Part shown: piece after piece, positions 1 to 64,000 of the stretch | How the letters are laid out: each line of letters starts with the position of its first letter | How positions within the stretch are numbered: position 1 is the stretch's first letter | From: Volutella citrinella | Taxonomy: Eukaryota > Ascomycota > Sordariomycetes > Hypocreales > Nectriaceae | Reading direction: 5' to 3' | Length of the DNA stretch: 64,000 bases | NCBI GenBank assembly: GCA_034401135.1 | Contig: JAWZSP010000009.1 | Coordinates: 496,001 to 560,000, forward strand | Translations under genes and position numbers: made by a program | Notes under the pieces: model-generated | The model's database searches: none | The model's input: the letters and a program-made list of their open reading frames with translations, nothing else | Told to the model about the DNA's origin: nothing

Positions 1-474
1 GCTGCTTTGAACTACCCTGACAAGGTCCCTGCGATTGTCGTAGCAAGCCCGGGTGGTCAAAAGATCCCAGAGGACATTGCCGGTCTACCATTCGTTGCAG
101 GAAATACATCCCTGCCGCTCAACACTCGACTTGCTGCCTTACAGAAGGCATTCTTCGCACCTGACCATGATGCACACATCTGGTTGGATGGATGGTATCC
201 CGAAACTCTCGCTATGGAGCACGAAGCTATCGTCGGCGCCGGGGATCTGACTGAGTTTTGGGCCGGTGCGAACACCACCCAAGTCCTTGAGTTGATCCCT
301 GCCAATGACCCTTTCCAGCCCAAGGATCAATGGAACACTACTGCTAGCCTCTATGGCAATCGGGCTACTTCGGTTATTATTGAGAACTCGTCCCATGCAC
401 TGTTCCCAGAAAACTTGACCGGTGTGGTTGATGCTGTCCTGCCGTGGTTGTCTGCTCAATCTACCCGGCTGTAA
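1..474 (+). CDS. alpha/beta hydrolase, C-terminal part (5' end outside window)
   Basis: The reading frame is open from the first base of the window and ends at TAA 472-474, so only the last ~157 residues are seen. The segment looks like the C-terminal half of an alpha/beta-hydrolase. A beta-strand-like stretch (KVPAIVVASPG) is followed by a cap-like helical part. The sequence ELIPANDPFQPKDQW then resembles the strand and loop carrying the acidic triad residue, and SSHALFPE resembles the conserved catalytic His loop near the C-terminus. The nucleophile elbow must lie upstream. Substrate cannot be told from this part; fungal relatives are esterases or pimeloyl-ACP-methylesterase-like enzymes. 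The neighbour downstream on the same strand is a Zn2Cys6 regulator. Confidence 0.7.
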   Translation, partial: AALNYPDKVPAIVVASPGGQKIPEDIAGLPFVAGNTSLPLNTRLAALQKAFFAPDHDAHIWLDGWYPETLAMEHEAIVGAGDLTEFWAGANTTQVLELIPANDPFQPKDQWNTTASLYGNRATSVIIENSSHALFPENLTGVVDAVLPWLSAQSTRL

Positions 475-1209
475 TGTGAGTGGAGAAGGGATTGTCCATG
501 TCACTGGAATATTTGTGTCAAGATATTTGCACACTTTTCTCTGTATGCGCTTACAGTTGCGGGTGTATAGGGTATCGTGTGTGGGAGGATGGAGGTGGTC
601 AACGAGGACGGGGAGGGAGCAAGTAAGAGATGTAACTAGATGAATTAGATGAAAGTCTGCGGCGAGTCGGCTTGCTGATCATCGGGCATTCATTTTTAAA
701 AACATCAGTCTCTATCTCCTTTTCCCTCCATGAGAGACTTGCCAAAGATGAGAAATCAACCCATAGACTAATGGGCCACGAAAGTGGTGATTTGGCGTCT
801 TGGATACTGGAGCGTCTGAGCAGGCAATCTCCTTGTGCGCAACGAAGTGGTGCCCAATAAGGGCAAGCGCCATATCCACATTCGAACTGAATCTCCCTAG
901 CCAGAGCTGAGAATCGAGAATCCAATACAAGGCAGGCAGGCCTCAGCTTGTCTAGGTAGCGAGAGCTATTCTCTACGTACAGCAATCTACCTGTGAGAGG
1001 TCATATTTTTTGCTTTATTCCGTTCATGCGGCGGCTTAAATATCCCAGGATTAAGAAACATCACTCGCTGACTTGGCGCGCCATCGGTTGCTAGGCTAGG
1101 CCCAGGCCAACGAGGGTGGACCGAAGCAATTCCAATCTGGGAAAAAGAAGCTTAACGGCTTACTCATGCCTGATTCAACGCCGCCCCCACCCGGGGGGGG
1201 GCTGATGTG
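475..1209. other. intergenic region, no gene seen
   Basis: This is the 3' flank of the hydrolase and the promoter side of the Zn2Cys6 gene. Only short open frames without recognisable content occur. A run of nine G (1193-1201) lies just before the first ATG of the next gene and is a likely spot for sequencing or slippage errors. Confidence 0.5.
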
Positions 1210-3749
1210 ATGTCTGTCACTCTTGTTGTCTGCGAAAGCAACGGTGGACAGTCATCTACAACTGGCACGAATGTTGCCCAGGTTTTGCCACTCCTGTGCT
1301 CAGAGACAATGGAACAGGCGGACGCAGCACTTGATACACGATGCCACGATGATGCGAGGCCATCTGATCGCGCCGACGGTGCGACAAGGAGACGGAGACG
1401 CGCTCAGCGCTCATGCACAGAGTGTCGTCGACGAAAGAGAAAGGTGAGTGATCAATGCACATACCCGCTCCCCGCTTGCACATATCGACATGGCTTGTTG
1501 ACTCGCCGTTTGATACACAATGTGCAGTGTGATGGCAAGCTTCCGTGCTGCGACTGCAGGTTGCGCGATAAGCCTGATGGCTGTCATTACGCAGATGCTC
1601 CTGTATCACCAGACAACAAACAAGAGAGCCCCCACAGCGGTACCACCATCTCGCTGGGTAGCTTGACACTAATTGCAAACACTCTTTCTACCAAGTCAGA
1701 CGCTAGCACAACCTCGCTTTCAATTCGTGAGTTTGGGTATGCACGGACTGGTACATCCACGGCGGACTTCCTGGACTCTATTGGCATAGACGGTGATGAA
1801 ATAAATGCAGAATTCGGTCCAATTTGCACTGCTGATGACAGCATCTGGCAGCAGTATCAGCGTTTAGTACAAAAACTGCCGACACGCGCGTGCGTCGACA
1901 AGCTCACTGACTTCTACTTCCGCGAGATTAACTGGCAATACTATGCCCTGGACGAAGCGGCATTCAGACAGAAGCTCCAGGCTTGGTATCAGCTTGATTT
2001 GCAAGGTTCAGCCGCATTTCTTGTCAAAAGTCTCTCAGAAGATTGCATGGCGTTTCCTGCCTTGGTGTTTGGAGTCATTGGGACTGCATTACTCCTGATG
2101 ACGCCGAATACAGCCCCGGAACTCGATGATTTTAATCTTGTCCGTTGTACGCCGTCAGAGACAACGGCCGTGGGATTCAGCGAGGCTGGGGTGGCCATCC
2201 TACGCCTATTGGGGAAGCGACGGGTCTCACTGACCACCGTATTTGCAAGCTTCGTGCGGGTCGCTTTTCTTAAATACATAGGACAAGTGACGGAAGCAGT
2301 AAGTTGTCATCTCCTGCCTATCTATCACGTCCACCAGCATGACTTAGTCTGTCCAGTGGCACGCTCTTGGCGAAGCTATCAAGGATGCACAAGAGGTGGG
2401 CTTGCACCGCAGCCAACTGGATCCAAAGCCCTGCAACAACGACCTCGTCACAGTCTTGGAGAATCAGTGGATCATCGAGGACCGTCGACGAATCTGGATG
2501 ATTTTATGGGCATGGGATATTCACACGGCCATGGTTCTAGGCCGACCTGCCGCCATCAGTGACAGCCTGGAGCCCACGCTTCCCATTGATGCCTTGATCG
2601 CTCGAAATCGGTTCACGACTCCTGTAATCCCCAGGGGCAGTCACGACGCGCCAACACCCCTCACACGCGCCATCTGGGCCTACAAGATAATGAATAACCT
2701 ACGCAAGGTCCAAGAGATGGAGAAGGAGGGGTCAAGCCCCAAGGATTTCTCGCGCGTGGACATGATTGATCAACGAATGCGGCAGCTTGACGCACATCTC
2801 CCTTGCTTCTTTCGTCGAAGCAGCCCAGACACGAGCTTTGACTCGATTCCAGATTGCTATTGGATACCGCGTGCTAGGGCGACGTTGCCTCAGCTCTTGT
2901 CATTTAACTTGATGGCCCTGCACCGTCCATATATTTTTACTCGCGCGAGGAGCCGGGGTCTGGTGCTGGACGCTTGCCTCGACATGCTACAAGCGCAACG
3001 AGAACACTTTGAGTCCATTACCGAAAATCAGTACAAGACGTGAGTAATCTGGATGCACTTGGCTTATAACTACTGACCCGAGCTGTAGCTTCTTCCTCTT
3101 TTTTGGGACATTTGATGCGATTGTACTGATAGCTTCAATTTACACCTTCTTCCCAAACGACTATCCTGCCAAAGTACAAGAGGCAAAGCAGCACTTGAAG
3201 TGGTCTAAAGAGCGGTTTCAAGCGATATCCGATTGCAATATCCTAGCAAGAGCAGCGGTTACTACGTTGCAATCATTTTCCGATCGCCTCAAGCTGGTTT
3301 TCGACCAACCCGCACGTCAGCCTCCAATGGGCACCATAGTGTCCTCGGCCTCGATGATGCATACCGAGACCATGTCGACCATGTTCGATGTGCAGGCGCC
3401 ATACTTTGACTCGCCCTCAGAATCGACTAGCACCATGTCCTCCACAACCATGCCACTTTCTACAATGTCGACAACTCCGGCATCATCGCAACCCTGGGAC
3501 CCATCGGTAGCATCGCTAGACTGGTCATTGATCGAGCCCATATATGCGATGGGGGACATTGCGTACAACGATTTGACCGTGAGCCTAGGCGAAGAGGCCG
3601 TCAACCCTTTGCAAGACTATCTCTGTGCGGCTCAGGATCCAGGATCGGTGTCCTTTCAATTCAGCGGCGACTTTGGGGATAACAGTGTTTGGAATGTGCT
3701 GAATCAAGAATTTCAAATCGGTCGGAGTAGTCGAGTGCACCAATCCTGA
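1210..3749 (+). CDS. Zn2Cys6 (Gal4-type) transcription factor with fungal-specific TF domain
   Basis: Nuclear regulator of about 782 residues, four exons: 1210-1443, 1528-2298, 2357-3039, 3089-3749. Introns have GTGAGT/GTAAGT donors and CAG/TAG acceptors, and splicing restores one frame. Intron 1 lies inside the zinc cluster. After splicing the Cys pattern is C69-X2-C72-X6-C79-X5-C85-X2-C88-X8-C97, preceded by an Arg-rich nuclear localisation stretch. The middle region (exon 3, IIEDRRRIWMILWAWD...LGRPAAI) matches the fungal-specific transcription factor domain common to this class. The C-terminus is Ser/Thr/Met-rich. The start is uncertain: ATG 1210 directly follows a G run, and ATG 1309 would also keep the whole zinc cluster. 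It may regulate the hydrolase or the MDR enzyme beside it; targets cannot be read from sequence. Confidence 0.9.
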
Positions 3750-4579
3750 ATGGCGCTGTTGCTATTAGCAGAATGATGAATTTGATTGCACTTGAAAGCG
3801 GAAATGCTACATTTTGAACGCATCAAGGCATAGAGACCGATGTCTAGGACATGCTTCCGCGGGTGACTCTGTGAGACCTTGGGGGTCGATAGATTCTTTA
3901 TTGACAGTCGGATTCTTGTCCGAGAAGGTGCTTGAAGCTCACTGTACACGGGCTCTAGTGTGGTATTACCAGCACAGCATACTCGAGATTACTTCTTTCT
4001 CGTCGTGACATGCCATCGCAGACCCAGTATGACAAAGCTGGTGGCTGATATTACTAAGTAATTACCCTGCCCTACCCTTGCACTATGACCAATGCATACT
4101 GTACGATTCGGCCCAGTTTGCCCAGCCCATATCATTGCAGCATTAAACGTGGCAGAAACTCGCCCACTGGGCCCACTGGAGCTTGCCTTCCTTTCAGCTG
4201 ATCGGCCTTAATTCCCGCCCTCCGCGGCACGGCTGTCCCGGGTCGGACTTAACCACACCGGGATCACGGCCACTCTGGGCCACCCTACGTCATTTCTGTG
4301 CGGCTATCATGTTAGAAAACCGCTCGGAGGAGTGGAGCGGACGATTCACGTCATCAGTCATCATGAATGTCAAGTCCCGGACAGGCGCAACCAAGACAGC
4401 GGGTTCTGCAAGGTCTCCATCCGTCTGTCCAAGATAAAAGGATCACCATCACATCTTTAGTCCCAAGTACCATGTCCATGACTGGCAAATTCCACATCAC
4501 TAGACGCAGCAGAACGATAAGTTATCTGTGCACGAAACTTTCCATTGCGCAAAAGCAGCATCAACACACGTTGCAAAAT
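3750..4579. other. intergenic region, no gene seen
   Basis: Promoter region of the MDR oxidoreductase. It has a local direct duplication (GCCCACTGG twice, about 4161-4180) and no supported coding exon. The frame of the next gene is open upstream to 4367, but nothing in that extension resembles the protein family. Confidence 0.45.
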
Positions 4580-5638
4580 ATGGCCACACGCATGAGAGCG
4601 ATAGGTATAAACAAGACACTTCTAATTTCTAAGCCCATCATCACTAATATCCTTATAGACATCCGTGGAGGTAGTGGCGACAGTAATGCTCTGTTCATCA
4701 ACGATCAAATCGCGAAACCTCGACCCACAGACGGCCAGGCCCTTGTTCGCGTCAAAGCATTTGGCATCAATAGAATGGACATCATTCAGCGCCAGGGTGG
4801 TTATCCTTTGCCTCCACAAGCGCCTGCAACCCTAGGAGTGGAATTCAGTGGCATCATCGAATCGTTCGGGTCGGAAGACCACGCCAATTTCGACAAGGGT
4901 GACGAGGTCATTGGACTCGCTTATGGTGGTGCGTACGCAGAGTACATCGCTGTCAGCATACATACTCTCCTCCATAAACCCTCGTCTATGGATTGGACTG
5001 TGGGTGCAGGCATCCCGGAAGCCTGGATCACAGCTACGCAAGCATTGCACCATGTTCTCAACTTTGTCAAAGGCAAAACAATCCTGTGGCACGCAGGTGC
5101 TTCTGGGGTCTCTATAGCCGGTATTCAGCTATCACGTCTTGCTGGTGCATCTGCTGTCTATGCTACGGCTGGGTCAGAGGATAAGTGTCGTTTCGTTACC
5201 AAGGAGCTCGGCGCGACAGCAGCATTCAACTACAAGACTCAGAACTGGGTTGAAGATGTTGAGAGGGTCACAGATGGTAAAGGAGTTGACTACATTGTTG
5301 ACTTCGTTGGAGGGTCCTATTTCCAGCAGAACATCTCTGTCGCTGCACGCGACGGCCGGATCGTCATTCTCGGCATCCTAGGGGGTGAAAAGACGCCCGA
5401 AGTGGACATTTCGCAAATTCTATATAAGCGACTACGCATTCAAGGAAGTACTCTTCGGAGCCGTGATGACGAGTATCAAAGAGAGCTTCGGAATAAGTTA
5501 GAAGAATACCTCCCTAGCTTTGAATCTGGGGAGCTCAGAGTGTATATAGCAAGTGTTCTGCCATGGGAGCAGATTCAGAAAGCCCACCAGTACATAGAAG
5601 GTGGACAAAACATTGGCAAGGTTGTCTGTACTATTTAA
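4580..5638 (+). CDS. quinone oxidoreductase-like MDR enzyme (PIG3/QOR type)
   Basis: NAD(P)H-dependent medium-chain reductase of about 334 residues, presumably cytosolic. Two exons, 4580-4604 and 4659-5638. The 54-nt intron (GTATAA...ACTAAT...TTATAG) is a multiple of three and has no stop, so the unspliced frame is also open. Splicing gives MATRMRAID-IRGG, the usual short N-terminus before the GroES-like half (VKAFGINRMDIIQRQGGYP, then LGVEFSGII). The Rossmann half shows WHAGASGVSIAGIQLSRLAGA, the cofactor-binding loop of zinc-independent quinone oxidoreductases, and the protein ends IGKVVCTI as the family does. No catalytic zinc ligands are seen. The length matches the family (325-340). The physiological substrate is unknown. 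Confidence 0.9.
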   Translation: MATRMRAIGINKTLLISKPIITNILIDIRGGSGDSNALFINDQIAKPRPTDGQALVRVKAFGINRMDIIQRQGGYPLPPQAPATLGVEFSGIIESFGSEDHANFDKGDEVIGLAYGGAYAEYIAVSIHTLLHKPSSMDWTVGAGIPEAWITATQALHHVLNFVKGKTILWHAGASGVSIAGIQLSRLAGASAVYATAGSEDKCRFVTKELGATAAFNYKTQNWVEDVERVTDGKGVDYIVDFVGGSYFQQNISVAARDGRIVILGILGGEKTPEVDISQILYKRLRIQGSTLRSRDDEYQRELRNKLEEYLPSFESGELRVYIASVLPWEQIQKAHQYIEGGQNIGKVVCTI

Positions 5639-6572
5639 TAGGCGACTAAATACAGCCAGAGCTGGGGTTATTATAAAAGTAATTGCATAATAGCTTAGAT
5701 TAAATAATTGTCAATTTAAGCAATCACGATATCTGAGCCAGCGAGGACTTTCGGGAATGAAGGGAAGTGGGATAAGGCACCATAATAAAGGCACCATCTG
5801 AGGCTAGAGAACTGTCAGAGATGCGAGAAAAGTTAGTAGCGAGCCGTAGGGAGTTTGGGGCTTACTAGGGAAGGCAGGCGCTGGACCAAGTTGCAGGACG
5901 ATTCTCGTAAACAATATGCGAGGTATTTATCTTTCCCGCTCGGCTCGTCGACCCTTGTTGGAGATTTACTTGCACTTGGGCTTTAGCTCTTGTTGCTGCC
6001 GCTATGCCGCTGCACGTCGTCCTACCGAACAGGATGGCCCTTTACAGGTTGGCGTCATTCACGGTCCCGATGGCAGCGGCTAGCGTAGCAATATCGATGC
6101 AGGCTTCTTTACGGTTCCCTGTTCAAATACACTGGCCACGGTTTAGGACTTTGGTAACGCCAAGAGGCTAATAGATTTTATACGTCGAGAATCGAGTTTG
6201 AGACTTATCGCTTAAACGACTATTCCGTCAGTGGCAGATGGTCAACATATTGAGCAATTGTCGCGACCAGATGCGATTAGTCAAGCGCGTTGATGTAAAA
6301 ATAGCAGCACTCGACCACTTGCTTATTCGCCAGAGCTCTGACGCCCGATGTAGGCACTCGTGCGACACCAAGCTCCGCTTTGGAACGGTCTAGACCATTT
6401 TCCCCAGGCGCCGCCTTTCAGCTTTCAGCCTTGCGCGGCGCGGCTTATTTTCTCCTCACAGGCCACAGGCAGCAGTAAGCAACAAATCGTTCAACTTGAC
6501 ATCACAGCCTACAGGCACCGCTGACGGCGCACCATACCAACGACGAGATTCCCGCGGGCTTTCTGTTTCGCC
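5639..6572. other. intergenic region, AT-rich then GC-rich, no gene seen
   Basis: The first ~150 bp are AT-rich (likely 3' UTR and terminator of the MDR gene). The rest is the promoter of the long Pro/Gln-rich gene, with a tandem CTTTCAG duplication near 6416-6430. No exon is supported. Confidence 0.45.
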
Positions 6573-9500
6573 ATGGTCGTGCTGGCAAGTTACCCCAATT
6601 ATAGGCCCAGCAGCGTCGCCCAGCTACCTGCCGGGCCCCGGCCGTCCACATATCAAACGGCATGCTTTCCACTAGCTCCTCATCCACCGGCGCTCACTGC
6701 GGCGTCACAGCGCGGCCCTGGATCTCCTCTGATAGTGACCCAAGGCGATGCTCCAATACATTCTCCTCGACCTTCACACCCGGCCTCCACGACCAATCTC
6801 CTCACAACGCAACTACCTGGTCCGGCAGTGGTTCATCCCGAGGCCTCTCCTCAACCGGCAAACCAGCAGGCCAACCCCATTCCTCAGCAGCCTCACCCTC
6901 AAGCACATCTTCCTTCAATGCAGCCGCCTGTCTCTGCAGTGCCCAGCTACCCATCCCATGTACTTCCACAGCCAACCCCTGGTGCTGCCCAAACTGCCGC
7001 CTTGCCGGGAAATCCTGTGCCGCAGCTCTCTCAGCCTCCTCCCTTACCACCGGCAACCTCACATCCCTATTACCAACCACAGCAAGGCCTGCAGGGGCAG
7101 CAAGTAGGTAGTGTACCTCAACTCCAGCCGGATGTGTCAACCGCTGCTGTTCAATCCAGCCAGTTCCATCCTGTATATCCAGGTGGTGTGAGTCCTCAAC
7201 CTCAGAGCCATCACTTCGCTCAGTCTCCACACGCTCCAGCGCAAGTTGTTGCCCAGCAATCTTCCATAACCCCTCTTCAGCCATCTTTGCAACAGCAGCA
7301 CCACATTCCCCATAGTCCCTCGCCATCTGCGGTGCCCCAGCCTCCATTCGTACAGCCTCCGGGTTCCCATCATCAGCCCCAGTTGCAACAGCCGCCCCTT
7401 CAAGAGTCACGCGTCCAACCCCCAGCTCTGCAACCGCATCCGCTACAGCCACAGCCTTTGCAAGCTCCGGCTCCACAGTTCCAGACTCAACCACACTTTC
7501 AAGCTCAGCAACCACCTCTCCAGCAACCACCTCTCCAGCAGCAACCTCTCCAGCAGCAACCTCTCCAGCAGCAACCTCTCCAGCAGCAACCTCTCCAGCA
7601 GCAACCTCTCCAGCAGCAACCTCTCCAGCAGCAACCTCTCCAGCAGCAACCTCTCCAGCAGCAACCTCTCCAGCAGCAACCTCTCCAGCAGCAACCTCTC
7701 CAGCAGCAACCTCTCCAGCAGCAACCTCTCCAGCAGCAACCTCTCCAGCAGCAACCTCTCCAGCAGCAACCTCTCCAGCAGCCGCCTCCTCATCAGCCGC
7801 CTCCTCAGCAGCAACCTCTCCAGCAACCGTATCTTCAAGCACCGCACACTGGGTCCCCGGCTCTACAGCCGCAACCTCCGCAGCCACAGCCACAACCTCA
7901 GCTTCAGTCTCCTCAAGCTCCAACTCTGTCACCACAGCCTCCTCCTCAAGTACCGCAGTTTCAGTATCAACAGCCAGAGTTCCAGCAGGCACAACCCTTC
8001 CAAGGGGCAACCCCCCTCGCGCAGGCCCAGGAACCGCAGTTTCAACTACAGCAACAACTGCAGCCATTTCAACCACAACTTCAGCAACATCAGCCGACGC
8101 AGCCTCAGCAGCAACTACTTCAACAACCGTACGCCCAACAGCCGCCTCAGCAGCCGTATTTCCAACAGCCACAGGTCCAACAGCCCGCTCCGTCAGTATA
8201 CCTACCAGACAACGCGCCCCAGCGCGGCGGTCCCGGAGAGCCCATGGTTCCTCCCCCTCATCAAACGAACGCTCCCGGGCTTGGACCAAACCCTCCAGGC
8301 GTCCTAGTCCCAGAAGATAACCAACCGCGGCCTCCACCTCCCGTCAGGGCAACAGGCCCGCCGGGCGAGGTAATATCGTACTGCCCCGAAGAGAGAGCCG
8401 TATGCTACGCCCTCAATTGGTACCGTCTTTCAGACGTCCCCGATTTTCTCATCTGCTCGAAATGTCATGAAGAACACATCCAGAAGACCACCCTTGCAAC
8501 CAGCTTTGAGCGCGTGAAGCAGCCCGATGGCTCCGTATCTACATGCGGCTTTTGGTACCCGCGCGTCAAGACAATTCTCTGGCCGCAGGCTCTACGCAGT
8601 GGAGATTTGACCACTCTTCGCAGTTTCATGAAGAAGCGAGCCGGTGTGCAAAATTGCAAAGGCCAGGTCGCCACCGCGGCATCCGACGGCATCAAGTGGT
8701 TCAGCATCGCGACGAAGGAGATTGAAGGATTCGTGGCCTGCGAAGCCTGTTACGAAGATCGCATTGTTGACACAGCCTTTGAGTCGAAATTCGCTCCAGA
8801 AAGCCAACAGCCACAGGATGACAGCTGGTCCTGTGACATGTGCAACCCATACATTTCTCGCCTCCTCGAGAAAACGCACCCACGGAACGACTGGCCAAGG
8901 TTCGTTTCCTCGGCGACTCGTCGAATGAAGGCGCCTGTGTGCGACGGCAAAGAGCAGTCTTCCAACTCGCGACTCTGGTTCGTGCCAGTCCGGCAGATCG
9001 AAGCCATGCATGTCTGCGAGACGTGTTATCTCGACAGGCTAGCTCTCACCCGGTTCGAGAGCGAGTTCCAGGCATACGCTCCCTCTTCAGGCTTTGGGGG
9101 TCTGTTGGAGCAACTTGGGGAGAACTGGGCGTGCAACCTGAACGAGTTGGCTATTTCCATGTGCGTCGCATTGGATTCCGCCATCTATCAACGCAACTTT
9201 TCCGTCTTCTGGAACGCAGCCGACGCAATCACTAGTCTCGTGCCCTGTACTGAGAACGGCATCATAGGCGGAAACTGGTGGACCCTCTCCGGGGGCTGTG
9301 ATGGCTTCAATATCTGTGAGGCCTGTTTCGTGGGCATCATGCAGACCGAGGCAATAACTCACTTCTTTCAGCCTACGCGTCGCCCCGAGGGCACAACCAC
9401 AGTGTGCAGCTTCTGTCCCGTCTCTCCGAGATGGGTTCAAAGCATCGCTAAGTTCGCTCAAGCAATCGACTATGGAGTCTTCAGTTACTACGGCGACTTT

Positions 9501-10109
9501 ATCAGGAAGTTTTCCGGGGTGCCCGCCTGCCCTGGTGTACAATCCCGCGAAGAAGGCACCTGGTGGGGTTTTGGAGAGGCGCTCTTCTGCCAGGATTGTT
9601 ACCTGTCGTTTGTTGCAGACACAGTCCTAAGGGCCCACCTACCCATCAAAGGAGACTTCGATAAGCGTGCTCACATCTGCCAGATATGGTCGCCCAGAAT
9701 GCGCACGATGTGGTTGGAAGTGTGTGCCGCTGGGTCGCCTGGGTCGCCAGAGTCGGAGGCGGCATTGCAGGAATTCAAGGCCTTTGGAGAGAAGCGAATA
9801 CAAGTTTGGTGTGCCACTATACCGCAGATCGAATATATCCAGAAGATGAAGGAGCTCAAGATGGTCAACGCGCTGCACCAAGGCCAGCTCGGCATCATGT
9901 ACCAGGGCATGAACTCGATGGCAGTGGTCTCAGGCCTCACTGACGGCTACCAGTACGGAAACAGCAGACTGGGCTGGCATGAGACTCAGCATGGCGTGAC
10001 TTCGGCCCAGAACTTTGAAAATATGCGAGCTGGGATGGCGGATGCAAACCGCGGAGATGAGTGGCAGCAGATTGCACAGATGCGGTTCATGTGGAGCCAA
10101 GTTGAGTAG
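6573..10109 (+). CDS. Pro/Gln-rich protein with five repeated Cys-containing modules
   Basis: Single-exon protein of 1178 residues; function unknown. The start at 6573 has a good context (GCCATGG). Residues 1-600 are low-complexity Pro/Gln/His, including 16 exact PLQQQ units (about 321-400). From about residue 603 the composition changes to a Cys/Trp-rich region. I see five related modules near 614-648, 706-740, 800-832, 900-932 and 996-1024. Each has an aromatic (W/Y/F) pair, a short spacer, then [F/H/N]xxCxxC[Y/F/H], followed by a Thr/Phe-containing helix (for example FVACEACYEDRI, MHVCETCYLDRL, FNICEACFVGIM, LFCQDCYL). Further conserved Cys (WSCDMC, CSFCPVSPRW, CQIWSPRM) lie between them. 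The CxxC pairs suggest metal binding, but this is inference. There is no signal peptide or membrane segment. The N-terminal part resembles a transcription-coactivator or phase-separating tail. Confidence 0.8.
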   Translation: MVVLASYPNYRPSSVAQLPAGPRPSTYQTACFPLAPHPPALTAASQRGPGSPLIVTQGDAPIHSPRPSHPASTTNLLTTQLPGPAVVHPEASPQPANQQANPIPQQPHPQAHLPSMQPPVSAVPSYPSHVLPQPTPGAAQTAALPGNPVPQLSQPPPLPPATSHPYYQPQQGLQGQQVGSVPQLQPDVSTAAVQSSQFHPVYPGGVSPQPQSHHFAQSPHAPAQVVAQQSSITPLQPSLQQQHHIPHSPSPSAVPQPPFVQPPGSHHQPQLQQPPLQESRVQPPALQPHPLQPQPLQAPAPQFQTQPHFQAQQPPLQQPPLQQQPLQQQPLQQQPLQQQPLQQQPLQQQPLQQQPLQQQPLQQQPLQQQPLQQQPLQQQPLQQQPLQQQPLQQQPLQQQPLQQPPPHQPPPQQQPLQQPYLQAPHTGSPALQPQPPQPQPQPQLQSPQAPTLSPQPPPQVPQFQYQQPEFQQAQPFQGATPLAQAQEPQFQLQQQLQPFQPQLQQHQPTQPQQQLLQQPYAQQPPQQPYFQQPQVQQPAPSVYLPDNAPQRGGPGEPMVPPPHQTNAPGLGPNPPGVLVPEDNQPRPPPPVRATGPPGEVISYCPEERAVCYALNWYRLSDVPDFLICSKCHEEHIQKTTLATSFERVKQPDGSVSTCGFWYPRVKTILWPQALRSGDLTTLRSFMKKRAGVQNCKGQVATAASDGIKWFSIATKEIEGFVACEACYEDRIVDTAFESKFAPESQQPQDDSWSCDMCNPYISRLLEKTHPRNDWPRFVSSATRRMKAPVCDGKEQSSNSRLWFVPVRQIEAMHVCETCYLDRLALTRFESEFQAYAPSSGFGGLLEQLGENWACNLNELAISMCVALDSAIYQRNFSVFWNAADAITSLVPCTENGIIGGNWWTLSGGCDGFNICEACFVGIMQTEAITHFFQPTRRPEGTTTVCSFCPVSPRWVQSIAKFAQAIDYGVFSYYGDFIRKFSGVPACPGVQSREEGTWWGFGEALFCQDCYLSFVADTVLRAHLPIKGDFDKRAHICQIWSPRMRTMWLEVCAAGSPGSPESEAALQEFKAFGEKRIQVWCATIPQIEYIQKMKELKMVNALHQGQLGIMYQGMNSMAVVSGLTDGYQYGNSRLGWHETQHGVTSAQNFENMRAGMADANRGDEWQQIAQMRFMWSQVE
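7531..7770 (+). repeat. 15-bp coding minisatellite, 16 perfect copies
   Basis: The unit CTCTCCAGCAGCAAC repeats without a mismatch 16 times and encodes PLQQQ in frame. Degenerate units flank it on both sides (PLQQP before, PLQQPPPHQ after). The perfect identity at DNA level, including silent positions, points to recent expansion by slippage or unequal exchange. The unit contains no stop in any of the six frames, which creates long false antisense frames over this gene. Confidence 0.97.
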
Positions 10110-10161
10110 ATGTAGAAGAATTCGGTGACAATTCTATAGCAGTTCTAAGATATCTTTGCTA

Positions 10162-10980
10162 TTATGAAACGCTAAAGGGTGTATCGTTAATATTTCCAAG
10201 GTGTAGAAGCAGCATTCGGAGGCTTTCAACAACCTGGTTGGCACACTCAAACTTCTCCTCCCAGCACATCTGAATGACCTCGGCTCCCACCACCCCTTGC
10301 AGATCTGGTAGCTGTCCCGCAGCATATTTTTCATTTATTTCGTGGTCCATCAGACCTCCCATCGGCTCTTTCCAAGCCATTATTTCCTAAATGGCTGATC
10401 CCAGAGCGAACAGCACTCTGTTTCGAACTGGTCTGTCCGCAACCTCTCTGCCTCGGCAAGGAAGCTCATAGGCTGGCTCCTCACACGCATATACCTTGAA
10501 ATCGTAATTTTCAATCATTGCACTTCCAAAGTCTCCAATTTTGACTTGGTGTCCTGGAAATAAGAACAGGTTTCGGCAGCTCAGATCGCTGTGCTGAACC
10601 GATCTCTCATGAACAAACGCCAACCCCAGCGCGGCGTCCAAGCTCATTCTCAATCTTGCTGCAATGGGGAAATCTTCACCCGGTTTCTTGTTAATAAAAG
10701 CCCGTAGGTCCCGGAATGGTGCATATTCCAGGCGCAGCGAGTGAATTCCTGTGTCAAGCTCCTCAAGATCATAGCATCTTAGGATATTCGGATGTTCTCC
10801 AAGATGCTTGTAGATTGTGTTCTCTCGCAGTACTAACTGCTCCAATTCTACCCCTTCGTCAGAGTATTCGCCAACGAATTTGCCATCTTCCCAAATCTGG
10901 TAGCCTTTGAGGACTGTCTTCTCATCCGTGGACGTCACGTAGCTCGTACCGCCAATGCCGACAATTGCAAACGAGGGCAT
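10162..10980 (-). CDS. protein-kinase-like gene interrupted by one in-frame TAG
   Basis: A kinase fold of 272 codons reads on the minus strand from ATG 10980 to the stop at 10162, interrupted only by TAG at 10389-10387 (codon 198). Visible motifs are a Gly-rich start (VGIGGTS), VLK (K25), an alphaC-like Glu (E53), HSDLSCRN (D132, N137), DFG (D150) and EPAYELPCRGRE for the activation/P+1 region. After the stop, in the same frame, come EIMAWKEPMGGL and IQMCWEEKFECANQVVESL, the normal C-lobe. The stop takes the place of the W/Y before E-I in subdomain IX. The Asp expected before FALG is Val here (NRVLFALG), a possible sign of decay. It is either a young pseudogene, a truncated 197-aa protein, or a gene rescued by stop-codon recoding. 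It is divergent from the NLR gene. Confidence 0.72.
10375..10396 (-). promoter_or_regulatory. hairpin with the premature TAG in its loop
   Basis: On the sense (minus) strand AGCCATT (10396-10390) and AATGGCT (10381-10375) are exact inverse complements, enclosing the 8-nt loop TAGGAAAT. The premature stop TAG is the first three loop bases, and its A (10388) is preceded by T. In Fusarium and Neurospora, A-to-I mRNA editing prefers an A with U on its 5' side in a hairpin loop, and UAG to UGG changes are known from kinase genes. Whether this transcript is edited cannot be seen from DNA. Confidence 0.55.
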
Positions 10981-11524
10981 TGGGTTCAGTTAGGTATTTG
11001 AATGGACCTGCTGGCTGAGATGAGATGGAATCGCGTGAGCTTGGCGGTTTGACTGATTTGATGTTTTGGTTTGGGGAAAGACGGTGCGTGAGAAGTTGGG
11101 GGTAGGGCGAGGTAACGCAGATGCCTCAGGCAGTCACCGGCTCCAAGGTGAGACAACCAACAGCTCAGACTGTCGAGAACTGGCCAAGCTGGCCAAACCG
11201 CTTGAATTTGAGGCATCAGAAGGTCATATTGATGTTGTTGGTCACATAGGAAGCTCGGCTTGTTTTGCACCCAAGTAACCTCATGATTTGAAGCCAAGCA
11301 TTCATCATGAGTGATACCATGTCCAATATGTGGAAACAACAATTATCGGCTGCGCAGGGCTGCAGACTGAGATGGCCCATCATTCGCCAGCCTGGCAAGC
11401 CACCTTTCGCTGCTGCGGCTGAGCTGAAAAATCCGGTCACTCGGCCTCTAGCGATTTTCTAGCCTCACTCCTCATTCAACCTCAGGAGCCGGGGCAACAG
11501 CATCCTTTTCCGTCACCGTGAAAG
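10981..11524. promoter_or_regulatory. divergent promoter between kinase-like gene and NLR
   Basis: This 544-bp interval separates the start codons of two diverging genes, so both promoters must lie here or overlap. I see no clear TATA box or repeated motif. No exon is supported. Confidence 0.5.
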
Positions 11525-14500
11525 ATGCGGCACCATATTCTTGATGTGGGCATCTCCGTCGCATACGAACCCGACCAAGGTGACCCTATCGTTGAGTAAG
11601 CAGAGCATCCCGACTTAGACCTTGCTGGGGTTGCTCACATTTACGCAGCATCGTCTTCGTCCATGGACTGCATGGACACCCCCGCACAACATGGACTGGT
11701 AAAAGACGCTCGAATCCTACGGCTTCTTCATCGTCGCCGCTGCCAGCTGACACAGTAACAACACAAGAGAGGGCTCGCTCTGGCATTTTTCGACAGACCT
11801 TATCCCGACTTAGTGGGCACTCTTCACCTGCCAAGGCTTCTCAATCTACCAATAAAGAAAGACAAGTTGCCCAGGCCCATACTGTTTTCTGGCCCTCTGA
11901 ACTGCTCCCAGTCGAGTGTCCAGACTCCCGCGTGCTCATGTTTGGCCACTATTCCAAAACCAAGAGCTATGCCTCGGGCCCGAGCAGTCTTCAATCACAT
12001 GCCAAAGATCTCCTCCTTTCGCTATCTCAAATCACCCATCCTGGTCGGCCGTTGATCTTTGTAGCGCATAGCCTAGGCGGCATTATCGTCAAAGAGGTAG
12101 GTGCTGACTCCGGTGTAGCGGGTTGATACAAGACTTACCACAGCAGATGCTGGCATTGTCGTCAAAGCATGCGGACCCTGAGGCTCTCAACATCATCCAG
12201 TCGACAAATGCCGTCGTTTTTCTCGGCACACCACATCGGGGTAGTCCGAAACTCGCATTGTTTGGCGAAAAGATTCGATCGGTGGTTAATGTCCCTCAGA
12301 TGGTGGCCAGGCCAGTTCTCCTGGGCTCCCTCGGGCTTAAGAATACAGACCTAGAGCGAGCCCACGAAACTTTTTGTGACTTATGGGGAACCTACGATTT
12401 CCGCATCAAGACATTCCAAGAAGGCTTAGGCTCGAAGGGCATGGGCATGGGGCCCCAGGGGACCAAGGTTGTGGTGCACTCGTCCTCCTTGATTGGCGAT
12501 ACACGAGAGCGGCCGGAGACTCTTGAGGCAAACCACCAAGAAATATGCCGCTTCACTGGCCCAGACGATCCAAACTACCATAGGGTCGGGAGAGAAATCC
12601 AGTCGCTTTACCAAGCAATTGTCGATTCAACATTGCAGAACGCACAGGTCCTTCGTGATGCCAACCCCAGGCCTCAGGGTGGTCTTAGAGAGCGCTCCCT
12701 ATCGCAGACTTCTCGGGATTACACACTACATGACACAGAAAAGTCCTGCCTTCGGTCCCTTTGGTTTCCTCAGATGCATTTCCGACAACATGGCATCGAA
12801 TTACCCACGCAATCCACATGTTCTTGGCTTTTTGAGCATGATGTGTATCGCCATTGGTACAACGACAGCAGTCGACACAAGCACCAAGGTCTATTGTGGA
12901 TTAAAGGCAAGCCGGGTACTGGGAAGTCCGTTCTTGTCAAGGAAGCGTTACGCCGGGCCAGACTTGACGAGGCCTCGCTTGGTCACGCAGTAGCCGCATT
13001 CTTCTTCAGTGCAAAGGGAGACCGACTGGAGCACTCAGCAGAAGGAGTCTTTCGTTCTATTCTGCATCAACTAGCAACAGAGAACCCACGCTGGCGCAAG
13101 GGTTTCGTCAAAAGCTGGCATGATCGAACCGGGGCGACGAGTCTTTCGAATGGTGCACCGAGCCACTGGACAGAGGCAGACCTGGAGAGTTCTACGACAT
13201 CTCTGCTAACCAGTGCCCTTCCGAGGAGAACAATCATTTTCATCGACGCTCTCGATGAATGTGACCAAGACAGCATAGAACCGCAAGCCAGCTTTTGGCG
13301 ACATGTGACCAAACTGGCGCACGACGCAGGCGTTCGGTTAAGCGTGTGTTTTTCCAGTCGGCACTATCACGGCATACCTCTGGAAGATTATGCGGAGATA
13401 GCGGTCGAAGACCATAATTCCCAAGCCATAAGAGCTTTTGTCACCGACAAGTTTCGTATCCTGGCCCAAAGGGACGATGGTGGGTGGAAGGGAACCGAGG
13501 GCATGAGAGAGCGCATCATTGAGAGGTCCTCTGGCGTCTTTCTCTGGGCTTCTATCGTTGTGGAAACAGCACTACAAAGCTGGGACGACGGCAGAGGGTT
13601 CCTTCGCTTGTCTAGGATGATGTATCGGAGTGTACCAGAGACGCTCGAGACTCTTTTTACAACACTCCTGTCAGGGGTGAGCCCCGAGTCAACGCGAATG
13701 ACACTTCGACTGTTTCAATGGGCTATACTATCAACGAAGCCCCTCATGCTGGATGAATGGCATCACATTCTTGCATTTATTAGGGAGCCTCCCCCTTCAT
13801 CGCTTTTCCAATGGCAACTATCAGAGTATTTTCCCTCAACAGACGATGAACTAGAGAGGCGCATCAAATACATGTCCAGAGGCTTGCTAGAGATCAGCAA
13901 GCCCCAAGTGGAACGTCCGCAGGATAAGGCTGTCGACGCCAGCTCGGTACGTGCGGGGGCCAGGTCTCTGGGCTGTGAGCAGGGAGAAACTCGCTTCGTT
14001 CAAGTCATTCACGAGTCTGTGCGAGAGTTCTTTCTCCAAAGCCCTGGTTTCAGTGCCCTCGATCCATATCCGGGGCCTATTCCTCAATGCATCGGATTGG
14101 GTCATCTAGCGATTATGAAGACGTGCCTAGACTATTTGCGCATAAGAGAGCTTGATGAGCTTGTGGCTACGCGAGTGGGAGCGAGCCATGTGGCCAGAGC
14201 CAGCAGGGATCATATGCTGTCTACTCGAGGTTCTTCCCAGCCAGGAGTGTACGAGGATTCTGATGCCGGTAACATCCAACTTCCAGTCTCAGGGTGTTCT
14301 GCAAATCTAGAGACTGAACAGACGCATTCTTCGGAAATCCCCAACGAAAATGAAGGCTATGGGATCAACATCCTCGAATGGGCGCAAGCCATCACAGCAC
14401 ACACGACCGAGTCCCGACCGGCATCTCTCTCTTCCGCCAGGACCAGCATTCTTGAAGTCTCTCCACATCCTGCACTTCTCTTCTATGCTACCTATGAGCT

Positions 14501-15368
14501 ATTCGAGCACGCCAAGATGGCTCAGGGTTGTGCCGTAGATCCCATCGCAGTCATTGAGCACTTGATGCAAAAAGCATCTTGGGAGCGTTGGGTCATCCTC
14601 AATGAGGACGTTCCTGCAAACTGCCAGCTGCTTGATTACGCCCACGATATGGGATTATCTTCATGGCGTGAGGGCATTCTCGACAATCGGCGGAACTTAG
14701 ATCTATTCGCAACGGCTGTGACAGATACGCCTCTCACCATATCGACACCCAGACGCTCTCAGCTCCCAGCGCACAGAAGCAACGTCATGGGTGGAAAAAG
14801 CTCGAGAGCTGCAGAAAGCAATACCAGCACACCAATCCCTTGTCCAGACATGAGAGCATCCTCACGTGGTATTACCAGCCAGGTAGCTCCCAGCGATCCT
14901 TCCCAGCCTGGTACAGCAGTGACGGTAGCCCAGTGCCCGGAGCCGGAGTGCAACGGGCGGCCGTTTCTGACCGAGTTTGCTTTACGACGACACACAAGAC
15001 TTTTGCACAGAGCGTCTTCGCACACGAAAGATCAGTACCTATGTGACTACCCGCGTTGTAGCCGCAAATCCGATCCCTTTGTTCGCCGAGACCACTTCCG
15101 TGATCATGTACGGGAGTACCACCGCGAAGACGTCTTAAAGCGTAGCCAAGCTATCACAGAGGAGTGGCTCGATAGTCGATCGATTAACGAGCGATGGATG
15201 CGTTGCTCAAGATGCCTTGGACGAATATCCTTTCCCCGAAAGGGCTCACAGTGTCCTCACTGCAGGAACGAATGCGAGAGTATGCGTATGGCGCGGCGCA
15301 TACAAGAGCGGGCAGACCATTTCCCGATGATTCGAAAATCAGCAGTAGTCATGCCTCATGAACGCTGA
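11525..15368 (+). CDS. fungal NLR: alpha/beta hydrolase (SesB-like) - NACHT - zinc fingers
   Basis: STAND NTPase of about 1246 residues, likely involved in non-self recognition or heterokaryon incompatibility as for related fungal NLRs. Exons: 11525-11595, 11649-12096, and from 12144 or 12147 (a CAGCAG tandem acceptor) to 15368. The N-terminal hydrolase domain shows VFVHGLHGHP (H29) and the nucleophile elbow AHSLGG (S165), then VFLGTPHRG. NACHT follows with Walker A GKPGTGKS (427-434), Walker B IIFIDALDECD (536-546), and a winged-helix-like part ending VIHESVREFFL. The C-terminus has no ankyrin, TPR or WD repeats. Instead there are two C2H2-like fingers (near 1102-1128 and 1137-1165) and a CxxC...CxxC ribbon (near 1191-1213). 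Exon 1 was chosen because it restores the family motif DIVFVHGL across the junction. Confidence 0.88.
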
Positions 15369-15551
15369 TGCGTCTGGCTGTTCAAGATGCAGGCTTGACC
15401 TTTACCCAGGAAATCAGGTTGAGAATGATCATTTTGTCACACACAAAGCAAGTTCATTTCATAGCAGCTCATGTACGAGTACATTCCCTGTTAAATATAA
15501 TGCCGGACTGAGTACCACGCCGTCGAAAAGCTGCACAGTTCTACCAGTAAT

Positions 15552-16284
15552 TTATAATGACAAAACGAAGAGTGCAGCGCAAGCCATGGTTGCAACCAGC
15601 ACCGAAGCTGGACTGCTTCTCCCTGCCGCATTGCCTTGAAATGCCCATTTCTCACACCCCTTGTGGACATGATTGTAACCAGCTGCTCTGTTGATTGCAA
15701 AACTCTTAATGGAATTGGGCACCGTCTGGCACTGTCCCCCGGCTTCCGTCTGACAGCTCGTCTCAAACCATGGAAACTGGTCAGGGTTCTTGTCGCCCTC
15801 GGTCTGCTGGCAGTTGGCGTAGGCGTAGACGTAAAACACCCACGGGGCATCCTTGCCGGCATCCACCTTGCCGGTGATGTTTACTTGCTCGTACCAGACA
15901 CGCGAGTAGTTGGCGTTGGCGTTATAGCGATCAAGATTTCTAGCTTCCCAGTCGATGCGATTGGGAAAGTCTCGCGTGTCCTCGTCGGACACTTGTTGGC
16001 TTCCATTCTGTGACCCCGTTGTGTTGGATTGCGAGAATATTTCGTCCAGATTGAAGCAGGTGAATGAAGCTGGGATGGTGGAGGTGGTCAGAACAAGGCC
16101 CTTGGATGTATCCTTGGCCTTGCACGAGGCCTCGTCGCCATCGCTGAAGAAGGCGACGGTGATGTTTCCATTGCTTCGACATGTCAGCGGCTGGTGACTG
16201 TGTGGCATTTTTTACTTACCCTTGGTCGTTGACGCCCAATGCCAGCAAGGGGAGAAGGGAGAGGACTGCGAGTTGCTTGAGCAT
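15552..16284 (-). CDS. secreted GPI-anchored cell-surface protein
   Basis: Predicted 228-residue surface protein, function unknown. Exon 1 is 16284-16220 and exon 2 is 16173-15552. The intron is 46 nt (GTAAGT...GAAG), and splicing joins the signal peptide (MLKQLAVLSLLPLLALG) to NDQGNGNITVAFFSDGDEASCK. The mature part is Asn/Asp-rich with several N-glycosylation sequons and six or more Cys. It ends in a small-residue site (NAAGRSS) followed by a hydrophobic tail (VLVATMACAALFVLSL), the classic GPI-attachment signal. It is convergent with the NLR gene, 183 bp away. Confidence 0.82.
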
Positions 16285-17408
16285 GTTGTGGTGGTGGCTG
16301 AGCCGAAGCATCAATCGTTGAACGTGTCGATGTTTGGATGCAGGAAACTAGTAACTTAGATGAGCTGCGCCAGGGAAAGCGCTTGAGAGCAAAGGTTAAA
16401 AGTAGGCAGCCCCCAGGTAATATGGCGTGGCTGTCATTGTGAAACAAGTCAGCGTCAGGGCATAATGCACTCTGTGCGATACGTCATGATCATCAGTGAT
16501 AAACGTGGCGCAGGGGCCCATCTGTGTCGGCATTGGATCACCCAGGACGGGTCCGAAGCATCTCTTTCGCACCGATAGGTCGGCAAACTTGGGGGCGGGA
16601 CAAGGATGGCCAGTGACATGTCTGACCACAGGTACTCGATACATTGTCGAGGATTCTCATTCCCCATCGTACAAGGAGTAGGGCTGTGCTCCGCACCACC
16701 TTGGCATAAGCTTGTTTGGACCAGACGCGAGTCGCGTGACATTGCGTAGGCCAGTGTCAGTGTTTCTTTAGGCTTTTGGTCATTAATAGTGACAGTGGTA
16801 AGCTGCATGTCGCTTCATGGCTGAAAACTTGAAACGGGAGGGCGTCTCGGTCATGGATCACCCCGGCAGCGGGATGTGCTTCGGGTGTCACAAGGCGATG
16901 CTGTACAGCCCCAGCCTGCCAGAACTCTGCGCGCTTTCTGGAGAAAGTAACGTTTAAAAAAAAGCCTAGGGGGTGAGCGGGCACTGCCGAGGCACACACC
17001 ATGGACGTCTGTGCTTCAAAACTTGTTTCAATTGATGTGAGCCTGTGACAATTTGCTTACCCTGCAGACGACCAACAAAGTTACCACGGCATTTCTTTCT
17101 AGTTGCACCGAATGTTTTTGCCTTAGGGTCTGCCTGATTTGGGAAATTTATCATCCCCTGGAGTGTCGATTTTCTGTTACATTTTCCTGAAATCTGGTGA
17201 TGAGTAGCATGATCCATCTATCACGATAATACACACTCAGCTGAGCGGGGATAAACAATCATCATCATTTACAAAGAGTGGGAAAATATCCACGTCTTAT
17301 TCAAACTATGACTGTACAAAGGCTACACATTGTTCGTGCAGGGAGCAGTTTGAGAAATTCCGCACTTGTAGAGACCCAACAGCCCATGCAGGCGTCATCA
17401 CCACCACA
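16285..17408. other. intergenic region, no gene seen
   Basis: About 1.1 kb containing the promoter of the GPI protein and the 3' flank of the small secreted protein. Open frames are short and lack family features. An alternative last exon of the neighbouring secreted protein could reach into 17300-17345. Confidence 0.4.
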
Positions 17409-17797
17409 TCAGAACCGGCTAGGATGGCCAAGAAGCTTCAGGGTTATCAGTAAGCAGCAAAGTTTTCGATAGCGGTCATTCTTACTGCGACACTGGAAAA
17501 TAGGAGCAGGGCGGCCAACGTTCATGCAAATGCCCTTGCACACGCCGAACTTGTTATCCCCGTCGGCTTGTTCTCTCAGATAGCATTTAGACTTGCATTC
17601 GGCAGCTGGTGGAGGATTTTAGTGAGACCTACTCTGCTGGATACTGGGCAGATGAACTCACACGTATCAAAGGCATCGTTAGCAGGGCCTTCAGCACCAT
17701 CCTTGCATTTGGGGACGTCATTCTGTCTCTCGGCCAACTTGGGCGCGGCGAGAACCGCCAGAACGCTAGAGCCGATGAGGAAGATAGAAAGCTTCAT
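17409..17797 (-). CDS. small secreted cysteine-rich protein
   Basis: Predicted 110-residue secreted protein of effector-like type. ATG 17797 begins a signal peptide (MKLSIFLIGSSVLAVLAAPKLAERQ). Exon 1 runs 17797-17662, and a 56-nt intron follows with GTGAGT, an ACTAAAA branch and CAG. Exon 2 starts at 17605. Splicing gives DTSAECKSKCYLREQ followed by a Cys-spaced core (GVCKGICMN, then FQCRSKN). The C-terminal end is uncertain: the open frame runs to TGA 17411-17409, but a GTAAGA donor at the CRS codon could start a second intron and give a shorter end. No family is recognised; the paired CxxxC spacing suggests a disulfide-stabilised fold. A TATA-like TATATAT lies about 95 bp upstream of the ATG. 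Confidence 0.68.
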
Positions 17798-17890
17798 CTT
17801 GTTTAGTGTGGATCGTCGGGTGTGGTAGAGCAAATGTGTCCAGCAAAGAGCAGGTGAAGAATGATCCACAGTGTCCTGCTTGGAGAGCAA

Positions 17891-17900
17891 CGATATATAT
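17891..17900 (-). promoter_or_regulatory. TATA-like element of the Cys-rich secreted protein
   Basis: An alternating AT tract (ATATATATCG on the minus strand) lies about 95 bp before the ATG at 17797, a usual distance for a fungal TATA element. Confidence 0.4.
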
Positions 17901-19294
17901 GTACTACGTACGTGACTAACTGCTCACAGCGCCTCATTTCTAGACCTCAAACGTGATGTTTACGTCAGGATCCAGGATATTCTTGGAAGCTGAGATGGAA
18001 AGTCTGTCAACCTTGCGTCATATTTCTTCTTGCTTGATGCCTGTTGTTTTCTTCGGGACCGAGCAGTACTGCTCTCCGACTCTCCGCTGTGGCACAGCTG
18101 TTGGAAATAGAATAGATATCGGCAGAGTTTCAGATACTCAGCCTCTCTTTTCTCCTTAGGAGACATCGTGGCATCACTTCATAGTGTCTCCTGCCCCCAA
18201 GCAACCAACTCGTCGAGGGCTGTGCTATATGCATTGTGTGTTGGCTTCTGCTTAAAGATTGGATCAGCAGGACTTGGGAATCGAGGGACCGTCACTCATC
18301 GGAAGAAAATGGTCGTAAGGGGAGAATTCGGGTACGCAAATACACGATGAATCCTACATGATGAATCATGGGAGGCTCATGGCCACGATTGACGAGCGAA
18401 TAGGATAGATTGGGTGCCAGGACTCGGATCAGCGCGGCCGCCATCGACTGACTCGTTTCATCCTCTATTGGATGCTTCAACCGTGACGGCAGGGATCGGT
18501 GGCGCTTTGGTGGTCAGATCTGGTCGGCAGCTTGGGGGCTAATGCAGTACATACACCTCCGTGAAGATCTGACGCCAGGAGGAAGTGTGGTCCGTGTGGG
18601 CGCCAAGCCAAGCTATCACATTGCTCAAAAAAAAAGCGCCGGCTCTCCAATCAACGGGCGATGCATCTGCGGCATGAAAGTTTCCGGCGGTAGCATATAC
18701 ATAGGATCACCAACCCGGCGCGTCTGTGCATGGCGGTGCCGTCCGAGGCCCGCACCGCGCATATCAGCCATGGCCGTCCCCGCGCCTAGCCAAGTGGTTG
18801 CTTCCAGTCGCTATTTTTGACGTCATCTCACACCGGAAGGCTCCCCTACCGATTGATTGCTAGGAAATCTATTGACATGTCAATGTGAAGCATCTTTGAT
18901 GCGGTGGACGCCTTGCCAGCGCAGCCGGACCACTGCAAAATCCGGCACATATAGTGTATCATAGTAAGGCTGAGCTGATGTTTCGGCAAGGATCACGCCG
19001 GAACCTTTGTGGATCTACCACTCTTCATGCGACGAGAATCCTTCCACCGCAGACCACTGGTGAGCTTCTCGTTGTAATCGCAGAGAGAAGCGCAGAGTCT
19101 AGGAAACGAGCAACAATCGAGAACTTGGCAGAGCGATCAGCCATGGGAGCCGCAGACAGAAGACTTCGAGTATAAGATGGTGCTCTTGGATGCCCAGGAA
19201 AACGAGAAAGCAACCACCAGCTTCAAGCATCATTCCCAGAACAACAACAACACCTTGACTTTTATCCGTTGCCTCGTTTATAAATTCCACAACT
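17901..19294. other. intergenic region, no gene supported
   Basis: About 1.4 kb between diverging genes. One 68-codon minus-strand frame (18166-17960, Lys/Arg-rich, no signal or known motif) is the only candidate and is not supported further. The rest holds no recognisable exon or repeat. Confidence 0.4.
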
Positions 19295-20342
19295 ATGGCA
19301 GCTGCAGTAATCGACGGCATTGGCCTGCTCAGCGGAGTCCTGGGCATTATTGGCTTCATCCAAGACAATATCCCCGACAAGCCTGCCCAGGGCGCATCCA
19401 TCCGCATCAAAGCTGGCAACCCGGGTGACAATAACCCAGGCATGGTAAGTCTTGAGTCGCGCAACAAACCTATTCGTCTCAGCTTACATGTTCCTAGGAA
19501 GGAGATATTGCTGCTGCTTACGCCTGGGACGTCAACAACAACTACCTAGGCCAGTCCAAAGGCTCATTCGTCAATGTCGGTGACGTTGCCGACCTGACCA
19601 TTGACTCCTTTTCTCCTGGCTCTCGCGCCGACTATGTCGGTGTCGCGGCAAAGAAGAACGCCGTCTGCATTGCCTGGATCACGGTCAACATGTTCGACGG
19701 CACCACGGGCGCCGCCTGGACTGGCGACATTGGCTATTCGTGCGGCCAGAACTGGTACGAGCAGAAGGAGCAGGCGGGATACCTCGACAAGGAGAAGAAG
19801 AAGAAGTATATCCCGAGATGCACATGGCTCGACGAAGACCACACTGGCGGTGTTCCCAGTGCCGCCCTCAAGTTCCGTGCCACCGCCTATGGAGAGGACG
19901 TCGTCGATACCGTCAAGGCCCAAAAGAGCTGCGACATGACCATCTACGGACGAGACAATGGCCCAATCAATGGTAATAGCCAATCCAATCTTTCTTGTTT
20001 CACAAACTGACAAGCCGCACAGGCAAGCCCGGCAAGCGATCCCTTGAGAACCGCGCACGCCTCCCATGGATGGAGAAGAAACTCATCATCTCCGACATTG
20101 AGTCACACAAGGCCAAGAACCTGTGCTCGTCGGCAACCTCGTGGGGCCCAGACTTTGTCGGGCGAGACGGCATGTTCTGCGACATGGGCAAGAAGAAGCT
20201 CTCTCCGCTCTGCAAGACGCGGAACGAGCCTGGCTGCATCGAGATTGATGAAAACCAGCGAGTGGTCAGGAAGCGCTCCTTCATCGCGAAGCGGCAGGTT
20301 GATACGCCGCACAAGACGTATGAGAAGATTGAGAACTGGTGA
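19295..20342 (+). CDS. conserved-type hypothetical protein with N-terminal hydrophobic helix
   Basis: Predicted 314 residues from three exons: 19295-19444, 19498-19972, 20023-20342. The introns (GTAAGT...CCTAG and GTAATA...CACAG) are about 50 nt each and restore one frame. The N-terminus is a hydrophobic helix (VIDGIGLLSGVLGIIGFI) without a cleavage site, so membrane or lipid association is possible. The central part (GDIAAAYAWDVNNNYLGQSKG, then SADYVGVAAKKNAVCIAWITV-like strands) reads as a beta-rich domain. The C-terminal third has dibasic sites (GKRSLE, RKRSF, AKRQV) that could be cut by a Kex2-type protease if it enters the secretory route. I do not recognise the family. TATAAA at 19279 is only 15 bp from the ATG, too close to be its TATA box unless initiation is downstream. 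Confidence 0.78.
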
Positions 20343-20647
20343 TGGAGTTTTCTGAGGTCATTGAGGCACCAGTCTCGTGGATGTCTCTAGATTGTGATGC
20401 CGAGACAGAGATTTCTTGCTCGAGGTTGGATTGGTCTCCATGCTTTATTTGTACTTGATATTCTCAGCCAGAAACCACTCTACCATGGTTCTCTGAAGTA
20501 TCTTTGCTCCTCCACGCCCGCTCAATCGAATTTTGCTATTATCCATGCTTCTAAAATCCCAATTCTCCCTCTTCCAATACAATGCCGCCTAACGCATAGG
20601 TCCCATGTAGCAGAAGATTGTCCTCAGCTGCAGTTCTACCCCTCAAT
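20343..20647. other. convergent 3' interval, no gene seen
   Basis: This short interval holds the 3' ends of two converging genes. Nothing further is recognised. Confidence 0.5.
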
Positions 20648-22102
20648 TTAGATACTGCCCACCTCGCAAATCCGCCTAGGAAACTCGAGAATTTTCCGTA
20701 GCTGCGGGATTTCGCTATGATAGCGCTCCAGATAGATGCATACGGCCTGGCACTCCAAAACACACCGTCGCCAGATGTGCCAGGCGTGAGATTGGCTGAA
20801 CCTGGCATACCAGTAGGCCATCAGTATCAGCGCATAAGGGTCCTTGTCGCGGACCAGCGATCTAAAATCGTCATGCATCATGCAGAGAAAGGAGAGGTAG
20901 CACCAGACGGTAGACTGGCTACTCTGCATAGCCAAGAGGTTGTCGAGGCAATTCGCGGCATCGCGGTAAGGGTTGATGTCATCGCCCTCGTCGTCGCCAA
21001 GGCCGAGGAGCTGTATCACCTCTTGCGGCAGCTCTGATAGTTTTGGCTTGGCGATCAGGGGCGCCTGGAGGTTAAAGTATCCCGCCTCGGCCCATGAGCG
21101 GAGGCAGCTGTCCTTCCTGCTCGGATCCACGATCCGCAACAGCTCTCGCTTGGCGTCAAATACTATCATCCAGTGGAGATCGCTCTCGGTGGGTTCGCTG
21201 AGCGGCCAGGCCTGTTCAGGTGTCCTGGCATCGATCTGGGAAAGAGTGGACGCGCCTAAGACGCTCCCGGCGGCCCATACTGCATCCTTTTCCGATGAGC
21301 TCAATGGGCCTGCCAGTGTCTTATTGAACAAGGCTGTTCCAGTGTATAGGTGGGACAGCTCAGTAACAGAGGGAGGCTGGGGAGTGGAAGACTCCAGGTG
21401 GCGGTCGTGGGTTAGAGTAATGCTTAACGCTAGGTGCATTAGGAATGGGTGCTAGGGTTCCGTCACAGTTAGCCAGATGATCATGCTGGATCGATCCAAG
21501 GGGTGAGTGATGAGGAGGCGTGTAGGACGGACATACCAAGCAGGCGAGGCGGAGCGTCTCTCGCTGGTAGAGATGCTGGGAGCCAGTGGTTGCCAGACTC
21601 GGAGTCGTCCTGAACTGGAACCGAGTAAGTACATCGAGGTCCTTTGCCGTCAGCTGGAGGGCCGGGCTTGGGGGATGGCCTTGCATCTGATCAAGTTGCT
21701 GCTGCTGCAGGGTAGAGTTGATGATGCCCAGGACTGTTGTCTTGGCCGAGGGTGATGGAAGTATCCCCATATGGTAGGGCCCATTCATGGAGACTTGTAG
21801 AATACCCTCGCCAGGGATGGCCTGCTGGCCATAGTTGCATAAGACACCGAAGCGACGGCAGTTTTTGCAGGTTGGCTTCTGCTCGTCACACTGAACGGGG
21901 TCCAGTTAGTCCAAAGCAATACGTTGTGGAGAAATGAAGGAAGAAGGAACCCCCCGGAGGCGCCAAGAGAATGATTTCGGCGCCATTGTCTACATACCTT
22001 GATCGAACGAAGCTTGCAGTTACCGCAACCATTCCGAGACTTGGTATGCCCGCGCCTTTTCCGAGCTGGCCGCTCCGTCGTTGGCGCGGACACAGGGGCC
22101 AT
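20648..22102 (-). CDS. Zn2Cys6 transcription factor
   Basis: Nuclear regulator of about 420 residues from three exons: 22102-21998, 21890-21537, 21451-20648. The zinc cluster is C26-X2-C29-X6-C36-X6-C43-X2-C46-X6-C53, preceded by the basic stretch RKRRGHTKSRNG. The first intron (107 nt, GTATGT...TTCAG) falls exactly between the Lys and the third Cys, the same place as in the other Zn2Cys6 gene of this window. A Gln-rich piece (LQQQQLDQMQ) follows. The large third exon lacks the classical MHR motif but is helical and typical of the shorter sterol-regulator-like (UPC2/C6-type) factors. ATG 22102 is the first in-frame ATG. It is divergent from an MDR reductase across 683 bp, which makes that gene a likely target. 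Confidence 0.88.
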
Positions 22103-22315
22103 ATTTGTCACCCGACGGGTAACTACTGGACTAGGTGACCTTATGGACACCCCACGCTCCACCGGGATGTAATATCCTTAGGTGCGGGTTATTTAGTGTG
22201 CTGTTGAGATGGTGACGGGAGTTGAAGGTTGATGATGCGTCTCGTCTTACGTTGTTCCAGTGGAATCAGGCATGGGCGGAAACCAGCATGGGGCTATTTT
22301 AGTGCACGCATCGGC

Positions 22316-22335
22316 GCTAGCCCACATTCGTATTC
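22316..22335 (+). repeat. direct repeat copy 1 in divergent promoter
   Basis: GCTAGCCCACATTCGTATTC; 18 of 20 bases match the copy at 22430-22449. A further GCTAGCCCAAGTA occurs about 10 bp after copy 2. Possible regulator binding site. Confidence 0.6.
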
Positions 22336-22429
22336 ACTCTGGCCAAGTATCCTGCTATCAGGTAAGCCGTATGTAGTCACTGTAGACTGTTTGTGCGAGA
22401 CTTTGAGCCCAGAGCTGCCCCATCTTTAC

Positions 22430-22449
22430 GCTAACCCATATTCGTATTC
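22430..22449 (+). repeat. direct repeat copy 2 in divergent promoter
   Basis: GCTAACCCATATTCGTATTC; second copy of the promoter repeat, 114 bp start to start from copy 1. Confidence 0.6.
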
Positions 22450-22785
22450 CCACGACGCTAGCCCAAGTACGTACCTGAAGAGTGGTGCTCCATTCTTCAA
22501 ACGCTAACCCTCCATCGTGTTCTCAACCAACAAGCCCAGTCAAGAATCCATGAAGTCCGGCATCATGAGGAGTACAAGTGCCGCAAGAGCCATCTCGCTG
22601 TATTGCGGTGCTCGGCCTTTCTCGGTGCCGCCCGAATCTAATCAAATCCCCGCGAGATGAGCCGAGCATCGCAAACATTAAATACAGCCCTTGTCCTCGT
22701 CCTCATCATGATTCGAATTACAGACACCCAGCATCAGCTTCACAACATACAGACTTGACGCCCTCTCATAACCCATCCTTCAACA

Positions 22786-23910
22786 ATGGCATCCTCTCTA
22801 CCAAAGACGATGCGCGCCCTCGTGTGCGAGGGAGTCGGCAAAGCTCTGCAGACCAAGACAGTTCCCACTCCGCAGCCCACACCGGGGAGCGTCGTCGTCA
22901 AGGTGCTCTGCGCCCAGGCCCAGCGCAGTCTGCCCGCCATCATCGCCGGCAAGACCCCCTTCACTTTCCCCAATCCCCTCACTCCCGGAAACACCGCCAT
23001 CGGCCGCGTTGCCGCCGTTGGGCCCGACACGACCAGCCTCGCCGTCGGACAGCTCGTCATGCTCGACAGCTTCATCAGGGGGCGCGACAACCCCGACGTC
23101 CAGATCCTCTGGGGCTTCTTCGACGGCTTCAGCCCGCAGTCCAAGAAGCTCATGGCCGACAACTGGTCCATGGGCTCCTACGCCGAGTACGTCCGCGCCC
23201 CCCTCGAAAACACCTGGGCCTTGGACGAGGCGCGCCTGTGCGGAGCGCCCTCGGACGGCGGCCTCGGCTACGACATTGAGCACCTCGCCTCCCTGCCTGA
23301 GATCCTCATTCCCTACGCCGGCCTGCGCGGCATCAAGCTCCAGCCCGGCGAGAAGATCCTCATCGCCCCGGCCACAGGCGGCTTCAGCGGCGCTGCCGTC
23401 TTTGCGGCGCTGAGCATGGGTGCTAGCGTTGTTGCCATGGGCCGCAACGTGTCCGTCCTCGAGAAGCTCAAGCAGAAGCTCCCACGAGTCCAGATTGTGC
23501 CCAACACGGGCGACGTCGAGGTCGATACGGCGGCACTCAAGGCTGTGGGCCCCATCGACGCGTACCTCGACCTCTCGCCCCCGATGGCGGCCGGTTCGAC
23601 GCATCCTCGCAGCTGTTTCCAAGCCCTGAAGATGTATGGTCGAGCTTCGCTCATGGGATTCGTCCCAACTGATCTGCCCGTGCCCTACTCCCACATTATG
23701 GGCAATAACATCACCATCCAGGGCCAGCTCATGTACGAGCGAGCAGATGTTAAGTCGCTCATTCGAATGGCCGAGTCTGGACAATTGAAGCTAGGACAGG
23801 CTGGTGGCTACGAGATCTGTGGGAGCTACGGCTTAGAGGAGATTGACGAGTGCTTCCGCGCGATACCGGAGCATGGCGAAGCCGGTCAAATCCTATTGGT
23901 GAAGCCTTAG
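22786..23910 (+). CDS. MDR-superfamily oxidoreductase (zinc-independent type)
   Basis: Single-exon, 374-residue medium-chain reductase. The N-terminal GroES-like half (MRALVCEGVGKALQTKTVP, then GNTAIGRVAAVGPD) and the Rossmann half (GEKILIAPATGGFSGAAVFAALSMGASVVAMGRN) are both clear, and the protein ends GEAGQILLVKP. The Cys/His/Glu ligands of catalytic zinc are absent, and there is no structural four-Cys zinc loop. It therefore more likely reduces a C=C or quinone than acts as an alcohol dehydrogenase. The coding sequence is strongly GC3-biased, with almost all silent positions C or G, more than its neighbours. It is divergent from a Zn2Cys6 regulator and followed by an acyltransferase on the same strand, suggesting one small pathway. 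Confidence 0.9.
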   Translation: MASSLPKTMRALVCEGVGKALQTKTVPTPQPTPGSVVVKVLCAQAQRSLPAIIAGKTPFTFPNPLTPGNTAIGRVAAVGPDTTSLAVGQLVMLDSFIRGRDNPDVQILWGFFDGFSPQSKKLMADNWSMGSYAEYVRAPLENTWALDEARLCGAPSDGGLGYDIEHLASLPEILIPYAGLRGIKLQPGEKILIAPATGGFSGAAVFAALSMGASVVAMGRNVSVLEKLKQKLPRVQIVPNTGDVEVDTAALKAVGPIDAYLDLSPPMAAGSTHPRSCFQALKMYGRASLMGFVPTDLPVPYSHIMGNNITIQGQLMYERADVKSLIRMAESGQLKLGQAGGYEICGSYGLEEIDECFRAIPEHGEAGQILLVKP

Positions 23911-24216
23911 ACATTGCCATGTTAGCTTTTACTCTAGATCCAGTTATTCACTCTAATTGCCCGTACTTCGCTACAATGTGACTTGGTGATTCCTAGATGC
24001 TAGCCGAGCTGCCCGAGCAGATGGCTTCAAAACAGCCGTGCTGCCTTGTCAACTTTGTGCGCACAATAGCCAACCAAGATCCCCACACGTTGGTGTCTCG
24101 AGTACTTGTAATCCCTAAATTTGCCACCATTCAAAAAGCGCAGTACATCTAGCTTTGACTTTGCGACTATTCCCAGCAGCTATCCCCCATTTCCACATAA
24201 CCAGGCGGAGGACACG
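23911..24216. other. intergenic region upstream of acyltransferase regulatory array
   Basis: 3' flank of the MDR gene and distal promoter of the acyltransferase. No exon is supported. Confidence 0.45.
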
Positions 24217-24285
24217 CCGGCACAGATCGACCGGCACACCGGTATGAGCTACCGGCACCAAACCACCGGCACAAGGTTACCGGCA
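24217..24285 (+). promoter_or_regulatory. array of CCGGCA motifs before the acyltransferase
   Basis: Five exact CCGGCA hexamers start at 24217, 24231, 24252, 24266 and 24280, plus a CCGGTA at 24239. Three of the steps are exactly 14 bp. The pair at 24230-24243 forms a perfect palindrome (ACCGG-CACA-CCGGT). CGG-type half sites in direct or inverted order are what Zn2Cys6 dimers bind, and such a factor is encoded 2.1 kb away. The array ends 88 bp before the ATG and 35 bp before a TATA box. Confidence 0.7.
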
Positions 24286-24320
24286 GAGTTCAGAGCCGCC
24301 AGCTGCTATTTTCCATGCCT

Positions 24321-24326
24321 TATAAA
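24321..24326 (+). promoter_or_regulatory. TATA box of the acyltransferase gene
   Basis: TATAAA at 24321-24326, 48 bp before the ATG and directly downstream of the CCGGCA array. Confidence 0.6.
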
Positions 24327-24373
24327 TTCCGCGAATGAACGGAGGTACCCTCTCAAGTAACTGCCAATTCACC

Positions 24374-25776
24374 ATGCCTGAACAAGTGGGAGTTCGTAGG
24401 GTTGAGACTCGGCTGCTGGGTACGCCTAGCTTCTCCTGACTGCCTCTAATCAGTTTTGAATGCTGACATTTCCAGGGCCTCTTGAGAATTATTCCCTATG
24501 CCGCAGCAAGCTTGGCATCTACGCCAATGTTTGCGTCACGGCAAACTACACCCTGAAGACCAACGATAGTCTCCGGGTCGCGCTCTTCCGTGGAGTGGCT
24601 GCCGTGATAGCCAAACACCCCATACTGTCCGCAGTACCAATCGATGCCGAAGGTGGAGCTCGGTTCGTGCGTCTGGATTCGATCGACCTTGAAAATACCA
24701 TCACTTTTGTTGAGTACAAGACCGAGATTCCTAGTCTGGGGGATGCCGCCTTGGATGAGTTTCTCCAGAATCAACATAACCTGCCGTTCACCCACAGTGA
24801 AATACAGCAGCCATTTTGGAGGATCAGTGTGCTACTAAATAGAAGCGAGCCTGCGGTCTTCGCCGTCTGCTTTTGCTTTCACCATTCAATCGCGGACACA
24901 AAGAGTGCACTCGTATTTCACGAGGATCTAGAACATGCACTGTCCTTTCCAACATCGACAAACGAAGTCAGAACTACTATATGCTGTGAGAAGCTTCTGC
25001 CTCCACTGGAATCGGTCTACAGCCTACAGGTTTCGGACCGATTCCTCCAGTCTATGAGGGCTCCTATTGAGCCAGAAGGGGATGTTTGGAGTGGCTCGAT
25101 CCAGTCTCTCCCGGTCAGCACCAGAATCTCGACTTTACGATTTAGTCCATCGGAATTTGATGTTGTGAAGGCCAAATGCAAGGAGCATGGGGTCACGTTG
25201 ACGGCGTTGTTGATGGCTGCTGTTTCTGCAGCCTTCTTCGATGCTCTCCCAACTCAATGCTCGACTCTATGGGGAGACTGCGCAGTTTCGCTCCGTCCCC
25301 TCTTGCCCTTTCCCATCACGGAAAGATCCATGGGCTGTTATGTGGGCTCATTTACTCGCAAGTATGAGAGGGGTCGGCATTCACTGTGGGAAGATGCAGA
25401 AAATACCAAAGGAACCATTGAGGAGACAAAGAACAACAAGGGCCGAGATATGCCTGTTTCGTTTCTGGGACACGTCAATGACATGTCGAGCTGGCTCTCT
25501 CGTAAACTAGGCAAGAGACGCTGGGCTGCCTGGGAGCTGAGCAACGTGGGAACATTTACCCAGCCCGAGGCATCTGGTGGAAGCTGTCAGATAAGCCAGG
25601 GACTATTTAGCCAGAGCGCAAGCGCGTGCTCTGGCGCAGTCAAGATTAGTGTGATGACGGGAAGAGAGAGGAGCCTGGCCCTTGCATTCTCATGGCAGCA
25701 GGGCGTGGTTGATGAAGACATGGTTGCGTCAATAATTTTGAACCTCAAGAGCCTCATCACCCAAGTCATAAGCTAG
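24374..25776 (+). CDS. alcohol O-acetyltransferase-like enzyme (HxxxD acyltransferase)
   Basis: Predicted 448-residue acyl-CoA-dependent transferase of the fungal ATF/condensation-domain superfamily. Exon 1 is 24374-24419 and exon 2 is 24476-25776; the intron is 56 nt (GTACGC...TTCCAG). Splicing joins VETRLLG to PLENYSLCRSKLGIYANV, the typical opening of this family. The catalytic motif is HHSIAD (H152-x3-D156). Later conserved blocks include VTLTALLMAAVSAAF, DCAVSLRPLLP and the C-terminal WELSNVGTF. The likely reaction is transfer of an acetyl or similar acyl group to a hydroxyl of a small molecule. Together with the MDR reductase and Zn2Cys6 factor upstream, it could decorate a secondary metabolite made elsewhere. 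Confidence 0.88.
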
Positions 25777-26547
25777 ATTTGAATGCAAGAGATGTTGATT
25801 GTCCCGCTAGTGAGCCCTTCTTCGCATACTGTTATCAGAGGGTGCGAGCTTCTGTGCGACTGCAATGTCTCCGGATAAGTGACTTGTCCATGGTTGCTTG
25901 TGCGAGCAAAGAATGAAAAAGGGGAGAATTCTCCAGCATGTACCTTTCACTCTGTCAAATAATTCTAAAAAATAAAATAAAAACACAGCTCTTGGGCGAA
26001 CGCGGTGGCTGTCAGTCAGGCAGACACCCCGAAATAGCACACCAGAGTGTCAGGCCATCCCGACTCCTCGTCCCTTCTGACATTTGTTGAATGCCGCACT
26101 CTCTCCACATATCAAATCACCAAATCCTACACTAGTTCCAGTGCACGGGGATTAACCTCGAGATATTGAGAAAGAAAACCCGCGTTGATTCCCTGAGAGA
26201 GATCTCTGATGATATTGGTGGTCTCCGTCAAGACATCGATTTATGCAAGCGATACAGACATTGGCAAGGAGATGGGATTTTGGTAAGCTGAAACGCACAT
26301 AATCCGTGTAAGCAGCCATGGCCCTCGCGAGGTGGAATACGACGAGGACTTTGGTCGCCGCAGAAATTCTCTTCTAAGCCAGCTGAGGCAGTGCATGCAC
26401 CTGGGCCCGAGCATCAAAAGGCCAAAACGTAGGACGAGAAGGCGGGATATAAAGCAAGGCTGCCACGATGCTCGCCAGTCATCACATCTACATTCGTCCA
26501 TCTCAAAGCCTAAACAAGAAAGAGAAGAGGCCTTCTACCCCCGCATC
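25777..26547. other. intergenic region, promoter of secreted protein
   Basis: About 770 bp with no supported exon. The frame of the next gene is open upstream to 26332, but a TATA box inside that stretch and the signal peptide at 26548 argue it is 5' UTR. Confidence 0.5.
26448..26453 (+). promoter_or_regulatory. TATA box of secreted protein gene
   Basis: TATAAA within GGGATATAAAGC, 95 bp before the chosen ATG. It supports 26548 rather than an upstream start. Confidence 0.6.
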
Positions 26548-27045
26548 ATGAAGTTCAACGCCTTCTTGATTCTCGCCGCCGCTGGCCTCGCATCCGCAAC
26601 ATCCCCCGAGGAACAAGGCACCAGCTGTAAGCCAACTAAGTCGTGCGAGCTCCGCAACACCCTCAAGGGCAGCCCCATCGAAACGAACGAGCTGCTGTGC
26701 AAAAAGGAGCAGGGCGAGTTCCGCGCCGACTGGACCTTTTCGTCAAAGCAGACGCGCGGGGGCCAGTACGAGATGGCCTTTTACGACGAGGCGTGCAAGA
26801 CGCGGGCCAAGTTCAACATTTACACGGCCAAGGAGCACAAGGACTGCGCATCGTGGACGGTTGTGGGCACCGACGACTCCTTCCTGCGGGGGGGTCTTCT
26901 AACCGTCGACCTCGACCTGGAGGCCTTCCAGGTGGAGTGGAACGGCTACGAATTCAACATGAACACCTGCGAGTGCGATCATAAGTCGGATGGTTATGAT
27001 GCCGAAACAGCCTGCCGGTGCACCTTTGCTGTAGCTATCGAGTAG
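26548..27045 (+). CDS. small secreted cysteine-containing protein
   Basis: Single-exon 165-residue protein with a clear signal peptide (MKFNAFLILAAAGLASA) cleaved before TSPEEQ. The mature protein has nine Cys, with pairs near both ends (TSCKPTKSC and CECDHK...ACRC), and alternating hydrophobic/polar stretches that suggest a compact beta-rich fold. Likely extracellular. I do not recognise a family; size and Cys content are effector-like, but no enzymatic motif is visible. The second half of the ORF is strongly GC-rich at third positions. The ATG was chosen because it starts the signal peptide and follows a TATA box at a normal distance. Confidence 0.8.
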   Translation: MKFNAFLILAAAGLASATSPEEQGTSCKPTKSCELRNTLKGSPIETNELLCKKEQGEFRADWTFSSKQTRGGQYEMAFYDEACKTRAKFNIYTAKEHKDCASWTVVGTDDSFLRGGLLTVDLDLEAFQVEWNGYEFNMNTCECDHKSDGYDAETACRCTFAVAIE

Positions 27046-28354
27046 ACCTTAGTGCTTGGAGTAGCAGGGTTGCATATTGGATGCGCCGATTATAGCAACA
27101 ATTGAAGCATCTCGTCCTCGCCGTCGTATCGCTATTGGGATCTTCGGTTGGCACAGCCATTCCTCAGATCGAATTGTAAAATACAGGCATTAACTTGCAT
27201 TTTAACATATCAGGCCACTCGCAATATCAGGTGCATGAATTCGTATACGTGGCCATCAGTCTGGCAGTCATCACCAAAGTTCCCCAGAGGATCATAGCAC
27301 AGCTCACTGTTGAACGCCAGGGCTTTCGCATCCTCTACTAGCATCCCTCAGCATGAAGAGATCCACTGAAACAAGCATACACCACCGAGAAACCGGCTGC
27401 ATGGCTTCGATGCAAGATGCCTGGTCATGCTACACTACCACAGACTGCCGCATCTGTTCATGCATGCGACGCATCCATCACGTCCCCTCCTTCGCGGCGC
27501 TTTTACCCGGTGCCCCGAATCCCCGATAGACACTGTCAACCGAGCCATCGGGAGAGCGAGAGATGATGCAAGGCTCGTTGAGCCACAGCACAACATGCGT
27601 AGTAATGTGTAATTGAGTCAGGCGCAGTGAATGGCATCCAGCCAGCCACACCACCAAGAGGCCCATGGCGAGATGCTTGCGCGCTCAATGCATCTAATCC
27701 AAACCTCCAAACCACAAACCCTACACAAAAACTGTCGCGAAGATCCACTCAATCCGACTTACCTAACCAGAAAGCCAAGTCGTGACCGTTGAAGTAATAG
27801 CGCCTGCGACCGTTGAGGGTGTGACCATCTCGGCCTCACAACGTGGGTACGTGCCGATCGATGGCGCTAATTCACCTTAGTCAGGAGAAGAGGCGGCGCC
27901 CGCCGGTCGGCCGGAAATAATGGCTCGAGGTAAAAAATCGCCGCCAGGAACAAGCGCATGCAACAAGTAAATGGGATACGAGATGGCCGGGGGTGCAATT
28001 GACAAGCAGGATTGGCGGCCCCCGGACTGACCACACATGGGGAGGGAAACGATAAAAGTATTCATCACGGCATCAGGAGCAGAGGTATGCGTAAAAGATA
28101 AAATCGTCGTCTTTTATTTGTGAGCGGACACAATTTGGCTGTTTTGTAATCCAAAGTTCCGCCCCCAACGCCTGGCTCTAGAGGATGCGACGCATAAAGA
28201 GGAGATGGGAATAGGTACAAGCACAGTCTGAGGTGCGCCCACTATTCTAAGTGCTGCTGTCTATGGTACAATCAATCGCCTCTAGGCGCGTCCGCCCCGT
28301 CTATCAGAAAGTTCGTAACATTACACGCGAGTCTGCCGTGGGTGGGCAGGTCGC
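27046..28354. other. intergenic region, no gene seen
   Basis: About 1.3 kb between the 3' ends of two converging genes. Only short frames without recognisable content are present. The right part should hold the 3' UTR of cytochrome c. Confidence 0.45.
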
Positions 28355-29306
28355 TTAAGCGGTGGAGTCCTTGAGGTAGCTGCAGGGCACGGGTCAGCAT
28401 TCGTCATTTTACTTAGCTTCAGCCGACTTTCGACCCTCGGCTAGGCGCAGGCCATCCGCGACACCAATGATGAAGCAGAGGCAGACGCCAAGCAATGAGT
28501 GTCAACGGGCCGCGGGAGTTGGGCATCAACTTACGCAATGAGGTCGTTGCGGTCCTTCTCCTTCTTGAGACCACCGAAGGCCATCTTGGTGCCGGGGAGG
28601 TACTTCTTGGGGTTCTCGAGGTAGGCGAACAGGGTCTTCTCGTCCCAGGTGATGCCGGCAGCCTTGTTGGCGTCGGTGTAGGCGTAGCCCTCAACGGCAC
28701 CAGTCTGACGGCCGAAAAGGCCGTGCAGGGCAGGGCCGATCTTGTTGCCGCCGCCAGCCTCAACGGTGTGGCACTGAGCACATCGGGTCTTGAAGAGGTT
28801 GGCACCCTTCTTGATATCGCCTGGAGAGCGAGTCAGCATTCAATCCATTGTCTCTCATGACAGTCTTGTTCGTGTCACAGCCCGCGCAAGCCACCGAGGA
28901 TGAGGCGCCAGCCCGGGAGGGGGGCGACCGCCAGCAGCGTGAGTCGTTAGAGCAATCGCGAGGGGATTCCCAGAATGTCCCAGGCCTCTAGGAAAGAGGC
29001 CTGTCGTGGGTTGGCGGCGTTGCGACCCCGTGGCACCAGGGAAAATGACGCAGCCAAGGTCATCCTGTATTGTGCCACAACGGTGCCACTGTCACCAACA
29101 GCGAAAACACCGCGGGCAGCCCGCAAGCGCAGCGGCAAGCGGCGGTCGCAAAACCCACGAGGCAATCCCCAGAGGCCAGGAAGTCGATCCTCGAGTCCCA
29201 ATTGGTGTGGCAATTGGCATCCGCGGGTGGAAGAGGTGCCTGAGCCTCGGCAGGCGAGGCGCGCGTGACGAACGGAGTGCTGAATGGGAGACTTACCGCC
29301 AGCCAT
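28355..29306 (-). CDS. CYC1: cytochrome c, mitochondrial electron carrier
   Basis: Soluble intermembrane-space haem protein that carries electrons from complex III to complex IV. It has 106 residues in three exons: a 10-nt exon 1 (29306-29297, MAG plus one base), exon 2 28820-28535, and exon 3 28379-28355. The haem motif is CAQCH (C17, C20, H21), the axial Met is in PGTKMAFGG (M83), and [11 protein letters not shown] is the conserved loop with the Lys usually trimethylated in fungi. The end is LKDSTA. Intron 1 is 475 nt, long for this genome, and contains a CCAATTGG palindrome. Intron 2 is 155 nt. The tiny first exon makes automatic annotation likely to miss the start. Confidence 0.96.
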
Positions 29307-30150
29307 TGTGAAGGTTGAGTGAGTCTAAAGGAGGACTAAAAGGTCGGAGAAGGTATCGAAGGGCGATCGGGCGGATCGAGAGAGACTTGAGCGAGGTTGT
29401 GGTGGTGGATGAGAAAGGAGGAGAGAAGGAGGGAAAGAAAAAATGGTGGCAGCCGAAAAGTTTATGACAGCATGACACGAGCAGGCAAACCGGGCCTTGG
29501 CCTCAGTCAGGGAGGACGGATGGCGCTGCGAATTGCGCTGCTAGGGCGGCCCAGCGGACTGCGGTGGACCCCGGCGGACCCTGGTCAGCCTGGGAGGCAA
29601 GCCACAGGTGGCGGTGGCCCGACCAATCACGCCTCGAGAATTACGCAGATTACCTACACGATGCCGTTGGTCGCCCCGGGTGAAGTCGGATCTGGGCGGG
29701 TCCGGCCTCGGCCGCACCATTATTCCGAAGACCGGTTTACCCGCGGCCGCCCGGACAGGACTAGCGCCCGGCCCTCGAGCAGGTTAAGCAGGAGCTGGTC
29801 TGATGCCGCAGTGGCCGCCAGCGCGGGAAGGTGGTCAAGTGGCCGGCAGAAAAAAAAACAAAGTTGGGGATTGGGGGGTGGAAGGAGCCAGGGAGCACCG
29901 TTCGGGCGGCCGGCCCCGGATTTGATTGGCCGCAGCCGTCGTTTTGGCGGACTGGAGCCTCCGCTGGCGGTTCAACACCAAGGAAACGGCAAGCTGCAAA
30001 CAATTCTGCCCGGCCGTGACCGACACCGCAGGCCATCCCAGCAGACCACACCTGCGCCCCCGGCCAAGGCCACAGCCCACCGCAAGCGAAGGCAACACCA
30101 GACAGGCAAGCTGCCCAGACGCTCCAGCTACGCCTCACAAGCCCATCGCC
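29307..30150. promoter_or_regulatory. divergent promoter of two mitochondrial-protein genes
   Basis: An 844-bp region between cytochrome c and a mitochondrial membrane protein. It contains CCAAT at 29623-29627 and the inverted form ATTGG at 29925-29929, the core bound by the HAP/CBC complex that controls respiratory genes in fungi. Long open frames across it are GC-driven shadows. Confidence 0.5.
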
Positions 30151-31105
30151 ATGGCCTCCCGCACAATCATCCCCCGCTTCCTGCTCCCGCTGCAGGGCCC
30201 TCTCTGGCGAGGCGTCCGAATCCCGCTCTCGCAGAACATCTACGTCCGCTTCGCCTCGTCGTCGCGCAAGCCCGCGGCTGACCCGAGCAAGCCCATCGTC
30301 CTCGAGAAGCCGGCCAAGTTCAACCCGCCCTCCCACGGCTCACGGCTCAAGCGCAATGCCGCGCCCAAGCACTACGGCCCGCAGCTCACCGCCACCGAGC
30401 TCGCCGAGCAGAGGCAGAAGGACTACCCGGGCATGATGGCCCCCGAGGGCACTTGGGCGCATTGGTTCTGGCACAGCCGCATGCTGCACACATTCATCAC
30501 CATGGTGAGTTGCCGTCCTTGGGAGTGTGTTGTTACGGTGGTACGAGGGAAATTTGGAGCGAGGGAGTTGGGAATGGCGATTGAATGGACGTCACCGACG
30601 GCCATTGAACGACAATACCCCAAAGAACAACTCCCCCTCCGTTCCCAAACCCTACCACCGGGCATGCTGTTGACATGACGGACACGCAGAGAAGCTAACA
30701 TCAGCCCAGGGCACCCTCCTCTCCCTCGGCATCTTCACCTTCTTCATGAACTACGCCTACAACTCGCCCTACTCGGACCTCGTGCCCCCCATCGACAGCT
30801 TCTGGACCCAGCCCCTGAGCTTCATCGCCGCCTGGCGCAACGTCATCGCCATGCACGAGCGCGACAAGGCCGAGCAGGCCATCGAGCACCGCACCGCCAA
30901 GCTTGACGACGTCGCCAAGCGCCGCTACTTTATGAAGATGCACGGCATCGAGCCCAAGGACCCGGTCGCCATGGTCCTCGGTAAGGACAAGCCCAAGTCT
31001 GAGGAGGAGCTCGAGGCCGCCGCCATGGGCACCGAACTGCCCCCCGCCGCTGCCACCGATGCCGCTGCCGAGGAACCCAAGAAAAAGCGCTTCGGCCTGT
31101 TCTAG
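30151..31105 (+). CDS. predicted mitochondrial inner-membrane protein, unknown function
   Basis: Predicted 249 residues, exons 30151-30504 and 30710-31105 (intron GTGAGT...GCTAACATCAGCCCAG, 205 nt). The N-terminus (MASRTIIPRFLLPLQGPLWRGVRIPLSQNIYVRFASSSRK) is Arg-rich, Ser-rich and free of acidic residues, a typical mitochondrial presequence. One membrane segment crosses the exon junction (LHTFITM-GTLLSLGIFTFFMNYAY). The remainder is a charged helical tail (MHERDKAEQAIEHRTAKLDDVAKRRYFMKMHG) ending in KKKRFGLF. No catalytic motif is seen. Sharing a divergent promoter with cytochrome c fits a respiratory role, but that is inference. Confidence 0.8.
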
Positions 31106-31391
31106 GGCCGTGCTGTTATGTTTGATTTGAAGCTGTACACTACAAAAGAGGAATAATTCGGAAAATGAGGAAATCATCCCTGTACCATAGCTGTGGTTGG
31201 TTTGGGCCCCATGGGTTTGCCAGCACTTGTAAGACTAGGTATATCTTAACTCTAGCACCACACATTTTGGGCCTGTGATGTTTGTGACATGATCCTCTCT
31301 CGTATTATTCCTTTTTGCAACGTGCTCCCAGATTCTATATCCATGTTCTTTTATTTCGTTTCCCGTGTGCAGATGCCCCGCATGCCATCCC

Positions 31392-32574
31392 TCATGACAG
31401 CTCAACGCCCTCCAAGCCTTGAAGCACCTCGTCTGCGATGCCGCCCTTCTCCAACACGGCCTTGATCATGCCATCCACGACACCAAACTTTGCACCTCCG
31501 ACAGGGGCCTTCCACACGCCTTCCTCGGCGCCGCTCTCGCCGTCCTGCTTCCCCTTGGTGTGCGGCACGCCCGGCGGCGTCACCCTCGACGGCGGGTCCA
31601 CCATCCTGACCGCCAGCAGCCTCATCCTGCGCCCGTCGCCCTGCATATCATCGTCGCCGTCGCCGCCCTCCGTCTTCTGGCGCGCATCCTCGGCCACGGA
31701 CACCGCCAGCGCCGTCTCCGCGACGGCCAGCTCCTCGCGCGCCGGGTCAAAGATGATGTTGTCGCCAATGGCCACCACCAGCAGCGTAATGGGTGGGCGT
31801 GACGTAGCCCCCGTGCGCGGGTACAGGAACGTCGACGCCTCCCAGTCGTCATCGAACATGGGGTCTTCGTCGCCTTCGGACTTGAGGCGCGGCAGCCGCG
31901 TCGCCAGGAGCGCCAAGTGCGTGGTCAAGGACAGGAGTGGGAGGGGATACGAGAGTGGTGGCGAGATCAGTAGGACCTGGTAGTTTTTCCAAGTGTCAGT
32001 GTCGTCAACATGATAGAGGCCGCAACCGTAGCAGCGGTAGCAGTGTCAGGCTGTCGCATAAACAAGTGCGCCGCGCTCTCCAACGTCACGGGAAGGGCCG
32101 TCGACTCACATCCAGATATAGCCGCCAGTGGAACCGGCGGTTGATGTACAGCTTCTTTGCAAACTCAGCATCTGCCAGCAGCGCCTCACGCAGCATCTCG
32201 CTCAGGAACACCGTCGATGCCTCGTCGTCTCGCTGGCCGGGAATCTCCACCGCGAGCTCCAGCCACTCGCTCCTCGTGCGAGCTTCGCCGCTTTCGCCCG
32301 TCTGCTGCTGCTGTTGTTGTTGCTGCTGCTTCTGCTCCTCGCTGCTACCCTCAGATGACCGTTCAATCTCGGCCTTGACGCCCACAATGGCCTCGGTGCC
32401 GTCCGCAAAGTGGACTCGTGCGCTGCCGTTGGTGCCCGGCAGGATGCCCGTCTCGGCCGTCAGCGGGCGGAATTGTGTCGGCGTGCGTCCATCCGGCCGG
32501 ATCGGGGGCTTGAGTGATAGCGACTGGTGGAGATAGGCGAGCTCGGCCGGCGAGAGGAGCACCTGTGAGGCCAT
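31392..32574 (-). CDS. RRP42: exosome complex component Rrp42 (RNase PH-like ring subunit)
   Basis: Subunit of the nine-protein core ring of the RNA exosome, acting in rRNA maturation and RNA decay in nucleus and cytoplasm. Exon 1 is 32574-32110 and exon 2 is 31976-31392, about 349 residues. The start LLSPAELAYLHQSLSLKPPIRPDGR is diagnostic for Rrp42. Across the splice the sequence reads HWRLYLD-VLLISPPLSYPLPLL, a conserved RNase PH strand and loop. The RNase PH second half follows (TLLVVAIGDNIIFDPAREE). An uninterrupted run of nine or more Gln sits in an acidic loop of exon 1 (about 32300-32335), an insertion not part of the fold. The active-site residues of bacterial RNase PH are not expected here, as eukaryotic ring subunits are inactive. 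Confidence 0.9.
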
Positions 32575-33136
32575 GCCGGGCTGGCGTCTGCTGGGGTCGC
32601 GAGCTGCTGCTTTTCGGGTTTTCGGCCGCTTGCAAGTCTCCTCTTCGGCTGCAACACCTATTCTGCTGCAATGTATAGGTCCTTTTTCTCCTAGCTACCG
32701 CGATACCGCTTTCGGCGGTGGGCGAAATCAATACGGAGGGTTGTGTGGTACGAAGTGGTCTCTGTGTTGAGGCGAGGCGAGGCTGAAAGTTTTTGAAGAA
32801 AGCTAACTGCCTCGCCCTGGCTTGCGATAAGATTGGAGATGGTGGGGTAGCTCAGTGTGCATCATGGTAGAGCGCAACCAGTAACCTCCGTCTACGCGCA
32901 AAGCCTCAAAAGAGTAGGATATTCCCAGGATGCTATCGTCACGCTTTAAATATTTCCTTAATAACATAAGATTAATTTCATAGTTTCAAGACCTTGTTGG
33001 TAGAGCATATGGCACATAGCAATAGCCAAGCCTTCAAACCCTAGGGTAGGACAGGTTCATCAAGAGCAATGCACAACACATCACACTATCCTTCTACCAT
33101 GATTCATTCAAACGCACATAGATTCGCTCTACATAG
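32575..33136. other. intergenic region with a tRNA-like 5' half
   Basis: Promoter of RRP42 and 3' end of ATE1. Around 32845-32880 the plus strand resembles the 5' half of a tRNA (GGGGTAGCTCAG...GGTAGAGC, a complementary GCTC/GAGC D-stem), but no anticodon arm or B box follows, so it is not a functional tRNA gene. Confidence 0.4.
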
Positions 33137-35682
33137 TCATCGTGCAAGGTCTAGGCATATCTTGTCCATCAAATCCGGTCCAACGGCCGCAACTAGCTCC
33201 GCCACCATCGCCTTGATCCCAGGCCAGTCGTCCATCGACTTGTCGTCCCAACTCACCAAGTCCGAAGTCTCGTAGAACGGGCCGTTGGCATCAATCTTGA
33301 GGGCGATGTGGTCCATGTTAATTGCCGTCATGGCAGAGAGTGGGGGCACCCCAGGCATATTGGCCGTGAACAACCAGACATCCTTCTCTGCTCCCACTTC
33401 CGCCTCGTCCTCACCCACGGCCTCGGTCATGCTTGCGTCTTGGCTGGCTGGGCCATTACGTAAAGGGTCGGATTTGCCCTCTTTCTCCTCTTGGAGACTC
33501 ACATATGGCTTTCGGTCAAGAAGGTCCAGGACGCCCTGGTCCAAAAGGTCCCACCGCAGTGCTGCAGGATCGAGGATGTACTGCGGAGAGTAATCAATCT
33601 TGTACCGCATTTTCGGACAGCTGTGAATGTAGAAACCCGGATACCACCACCGGTACCCTTCTTCCTTGGCCAGAGAAATCTCGTACAGCGCGCCCAGTTT
33701 CCCAGGCGCCAGCTTGTGGATGCTCTCATCGTACAAGAAGTAGACCGAGCTGACACAATCTGGCAGGAGGTCCAGCACACCAATCGCCACCAGCTTGTCG
33801 TCCAGCCTGTAGCACTGATGATACGAGCCCAGGCGCCGAGTCTTCCCATCTGGAGCGCGCAGCGTCTCGCGCCTCAACGGCGAGTCGCAGAGGAAACGCC
33901 TGAAGCCGGTGGGCGAGATTTTGTCAAACGACTCCTTGTGCACTACATGCTGGTAGTTTTTGTACACAGCATACTTCTCCTCTGTAAAATTATCATGCTC
34001 TAGAGTCACTTGAAGTTTATGCGCAGGCATGGGGGGATTCAGGAGATTGCCGTGCTCCGCCTCGTGGATGCGTTCTGTCAGCTCAAAGTGATTGTCTCGT
34101 CTCCTGGCCTGGTCACGCGACAGCGGGTGGAGGCGGGCAGCTTCCTTGGCGTAAGCTTCGCCAATGACGTACTTGTTAAAGCGGTTGACTGTCTGCCGTT
34201 GTGTCCTGGATGGCTTGAACTCGCTCGAATCCAGACGAATGGTGTAGTGCGGGCAACAAGACCGTCGCTGGTCTGGCCGGTACATCAATGTACCGGAACG
34301 CCTCCAGCTTCTGTCCAGCAGAGTTTGGTAGAATCCTGCACTCAGGGCAGTTGCGCCTGCATAGTAGGAGTAACCTGGACTCACCAACACATTAGTCTCG
34401 GCCGTCGGAACGGGCGTGGGATGGATGAGCAGCCAATGGCGGCAACCCTATCTCAGGATTGGTCAACCCGCACAGGGCGCATTGACTTCAACACGAGAGG
34501 TTGAGGTTCATCGGCATCAGCAGAGGGGTGGAGCAAAGCCATTGGGGGCAGGCAACTGGATGATGCCAAAGAGGGATAGGGTTCAACAAGGTGATTCACG
34601 TTTTGACTGACTCTTGCCCACGGTTCCACAGTAGCCGCATCTTGATGAGTTGGAATAGCCTAAGCGCCCTCAGTTAGCCTTCGGTCAAGCTTCACGTGTA
34701 CCGAGCAAGCATGGGGGGATGCCAATGAAGGATGGTAGGAGCCAAGGGGAATGAGCGTTGTCCACAGCTCGGCGTGGGGGCATGTGTTGACATTGTTGGA
34801 CATGCAGAAACAGTTTGGGCAGGATTAGACATCGGGACATGTGACGGATTGGGACGGAACATGAGGTCATGGTTAATGGCCCCTACCAGCAACACCAGCG
34901 GGTGCATTGTTTGCTCCCGAGTTGAAGTGGTACAGACGGTGAGTCGCAAGCGCGCAACTGCGACTCTTTTGCCCGTCGGCATATTCAATGATACAGCGGG
35001 GGGAAGATTGAACCAATGGGAGAGGGCCCGTGTCTTGGCGCTGAACGGCCGACGCATGCTCTGGGCAGGTAAGAAGAGCCGCTCATGGCACGTTTATGTG
35101 AGTTTGGGTGAGAGGAGCCGCCCAGGCAGTACATCGTGACCAGCAAGGGCGCTGCCATGCGCATGCGAGCAGTCGCGGTTGCAGGCCGATATGTGCGCGC
35201 AGGGCGAATGTGAGTGAGCTCGTGAGCGTGGGCCGTCCAGCCAGGCCAGCCTCATGCGCCAAGCCGGGGAGGGGAAGGGGTGTGCAAGATGGACGGAGCG
35301 GTGGGCTGCTGGGCTTGGGCTGGGATAGGACGGGATTCGCGTATGGTGGGATGTGGACCGACCAAGTACATAGTCAAGTGGTGGGCGTGGACACGGATGT
35401 GGACGTGGATGCTTGTTGGGATGGGCGTCGATGTTGTGAGGCCGAGGCCGAGATGCTGCTTCGCGAAGGCGCCTTGGCTTCCGGAAGGCAACGGGGAACG
35501 GAGGCGGCGGGCCTGGAGCGCTGGCTCCGGCAGCCAACGAAAAGCCGGCGTTGCGGCACGAGGGACGAGTGGTTGGAGCAGCAAGGCGGGAGGGAGAATA
35601 AGCACTCACCAATTGGCGACAGGTACTGGTAGTCCGCCGGCGACAATGCATCTCCAGGGATCCGCATGCCACTGGGTTCCAT
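33137..35682 (-). CDS. ATE1: arginyl-tRNA--protein transferase (N-end rule pathway)
   Basis: Transfers Arg from Arg-tRNA to N-terminal Asp, Glu or oxidised Cys of proteins, marking them for the Arg/N-degron pathway. My model has three exons, 35682-35610, 34659-34600 and 34374-33137, giving 456 residues. Exon 1 encodes MEPSGMRIPGDALSPADYQ and ends LSPI-G. The 60-nt exon 2 supplies YSNSSRCGYCG, the conserved Cys motif of ATE1. Exon 3 continues SYYAGATALSAGFYQ, DRSWRRSG, YRPDQRRSCCPHYTIR and, later, GYRWWYPGFYIHSCPKMRYK. Splicing across all three keeps family order and frame. Intron 1 is 950 nt, intron 2 is 225 nt. An alternative first exon ending at 34702 (...PPCLLG) is in the same phase but fits the family less well. 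Confidence 0.88.
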
Positions 35683-36398
35683 CGTGGGGCAGCTGCCGTA
35701 CTATGTACGTGGTAGTGCTTAGTTTGAACAAGCCTAGGCAGGCGAAGGGGATGGCTGCGTGCTCGGGTCGATATGGATCTGGCGTGGGCCTGTTGTGTGC
35801 TTGCCTGTGCTGGAGGTGGTCACTGCTGTGACAAAATGGGATGTGCGCGAGCGGTGGTGTTCCAGGAGTTCGGCGATGGCGGCGGCGTGGCGGCGACGAG
35901 GACCGACCCCACGGGCGGCGGAGCTCTCGAAGCGAGGCTATCCAGGACGGGCAAGTTGGGGCGTGAGTGACTCGGCGGCCGGGCGGGCAACGAGACTGGG
36001 GTTGGCGAGAAGGAGGTCAATGCAATAGCGGGCAGGACAAGCTGAGCTCGACCGGTGACCGAAGAGCAATGAGCAAGGGAGCGAGGCGATGGCAGAGGCG
36101 TGAGATGAGATGAGATCAGACCAGGCGAGGCGAGGTACTGGGACAGCGCTGGGGAGGGGTGGTCGATCGCGTGCCACCCGAAGAGGAGTTGGAGGAGGTT
36201 GCTTGGTAGGCGTTGGAGGGGTGGTGACGCAAAGGGAGTGGTGAGCGAGCTAGCCAGCCGGCAACGTGTGAATGGACAAGCGGGACTAGCCAGAGAGATC
36301 AGAAAGCCGCCGCTGGATGCGAGAGTGAGAAGGCGCTAGTTTGCTTGTTGGCTGGTTCAGCTGCGTGTGAAGGTGATCGTGCGTGAGCGACGACGAAT

Positions 36399-36423
36399 GC
36401 GTGTGTGTGCGTGTGCGTGTGCG
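36399..36423 (+). repeat. GT/GC-rich dinucleotide microsatellite
   Basis: Nearly pure alternation GCGTGTGTGTGCGTGTGCGT over about 25 bp, in the gene-poor interval upstream of ATE1. Confidence 0.7.
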
Positions 36424-39400
36424 ATCTGACGACAGGGGAGCGATCCCCATCAAGAAGGAGAGCACTTGGGACTGGCCCGTGGCCAGTCAAGGCTGAGGCC
36501 GAGCGGGTTACAGGGCAGCGCAGAATCGAATCAGACGGGGCGCGGGGCACCTCGACAACGACAAGTCGCTCTGTCTGGCCGTGCGACAAGGGGTGTGGTC
36601 ACAGCATGGCAAACTGGGCAGCAACGACTCAACGAGACCGGCGATAATGTGCCGTGCTTTGAAGTGGCTGATCAACAAGGCGCCGCAAAAAGAAAAGTAA
36701 AAGCAAGTGCAGGCGGTGCAGAGGCATGCATCAGACACAGTTACCTTGGACCTGCCGCTTGTCGCACCAGAACAGCAGTGCGGGTGCTGGACACCACCGG
36801 ACTGCAACCGAGAGGCGCCCGCCGCAGTACCAGGGCTGGGACAAGCGACAAAGTTTCCGAACGAGTGTGGATTAATACGTGGACGGACGAGCCTGTTGCG
36901 CTGCGGATGTGATAGGCAAACTGGATGATATGACAAAAGGAAAAGAATAAAAGAGGACCTGGCGGGCTCAACCAAGTGGGTTTCCGGACTTGCTCCTAGT
37001 AGCTCAGGCGAGCTATTGCGTCTCCTTCTTATTGCCGGACGCTACGAATCCAGCTCTTCGTTGGGAAAGTATCCCGGCAATGCCAGTGAGGTGTTCCCAT
37101 CATCGGCGGAAGGAGCAATTGCCAGTTGTCGTGGATCTCTTCGACAACTGCGGGGTCCTTTCCACTCGTAGCTCAGAGGTCCGACCCGTGGCCGGGTACC
37201 ATGCAGGCTGCAGGCAGAGCATGCTCCATGAATGTACACGGCACTGTCGTTCTACATGGACCACAAAGTCCGTAACCAGAACCGTCGAGCTGGCAACTGG
37301 CGTGGAGCACCTGCCCATTGTGTTTCAGATGCCCAAGATTCTGCTGTTGAGGACAGACCGAGAGAGACAGAACAGAAACTGCACCGTAACTCTACACCAA
37401 GGTGTTGACACTATGGTTCCACCAACAACTCGCCAGGACGCTCAGCTGGCCTGCCTCTCGCATACAGGTATTTCTGCAACGCTAGCCCGGCCCCTCCGCT
37501 CGTTTGTCTGCTTGCTGGTGATTTCAGTGTTGTGAACATCTCCAGTCTTGGCTCCCGCTCCACCACGCTCCGCTCCGCCCACCGACCCAGGAACACGTTA
37601 CATACTCCCAGACGCAATGCTGGGTGGCTCAGGGTCCCGTCCGGCATGCCCCGAGCTTCCAGTCCCAGAGAATGTGCTCCAGAAGAGCATAGTAGGGGAG
37701 GGGACCTGATGAGCCCGACTTGGCCTGCATGGCACGTTTCCCATTCCCCCCTGAGGTGGCCGTCTCGATGCATTCGATGCATGTTGGCTGTGCCCACAGC
37801 AGTCGTGTAGGGCATCTATTATGAGTATAATCCTCCGATGTGGGATTGGAAAGAAGTTCTCCAGATTAGATGCACCTGCGCCCGGCAACCATTACGTTTC
37901 GCACCGCCCATCTCGCCCGACACGATGACGGAGGTTATCCGCCCATCTGGCCGTCATTCTAACGCCACTGGATGTGAAAAGTACCAGCAGGGAGCGCTGT
38001 GGCTACTTCCGCAAATGAGGCTACCATATGCCACAGCACCTGCACCCGTACCCGAGATCCAAGTCCATCCATTCACATCTGGCCTCACGACGCACTTGCG
38101 GTCCTCATATCACAACATCCCAGAACTGCGGTCCTGCTCTTCGTAGGTCACAACGGAGGTTAGCAGAATAAGGGTCCATGCCCTGGCATGGAACAAGTTG
38201 GTAAGCTCCAGGGCCCAGGGGGTGTGACCCTAATGACAAGACCACTGCGGAAAAACTACTAGTCGCTAGCTGGTGGAGGCACGGCATCGCAAACCAGGTA
38301 ACAGGCCAACATTTTGGCACGGTCGATGACATAACACCCGCATTGATTCATCAATGGATGGATTACCTACCCACGCCGCAGCCATGTAACTCGCAGGACC
38401 GAGGCCGGCCAGACGCCTGGAATACCTGCGCTTCCTTCCCACGATGGATCCCGCAAGTCGGCGGTGTCAGTTTTGTACACCGGCACATTGGCAACTTGGA
38501 GCCGGCGTCCCACCGGCCGAGCGGCAGCGCTATAAACAAAACCAACCTGGACGTTTGACAGACCGCCCGTCAGGGGTAGCTCTGGCCGGAGCCAAAACTG
38601 GCGGATTGAGCAACCTTGATCTCGGAGCCGGATCGACCTGGCTGAATGTTGCATCAACAAGCCGACAGACGAGACAACAACCAGGTCGCAGGCATGAGGA
38701 GGCAAGAATGTCGGGCAGAGATGGGAGAGACCAACTGGTGGCTGGCATGCGGTCAGTGTGCGCCATGTCGTCCTTTGGGTCGTTGGGGACGTACTCGATC
38801 ATTCACACACTTGTGACTTACACAAGCCTAAAGGACGGACTCTGGTCGTCGTTCCCTCAAGGCCTATCATTAGCAACATGTGAACGAAAGCGCAAGCTGG
38901 AGTGACGCAGTGAAACGGGGCCAACCCCACGCTGCGCGTGCTGAGATACCGGCTCAGGATGTGCCCGCAGCGGGCGAATTAGGCGCCGTGCAGGGCCGTT
39001 GTTGTGCAGCGACCACCTGGCGGGGCTATCGCAGAAGGGTCCAGGTAGGTCCCCGCGGGGGTTCCGGTGAAGGGTGTGGCTGACCCAGCGGAGCCAGGGC
39101 TCGTCTGAGCGAAGCCCTGTTCTGGCGCAAGCCTGGTGCGTGTGGTTGTGCCAGTGGCTGTGGTGTTGCTGGTGTTGCTGCAGGTGGCCAAGCTGCTTGG
39201 CTTGCTTGCCTGCCAGGCTGCATGCTGCTTGCTGCATAGCCCCTCGAGTTTGGGGATTGATGCTCGCTGATGCCCCTTTGGCTTCCTTCCCCCTCCCGCC
39301 AAAGGCGAAGTGATCGCTTGACGGCACGGCCATTGCATTTTCCCATGTCTCATCACATGGCATCCCACGTCAACTCACTGCCTGATGAGAAAGCGACGCC

Positions 39401-41331
39401 CGCTTCCAACCCACTTGCACACCGTTGTTTCGATCTGACTCCTGAAAACCCCCTCGGGCGGCGGAGCGTCGGTGTCCTTCTCAAGGGCCAGCACATCTTA
39501 CACGGGCACCCGCCAGCACGCACTAATTACTATGTACTAGGCCATGGATTCTCTATTGTCCAGGGCCCTGGTCAGAGTCGATCTGGCATTGGTGTTGCGG
39601 CGATGGGATTGGGACGAAGGGGTTGGGCGCCGTTTAGTGGACACAAGCACCCGCTGATCAAGTAAGGCATTCATCATCCTGAACCCCGGCCCGCCGATTC
39701 TGCCCTGTCTGTTGTGCAGCAATGGGGGGGGGCCGAAGAAGAAGAATCCGAAGGTGTGGCAAGATCAGACACATGAGTCTGCCTAGGGGGTGTGCGAAGG
39801 CTAGGGCGTAGTTGAACTGGAGGCAATTCGCAAAAGGTATCACTGATCTGGTGCAACTAATATTGTGCCAGGCTACTTACGGTCTTGCTCAATCTCCACT
39901 GCCGGCCTTCGGAGACGAGGAAAGTGAAGTTGCTTATTTGTTCTGTTTGGTTGCCGTACTAATCAAGCCTCTTCTTTTATTAGAGTCGGTTCAGGCGGGT
40001 TTGGCGAGCCTATGCTGTCCATGTCGCCGTCACCCCAGCTCCAAGCTCCAGGTCCGTCTCCAACAATTATTTTGTCATTGCGCTGGAGCCATACGTTGCA
40101 AGTACATTGCAGTCCCCCCATGCGGAGGCTCCTCTCTAATATGTGTACCCCATCTGCCTCATCCCACCCTGACCGTTGTGTCGTTTTGGTACTTCCCCCG
40201 ACACAATCCAGCCCATCTTGACATCTCCATGGCCCAATCCCGTGTCCACTGCACCAAATATCCCACTTCCAACCACCACTCGGAGCTGTTCTGCATCAAA
40301 CCATGCCCTGCCATGCCACGCCTGCCTGGAGTTCTTTTGCCTGCCCAGTGCCTGGCCTATCCCGGCCTGGTTCTGTCTCGCCGCTGGCTCGACTTGGGCT
40401 GGCGTGCAGTACCCAGTACGATGTATTGGCGTCTGTGCTGAGCGCATCCCACCCCCTCCCCCTCGCGGCGACCCCCAGCAGCTCATTTGTGCCCTCGTGG
40501 CCGGTAGCCAAATGAAGCTTTGCACTCGCCGCACGCCCTGGCAAGATGCTGGCAACCACCTGGCTGCCCGCTAGTTTAGTTCGAGTATAAAGGCAACTGG
40601 GCGCTGCCATGGCTGCATTCATGACCTCTCTGCCTCTGCCGATTGCCAGCTTCCATGGCACGAGACATGCAACGGACCTCACGTTCGCGGAAGCTTCAGC
40701 TTCAGCATTTACCTTTGCCTCTGCACTTGTTGGCGCTCAGTTCCGTCCTCGATTCACTGCCATTGACCCGGCATTGCCTCTCCCCCCATCGTCATCCTCA
40801 ACATCATCATTGGCATCATCCTGTTGTCATTGTCCCCTGTTATACCTGACGTCTCTTGTCTCCCACTTGGACAGATAGTCCAAGCGCCGCCGTTGTTGGC
40901 TGATAATAGCCCGCAGCTTCCGACTTTCCCACTGACCTGACTCAGGTGGTTTGGTTGGAGCTGTCGCTGAGCCGGTCTAGGGGAATTTAGACTCTTGACA
41001 CCAGCAAGCTTGTTCTCCTTCGCCCGCCCCTTGTCCCTGGCCTGGTCAGTCGGACATCTCCCGCTAGGAGCCTGTGAGCAAGCACCGCCCTGTATTTGTG
41101 CTGGGTTTTTTTGTTAATGCCCCCCCGCAAGCTGAGTCTGTGAGCCCGTGCAGCAACAGCGCATCACGACGACAACCTACAAACCGAGACAGTAAGGTTT
41201 TCTCCTCTGGCCGCCTTGCATAGAATCCAACATTCTCTAAATCCTATTCCACGCCCCTCGGTCGATCGACGTAGCGAGCGAAAGAAACATAGGGACAAAG
41301 GGATAAAGGAGGGAGAAGAAAAGGAATAAGG

Positions 41332-41344
41332 AAAAAAAAAAAAA
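41332..41344 (+). repeat. A13 homopolymer in purine-rich tract
   Basis: Thirteen consecutive A at the end of an approximately 70-bp purine-dominated stretch, about 1 kb before the Nudix start codon. Such tracts exclude nucleosomes in fungal promoters; role here is inference. Confidence 0.6.
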
Positions 41345-42343
41345 GAGTGCGACAAGACCCCCCGGTTCCGCTCGCCTGCTGTCGGAGATCTCTCTACCTG
41401 TCAGTATCTCTCGACTCATCGCACCACTACAGGCTCCTTTCCCAGCTTTGAGATCAACCCACCGCCCTAGGCCAAGAAGAAACGAACGGGCCTCCTCTAC
41501 GTCGGCGCCCACACCCCCCTAGACCCAGTCACTTTTCCAGTCGCTCAAGTCTCCCCGACCCAGACAGACGGCCTGGACAGGTCACTGCGCTTGTCCTCGT
41601 AGGGGAGCTGTTTAGTCGCCCCCATCGCCTTGCCGCTGCATTTTGCTGCAGTGTAACGGGCTACTGCTGGTGCTTTTGCCCTTCTCGCAACATTCACACA
41701 CCCCTCCCCCCGCCTGTGGCTCTGGCTCTTCCCCGAGTCGTCCGCCAGTCCACTCGTTGAGGTCCGCGACGTTTTGCGCCAGGCAGGGCAGACAGCTGCG
41801 CTCCCACAGTCCGACTTGCCCTGACCACTTTATTTTCCCTCCTCTTCTCTTTCCCTCCCTCATACCAAACGCCGTATCGCCAGTCAGCTCCTTGGAGCGC
41901 CTGCGCTCGCTGTTGTCCGTTCTCAATCGCCTCTGGTTGCTCCTCAATTCCGGATTTTCCTTGCTGGCCCTTCTGCTGGTCCCCTTGCCTTTGGCTCCCC
42001 ACACCCCTCGAACCGAAGCCCGCCATATTATACTATACCTGCTCAGCTTCTCGACGATGATGAGTTGTAAGGCGCTCTGAGCCCGCTGCCCGCACCGACG
42101 CAGGTCAGGTTCTCTCGCGCGCGCGACTCGAGGACCCTAGGCCATCAGATTCGCATCCCATCTACGCATCGCAGCTCTCACCTTTGCCGCTTGTCACCCG
42201 GCATTCTCGCAACCGCAGTCCCCACTCTCACTCTTTGGAATCGACGAATCTCCCCCACGACCCCGACTTTCCGAAACCCCCGACTCGTATCCAGAGACAT
42301 TTGCGCAAGTCGCCCGGTAAGACGGCCACGACCGAGGCGAACC

Positions 42344-43127
42344 ATGTCGAGCTCAAACTCTGGAGGCTCGGGTGGGCGATCAATGGAGTCGCGCACCGGC
42401 AGAACAAAACAGAGTAAGTTTCCCCCCCTCCCCCGCCAAACCCTCTCGCCGCAGCCAAAATCTATCATCACCCCTCCCGCCTCTGCCATGCCAGGTGCGG
42501 ATAGTGCACTCGGATAGCGCCCTAGGGTGCCTGCGTCGCACGTGCAAATGCATCTGCACGTAACCTGAGACCTATCCGGATCGACCACCGCCGTGCAGCA
42601 TTGCCAATGTTTCATTCCTTCGCTGCATGACATGCAGTAACCCCCACCGCCGAATCACGACGCCCAAGTGACCTTGACGAGCTAACGCGGTGCCTCTCTT
42701 TTCCACAGGGTACAACACTCGGGGAGAACGCCTCGTCGCAGGCATCGTGCCCCTCACCCTCGACCAGAACTACGTGCTCCTGATCCAGTCCACACGGCGC
42801 AAGGGCTGGGTGCTGCCCAAGGGCGGCTGGGAGTCAGACGAGACATGTCAGGAGGCGGCCGAACGCGAGGCCTGGGAGGAGGCTGGCATCACGATTCAGA
42901 TTAACTACGACCTGGGCGACATTGAGGAGAAGCGCCCGCCCAAGTCTTCCAAAGACCGAGCCCGCTACCATTTCTACGAAGGGACGGTGACGGGCGAGTA
43001 CGACGAGTGGCCAGAGCGCCACAAGCGAGAGCGCCAATGGTTCACCTTTAGCCAGGCGTGGGAAGCTCTCTCGTCACGGCCGGAGCTACAAGATGCGCTG
43101 CAACGGTGCACCATGAATCGCCTGTAG
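42344..43127 (+). CDS. Nudix hydrolase, diphosphoinositol polyphosphate phosphohydrolase type
   Basis: Predicted 162-residue cytosolic or nuclear enzyme. Exon 1 is 42344-42413 and exon 2 is 42709-43127; the intron is 295 nt (GTAAGT...GCTAAC...CCACAG). The complete Nudix box lies at residues 62-84: G62-x5-E68-x7-R76-E77-x2-E80-E81-x-G83, which binds the metal ions. Upstream RKGWVLPKGGWE and the downstream YHFYEGTVTGEYDEWPE match the DIPP/Aps1/Ddp1 group, which cleaves pyrophosphate from inositol pyrophosphates and diadenosine polyphosphates. Length is right for this group (150-200). The Ser/Gly-rich N-terminus is not conserved. Confidence 0.9.
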
Positions 43128-44913
43128 CACGCGCTCTCGGCTTACACACGTACCAAACACACAAACACAAAAAACGGAGTTGAGGAGTCGGGTCCCAGGT
43201 TTCCCACGATGCTTACTTGGTGTGGTGGCCTTTTGCTGGTTTTTCTTCTTCTTCTACTACTACTACTCTGTCTTGTCTTCCTTGGTCTCCAGTCGTGTGC
43301 TTCTCTTGGCTGGATAAAATGGATTTATGAAACGAAAACAAATCAAGAGGCCATTGTCACATGGAGCATCTACTCGACGGCGTTTTTACGGCTTGGGTTC
43401 ATGATAGAAAGGGGGCATTTCACACCACGAGCACGAACTCGGAACCAAACCAAAGGGAGGGAAACACTGAGCCGCATGTCGCGTTGCATATTACTGAGCA
43501 TATGAAAACAAACAAAGACGAGAGCAGGTATTGCCGGAAAGGGGGCCTTGGGAGAGCGAGCTTGGAGTCAGGCGGATGAACAATTAGATGGGGACAGAGG
43601 TGCAGAACGCGGCTCGGTGGCAGAGGGCAAATGCATGGACGAGGCTTGTGTTTTTTTTTCGGCATGATGCATGACATGGAGCATGGTGAAAATAGCCCTC
43701 ATGGGAAATACACGAAAAGGTGGCCAAAATGAAAACAAGGCTCAAAGCATGGGGCAGCATAGCAGGGCAAGGCAAAGGGGAAAGGCATACGCTCCGCACT
43801 CGGGGAGACACAGAATAGAGAGGCATCCGCAATATGAGCTCAATACTAGCGTTGGGGTGTTGAGACGCAAGCAGCAGCACAGTCTCAGCAGTCGCAGTTC
43901 TGAGGAGAGAGGGGGAGGGGTCAGCTGTGAGGTCATCGCCAGAGGCAAGAGTAAGGGAAGGCAGAGGGGGCAGCAAAGATGATGATGTGCTGTACAGTGA
44001 AGGACCAGGGGCCTTGAGGAGAATGGCGACGTCAATCTCATATGTCATAGCTGGCCAGGGCTTGGATGCATCCTGCTACCCCTCCACTAATGTTTCTGGC
44101 GCTGCAACTACTGCACGAGGTGGGAGAGGGGAACCCAACTTGATATGCCGCAGCTGGTGCAGTCCAAAGGTGCTACTAATCTTAATTAATTAATTCAATG
44201 ATACCTGTGGCGATGTCTGCCCCGAAATATTAAATCTTTGCAGTCAATAGGAATAATAAATGATCAGTCCAGGGCGACGGGAGCAACCCACCCTCTGGTG
44301 GCAGAGAAGGACTGCCCCGCCATGGGCATCACATTCTCTGTCTCCCCTTTGCCCCTCATTCACCCCCCCTTCTATTGGCTTTTTTCTCGCCCCTCCCTGT
44401 CGGTGCTTCTTAGTGCCGGGCCATGCTTACGTCTTTAATACCTGTGCCACTTTGGACAATTTGTGGCAGGCCACAAGTCCATGACATGAGCAGGAGGAGG
44501 GACTGACCCACGCCATGACCAAGCAAGTGCCAAGCTGCTGGCCCATCAGTTTAGTACGGGATGGGGGACGAATACGCCTGGTTACTCAGGGACTATTACT
44601 AAAACAGGTACGCGACCTGTACCATTGTTGCGGAGTATCGACACATGGGATCTGGGCGTCACATGAGAATGCACGTGATCTTATCGATAACACTTCTCCC
44701 TGCATGTGTGGTGTGGCAGCCACCTGAAGCGAGCGGCATTGACAAGACCACCATTCCTGCCCACGGCGCAACGACTTTGATGACCCGATGACAAGCCCCG
44801 ACAATACGAATTCATGGGCACAGACACCCTGATCGCTTGAAAACACCGCTACCGACTCTGCACCTGATCCTCATGATACTATAACCCGCCAACCCGACCC
44901 AAGCCACAACAAC
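43128..44913. other. intergenic region, no gene seen
   Basis: About 1.8 kb between two genes on the same strand, holding the Nudix 3' UTR (with a CTT/CTA triplet tract at about 43245-43270) and the LSM1 promoter. No exon is supported. Confidence 0.45.
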
Positions 44914-45693
44914 ATGGAAAACCTCTCCATCTCCGATGCCCCTCCGGCGCAGCATCAGCAGCAGCAACCCCAGCAGCCCGGTGGCCGCGGTGGCGCCCCT
45001 CCGGGGCCGACTCAGCTGCCTGTTCAGATGTTCACGACGGCCGCCCAGCTCCTAGACCTGACCGACAGTACGGACTCCTTGTAGATGCATTTCCCCGCCT
45101 CTTATGAACCCCCAAGCGGCCGCCAGTCTGCTCTACTACGACGCAATGACGAACGCGAGGGCGGACCAAGGGATAGCCGGGCTATTCAAGGAACCGAGTG
45201 CTGACCAAGGCCTGAACTTTTGCAGAGAAGCTGATGGTTGCGCTGCGCGACGGGCGGAAACTGATTGGCGTGCTGCGAAGCTGGGACCAATTCGGTGGGT
45301 TGTGACCTAGCCCCGAGGAGGAGCAACGGCTGGAACAAGAGCTCTACTAACTAACACATGCTACGCGCAGCCAACCTCGTCCTGCAGTCGACGACGGAGC
45401 GCATCTTCGCCGCCAACCCCGCCACGGCGGGCACCGCGCACCCGACAGGCCTGTATGCCGATGTGCCCCACGGCATCTTCCTCGTGCGCGGCGAGAACGT
45501 GCTGCTGCTGGGCGAGATCGACCTCGACAAGGAAGACGAGCTACCCCCGGGTTTCGAGCTCGCCGACGTGAGCGTGGTGCGGAAGCTAGCCGACGACAAG
45601 AAGGCCGCCGACCGGGCCCGGGACAAGACGCGGCTTAAGAAGCTGGCCACGCTGGGCTTTGAGGGGGAGAACATGGGCGAGATTCTGCTGTGA
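44914..45693 (+). CDS. LSM1: Sm-like protein Lsm1 (mRNA decapping complex)
   Basis: Cytoplasmic subunit that defines the Lsm1-7 ring, which binds oligoadenylated mRNA 3' ends and promotes decapping in P-bodies. It has 181 residues in three exons: 44914-45067, 45226-45294, 45371-45693. Splicing gives [35 protein letters not shown], a complete Sm1 motif with the conserved D-G-R-x-L-x-G. The Sm2 motif is GIFLVRGENVLLLGEID. The Gln/Pro/Gly-rich N-terminus and the extended charged C-terminal helix (KLADDKKAADRARDKTRLKK) are Lsm1 features absent from other Lsm proteins. The middle exon is only 69 nt and easy to miss. Confidence 0.94.
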
Positions 45694-46505
45694 AGCGGTG
45701 GCCGCAAGAAGGAGGGGGAACGGCTGGCTCATGATCTTGGCTTTTGTTCTAACTAATTCAGGACTCTGATATGGGGGTGGTCGAGGCGGCCTGCGGGCAG
45801 AATATTGTGAAATGCCCTGCTGCGCCGTGGCGAGAGAAGAGAGTGCGGCTTGCATGCCGGGCTGGGGACCTGCCTGGCTGGGATTTGCTTTTAAATGGCC
45901 AAGGGGGCGGGTGATTAGTTGATTAGCATGAAATATGAGGCGCAATGATCCCTAATGGGTTGCAGTGAGGTGAGGTGAGGTGCGATGCCAGAGGTTGCGA
46001 GAAGTGTGGAAAGATGGACTCTGAGGAAGAAAACTCGTGGGTATAGAGAAAAGAGCAAGACTCGGACAGAGCCGGATTCAAACTTCCTATAATACCAGGG
46101 GGAAGGCATACAAGACATAGACCATGAACATGTTGAGTTGCGATCGTGAGAAAGGTAAAGCTCATTCTCGTCGTGGAAGCCACGCAATGACATTCATATG
46201 CTGCGGGCTCACCCATCTCGACAGGCAGGTTCATACTGGTAAAGATATTTCTACTATACACTCTGCTCTCTATATTGTGTGGAGTCCACCCGCTATTGGT
46301 ACACGGCTATATGCCTCGAATGCAATGCCAGGTAATACAAGCAAGGCTGCCTCCAAGCTCGGCCAGCCATCGTGCCAAACGCCATCGTTGTAAATCATAC
46401 AAAAAATACATTTCTCCCGCTTCAGGGAAACATCTCTTCTCCGTTGCTCGTCGATTTATTTTCTTCTTTGCCGTCATCTCAGGCTCGTCCCTCGTCGACC
46501 TCGCG
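45694..46505. other. convergent 3' interval, no gene seen
   Basis: Between converging LSM1 and the next minus-strand gene. A small (AGGTG)n-like run (TGAGGTGAGGTGAGGTG, about 45967-45983) is the only repeat. No exon is supported. Confidence 0.45.
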
Positions 46506-47492
46506 CTACGGCTCTCTCCTTCTGCGCAGCCTCGCAAACATGGGCACCGGGGGCGCATCGCCGGGCCCTTTGATGCCGCCCAGCAGCCAGTCGGTCAGCC
46601 CGACGACCTTTGCGCCGACACCGCCCTCCCAGTCGCCGCCAGCCTGGGCATGCTCGATGGTGTGGCTGAGGATGCGGCCCTCGGCGTCAAAGTCGAAGAT
46701 GAAGAGGCCGGTGAAGCACTTGTCGGGTTCGCGGTGTAAAAAGGGCAGGGCGCGAGCGATGACACCCCGACCGCCCCGGTCGCGCTCCTCGCACCAGCGC
46801 ACGACGAGCTGCTCGGGCATGGCGCCGGGGTGCCGCGGCAGAAAGGTCAGGGGCTCCGACGTCATGCGCTCGGCGAGGATCTCGAGGCGCACGTTGCCGA
46901 CGACGGGCACGCGGTTCCAGGCGATGGGCGACGTCCACAGCGCGGCGTTGTAGGCGACGCGGCCCGACACGACGGGCAGGTGCGGGTGCGTCGAGGGGAA
47001 GAGGTGGAGCGAGATGTTGGGTGCTAGGATGTCGTGAGGGAGCGGGGACTGGAGGAGAGTCGGGAGGCGCTCCTGGAGGATACGCAGGGCTGCGAGGACA
47101 AGAGTCAGTCAACAGTGACAGAGATGGACGTGCACGATATCACATCGTGTCTAGTATTCAAGGAGGAGAGGGACCGGTCACATACTCTTGCCCAGCTTGG
47201 CCTTGTTGGGATCTTTGGGTCCGTCGGACGATTCTCCAGAGGCGCCCCATCGGGCAGTCGACGAGTCGAAGTAGTCACTCTGGGACGGCCGTGAGGGCGG
47301 GGCCAAGGTTATTGTGTCATGCTCGCGGCGGCGGGAGACGTGCTGCACCTTGGCCCTCGCCGAGCTGAAGCTCGACAGGTGGCGGCGGCGACGGAGGAGC
47401 GGACGATGCGCATGGTTGTGGTGTGGCAGCAGACGGAGAGTCGCCCGGGCGGCCGGGGCGGCGGCGGGGCGGGTGAGGACGGGCGCGGCCAT
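46506..47492 (-). CDS. predicted mitochondrial protein, conserved in fungi, unknown function
   Basis: Predicted 296 residues. Exon 1 is 47492-47186 and exon 2 is 47089-46506 (intron GTATGT...TCGCAG, 96 nt). The N-terminus (MAAPVLTRPAAAPAARATLRLLPHHNHAHRPLLRRRRHLSS) is a strong mitochondrial presequence rich in Arg and Ala, without acids. The mature part begins QSDYFDSSTARWGAS. The folded core is DPNKAKLGK-TLRILQERLPTLLQSPLPHDILAPNISLHLFPSTHP, then VVSGRVAYNAALWTSPIAWNRVPVVGN, and ends in an FDFDAEGRILSHTIEHAQ segment. The last part is reminiscent of the NTF2-like/SnoaL fold in strand pattern, but I cannot confirm a family. No catalytic motif is evident. Confidence 0.82.
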
Positions 47493-49260
47493 TGAGCGGT
47501 CAGCGCAGCGGAGGGGGCGGCCTCATGGATCGGAGCTCTGTCGCTGTGCAGCCCGGTGCTTGTGGGTGAGGCTCGGCGATGCAGCCGCGGGTCTGGGAGC
47601 GAGCGAGGACGGGTCGTGACGTTATGATGCGGGCGGGAGAGTAGCTCGTGGTGGTTTGTAGGTCGTTTTTCGGGGGGGGCAATCCCGGGACGATGGACGG
47701 GGCGGGTGGAGCATTATTTTTTTTAGGCGGCCGCGCATTGGACGGCTCCGGACAGTGGATGGCAGGGCTGTAGGAGAAGCTGTGAGCCTCTATGAGGTAC
47801 CGACTGCGCGGGGCGTGGCGGCAGAGATACTTTTGGCTTGTTGCTGGGGCCTGGGGGGAGATGGCGTGGTGGCAGTGTGTTGGTTGTTCGGACGAACACC
47901 CAGCCCCGTCAGGGCGAGGAGGTACAGGGTTTTGTGATATGGATGGCGAGATTGACTACATATCTGATTACAGCTCTTTTGTTTTGTTTTTCCTGGCGCT
48001 GAAATGGGAGGTAGGGGAGAAGAGAAGCCCGTAGGCTCGGTGATCTGGACGCTGAACAGTCCTCCAAATCAGCATGCGTCTCCCGCCATCAGTCAGCTGT
48101 CGCGAATAAATGACCATTCCACAGTGCCACGTATCAACAGCTGCAGGTTCGAGGTTCTTGACACAACGCCAGCACAGTATTAGCGTTTCCCCAACTGTGG
48201 GATGGGTTCAGCTAAAGACTGCCTGCAGGAACACATATTGCTTCGTCGCATCTCTTGGCCTAGGGTAAGTTGCTGCTAGGGACCATCTTACTCCCTGAGT
48301 TTGCATAGCGGGCAGCAAGTCAAGCCCGATTGAGCTTGCGTCACTACTAGTAGTCCATGGGTGCCGTGAATGGTTGATTAATGCTTGCGACAACAGTGAA
48401 TGGGAGATGGGAGGCCGCGCAACCATGGTCTGTCCGGCTACGACTGGCGAGCCCTGACACCCGGTTGATAAAATAAAGGGCTACATCGGGAAGCGGGAGG
48501 AGGCGAGCTGGGGTCCTCTATTTTTGTCACCTGCAATTTCCAGGTCCCTGTGTTCGCCGGCATCCATCCCGTCATCGGGGGGCCCCGTCTTACACAGCCT
48601 CATTTGAGATTGACTACAGTACGTAGTGCAGTCTAATGCGCAGTACGAGAATTAAGGCCGACGTCAAGTCACCGATGCTGATGACGGGACTTTGCCATGC
48701 CCAAGTTGACATCCCATCCCCTTACTCATCACGTGATGCGTCAGCTGGTTGGTGCAGGCGCCCGTCGATGCCCCGTGGCAGCGCCATGTGGTTTCAACAA
48801 GCTGCCCGGGTGCTGCTGGTGCCTTTGGCGAGTGGCTCTGGCAGCAAGAATTTGCTCCACTCGCTCCCTGGGCGCTGCCTGTGACGACGGCGATTCCCAC
48901 TAATTACTGGATTGTGCCAGCCCGCCGACCGCTGACGTACAGTGCCCAAGGCGCCGCCCACTAGGTTCTAGCGCTCCTGGGGGCCTGGACGGTGTGTTAG
49001 AGGCTGGTCGCGCATCCCAGGAGACAAAGGCAGTGGAGCCCGCCTTTTTTTCTGCCGCCTGCCTGTTGCTGCTCTCAGGCACTAACCCGTAATCCGCAAA
49101 CCGCCCCCATCCATCCACATCCACATCCACATCGCAACGTCAACGCACCTCAACCCATCACCATCGCCATCAAGCCCGTCATCATCAACCTCATCCCCCG
49201 CCCGTCTACAGCACACACCAGCCTACCTGCCGTCACTCCAGACGCCTTCAGTTCGCCATC
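47493..49260. other. divergent intergenic region, no gene seen
   Basis: About 1.8 kb between the mitochondrial protein (minus) and YPT1 (plus). The YPT1 side (49090-49260) is C/A-rich with CATCCA repeats, as in many fungal 5' UTRs. No exon is supported. Confidence 0.45.
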
Positions 49261-50593
49261 ATGAACCCCGAGTGGTGCGTATACCGTCCCTCTCCCTCCG
49301 CCAGTCGCTGCGTCCGCCTTGTTTGCCTGGCTGGCCCCATCCCCATCTGCCGCCTCCTTTGCGATAAACCGCCTCTACGCCAGTCCAGCTGCTAACTCCC
49401 TCGTCGCAGAGTCCTCCATCTCCCCTTAAAACCCTTTCTTCGTTACGTCGCCAATGCATGGCCGCCCCCGCCATAACCCTACTGCTGCCGCAAACGCCGA
49501 CCGCCCCCTTCCGATGACGCCCGCCCGCGCTCTTCGTCTTCTCTAGCTTTCTCTAACCATCTGCTGCTTCACAGATACGACTATCTCTTCAAGCTCCTCC
49601 TCATCGGAGACTCCGGTGTTGGAAAGTCTTGCCTGCTGCTGCGATTTGCCGACGACACCTACACCGAGTCCTACATTTCCACCATCGGTGTCGACTTTGT
49701 TTGTACCCCCCCAGCCGCTCTTCCTCATCTCCCATCGCTGACGCAGTATCCTCCACCCAGAAAATCCGAACGATAGAGCTCGATGGAAAGACTGTCAAGC
49801 TCCAGATCGTGAGTGCACCCTTCAAGCCGGTACTGATAACCATCGACCGTACTGACCAGTGCCACAGTGGGATACAGCCGGCCAAGAACGATTCCGAACC
49901 ATCACCTCTTCCTACTACCGTGGTGCCCACGGCATCTGCGTCGTCTACGATGTGACCGATATGGATTCGTTCAACAACGTCAAGCAATGGCTCCAGGAGA
50001 TTGACCGATACGCCACCGAGGGCGTCAACAAGCTGCTGGTTGGCAACAAGAGCGATATGTCTGACAAGAAGGTTGTCGAGTACTCAGTGGCCAAGGTAAG
50101 CCGTCGGAATTTCCCTTATCACCTTCATATGCTCCATGCATGGCATTCACGTGCCAAAGTTGGATGCTGCCTGGGGCTGGCAGCCTTATCGTGTCCCCGG
50201 TCGGCACCCTCCATTCATTGTCACGGTTTTAGTTGCTCGCCTAGCGTCATGACTCTGGATGGTGCCTGGACGTGCAGAGAGGTCGCCGGACCCAGTCGCA
50301 TCTGCGTCTGGACCCGCTCACTCGTACTCGAGATTCCCACCTGGCGCTCTTGTTCAACACCCCCGCGCTTGCTCACAACGCTGACCCGATTATAGGAATT
50401 CGCCGATAGCCTGGGCATCCCCTTCCTCGAGACCTCTGCCAAGAACGCCAGCAACGTCGAGCAGGCCTTCCTGACCATGGCCCGCCAGATCAAGGAGCGC
50501 ATGGGCACCACGACGGCCAACAACACGAAACCCAGCGTGCAAGTCGGCCAGGGCCAGGGTGTCGGCAACAACTCCAACCAAGGCTGCTGCTAA
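49261..50593 (+). CDS. YPT1: Rab1-family GTPase Ypt1 (ER-Golgi transport)
   Basis: Small GTPase controlling ER-to-Golgi traffic and autophagy, 202 residues in five exons: 49261-49271, 49575-49698, 49761-49808, 49868-50095, 50396-50593. Motifs in order: GDSGVGKS (P-loop), [14 protein letters not shown] (effector switch I), [12 protein letters not shown] (switch II), GNKSD, ETSAKNA, and C-terminal GCC for double geranylgeranylation. The effector loop and [16 protein letters not shown] are those of Rab1 rather than Sec4. Exon 1 is only 11 nt. The donor that gives the correct MNPE-YDYLFK is GTGGTG at 49272. The donor three bases later (GTGCGT) looks stronger but would create an immediate TGA. An in-frame Ser replaces the usual Thr in VVEYSVAK, a mild change. 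Confidence 0.96.
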
Positions 50594-52735
50594 GCGCCCC
50601 TACAGTCTCTTGTTGTTCCTGGATTTCCTAGGGTCAGGCAAGCAGATATGACGGAGTACGGACGGCTGGGGGGAAACCATCGGGGGCCATGCAATGCAAA
50701 GGGACATGATCGGACGGGTTCAATAACGATTTTGGGCTTTCCGCCGTCGCCGGCCCTTCCACTGCTCTTTTTTCTTGTTCGTTTTTTTTAATACTGCCGC
50801 ATCTTCTACCTCGAATATCTCCCTCGCTCGACCTCGACGCACAATAGACCAGACGCTTTTGCTCTCAGTTTATCCATCCGCAAGGCGCCAACATGCGCAC
50901 AGCGAACCCCCTCAACATCTGCCAGGACGACAAGGCTACATACACTTGGGCTGGGCTCATCTCTTGACGATATTTCTGCATTTCGAAAGAGGCATCCGCT
51001 GCCAATTGACATGTTTCTTTTCTTCGGAACGGGTTTATTGGGCTTGCTTCTCGGGCCCCTGCTCGTACTTGTGGTCCGAGACTTTAACCGAGGCTCGGGC
51101 TGGGCATTCGGGCTTGAGGCGGGACAGTGTCTGGTGGAGGAGTTTCCCTGCTTGTTGTGATTTTAGTCATTGTGAGAACGGGGGAAACATGCGAAGGGGA
51201 CCGAAAGTATCGAGAGGATGTGAAGGAGAGGTCAGGCAAGGGGAAGAGGAAACGACGGGAGGAATGGGGGTTGGATTGGAGGCCATTGCGGGACGGAATG
51301 GGGGCCAAGATTTTCCAGACATACGAACGACTTGGGGGGGTTTTGCGCGCGTGCACGAGTGTATTTTGTCTCTGTTACTCAATCTTTTTTCTCGCCCGGT
51401 CCTTGCTCTGCCGCGTCATCTCTTGATTGTCTCTTCGCTGCTCTCTCGCTGATGGAACCCAGCCGGAGTTGTGGACGTCCCTCTGCGACCCTCGTGTCTA
51501 CTCAACCTCTGACAGCAGCAGACTGTTTGACTTGTTGGTTGTGCCATCTCTCTATAATGTCGTTTCTTTTGCTCCTGTCTTCTTGAACTCTCCGCCCGGG
51601 CTTACGGTTGTAATGTCGCTGTGTCTAGTTGGAGAGGTGGGGGCGAGCTCATAGATGCTCGTCAAGTAATTAACGAGCCCAAGTGGTTGTTTGATCCTCG
51701 ATGAATTATCTAGACTTTCCCTCCATCCGGACCTGCCCAGTCTACGACATCTTTGACGTGGTTATGCCCATTTGTGAAATCGCATTGTGCGCCTCTGCCC
51801 GGTCTCAACACCACACAACTTCCAACGACACACAGCCGCACAACACCATGCCTGCATCCACAAATCCTACTGCAAGCCGTAAGCGCACACCGGCGGGCCC
51901 GGGTCTGTGCATCGCTGCGCTCCCACATTTCTGCGCAAGCAAAGCTGCACCCAAGCGCAAGCACGCCAAGGAAGCGCGGCAAAGGGCTCGTCGGCCGCCC
52001 TGCGTGCAAGTGGCTACGATAAGGACGGCTGCCGGGCGAATGAGACGGGGCTCCCTCTTTAATTTTACCTGCGCCAACAGGAGCGAGCCTGAGACTGGGG
52101 CGCGCGCTGTATGACGGAAGGATGCGTGCGTGTAGTAGACAAGAGGCCCGTGTTGGGCTAATGGTGTACAAAGGTATGTTGAATACGATGGAATGGAAAG
52201 GTGCCTGATATGGGACCTCATCGCTTGAGAAACCCACGGGCGTATTAGTGCTGGCGCGATGGTTGGCGCTCACAAACATGCCAATATGGCTAGGTAGACA
52301 AGCCTTACGATGCAGGACATCGCTCCAGTCCTTGATGGATTCACTGCATAGTGCATAGTAGGTAGGGCAGCCCATGGCAATATCATTGTGGTAGGTTCAA
52401 ACAGGTTTTACAAGACTCGACATTTCCATTATACAACACAAGACTAATATTACCATGCAACCCATCAAACGAATGTCTTTCTGCTCCCTGGCCCTCTGTG
52501 ACGCCGTCGTGGGGTATTATCGACCAATTGCCTGCTCCCATGTACATGTTTTGACATACCAGACAGGAAAAATAACTAAAGAAAATGTCCCGCGATCGGG
52601 TTCGAGTGTCATAAATCATAGGCCCGCTTGCCTTTACAGTAAGTGTGTACTGAGTGCAATGACGAGATGAAGATGCAATTGCGCCACATTAGCAGTGACG
52701 CAAACGCACGTAGGTGAGAAGTAAAGTGTTAGGGT
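50594..52735. other. convergent intergenic region, no gene seen
   Basis: About 2.1 kb between the 3' ends of YPT1 and the next minus-strand gene. A purine-rich stretch (51190-51270) on the plus strand follows the likely YPT1 3' UTR. Several ORFs of 130-220 codons overlap in opposite frames and show no domain. Confidence 0.45.
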
Positions 52736-55700
52736 TTAGGCAAGCCCGAGGAACTTAAGCGCCTTGCGGCTGTTGCCCCGACGGCTGTCGGCCTTGGGCA
52801 CAAGTAGCGGCATGATACGGCGGTCCTCCATATCCCAATCGCTGTCGCTGAGGTCCATGTCCTCCTCGACAACCGAGCGGCCACCCACCGCCGACTGCTT
52901 GCGGCGAGCCTTGGTGCGGCTGGTCTTTGACTTGGATGACTTGGACGTTTTGGCTGTCTCGGCGATGGATGGTGCCCGCGAGGAGAACCCAGGCGACGAT
53001 GGCCGACCCGTGCCGAATCGAGCCGTCATGGCCGGCGACATGGGCGGGCTTTGCGGACCGATGGTCACCTTAGGGAATGCAGAGAAGGTCCCCTGCAGCG
53101 GTGCCGGCTTGGCCTTGTCCTTCTTGGGCGACGGCTTCCTGGACGGCTCCTCGGGGACGTAAAAGGATGAAATCTCGGACAGGATCTTGAGAACCGTCGA
53201 GACGAAGGTAGCAATCTCCGACTCGCTTGCGCTCGATGTCAATAGGAAGTTTGCCTTGGAGATGGTGACATCGTAGGATGAGCTGGAGTTGGACGATAGC
53301 GAGGTGCCTAGGCGTGGTGAGGGCGCCTGCTCCATGCCATTGATGTTGGTGCCACGCAGGTTCGTGAATGGCAGCACATCCTTGCTGGCCGAGTCGACAA
53401 CCTGTGCTACTTTCATCAGGTCCACCCCGACGAGCTTCTGCAGGGCCAGCATCGTTGGCAGGTGCTCAGGCGGGTACTCGAGTAGGAGGTACCTAACCTC
53501 CGAGTGCAGAGTCAGGTATGTCTCGAGATGGGGAATGATGAGAGTTGCAAGGAGATATGAGTTGTTGAAAGGATTGTCGTGCGTCTGGCTGGTGAGAGGC
53601 TGGGCTGTGAAGGCCTGCATGGCGTTGGCGAGAAGATACCTTGGGTCCAGTTAGCAGCGTCTCAAGAAACACCTTGACCAGGGAAACCCTACCTAAAATC
53701 CAGCCTGCCACTGCGGCTCATGCCACTCGGCTTGTTACCTAGCTTCTCGAGCTGGCCGGTGATGGCTGAGGCGTAGTCCTTCTTGACGCCGCGCTGAGCC
53801 CCAATGGCCAGAATTTGGTCCATCCTACGGCCACTGGCTCGCGAGCTGGCTGTCCTCGAACTCCCCGGACGCGAGCTGCTCGGTTCGGCGTCGTGGAATA
53901 TGGGTCGCCATAGCCCCTCGAGCTCAGGCAGGAGAGGGAACTGAAACTGACGGTAACCCTGTGTTTCTGGCGGGAAGTGCACCTTGAGGACCGATCGCAG
54001 CGAGTTTTGGATCGTCACAGCCGTCTGCTGGCTGGTAATCTTGAACTCGTGGATCTTCTCGTCATTCTCCGACGTAAAAGGCGGAGGGGGAGGTGTCTTG
54101 GCCGGCGTGGGAGGGCGCTCGACTTGCACCGCCTGCACGGTGGCGGGCGCAATTTTGGGCGCAACCCATGTAGACTGTGAGTAGGCAAAGGGATCGTACT
54201 CTTCCGTGTAACTGTCCCGTGCTACGACGGCAAGCTCCCGGTACGACGTCTCAATACCGTCCGCGTCATGTAGCTGGTGAGATTTGGGTGTTCCTGGATC
54301 TGACACATGGGGACTGTCGGATTCGGATACCGTGGATGAAGGTGAGACAACCGGGTAACTTCCAGCTCGGAAGCCCCGAACTACGGAGTCGAGGATGACG
54401 TCCGGTACTTCATCCTTGAAGTGAACAACAAGGTCTTCCGAAAAGGGTAGGACAGGCATGAAGGCCATCTCCGGATCGGGAATCTCCTCTGCGTCGGTGC
54501 CTCGGTCAACGTAGGACGCCCTAGCAGGCTTGCGTTTCTTCTCTGCTGGCACAGGCGAAACCTTGACCGCGGCTCGATTGGATCGAACTACTACGGTGCG
54601 AGGGCCCTCAATGTAACTCAGGCGGCTTGGCCGCGACTGATTGGAGCTGTTGATGACCATGCACGAATGCCTGCGGCCCTCGACGGCCTTCTCGTCCTTA
54701 ACATTCTGCCCAGCTTCACACTCAGCCTCGCGCTCGAGCGCTGATGCATCTGAAGGAATGCACAAGTCCCGGTACTTGGGAGTGGCAGGATAGATTCGGT
54801 CCAGCGACTTGACTCTGCTCATGGTTGCCCGGCGTCCTGACTGTCGCATGTCCAGGATCGAGGCTTCCCCGTACACGACATTATCTGTGGAGCGGATGCT
54901 GAAGTCGTCGGATCGTGGGGTGAATACATCGGGCCCAATGACCGACTGGAAGTTGACGGATGCATATGTCTCGCCAATGCAACTGGGAGATTTGGCCAGG
55001 GTCTTGGGCATTGGCGGCGTCAGATTGGTGAAGCCGGGGTAGAGTGTCTCAGTGGGTTTGTCGTAGTGTGTGACCGCAAACATGGGGGAGCGTGGGCTAA
55101 CCACCTCCTCAACCGGCTCCTCGCACATGCTTTCAACACCATCCTGGTCCTTGGCGCCAAAGACAAAAAAAGGTGCGGCGTCGCCAAAGTTATCAGCATA
55201 GCCGTAGAGGGGAAGGCTGTTGCTGCGGGTGCGGGTGCCCAGGGTTAGGTCCAGCTCGTTTGAGGGCTGCAGGCTGGCCGTTTGACGATCCAGGGCGTCG
55301 GCAGCTCGCATCGCACGTGTAATTGGATCCTCAAACTGGTGGCTGAAGTCGTTCTCGCCGAAGTATTCGAACGTGCTCCCTCGCTTCCAGTCCCGCGTTG
55401 GGTTCTCCATCTCCGCCAGCCCGTCCTTGACGAGCCGGTGGAAGAAGCTCTCCGCCTGCTCAAAGTCGCCGTCCGTCTCATGCTCCATGATTGCCTTGAT
55501 GCACATTGCGTGGGCGCTTGTTGTGCCGCCATTGAGGAAAACGAGGCGCTTGCTGCTTGGCGTCGATCCCTGGAGGAAAGTCTGGGCGGCTTTGTTTCGC
55601 GCCATGGCAGCATCGTGTATTCTTTTGACAAGGCGGCGCGCATCGAAGCTATGGCTGATGTCGTCGTCGCTCTCCTTTTTCGCTGCATAGCTCTGGATGC

Positions 55701-55812
55701 TGGGAAGGATGAGAATCTGGGGTGAGGTGGGGAGCAGTCGCAACTGCGTCGAGATGGTCTCGGCATGGCCCTCGAAGGCGACGACGCTCCCAAGGAGATG
55801 TTTTTCGGACAT
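52736..55812 (-). CDS. large disordered fungal protein (of the type often labelled gastric mucin-like)
   Basis: Predicted 1007 residues, exon 1 55812-53693 and exon 2 53639-52736 (53-nt intron, GTAGGG...CTGCTAAC...CCCAAG). ATG 55812 (MSEKHLLGSVVAFEGHAETIS) is chosen because the upstream open frame is low-complexity and looks like UTR. Residues 1-160 form a folded domain (QLRLLPTSPQILILPSIQSY, FLNGGTTSAHAMCIKAIME). The centre is Ser/Pro-rich with proline-directed phosphorylation sites. Around 580-800 there is a second conserved part: EKIHEFKITSQQTAVTIQNSLRSVLKVHFPP, GLWRPIF, then DYASAITGQLEKLGNKPSGMSRSGRLDFR and YLLANAMQAFTAQPL. The C-terminus has a basic tract (KSKTSRTKARRKQS) and an acidic one. 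Function is unknown; no membrane segment is present. Confidence 0.85.
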
Positions 55813-58800
55813 GGTGGCTGTGAGTGCGCTGCTGGCCGAGAAGCAGAGCTCGGGTAGAGTAGAGAGTAGAAAGAATACTGGAGGAGGTTGCGCCGTGATC
55901 GTATCGAATTCTAGGCCTGAACGGGTGAGGCCATCAACATTGGTGAATCGTATTGCTGGGCATGAATAATAATGATGGAACCTCAGGCAGGTATTTCCGC
56001 TCGCTGAACTGAATTGACAAAGTAGAAAGGTAGCCACGCGATAAGGGCGGTGACGGAATGAAAGAAGAAAACAAGAAGCGGGTGTGGGTGGGTGAAGAGG
56101 CGTTGAAAAGGTGGCGAGACAAAGAGACGGAGCTGGGTGAGGGCTGGAGGTAGAAGGGTGAGATTGGAAAGTGAGACCCAATGGAGCAGAGGCAGGAGCG
56201 AAGAAAGACGGCAATTAGAGTTGCCTGACGGATTTATGGTCAAAGAAGGAAAGGCAGGAACAGGCTCGCGTGCTTGCCTAGTCGGACGTGTGGGAGGTAT
56301 GAGGATGAGCGTTGGGAGTCAGTGAGGGAAGGAAGGCCGTCCTTGGTATAAGACGTCCCGGAATAGGGTCGATAGCACCAAGCAAGCCGTCTTTGGGTTT
56401 TCCGTTTTCCTGGGATTATGAATTGCTATGTACACCTCACCTCGTACCCCTCTCCCGGACCTTCAATCGACCCTGTCCCCACGCCAGACCTGCAAAGCTG
56501 CAAAGAGCTGCAAGCCACAAAAGCGAAAGCCCACCAAACGAGACAAGGGCAAAAGATCGGCTGTCCAGACTCCAGCGTCAATCCCAACGGGAGCCCAGCA
56601 CGAACCAGCGTGCCATTGGCCACGGCCGGCGACGACGACGGTGCACTAGGCGGTAGCTCGCAGCCCCGAGTTTCTTTTTCCCTGGCCTCCGTCAAGACGG
56701 ACATACATAGTACGCAGTAATTACGGTACACTGCATTGCGCATTGCATGGCATGTATGCCCAAGCAGGGCAAGGCTTTCAGCGAGCGCGCTTGGGAAGGG
56801 GGGATTGGCCTGCACAGGTTGCTTGGCTGGCTGGACTGGACCTGGCTGTTCGCAGTGGCGGCCACACAGAGTCCAGGATTGACTCTGGCGCAACGGATCC
56901 TGGCATTGGAGCGACCGACGGCGTTGATGCAAGCGACACACAATTGACTGGTGGACGGGAATGGCGGTTTGCACAACCTTCTGCTGCCGCCCCTTCTTGC
57001 CCTCTTCACTCCTGCTCCTGCTCCGCGCCCCAGGATAGCTCGCCTGGCCCCAGCTTAAGCCCCAGCGGGGCCGTCGCCGCATCCTGGCTGCCCTGAGGCT
57101 TGGACCATGGATGGTATCGCGGGGCCACGCCGAGGGCCGCCCAGAGTGGACGGTGGCCACGGCGGGCCACCTAAGGCTCTAACACACAGTCTAAACGACG
57201 CCGGGATGCCCGGATCGCAGGAGGGATGGCTTTGAGATCAATGGATGCCACAATGGAGGCGCCAGCCTACTGTTGCTACTTGGATGATCAGTGTGCTTGT
57301 GTGTTGGCGCCTCTTCAGACGGTACTCTGGTTTAGGTACTCCTGCGCAGTGTTACGGTGCGTTGGTTAAGCTGTGCTATGCCAGCTGCGTCTCACTCTTC
57401 AGCGTCTCCGTTCGGCGCTTGCGCAGGTCATGAAGGCTTGCAGCTTCGCCTTGGCCACCAACTGGGCCCTGCCGCTGGGCGAACCTGGCTCTTAATCCAC
57501 TCACTAATTGCCCGGCAGGATTGGGATCCGGTCACACCTATTCCTGGATCACGAAATGTAAGGGCGGCTGTTGTTTGCACCTCAGATTGGCTCTCGCCCT
57601 GCCTCGACGGAGCTGCTGTCAACAGGTGTTCCCTGCTCTTCCGCTTGTTGCGGGTGTGTCAGCCTCCGCACCGGCTGGCTTGCCCATCACGCCTGTCGCC
57701 CAGCGCCCCCTCTCAGCACACACACAGGGTCGTGCAAACACAAATCGCCGAGGTAATTACGAGTACCATAGCTGCCGCGTTCGGATACATGGCACAGAGA
57801 TGCACAGCCATGCTCTGGGCCGAACTTCAGCTTAGCCCTTGACCTGAGCGACACTCTCACAGGGCTTGGAGATTGGCGGCGTTGGATGAATGCTATTGGA
57901 GACGTGATTGTTTGCTCTATACCCGTCTGACATCACCGAGGCCAGGAAGGAACTGGCTTACGCCAATTGGTACCCCTTCCCAGGCCTTGGATTCGTCGCC
58001 TACGCAAGTGCATGCGCTTCCCTTTGTCCTGGGGGCCTCTGGTCTAGTCCTAGGGCCTGCGGCAGACGAACGCCCTACGCGGCTACAGCCAAGGCCAATC
58101 AAGCGAACTGCCCCCCCACGTCACTTTCAGGGGCTAATCTGTTCGTTCGTGCCCAGACCCTGGTGCTCACGATCTCGGGAGACGCTCTCGATGTGATGCT
58201 AGCCCACTTTGCGTCCCACGGCCGGCGCTGTACGGGTTCGGCCCTATGACGACCATGGGCAATTGTCGATCAACATAAGCGACGGATGCGGCCATAAAGT
58301 TGGATTGATGGGTTGGATGGCCCGGGGGACAGGACCGAAAAAGAAAAGGAGAAATCCACCTCCGACAAGTGAATCAACCATGCCCCGATGTCGACTTCAG
58401 TGATGAAGAAGGGTCTGTCCGTCGTGGCTGATGCCAGCCCTGTTGTCCCTCCCCTGGCGGCCTGGCGGTCTCGAATTGTCTCTGCCATCCTCTTGGCTGA
58501 GGCTTGAATAGCCAATCCAACGGCACGACAAAAGTACTGATATTGCGCAGGCGGCCGAGCACAATGCCCATCCATTGTGCCACACAGTATTACTACGCCC
58601 TGTAGGACGGTTGACCATGGGCAGAGCAGCGACAGTGCACGTCTGTTTCCCGCTTCTCCACCCTGCGTTTGCCCTCCCTTGCCCCCTGCTTTTGCGGCAA
58701 AAGAAACTTGGTGCCAGGGCCAGCCAGGGACCTGGGATGTCTCCGCCCTACCCCCAACCGAACCTCTAGCGCCGGCTATTTCCCCTCCCCTGTGCAAGAT

Positions 58801-61302
58801 GGGCAATCATCTTCACGACGATCATTTTCGTCCATGCTGCCTTTGTGTCCGCACCGCTCTGTGCATAGGTAGCGAGGCACAAATGGCCAAGGAACCGTAT
58901 TTCTCCGATGGAAGGCAAGGATGTTTATACGTGTGTTACGGTTTGAGACATGCTGGTCATCTCACAACGAGCAGGCAGATAATTTGAATCTTTTGTTCAT
59001 GGCCTCCAAAGGTCAACGGGCTCTCTCTGCAGCCAACGGCTTCTGACCACGTTGACGGTGCAATGCTGGAGGGAAAATAGGCAACGCAAGCTCAAAAATC
59101 TCGACATTGGGGACCACCTTCACCTAACACAATGCACTGTCCTCCGAATCCGGCCCTCAGGCGGCAGACACAGAGTCGGGTCCGTTAGCCACTGGGCCGC
59201 TATTGGCGTGGGCAGCGACCTCCAATCCGGTGTGTAGTACGGAGTAGGTCCGTACGGCTCAGTGTCTCAGTTCCTGGACCCTCACCGGTTTGCGGTACGA
59301 CGACCGACCAATCGATCGAGTACGACCAGACCAGGCAACATGCTTACCTGAGCTGGTGTGGCCAGTTCTCTCATCCCGCCCACCGTTACGCACCGTCACA
59401 ACCGCCGCGGCCGCGGCCATGGGCACGGCAGAAGTTGAAACAACCCAAATAGATGGGAGCGATATTGTGCAGTAGTGAACTCCCCTGGCGCCGTGCACAA
59501 GCCAGCACCTGGACCCCTCAACACTGTAGGTCCGTAATGCCGACAAGAGCTGTGCCGGTTCCAAGGCCAATCCCGGGAACAGGGGCCTGGATCGACCCGC
59601 CAATGCACCTGGCCCTTGCTTGTTCAGCATCCTCTCCAATGTTTGCTTGAGAGGATCCATGCGCCAAAGAGGGCTATCTCCTGCAGCCACCTGGAGCAAA
59701 ACTTGCTCGATTGATTATGAGATGGGCCACCCCGACCGACAGCCCAGGGCTGGGACCTGGTAGGTGATGTCGTCTGGCAAACATCCCCACCTCAGACAGA
59801 TCCTAGGCCTGCAGTCGATCCAGACCCGGCAAGCTGGATGCAATGTTCCAGCCTGCATTCATTCACATGCAGCTTTTTCATCCTGCGGCTGGACAATGTC
59901 AATTGTCTCAATCCTGGTGCAAATGGCGAAGATTATTCAATAGCAATATCCACTCGGGCTTGTAAGCCCAGAAGTAATTTACTTCTCGGTAAGGCGATAA
60001 AACAGGAATCAACCTGTGCAATCACGGAGACCTTTGGTGGGCCGCGCCTCTGAGCCTCTGTTGACGAGAGATGATCCCCAGCAAGGGCCACGTTGGAGAC
60101 CCTCGTCCCTGGCAAGGGACCCAAGGGTCTTGGTTCGCAAGGTGCCGTGGGCAGTCGGGGTAATCTTGCAAGAAAAGCAATAACGGCAAACAAGGTTCGA
60201 TCCAGGTGACAGCACGACGCGACCAGCCGGGCTGGCAGGCGTCACCCAGGCATCAGGGCGGCGACACATCAGAAAAAGCAAGGCTCAAAAGCAACAATGT
60301 ATCCCAAATCTCTAGCGTATGCAGCACAAGGCAATAGAGGCTAGCCTTGTCACCTGGCATAAGGCCTCAGTGCAGGCCGGTCTCCGTCCAAACGACCAGC
60401 CTCTGGGGAACCCTCAGGCGCATGAATCCTAAGAGATCGCGTCGACTTGTCACTTGTGATATGTGATATGTGATGGGAGTGCTTACTCGCACCTTTCGGC
60501 TACCAACACGTGTGTCCAAATCACAATGGGTTTGCTGGCCTTGCCCAAAGCGCGCGATTTTCTTGGTACGGCATCTTGTGCTTGGGAAATAGGATCGACA
60601 GCCTAAGATACTCGGGTTGGTCCCCCCCAGCTGCGATGTGATTGTGACGAGGCCCCCCATCAAAGTGCGGGATTGTCTCGGGCTATACCCTGCCCGGGCT
60701 GCCTGCTTCAGCTGTGGGGGGCCCGGGCGAATAAGACATCTTCATGGCTTTGCTGGGGAGATTGAACCATCCGCCTCGTGGATTGCGCTCCTGATTGCGC
60801 CGTGGCCAGCGGCTGGCTGACTCTGATACAAACGATGGAGGCGGCCTCTCCGAGTGGCGAGTGCCTCATTCCCATGGGCCATGGTCGGGAGCCACGAGGG
60901 ATTCGGGCAGCCGAGACATGTTTCATTTCACGGCGATTTGCAGGTACGATGTTGGACAACGGGAAGGCAGGTTCCCGCGGTTCCCGTATTGACTAAGACC
61001 GTGAGACGGGAGTTGCACAGGGATGGATGTACGAGGGAGCGCATCAGTTGGTTGGCTGAGCCCATATGTTACGCGATTGAAGGTTGTCTGCCCCTGGGGT
61101 GTAAGAATGTCAAAACGACAATGGACTTGCTTACCGCTGGTGTTATCGAGCACGCCTAGAGGAGGGGGACAGGGAAAAAGCAAAGACTTGTTCATGGCAC
61201 ATGCGAGAAGGGTGTGAGGCATTGTGATTGAAGGCGGCCCGGGAGCGCCGGTGGATGGCAGACCGAGATGACGCTGCAGCCGTATTGCCTATGAAGGCAG
61301 CT
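55813..61302. other. 5.5-kb gene-poor interval
   Basis: Holds the promoter of the 1007-aa protein gene (left) and the 3' side of the WD40 gene (right). I searched both strands for domain motifs and found none. Open frames up to 244 codons overlap each other in opposite registers. A short perfect inverted repeat lies at 59237-59255 and a GATATGTGATATGTGAT duplication near 60456-60472. Confidence 0.5.
59237..59255. repeat. 7-bp inverted repeat GTACGGA / TCCGTAC
   Basis: Perfect 7-bp arms with a 5-nt spacer (GTAGG). TACGGAGTA-type words also occur at about 50656 and, in weaker form, near 48620 and 56710, all in non-coding DNA. Confidence 0.6.
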
Positions 61303-62662
61303 CTAGTCGTCCATCAACTCCGCCAACTCAGCCTCCTCCTCGGCGGTCAGCATGCCGTCGCCCTTTTTGTCCTCCTCTTCCTTGGCCGCAGGGTTAGCCG
61401 CGGCCTCCATCTTGGCCACGACGTCGTCCAGCTCCGACTTGTCGAGGGGCCACGTCCTGACGGTGCCGTCGATGCTGACGCTGCAAACCTTGCGCGGCGT
61501 GCCCTGCGTGTCCCGCAGTAGAACAAGGTCCGTCACTTCCTCGTAGTGGCCCACAAGGGTGGTGTAGAGCTTGCCGGACGACCGGTCCCAGATCTTGACG
61601 TCCTCGTTGCGGCCTGCTGTGACGACCCACTGCTCCGTCACGGCGACGGCACGCACGTAGTCGCCGTGCTCGAAGGAGTCGTCGGCGACGAAGTTGCGTG
61701 ATCGCGCAAGGCACTTGGCCGTGCCGTCGGCACTGGCGGTCCACAGGTCGGCGTCGTCACTCGTGTCGTCGAAGACGAGGCGGTAAATGCTCGTTTCGTG
61801 CTCGTGGATGGTTAGGCGCTCCGTGTCAGGGCGGTCTGTGAAGGACTCCGTCAGTTGCTCGTAGCCATCGAGCGTGATCTTCCAGCGGCGAATGTGAGGG
61901 TCACTGCTGGCGCTAGCCAGGACGACGGCCTCGGCGTTGCTCAGCACGGGGTCGACGGCCAAGTGCTGCACTGCAAGCATCGTCGTCGTGGGATCCTGAA
62001 GCGTGTGGATGCGACGGCCAGTTTCGAAGTCCCACACGAGGATCTTCTTGTCGGCGCCGCCGCTGATGAGAACCGACTTGCCACCAATCGTCGCACACAC
62101 AACCGTCTTGACAAAGTCAGAGTGGCCGCTGAACTTGCGACCAGCAGCCCCGGACGCGACGTCCCAGGACCAGATATCCTTGTCCCATGAGCCGGCGAAG
62201 AGCGTCGTGTTAGAGCGGTCTACGGCCAGGCAGGTAACCGGGGCTCTGGGGCCACGGTATATTGTCTTGGATGCGCCGGTCTAGAAAAGTTAGCATTCTT
62301 GAATATACAGGGAGGGGTTACGCGACGCGAAAGGCAGGAAAGATAACTACCTCGAGGTTGAGGCGCCGCAGAGCGCCTGCCGACTCGGCGACGAAGATGT
62401 GTGAGAGCGGGGAGGCGGGGTCTGGGATGGCGGCGAGGATTTTGGACTTTAGGGTGATGGGGGAGCCATTCTTGTTGCCGGCCTTGGCAGCCTTGCGCTG
62501 GCGCTGAGCCTGAGAGGCGCTGGTGTTGGTAGTGGTGTCAGTGACGGTGTTTGCTTCGAGATTTGATGGCGGTGATGGTGACAAATGGAATGGCGGGGCA
62601 AGAGTTTGCGGTGTTTGGACTCACTCGGTCTGAAAGTAGTGGTCCGGATCTGAGGACTGCAT
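61303..62662 (-). CDS. WD40-repeat protein
   Basis: Predicted 394 residues from three exons: 62662-62625, 62519-62351, 62280-61303. Exon 1 encodes MQSSDPDHYFQT. The acceptor at 62519 was chosen because it is the one in phase (giving ASQAQRQRKAAKAGNKN), so the first intron is less certain than the second. WD repeats are visible as APVTCLAVDRSNTTLFAGSWDKDIWSWD, KTVVCATIGGKSVLISGGADKKILVWD, LASASSDPHIRRWKI, LWTASADGTAKCL, VVTAGRNEDVKIWD and KVCSVSIDGTVRTWPL. A short acidic tail ends AEEEAELAELMDD. It should fold as a single beta-propeller scaffold. I cannot assign the complex. It is divergent from the CTF4/SepB gene, another WD40 protein, across 377 bp. Confidence 0.86.
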
Positions 62663-63039
62663 TGTGACACGGGGAGTTTCTTAGCCTCGGCTCTTGCGGG
62701 ATCTTTTCGTCTCAATATTCTCAGTTGATGCCGTCTCTGTCTCTCCATCAACCCATCAATTGGCCCACTATCCAATCTCGTCGGTCTTCGGTGGGCTTCG
62801 ATGCGATGCTCAAAAGGGTGGCCAGGGGTTGGCAGCTGGCGACAGCTCGCAGCCAATCAATCCCATGGCGGGGTCCTCGCGCCAACTGCCCACCTTGAGT
62901 GCGACGCGGTCGACGCGTCTCCCTGGCACCAAAAATCCACCACCGCGTAAATTGCACTGCCTGCTCAACAGTGGCACTGGATTCAACCATCTCGACATTT
63001 TCCACCACAACCACGGCCAATGCGGCGCAGATCATAATC
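62663..63039. promoter_or_regulatory. divergent promoter of WD40 gene and CTF4/SepB
   Basis: A 377-bp shared promoter. It contains the MluI cell-cycle box ACGCGT (62913-62918) inside two neighbouring GACGCG words (62903-62908 and 62912-62917). Confidence 0.55.
62903..62918 (+). promoter_or_regulatory. MCB-like elements (MBF binding site) before CTF4/SepB
   Basis: GACGCGGTCGACGCGT: two GACGCG words nine bases apart, the second completing the palindromic MCB core ACGCGT. MBF drives G1/S genes for DNA replication in yeasts, and the gene 122 bp downstream encodes a replication factor. Confidence 0.55.
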
Positions 63040-64000
63040 ATGGACTCGACAATGGCCCCTCCTCGGCTTCGGCCCCGTCCCGCGCACACACAAGGCACGA
63101 CTCGATGCACATACACGACAGATGGCTCGCGCCTCGTCACCGTCGGCTCCAACAATACTATCCGTCTGTACCGGACTGGCTCCGACGGCGAGCCCGACAA
63201 CATCGATGACTGCCCCGAGCAGAATGTTGCCGTCACGGCCAGCGATGATTACTTTGTTGTGGGTGCAGAGGACGGGACTGTCAGCCTCTACTCGCTCGCC
63301 ACAAACAGCTTCCAGGACTTCCTGACCCGAGCCACGCTGCCGATTCGCGACGTCGCCTTGTCGCCCGATCGCCAGTGGTGCGCCGTCGCGAGTGACGAGC
63401 TGACCGTCAAGCTCATCAATATCAAGGACATCACCAAGATCCGACATCTTCGCGAGCACGGCCGCGCCACGCGCCACGTTAGTTTCGATCCCCACGGCCG
63501 CCTCCTCGCCTTGTCTTGCACCGATGGCATCGTCTATGTGTACTCGCTCACGGCTGACGAGCCCGAACTGATTCACAAAGTCGATGGTGTCATTGGAGCC
63601 GTGGAACCGGAGAGCGATGTTTCGACCCGAGTCGCCTGGCACCCCGATGGACGTGCCTTTGCCGTGCCGACGCCCACACGCGATATCCAGATCATCTCCA
63701 AGAACGACTGGGAGAAGCAGCGTGCTTTCTCCCACGGCCACCTGGATTCCATTTCAGCCCTGGCCTGGTCTCCCAACGGTGCTCTGTTGGCGACCGCGAG
63801 CAAGGGCGGCAAGGTGCTGGTGTGGGAGACCAAGACGCAGAGCGTTATTGACCGTTACGACTTTTCCAATGTCATTGACCTGGCTTGGCACCCGACGAAG
63901 AACATTCTCTCCTTCACCACTGCTGACGGAGAGGTCTATATCCACACCGACTTCTTGACAGATCAATTTGCGCCATTGCTGAAGCAGTCCCTCCAGCCAG
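63040..64000 (+). CDS. replisome adaptor Ctf4/SepB/Mcl1 (WDHD1), N-terminal part, cut by window end
   Basis: Links the CMG helicase to DNA polymerase alpha and other partners and is needed for sister-chromatid cohesion; A. nidulans SepB is the well-studied fungal form. The frame is open from ATG 63040 to the end of the window without an intron, giving the first 320 residues of a protein usually over 800. The start RPRPAHTQGTTRCTYTTDGSRLVTVGSNNTIRLY is typical for the N-terminal WD40 propeller. Further WD motifs are VVGAEDGTVSLYSL, PDRQWCAVASDELTVKLINI, FDPHGRLLALSCTDGIVYVYSL, LAWSPNGALLATASKGGKVLVWE and LAWHPTKNILSFTTADGEVY. The SepB box/trimerisation domain and HMG-type end lie outside the window. 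Confidence 0.9.
   Translation, partial: MDSTMAPPRLRPRPAHTQGTTRCTYTTDGSRLVTVGSNNTIRLYRTGSDGEPDNIDDCPEQNVAVTASDDYFVVGAEDGTVSLYSLATNSFQDFLTRATLPIRDVALSPDRQWCAVASDELTVKLINIKDITKIRHLREHGRATRHVSFDPHGRLLALSCTDGIVYVYSLTADEPELIHKVDGVIGAVEPESDVSTRVAWHPDGRAFAVPTPTRDIQIISKNDWEKQRAFSHGHLDSISALAWSPNGALLATASKGGKVLVWETKTQSVIDRYDFSNVIDLAWHPTKNILSFTTADGEVYIHTDFLTDQFAPLLKQSLQP

What the first reader, a model, noticed from the sequence alone, without database searches (positions are those of the whole stretch)
10375..10396. Premature TAG of a kinase-like gene sits in the loop of a perfect hairpin: candidate A-to-I stop-codon recoding
On the sense strand, 7-bp arms AGCCATT/AATGGCT enclose TAGGAAAT, and the only stop that interrupts a 272-codon kinase frame is the first triplet of that loop. 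Fungal A-to-I editing (Fusarium, Neurospora) prefers U at -1 and a hairpin-loop A. The Fusarium graminearum kinase gene PUK1 is a known case where UAG stops become UGG. Editing here would place Trp before Glu-Ile, exactly where kinases have W or Y in subdomain IX. Frame, position, residue and RNA structure all agree.
Basis: partly seen in the sequence, partly recalled or inferred. Interest (0 to 1): 0.88.

Follow-up and report, generated by a model that had tools for sequence, protein, structure and literature searches.

The report
Kinase gene with a hairpin-loop stop
A fungal kinase gene is cut by one stop codon that looks like a target for RNA editing, but relatives carry a different amino acid there, so it may simply be a recently broken gene; RNA reads are needed to tell.

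Summary
A 272-codon kinase frame (10980-10162, minus strand) is interrupted once, by TAG at 10389-10387, in the loop of a perfect 7-bp hairpin. The host is Fusarium-like (Nectriaceae). It probably edits mRNA: a PUK1-like kinase carries TGG-TAG where PUK1 is edited, and one DUF726 gene has the Ame1 key residues. The context fits all six published preferred positions. Of 117 possible one-base nonsense changes in this gene, only this one combines that with a 7-bp hairpin.

Against editing: in 112 relatives the column is Tyr 104, Phe 3, Cys 1, gap 4, Trp 0, so editing would not restore the family residue. Such hairpins occur at chance frequency, and the peptide A-I-x-E-I-M-A dictates much of stem and context. 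Two columns at least 97% conserved are altered. PUK1-type relatives instead encode Trp-Trp or have broken gene models there.

Verdict: a recent uncorrected nonsense mutation (0.48) is slightly more likely than a lineage-specific editing site (0.40). RNA-seq would decide.

The parts
10162..10980 (-). Kinase-like open frame, 272 sense positions with one internal stop
   Evidence: Pfam PF00069 6.1e-14 on the part before the stop, no match on the part after it alone; PF07714 5.8e-16 to residue 244 when read through
10387..10389 (-). Premature TAG, codon 198; A at 10388 would be the edited base
   Evidence: Tyr in 104 of 112 relatives; six-of-six context
10390..10396 (-). 5' arm of the hairpin (codons for Ala-Ile and one base before)
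10375..10381 (-). 3' arm of the hairpin (last base of an Ile codon, then Met-Ala codons)
10382..10389 (-). Loop UAGGAAAU, A in second loop position
10162..10386 (-). Part after the stop, 74 codons open; no worse conserved than the part before
   Evidence: identity ratio rank 31 of 108; terminal-branch ratio rank 19 of 56
10414..10416 (-). Codon 189, Val where 106 of 108 relatives have Glu or Asp (subdomain IX acidic residue)
10768..10770 (-). Codon 71, Asp where 105 of 106 relatives have Gly

Best explanation
This is a single-copy, small kinase-like gene of a patchily distributed fungal family, recently disabled by one nonsense mutation at a codon that specifies tyrosine in its relatives. The hairpin is largely a by-product of the conserved peptide Ala-Ile-Tyr-Glu-Ile-Met-Ala, whose codons make most of the arms, and the six-position context follows mostly from the flanking Ile and Glu codons. 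Translation stops after residue 197, before the C-terminal helices of the kinase fold, so the product is probably inactive. Shown: the stop, the otherwise open frame, Tyr in relatives, the peptide origin of the hairpin, no close paralogue. Inferred: that the mutation is recent and uncorrected, and that the truncated product is inactive.
For: Tyr in 104 of 112 relatives, Trp in none. Hairpins of this size are at chance frequency. With peptide and TAG kept, synonymous redraws (3000) give six-of-six in 84%, a hairpin-loop A in 47%, a stem of at least 5 bp in 22%. The gene has no close paralogue (other own-genome hits 27-34% identical over part of the length) and no relative above 56% identity, as in a dispensable, patchy family. 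Two unusual changes at columns at least 97% conserved, G71D and E189V; second longest path in its clade of 20 and fourth longest terminal branch of 109. No conserved stop at this column: 108 of 112 gene models run through it, unlike PUK1 relatives.
Against: Only 1 of 117 possible nonsense changes in this gene lands in so editing-like a place, and 0 of 1518 in eight other open frames; a stem of at least 7 bp appears in only 3.9% of synonymous redraws. Apart from the stop, conserved columns show no general decay: 6 of 74 deviate counting the stop column, rank 36 of 111, and the part after the stop is not worse than the part before. The host probably edits.
Confidence: 0.48

Rival explanations
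1. Premature-stop-correction editing. In fruiting bodies the Tad2-Tad3-Ame1 deaminase converts the loop A of UAG to inosine, the ribosome reads UGG, and a full-length kinase with Trp198 is made only then; the stop keeps the kinase off during vegetative growth.
For: Six-of-six preferred context and a stable 7-bp hairpin; 62% of F. graminearum sites lie in hairpin loops. The host has a PUK1-like gene with TGG-TAG at the edited place and a DUF726 gene with M-V, E, R and D at the Ame1 positions 500-501, 546, 548 and 589. The frame is clean on both sides of the stop. Trp is found there in EGFR and a Src/Abl ancestor.
Against: No Trp in 112 relatives, whereas known sites are described as correcting G-to-A changes of TGG. 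No sign of the site in relatives except possibly P0092. Part of the resemblance is dictated by the peptide. The host's own PUK1-like stop fits only 3 of the 6 positions, so the context score is not a sharp predictor.
Confidence: 0.4
2. Sequencing or assembly error, or a null allele private to the sequenced isolate.
For: A single base separates the stop from a Tyr codon, the residue of 104 of 112 relatives; the rest of the frame is open.
Against: No reads were available to test it; no direct evidence for it.
Confidence: 0.08
3. The TAG lies in an unrecognised intron, or is read through by the ribosome.
For: PUK1-type genes are often annotated with false introns at such sites, and the P0092 model skips this segment.
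Against: Flanking residues are conserved and align without insertion, so an intron would delete invariant residues. UAG followed by G is not a known leaky context (recalled).
Confidence: 0.04

Closest known systems
PUK1 / STK-21 premature-stop-correction site (Fusarium graminearum, F. verticillioides, Neurospora crassa)
   Same: In-frame UAG in subdomain IX of a kinase, in a Sordariomycete (PMC4817773, passages).
   Different: A different, small non-NDR kinase; the stop is seven codons downstream of the PUK1 site; relatives have Tyr, not Trp; no conservation seen. The host has a separate PUK1-like gene.
CHE1 hyphal editing site of Fusarium graminearum
   Same: Single premature UAG in a predicted hairpin loop of a short gene (PMC11169179, passages).
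   Different: Zinc-finger gene; the stop is conserved in related Fusarium species and editing was observed; neither is shown here.
Ordinary single-lesion pseudogene
   Same: One lesion, no close orthologue seen, patchy family.
   Different: The lesion sits in an editing-like context.

Membership tests
Fungal premature-stop-correction (UAG to UGG) editing sites | A-to-G difference between RNA and DNA at the UAG | not testable with these tools
   no RNA reads available
Fungal premature-stop-correction (UAG to UGG) editing sites | Preferred context at -2 to +4 and A in a hairpin loop (typical, not obligatory) | tested here: met
   six of six, 7-bp stem; preferences from PMC9600606, parts 1-2 of 7
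Fungal premature-stop-correction (UAG to UGG) editing sites | Trp or a stop at the site in relatives (usual for the sites described as correcting G-to-A changes) | tested here: not met
   Tyr 104, Phe 3, Cys 1, gap 4, Trp 0 of 112; gene models only, no DNA of relatives
Fungal premature-stop-correction (UAG to UGG) editing sites | Host with Ame1-type cofactor and editing | tested here: inconclusive
   one of three DUF726 genes has the Ame1 residues, and a PUK1-like gene has TGG-TAG; editing itself not observed
PUK1 orthologue group | NDR-type kinase with D-W-W in subdomain IX and the stop in that motif | tested here: not met
   this gene has V-L-F-A-L-G and the stop seven codons further on; the PUK1-like gene is elsewhere, on contig C1
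Eukaryotic protein kinase domain | Pfam kinase domain above its cut-off | tested here: met
   52.5 bits before the stop against a cut-off of 31.7; 59.0 bits against 23.1 read through
Eukaryotic protein kinase domain | Catalytic Lys, HxD Asp, Asn and DFG Asp present | tested here: met
   K25, D132, N137, D150; but the acidic residue of subdomain IX is Val

The most novel reading that the evidence does not exclude
A lineage-specific editing switch born from a tyrosine codon: a stop that arose by transversion at an already hairpin-forming codon and that editing turns into a tryptophan not seen there in any sampled relative. Editing would then create a new kinase variant as well as restoring length, and a conserved peptide would have pre-formed the RNA substrate on which a new editing-dependent stop arose.
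Probability: 0.37. Interest if true: 0.62.

Novelty: new member of a known kind. Interest (0 to 1): 0.4.

Why it matters
If edited, it would be a further premature-stop-correction gene, in a fungus at some distance from F. graminearum, and one that does not fit the Trp-restoring pattern, so it would bear on whether such sites must descend from TGG. If not edited, it warns that hairpin plus UAG is weak evidence: a conserved peptide such as A-I-Y-E-I-M-A generates much of the hairpin and context by itself.

Tried and rejected
Intron over the TAG: rejected, flanking residues are conserved and align without insertion. Old decayed pseudogene: rejected, 6 of 74 conserved columns deviate counting the stop column (5 of 73 without it), rank 36 of 111, and the part after the stop is not worse than the part before. 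A clean frame is nonetheless weak evidence: by my own arithmetic from the 117 nonsense changes, about one further stop is expected in 819 bp at 3% neutral divergence. Paralogue as source: the DNA query matched only itself, and the other 11 own-genome protein matches are 27-34% identical. Relatives at DNA level: scans of prokaryote genome contigs and viral contigs confirmed none. RID as a second control: no stop inside the three DNA-methylase matches, uninformative because I could not check where the F. graminearum RID stop lies. Qi et al. 2024 (PMC10776026) is not held (seen only in a reference list), so the share of sites with a non-Trp ancestor is unknown to me.

Limits: homologues are gene models, so a stop at this column would show only if it breaks the model. 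Of 136 kinase matches in the own genome, 35 carry stops; I translated 13 of these. Among those 13 only the PUK1-like one has its stop inside uninterrupted kinase sequence; in the others it sits at the edge of the match or beside sequence that does not align, as at introns (my reading, no RNA); the other 22 were not looked at. That gene is called PUK1-like from its motif, type and position; no listed hit bears the name PUK1, and only the best 120 of 2467 hits were sorted; a first sorting with a narrower pattern found 11 D-W-W models and was replaced. The Ame1 positions were set by distance from the nucleophile column, assuming no indels; that column itself is Arg, not Ser; the published S531A,H629A mutant was normal. 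In the decay tests two remote homologues of 112 were dropped; in the trees also rows with more than 40% gaps (109, 109 and 105 rows kept). The host is named only by protein similarity.

Full report
Observation. The minus-strand frame from ATG at 10980 to TAA at 10164-10162 has 272 sense positions and one internal stop, TAG at 10389-10387. The arms 10396-10390 and 10381-10375 pair perfectly over 7 bp around UAGGAAAU. The 22-mer folds at -7.8 kcal/mol (1 of 200 shuffles as good); the hairpin persists in 56- and 106-nt windows with weaker z-scores, -2.2 (4 of 200 shuffles as good) and -1.4 (20 of 200). The part before the stop scores as a protein kinase (PF00069, 6.1e-14), the 74 residues after it alone match nothing; with the stop read as a residue the kinase match runs to residue 244 (PF07714, 5.8e-16).

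Host. A gene in the window (53689-56211, residues 150-650 searched) is 70% identical to Fusarium nematophilum and 63-69% to the next named Nectriaceae in the list, but only 51-57% to many other Fusarium species. The genome has 45.1 Mb in 26 contigs. The kinase gene is single copy: the DNA query matches only itself, and the 11 other protein matches are 27-34% identical over part of the length. Of 112 relatives, 110 are 39-56% identical and two are remote; they come from many ascomycetes, and the Fusarium members are no closer than those of other orders. The gene thus belongs to a patchy family, with no close orthologue in that protein collection.

Does the host edit mRNA? Probably. A kinase search of the own genome gave 136 matches; I translated 13 of the 35 that carry stops. 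One, on contig C1, reads C-D-W-stop-S-I-G-I-I-L-Y-E-C-L with TGG TAG. Its stop lies between 1761 and 1845 nt into the coding region, depending on which of 13 possible introns is used, and its best relatives include NDR/cbk1-named kinases of Hypocreales, none bearing the name PUK1. F. verticillioides PUK1 is reported with UGGUAG, N. crassa with UAGUGG and F. graminearum with UAGUAG at 1830-1835, in subdomain IX (PMC4817773, passages; PMC11156358, parts 1-2 of 3). In the 120 best relatives of 2467, 28 gene models read D-W-W through, 17 end at C-D or C-D-W, 35 skip the segment and 40 lack the anchor motif: the annotation signature described for the edited gene. One of three DUF726 genes carries M-V, E, R and D at the offsets of Ame1 residues 500-501, 546, 548 and 589; the other two have A-H and S-L at 500-501 (positions from PMC11087585, passages). 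The same copy has Arg at the nucleophile column; the published S531A,H629A mutant was normal in sexual development. Six loci carry the OTT_1508 deaminase domain, the domain of the OLD editing proteins of Neurospora (PMC12754623, passages).

Does this site look like an editing site? PMC9600606 (parts 1-2 of 7) reports enrichment of C/U at -2, U at -1, A/G at +1, G at +2, and A/G at +3 and +4, and 62% of sites in hairpin loops. The site reads U-U-A-G-G-A-A and fits all six; U at -1 and G at +1 are given by TAG itself. Of 117 one-base nonsense changes possible in this gene, 47 give TAG, 6 of these have six of six, 12 a hairpin-loop A, 3 both, and only the present one a stem of at least 7 bp as well. 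In eight other open frames of the window the figures are 1518, 756, 29, 254, 11 and 0. This is real but moderate support. The host's own PUK1-like stop fits only 3 of 6 and sits in a weak hairpin, so the score is not a sharp predictor.

Where the hairpin comes from. Perfect hairpins of this size are at chance frequency: 25 in the window against 22-32 in five shuffles, 0.29 expected in the ORF. Five of the seven pairs come from the codons for Ala-Ile before the stop and Met-Ala after it when Ala is GCC (sequence inspection), the commonest Ala codon in the eight frames (143 of 377). Keeping the peptide and the TAG and redrawing synonymous codons gives six of six in 84% of 3000 draws, a hairpin-loop A in 47%, a stem of at least 5 bp in 22% and of at least 7 bp in 3.9%. 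A-I and M-A are both present in 39 of 112 relatives. The agreement of frame, position and structure is partly one fact counted several times; the full 7-bp stem is still at the lucky end.

The residue test. At the stop column 104 of 112 relatives have Tyr, 3 Phe, 1 Cys, 4 a gap, none Trp. Editing would give Trp, which is acceptable in a kinase, since EGFR and a Src/Abl ancestor have it there, but it is not this family's residue. Known sites are described as correcting G-to-A changes of TGG. The implied change here is a transversion at the third position of a Tyr codon (inference).

Decay test. Of 74 columns at least 85% conserved, 6 deviate counting the stop column, 5 of 73 without it (rank 36 of 111). 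With residues grouped by class and the stop column left out, 2 of 51 columns at least 97% conserved deviate, G71D and E189V: rank 14 of 111, with 18 rows (this one included) at or above. E189 is the acidic residue of subdomain IX, Glu or Asp in 106 of 108. The part after the stop is not worse than the part before: identity ratio rank 31 of 108 counted from the worst, terminal-branch ratio 1.01 against a median of 1.19 (rank 19 of 56). Against a well-kept gene: its terminal branch is the fourth longest of 109 and its path the second longest in its clade of 20 (0.68 against a mean of 0.48 for the others), though across the tree its root-to-tip length is unremarkable (rank 48 of 109). There is no long decay; a young null allele and an edited gene are both compatible.

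Weighing. For editing: probable host competence, context and hairpin, clean frame. Against: Tyr column, no clear sign of the site in relatives, hairpin largely explained by the peptide, two odd residues, patchy family. I put a recent uncorrected nonsense mutation at 0.48 and editing at 0.40; these are judgements, not computed posteriors. P0082, an unnamed model, also departs from the family here.

Noticed in passing
G000 contig C1:3689407-3689595 (loci L035, L036): PUK1-like kinase with TGG TAG in the D-W-W motif, the arrangement reported for F. verticillioides PUK1; a ready positive control for editing in this host.
   Followed up: partly
P0092 (Thermothelomyces heterothallicus CBS 203.75): Gene model of a family relative jumps from F-S-L-G to Y-S-R-D-E-F, skipping the segment that holds this stop; may hide a stop there.
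   Followed up: no
G000 contig C3:2005458-2006535 (L032): DUF726 gene with the Ame1 key residues but Arg at the nucleophile column.
   Followed up: partly
G000 C11:20162, C3:4504948, C4:352361, C7:2667149, C10:249398, C1:6319655 (L038-L043): Six loci with the OTT_1508 deaminase domain of the OLD editing proteins; neighbours not checked for zinc-finger partners with stops.
   Followed up: no
window 12108-15368 (+): 1086-residue open frame with an NPHP3_N/NACHT-like ATPase domain, of the fungal NLR-like kind.
   Followed up: no
window 6525-10109 (+): 1194-residue open frame with a long QQPLQ repeat tract and a Cys-rich C-terminal part, no Pfam match; three other long open frames overlap the repeat tract.
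   Followed up: no
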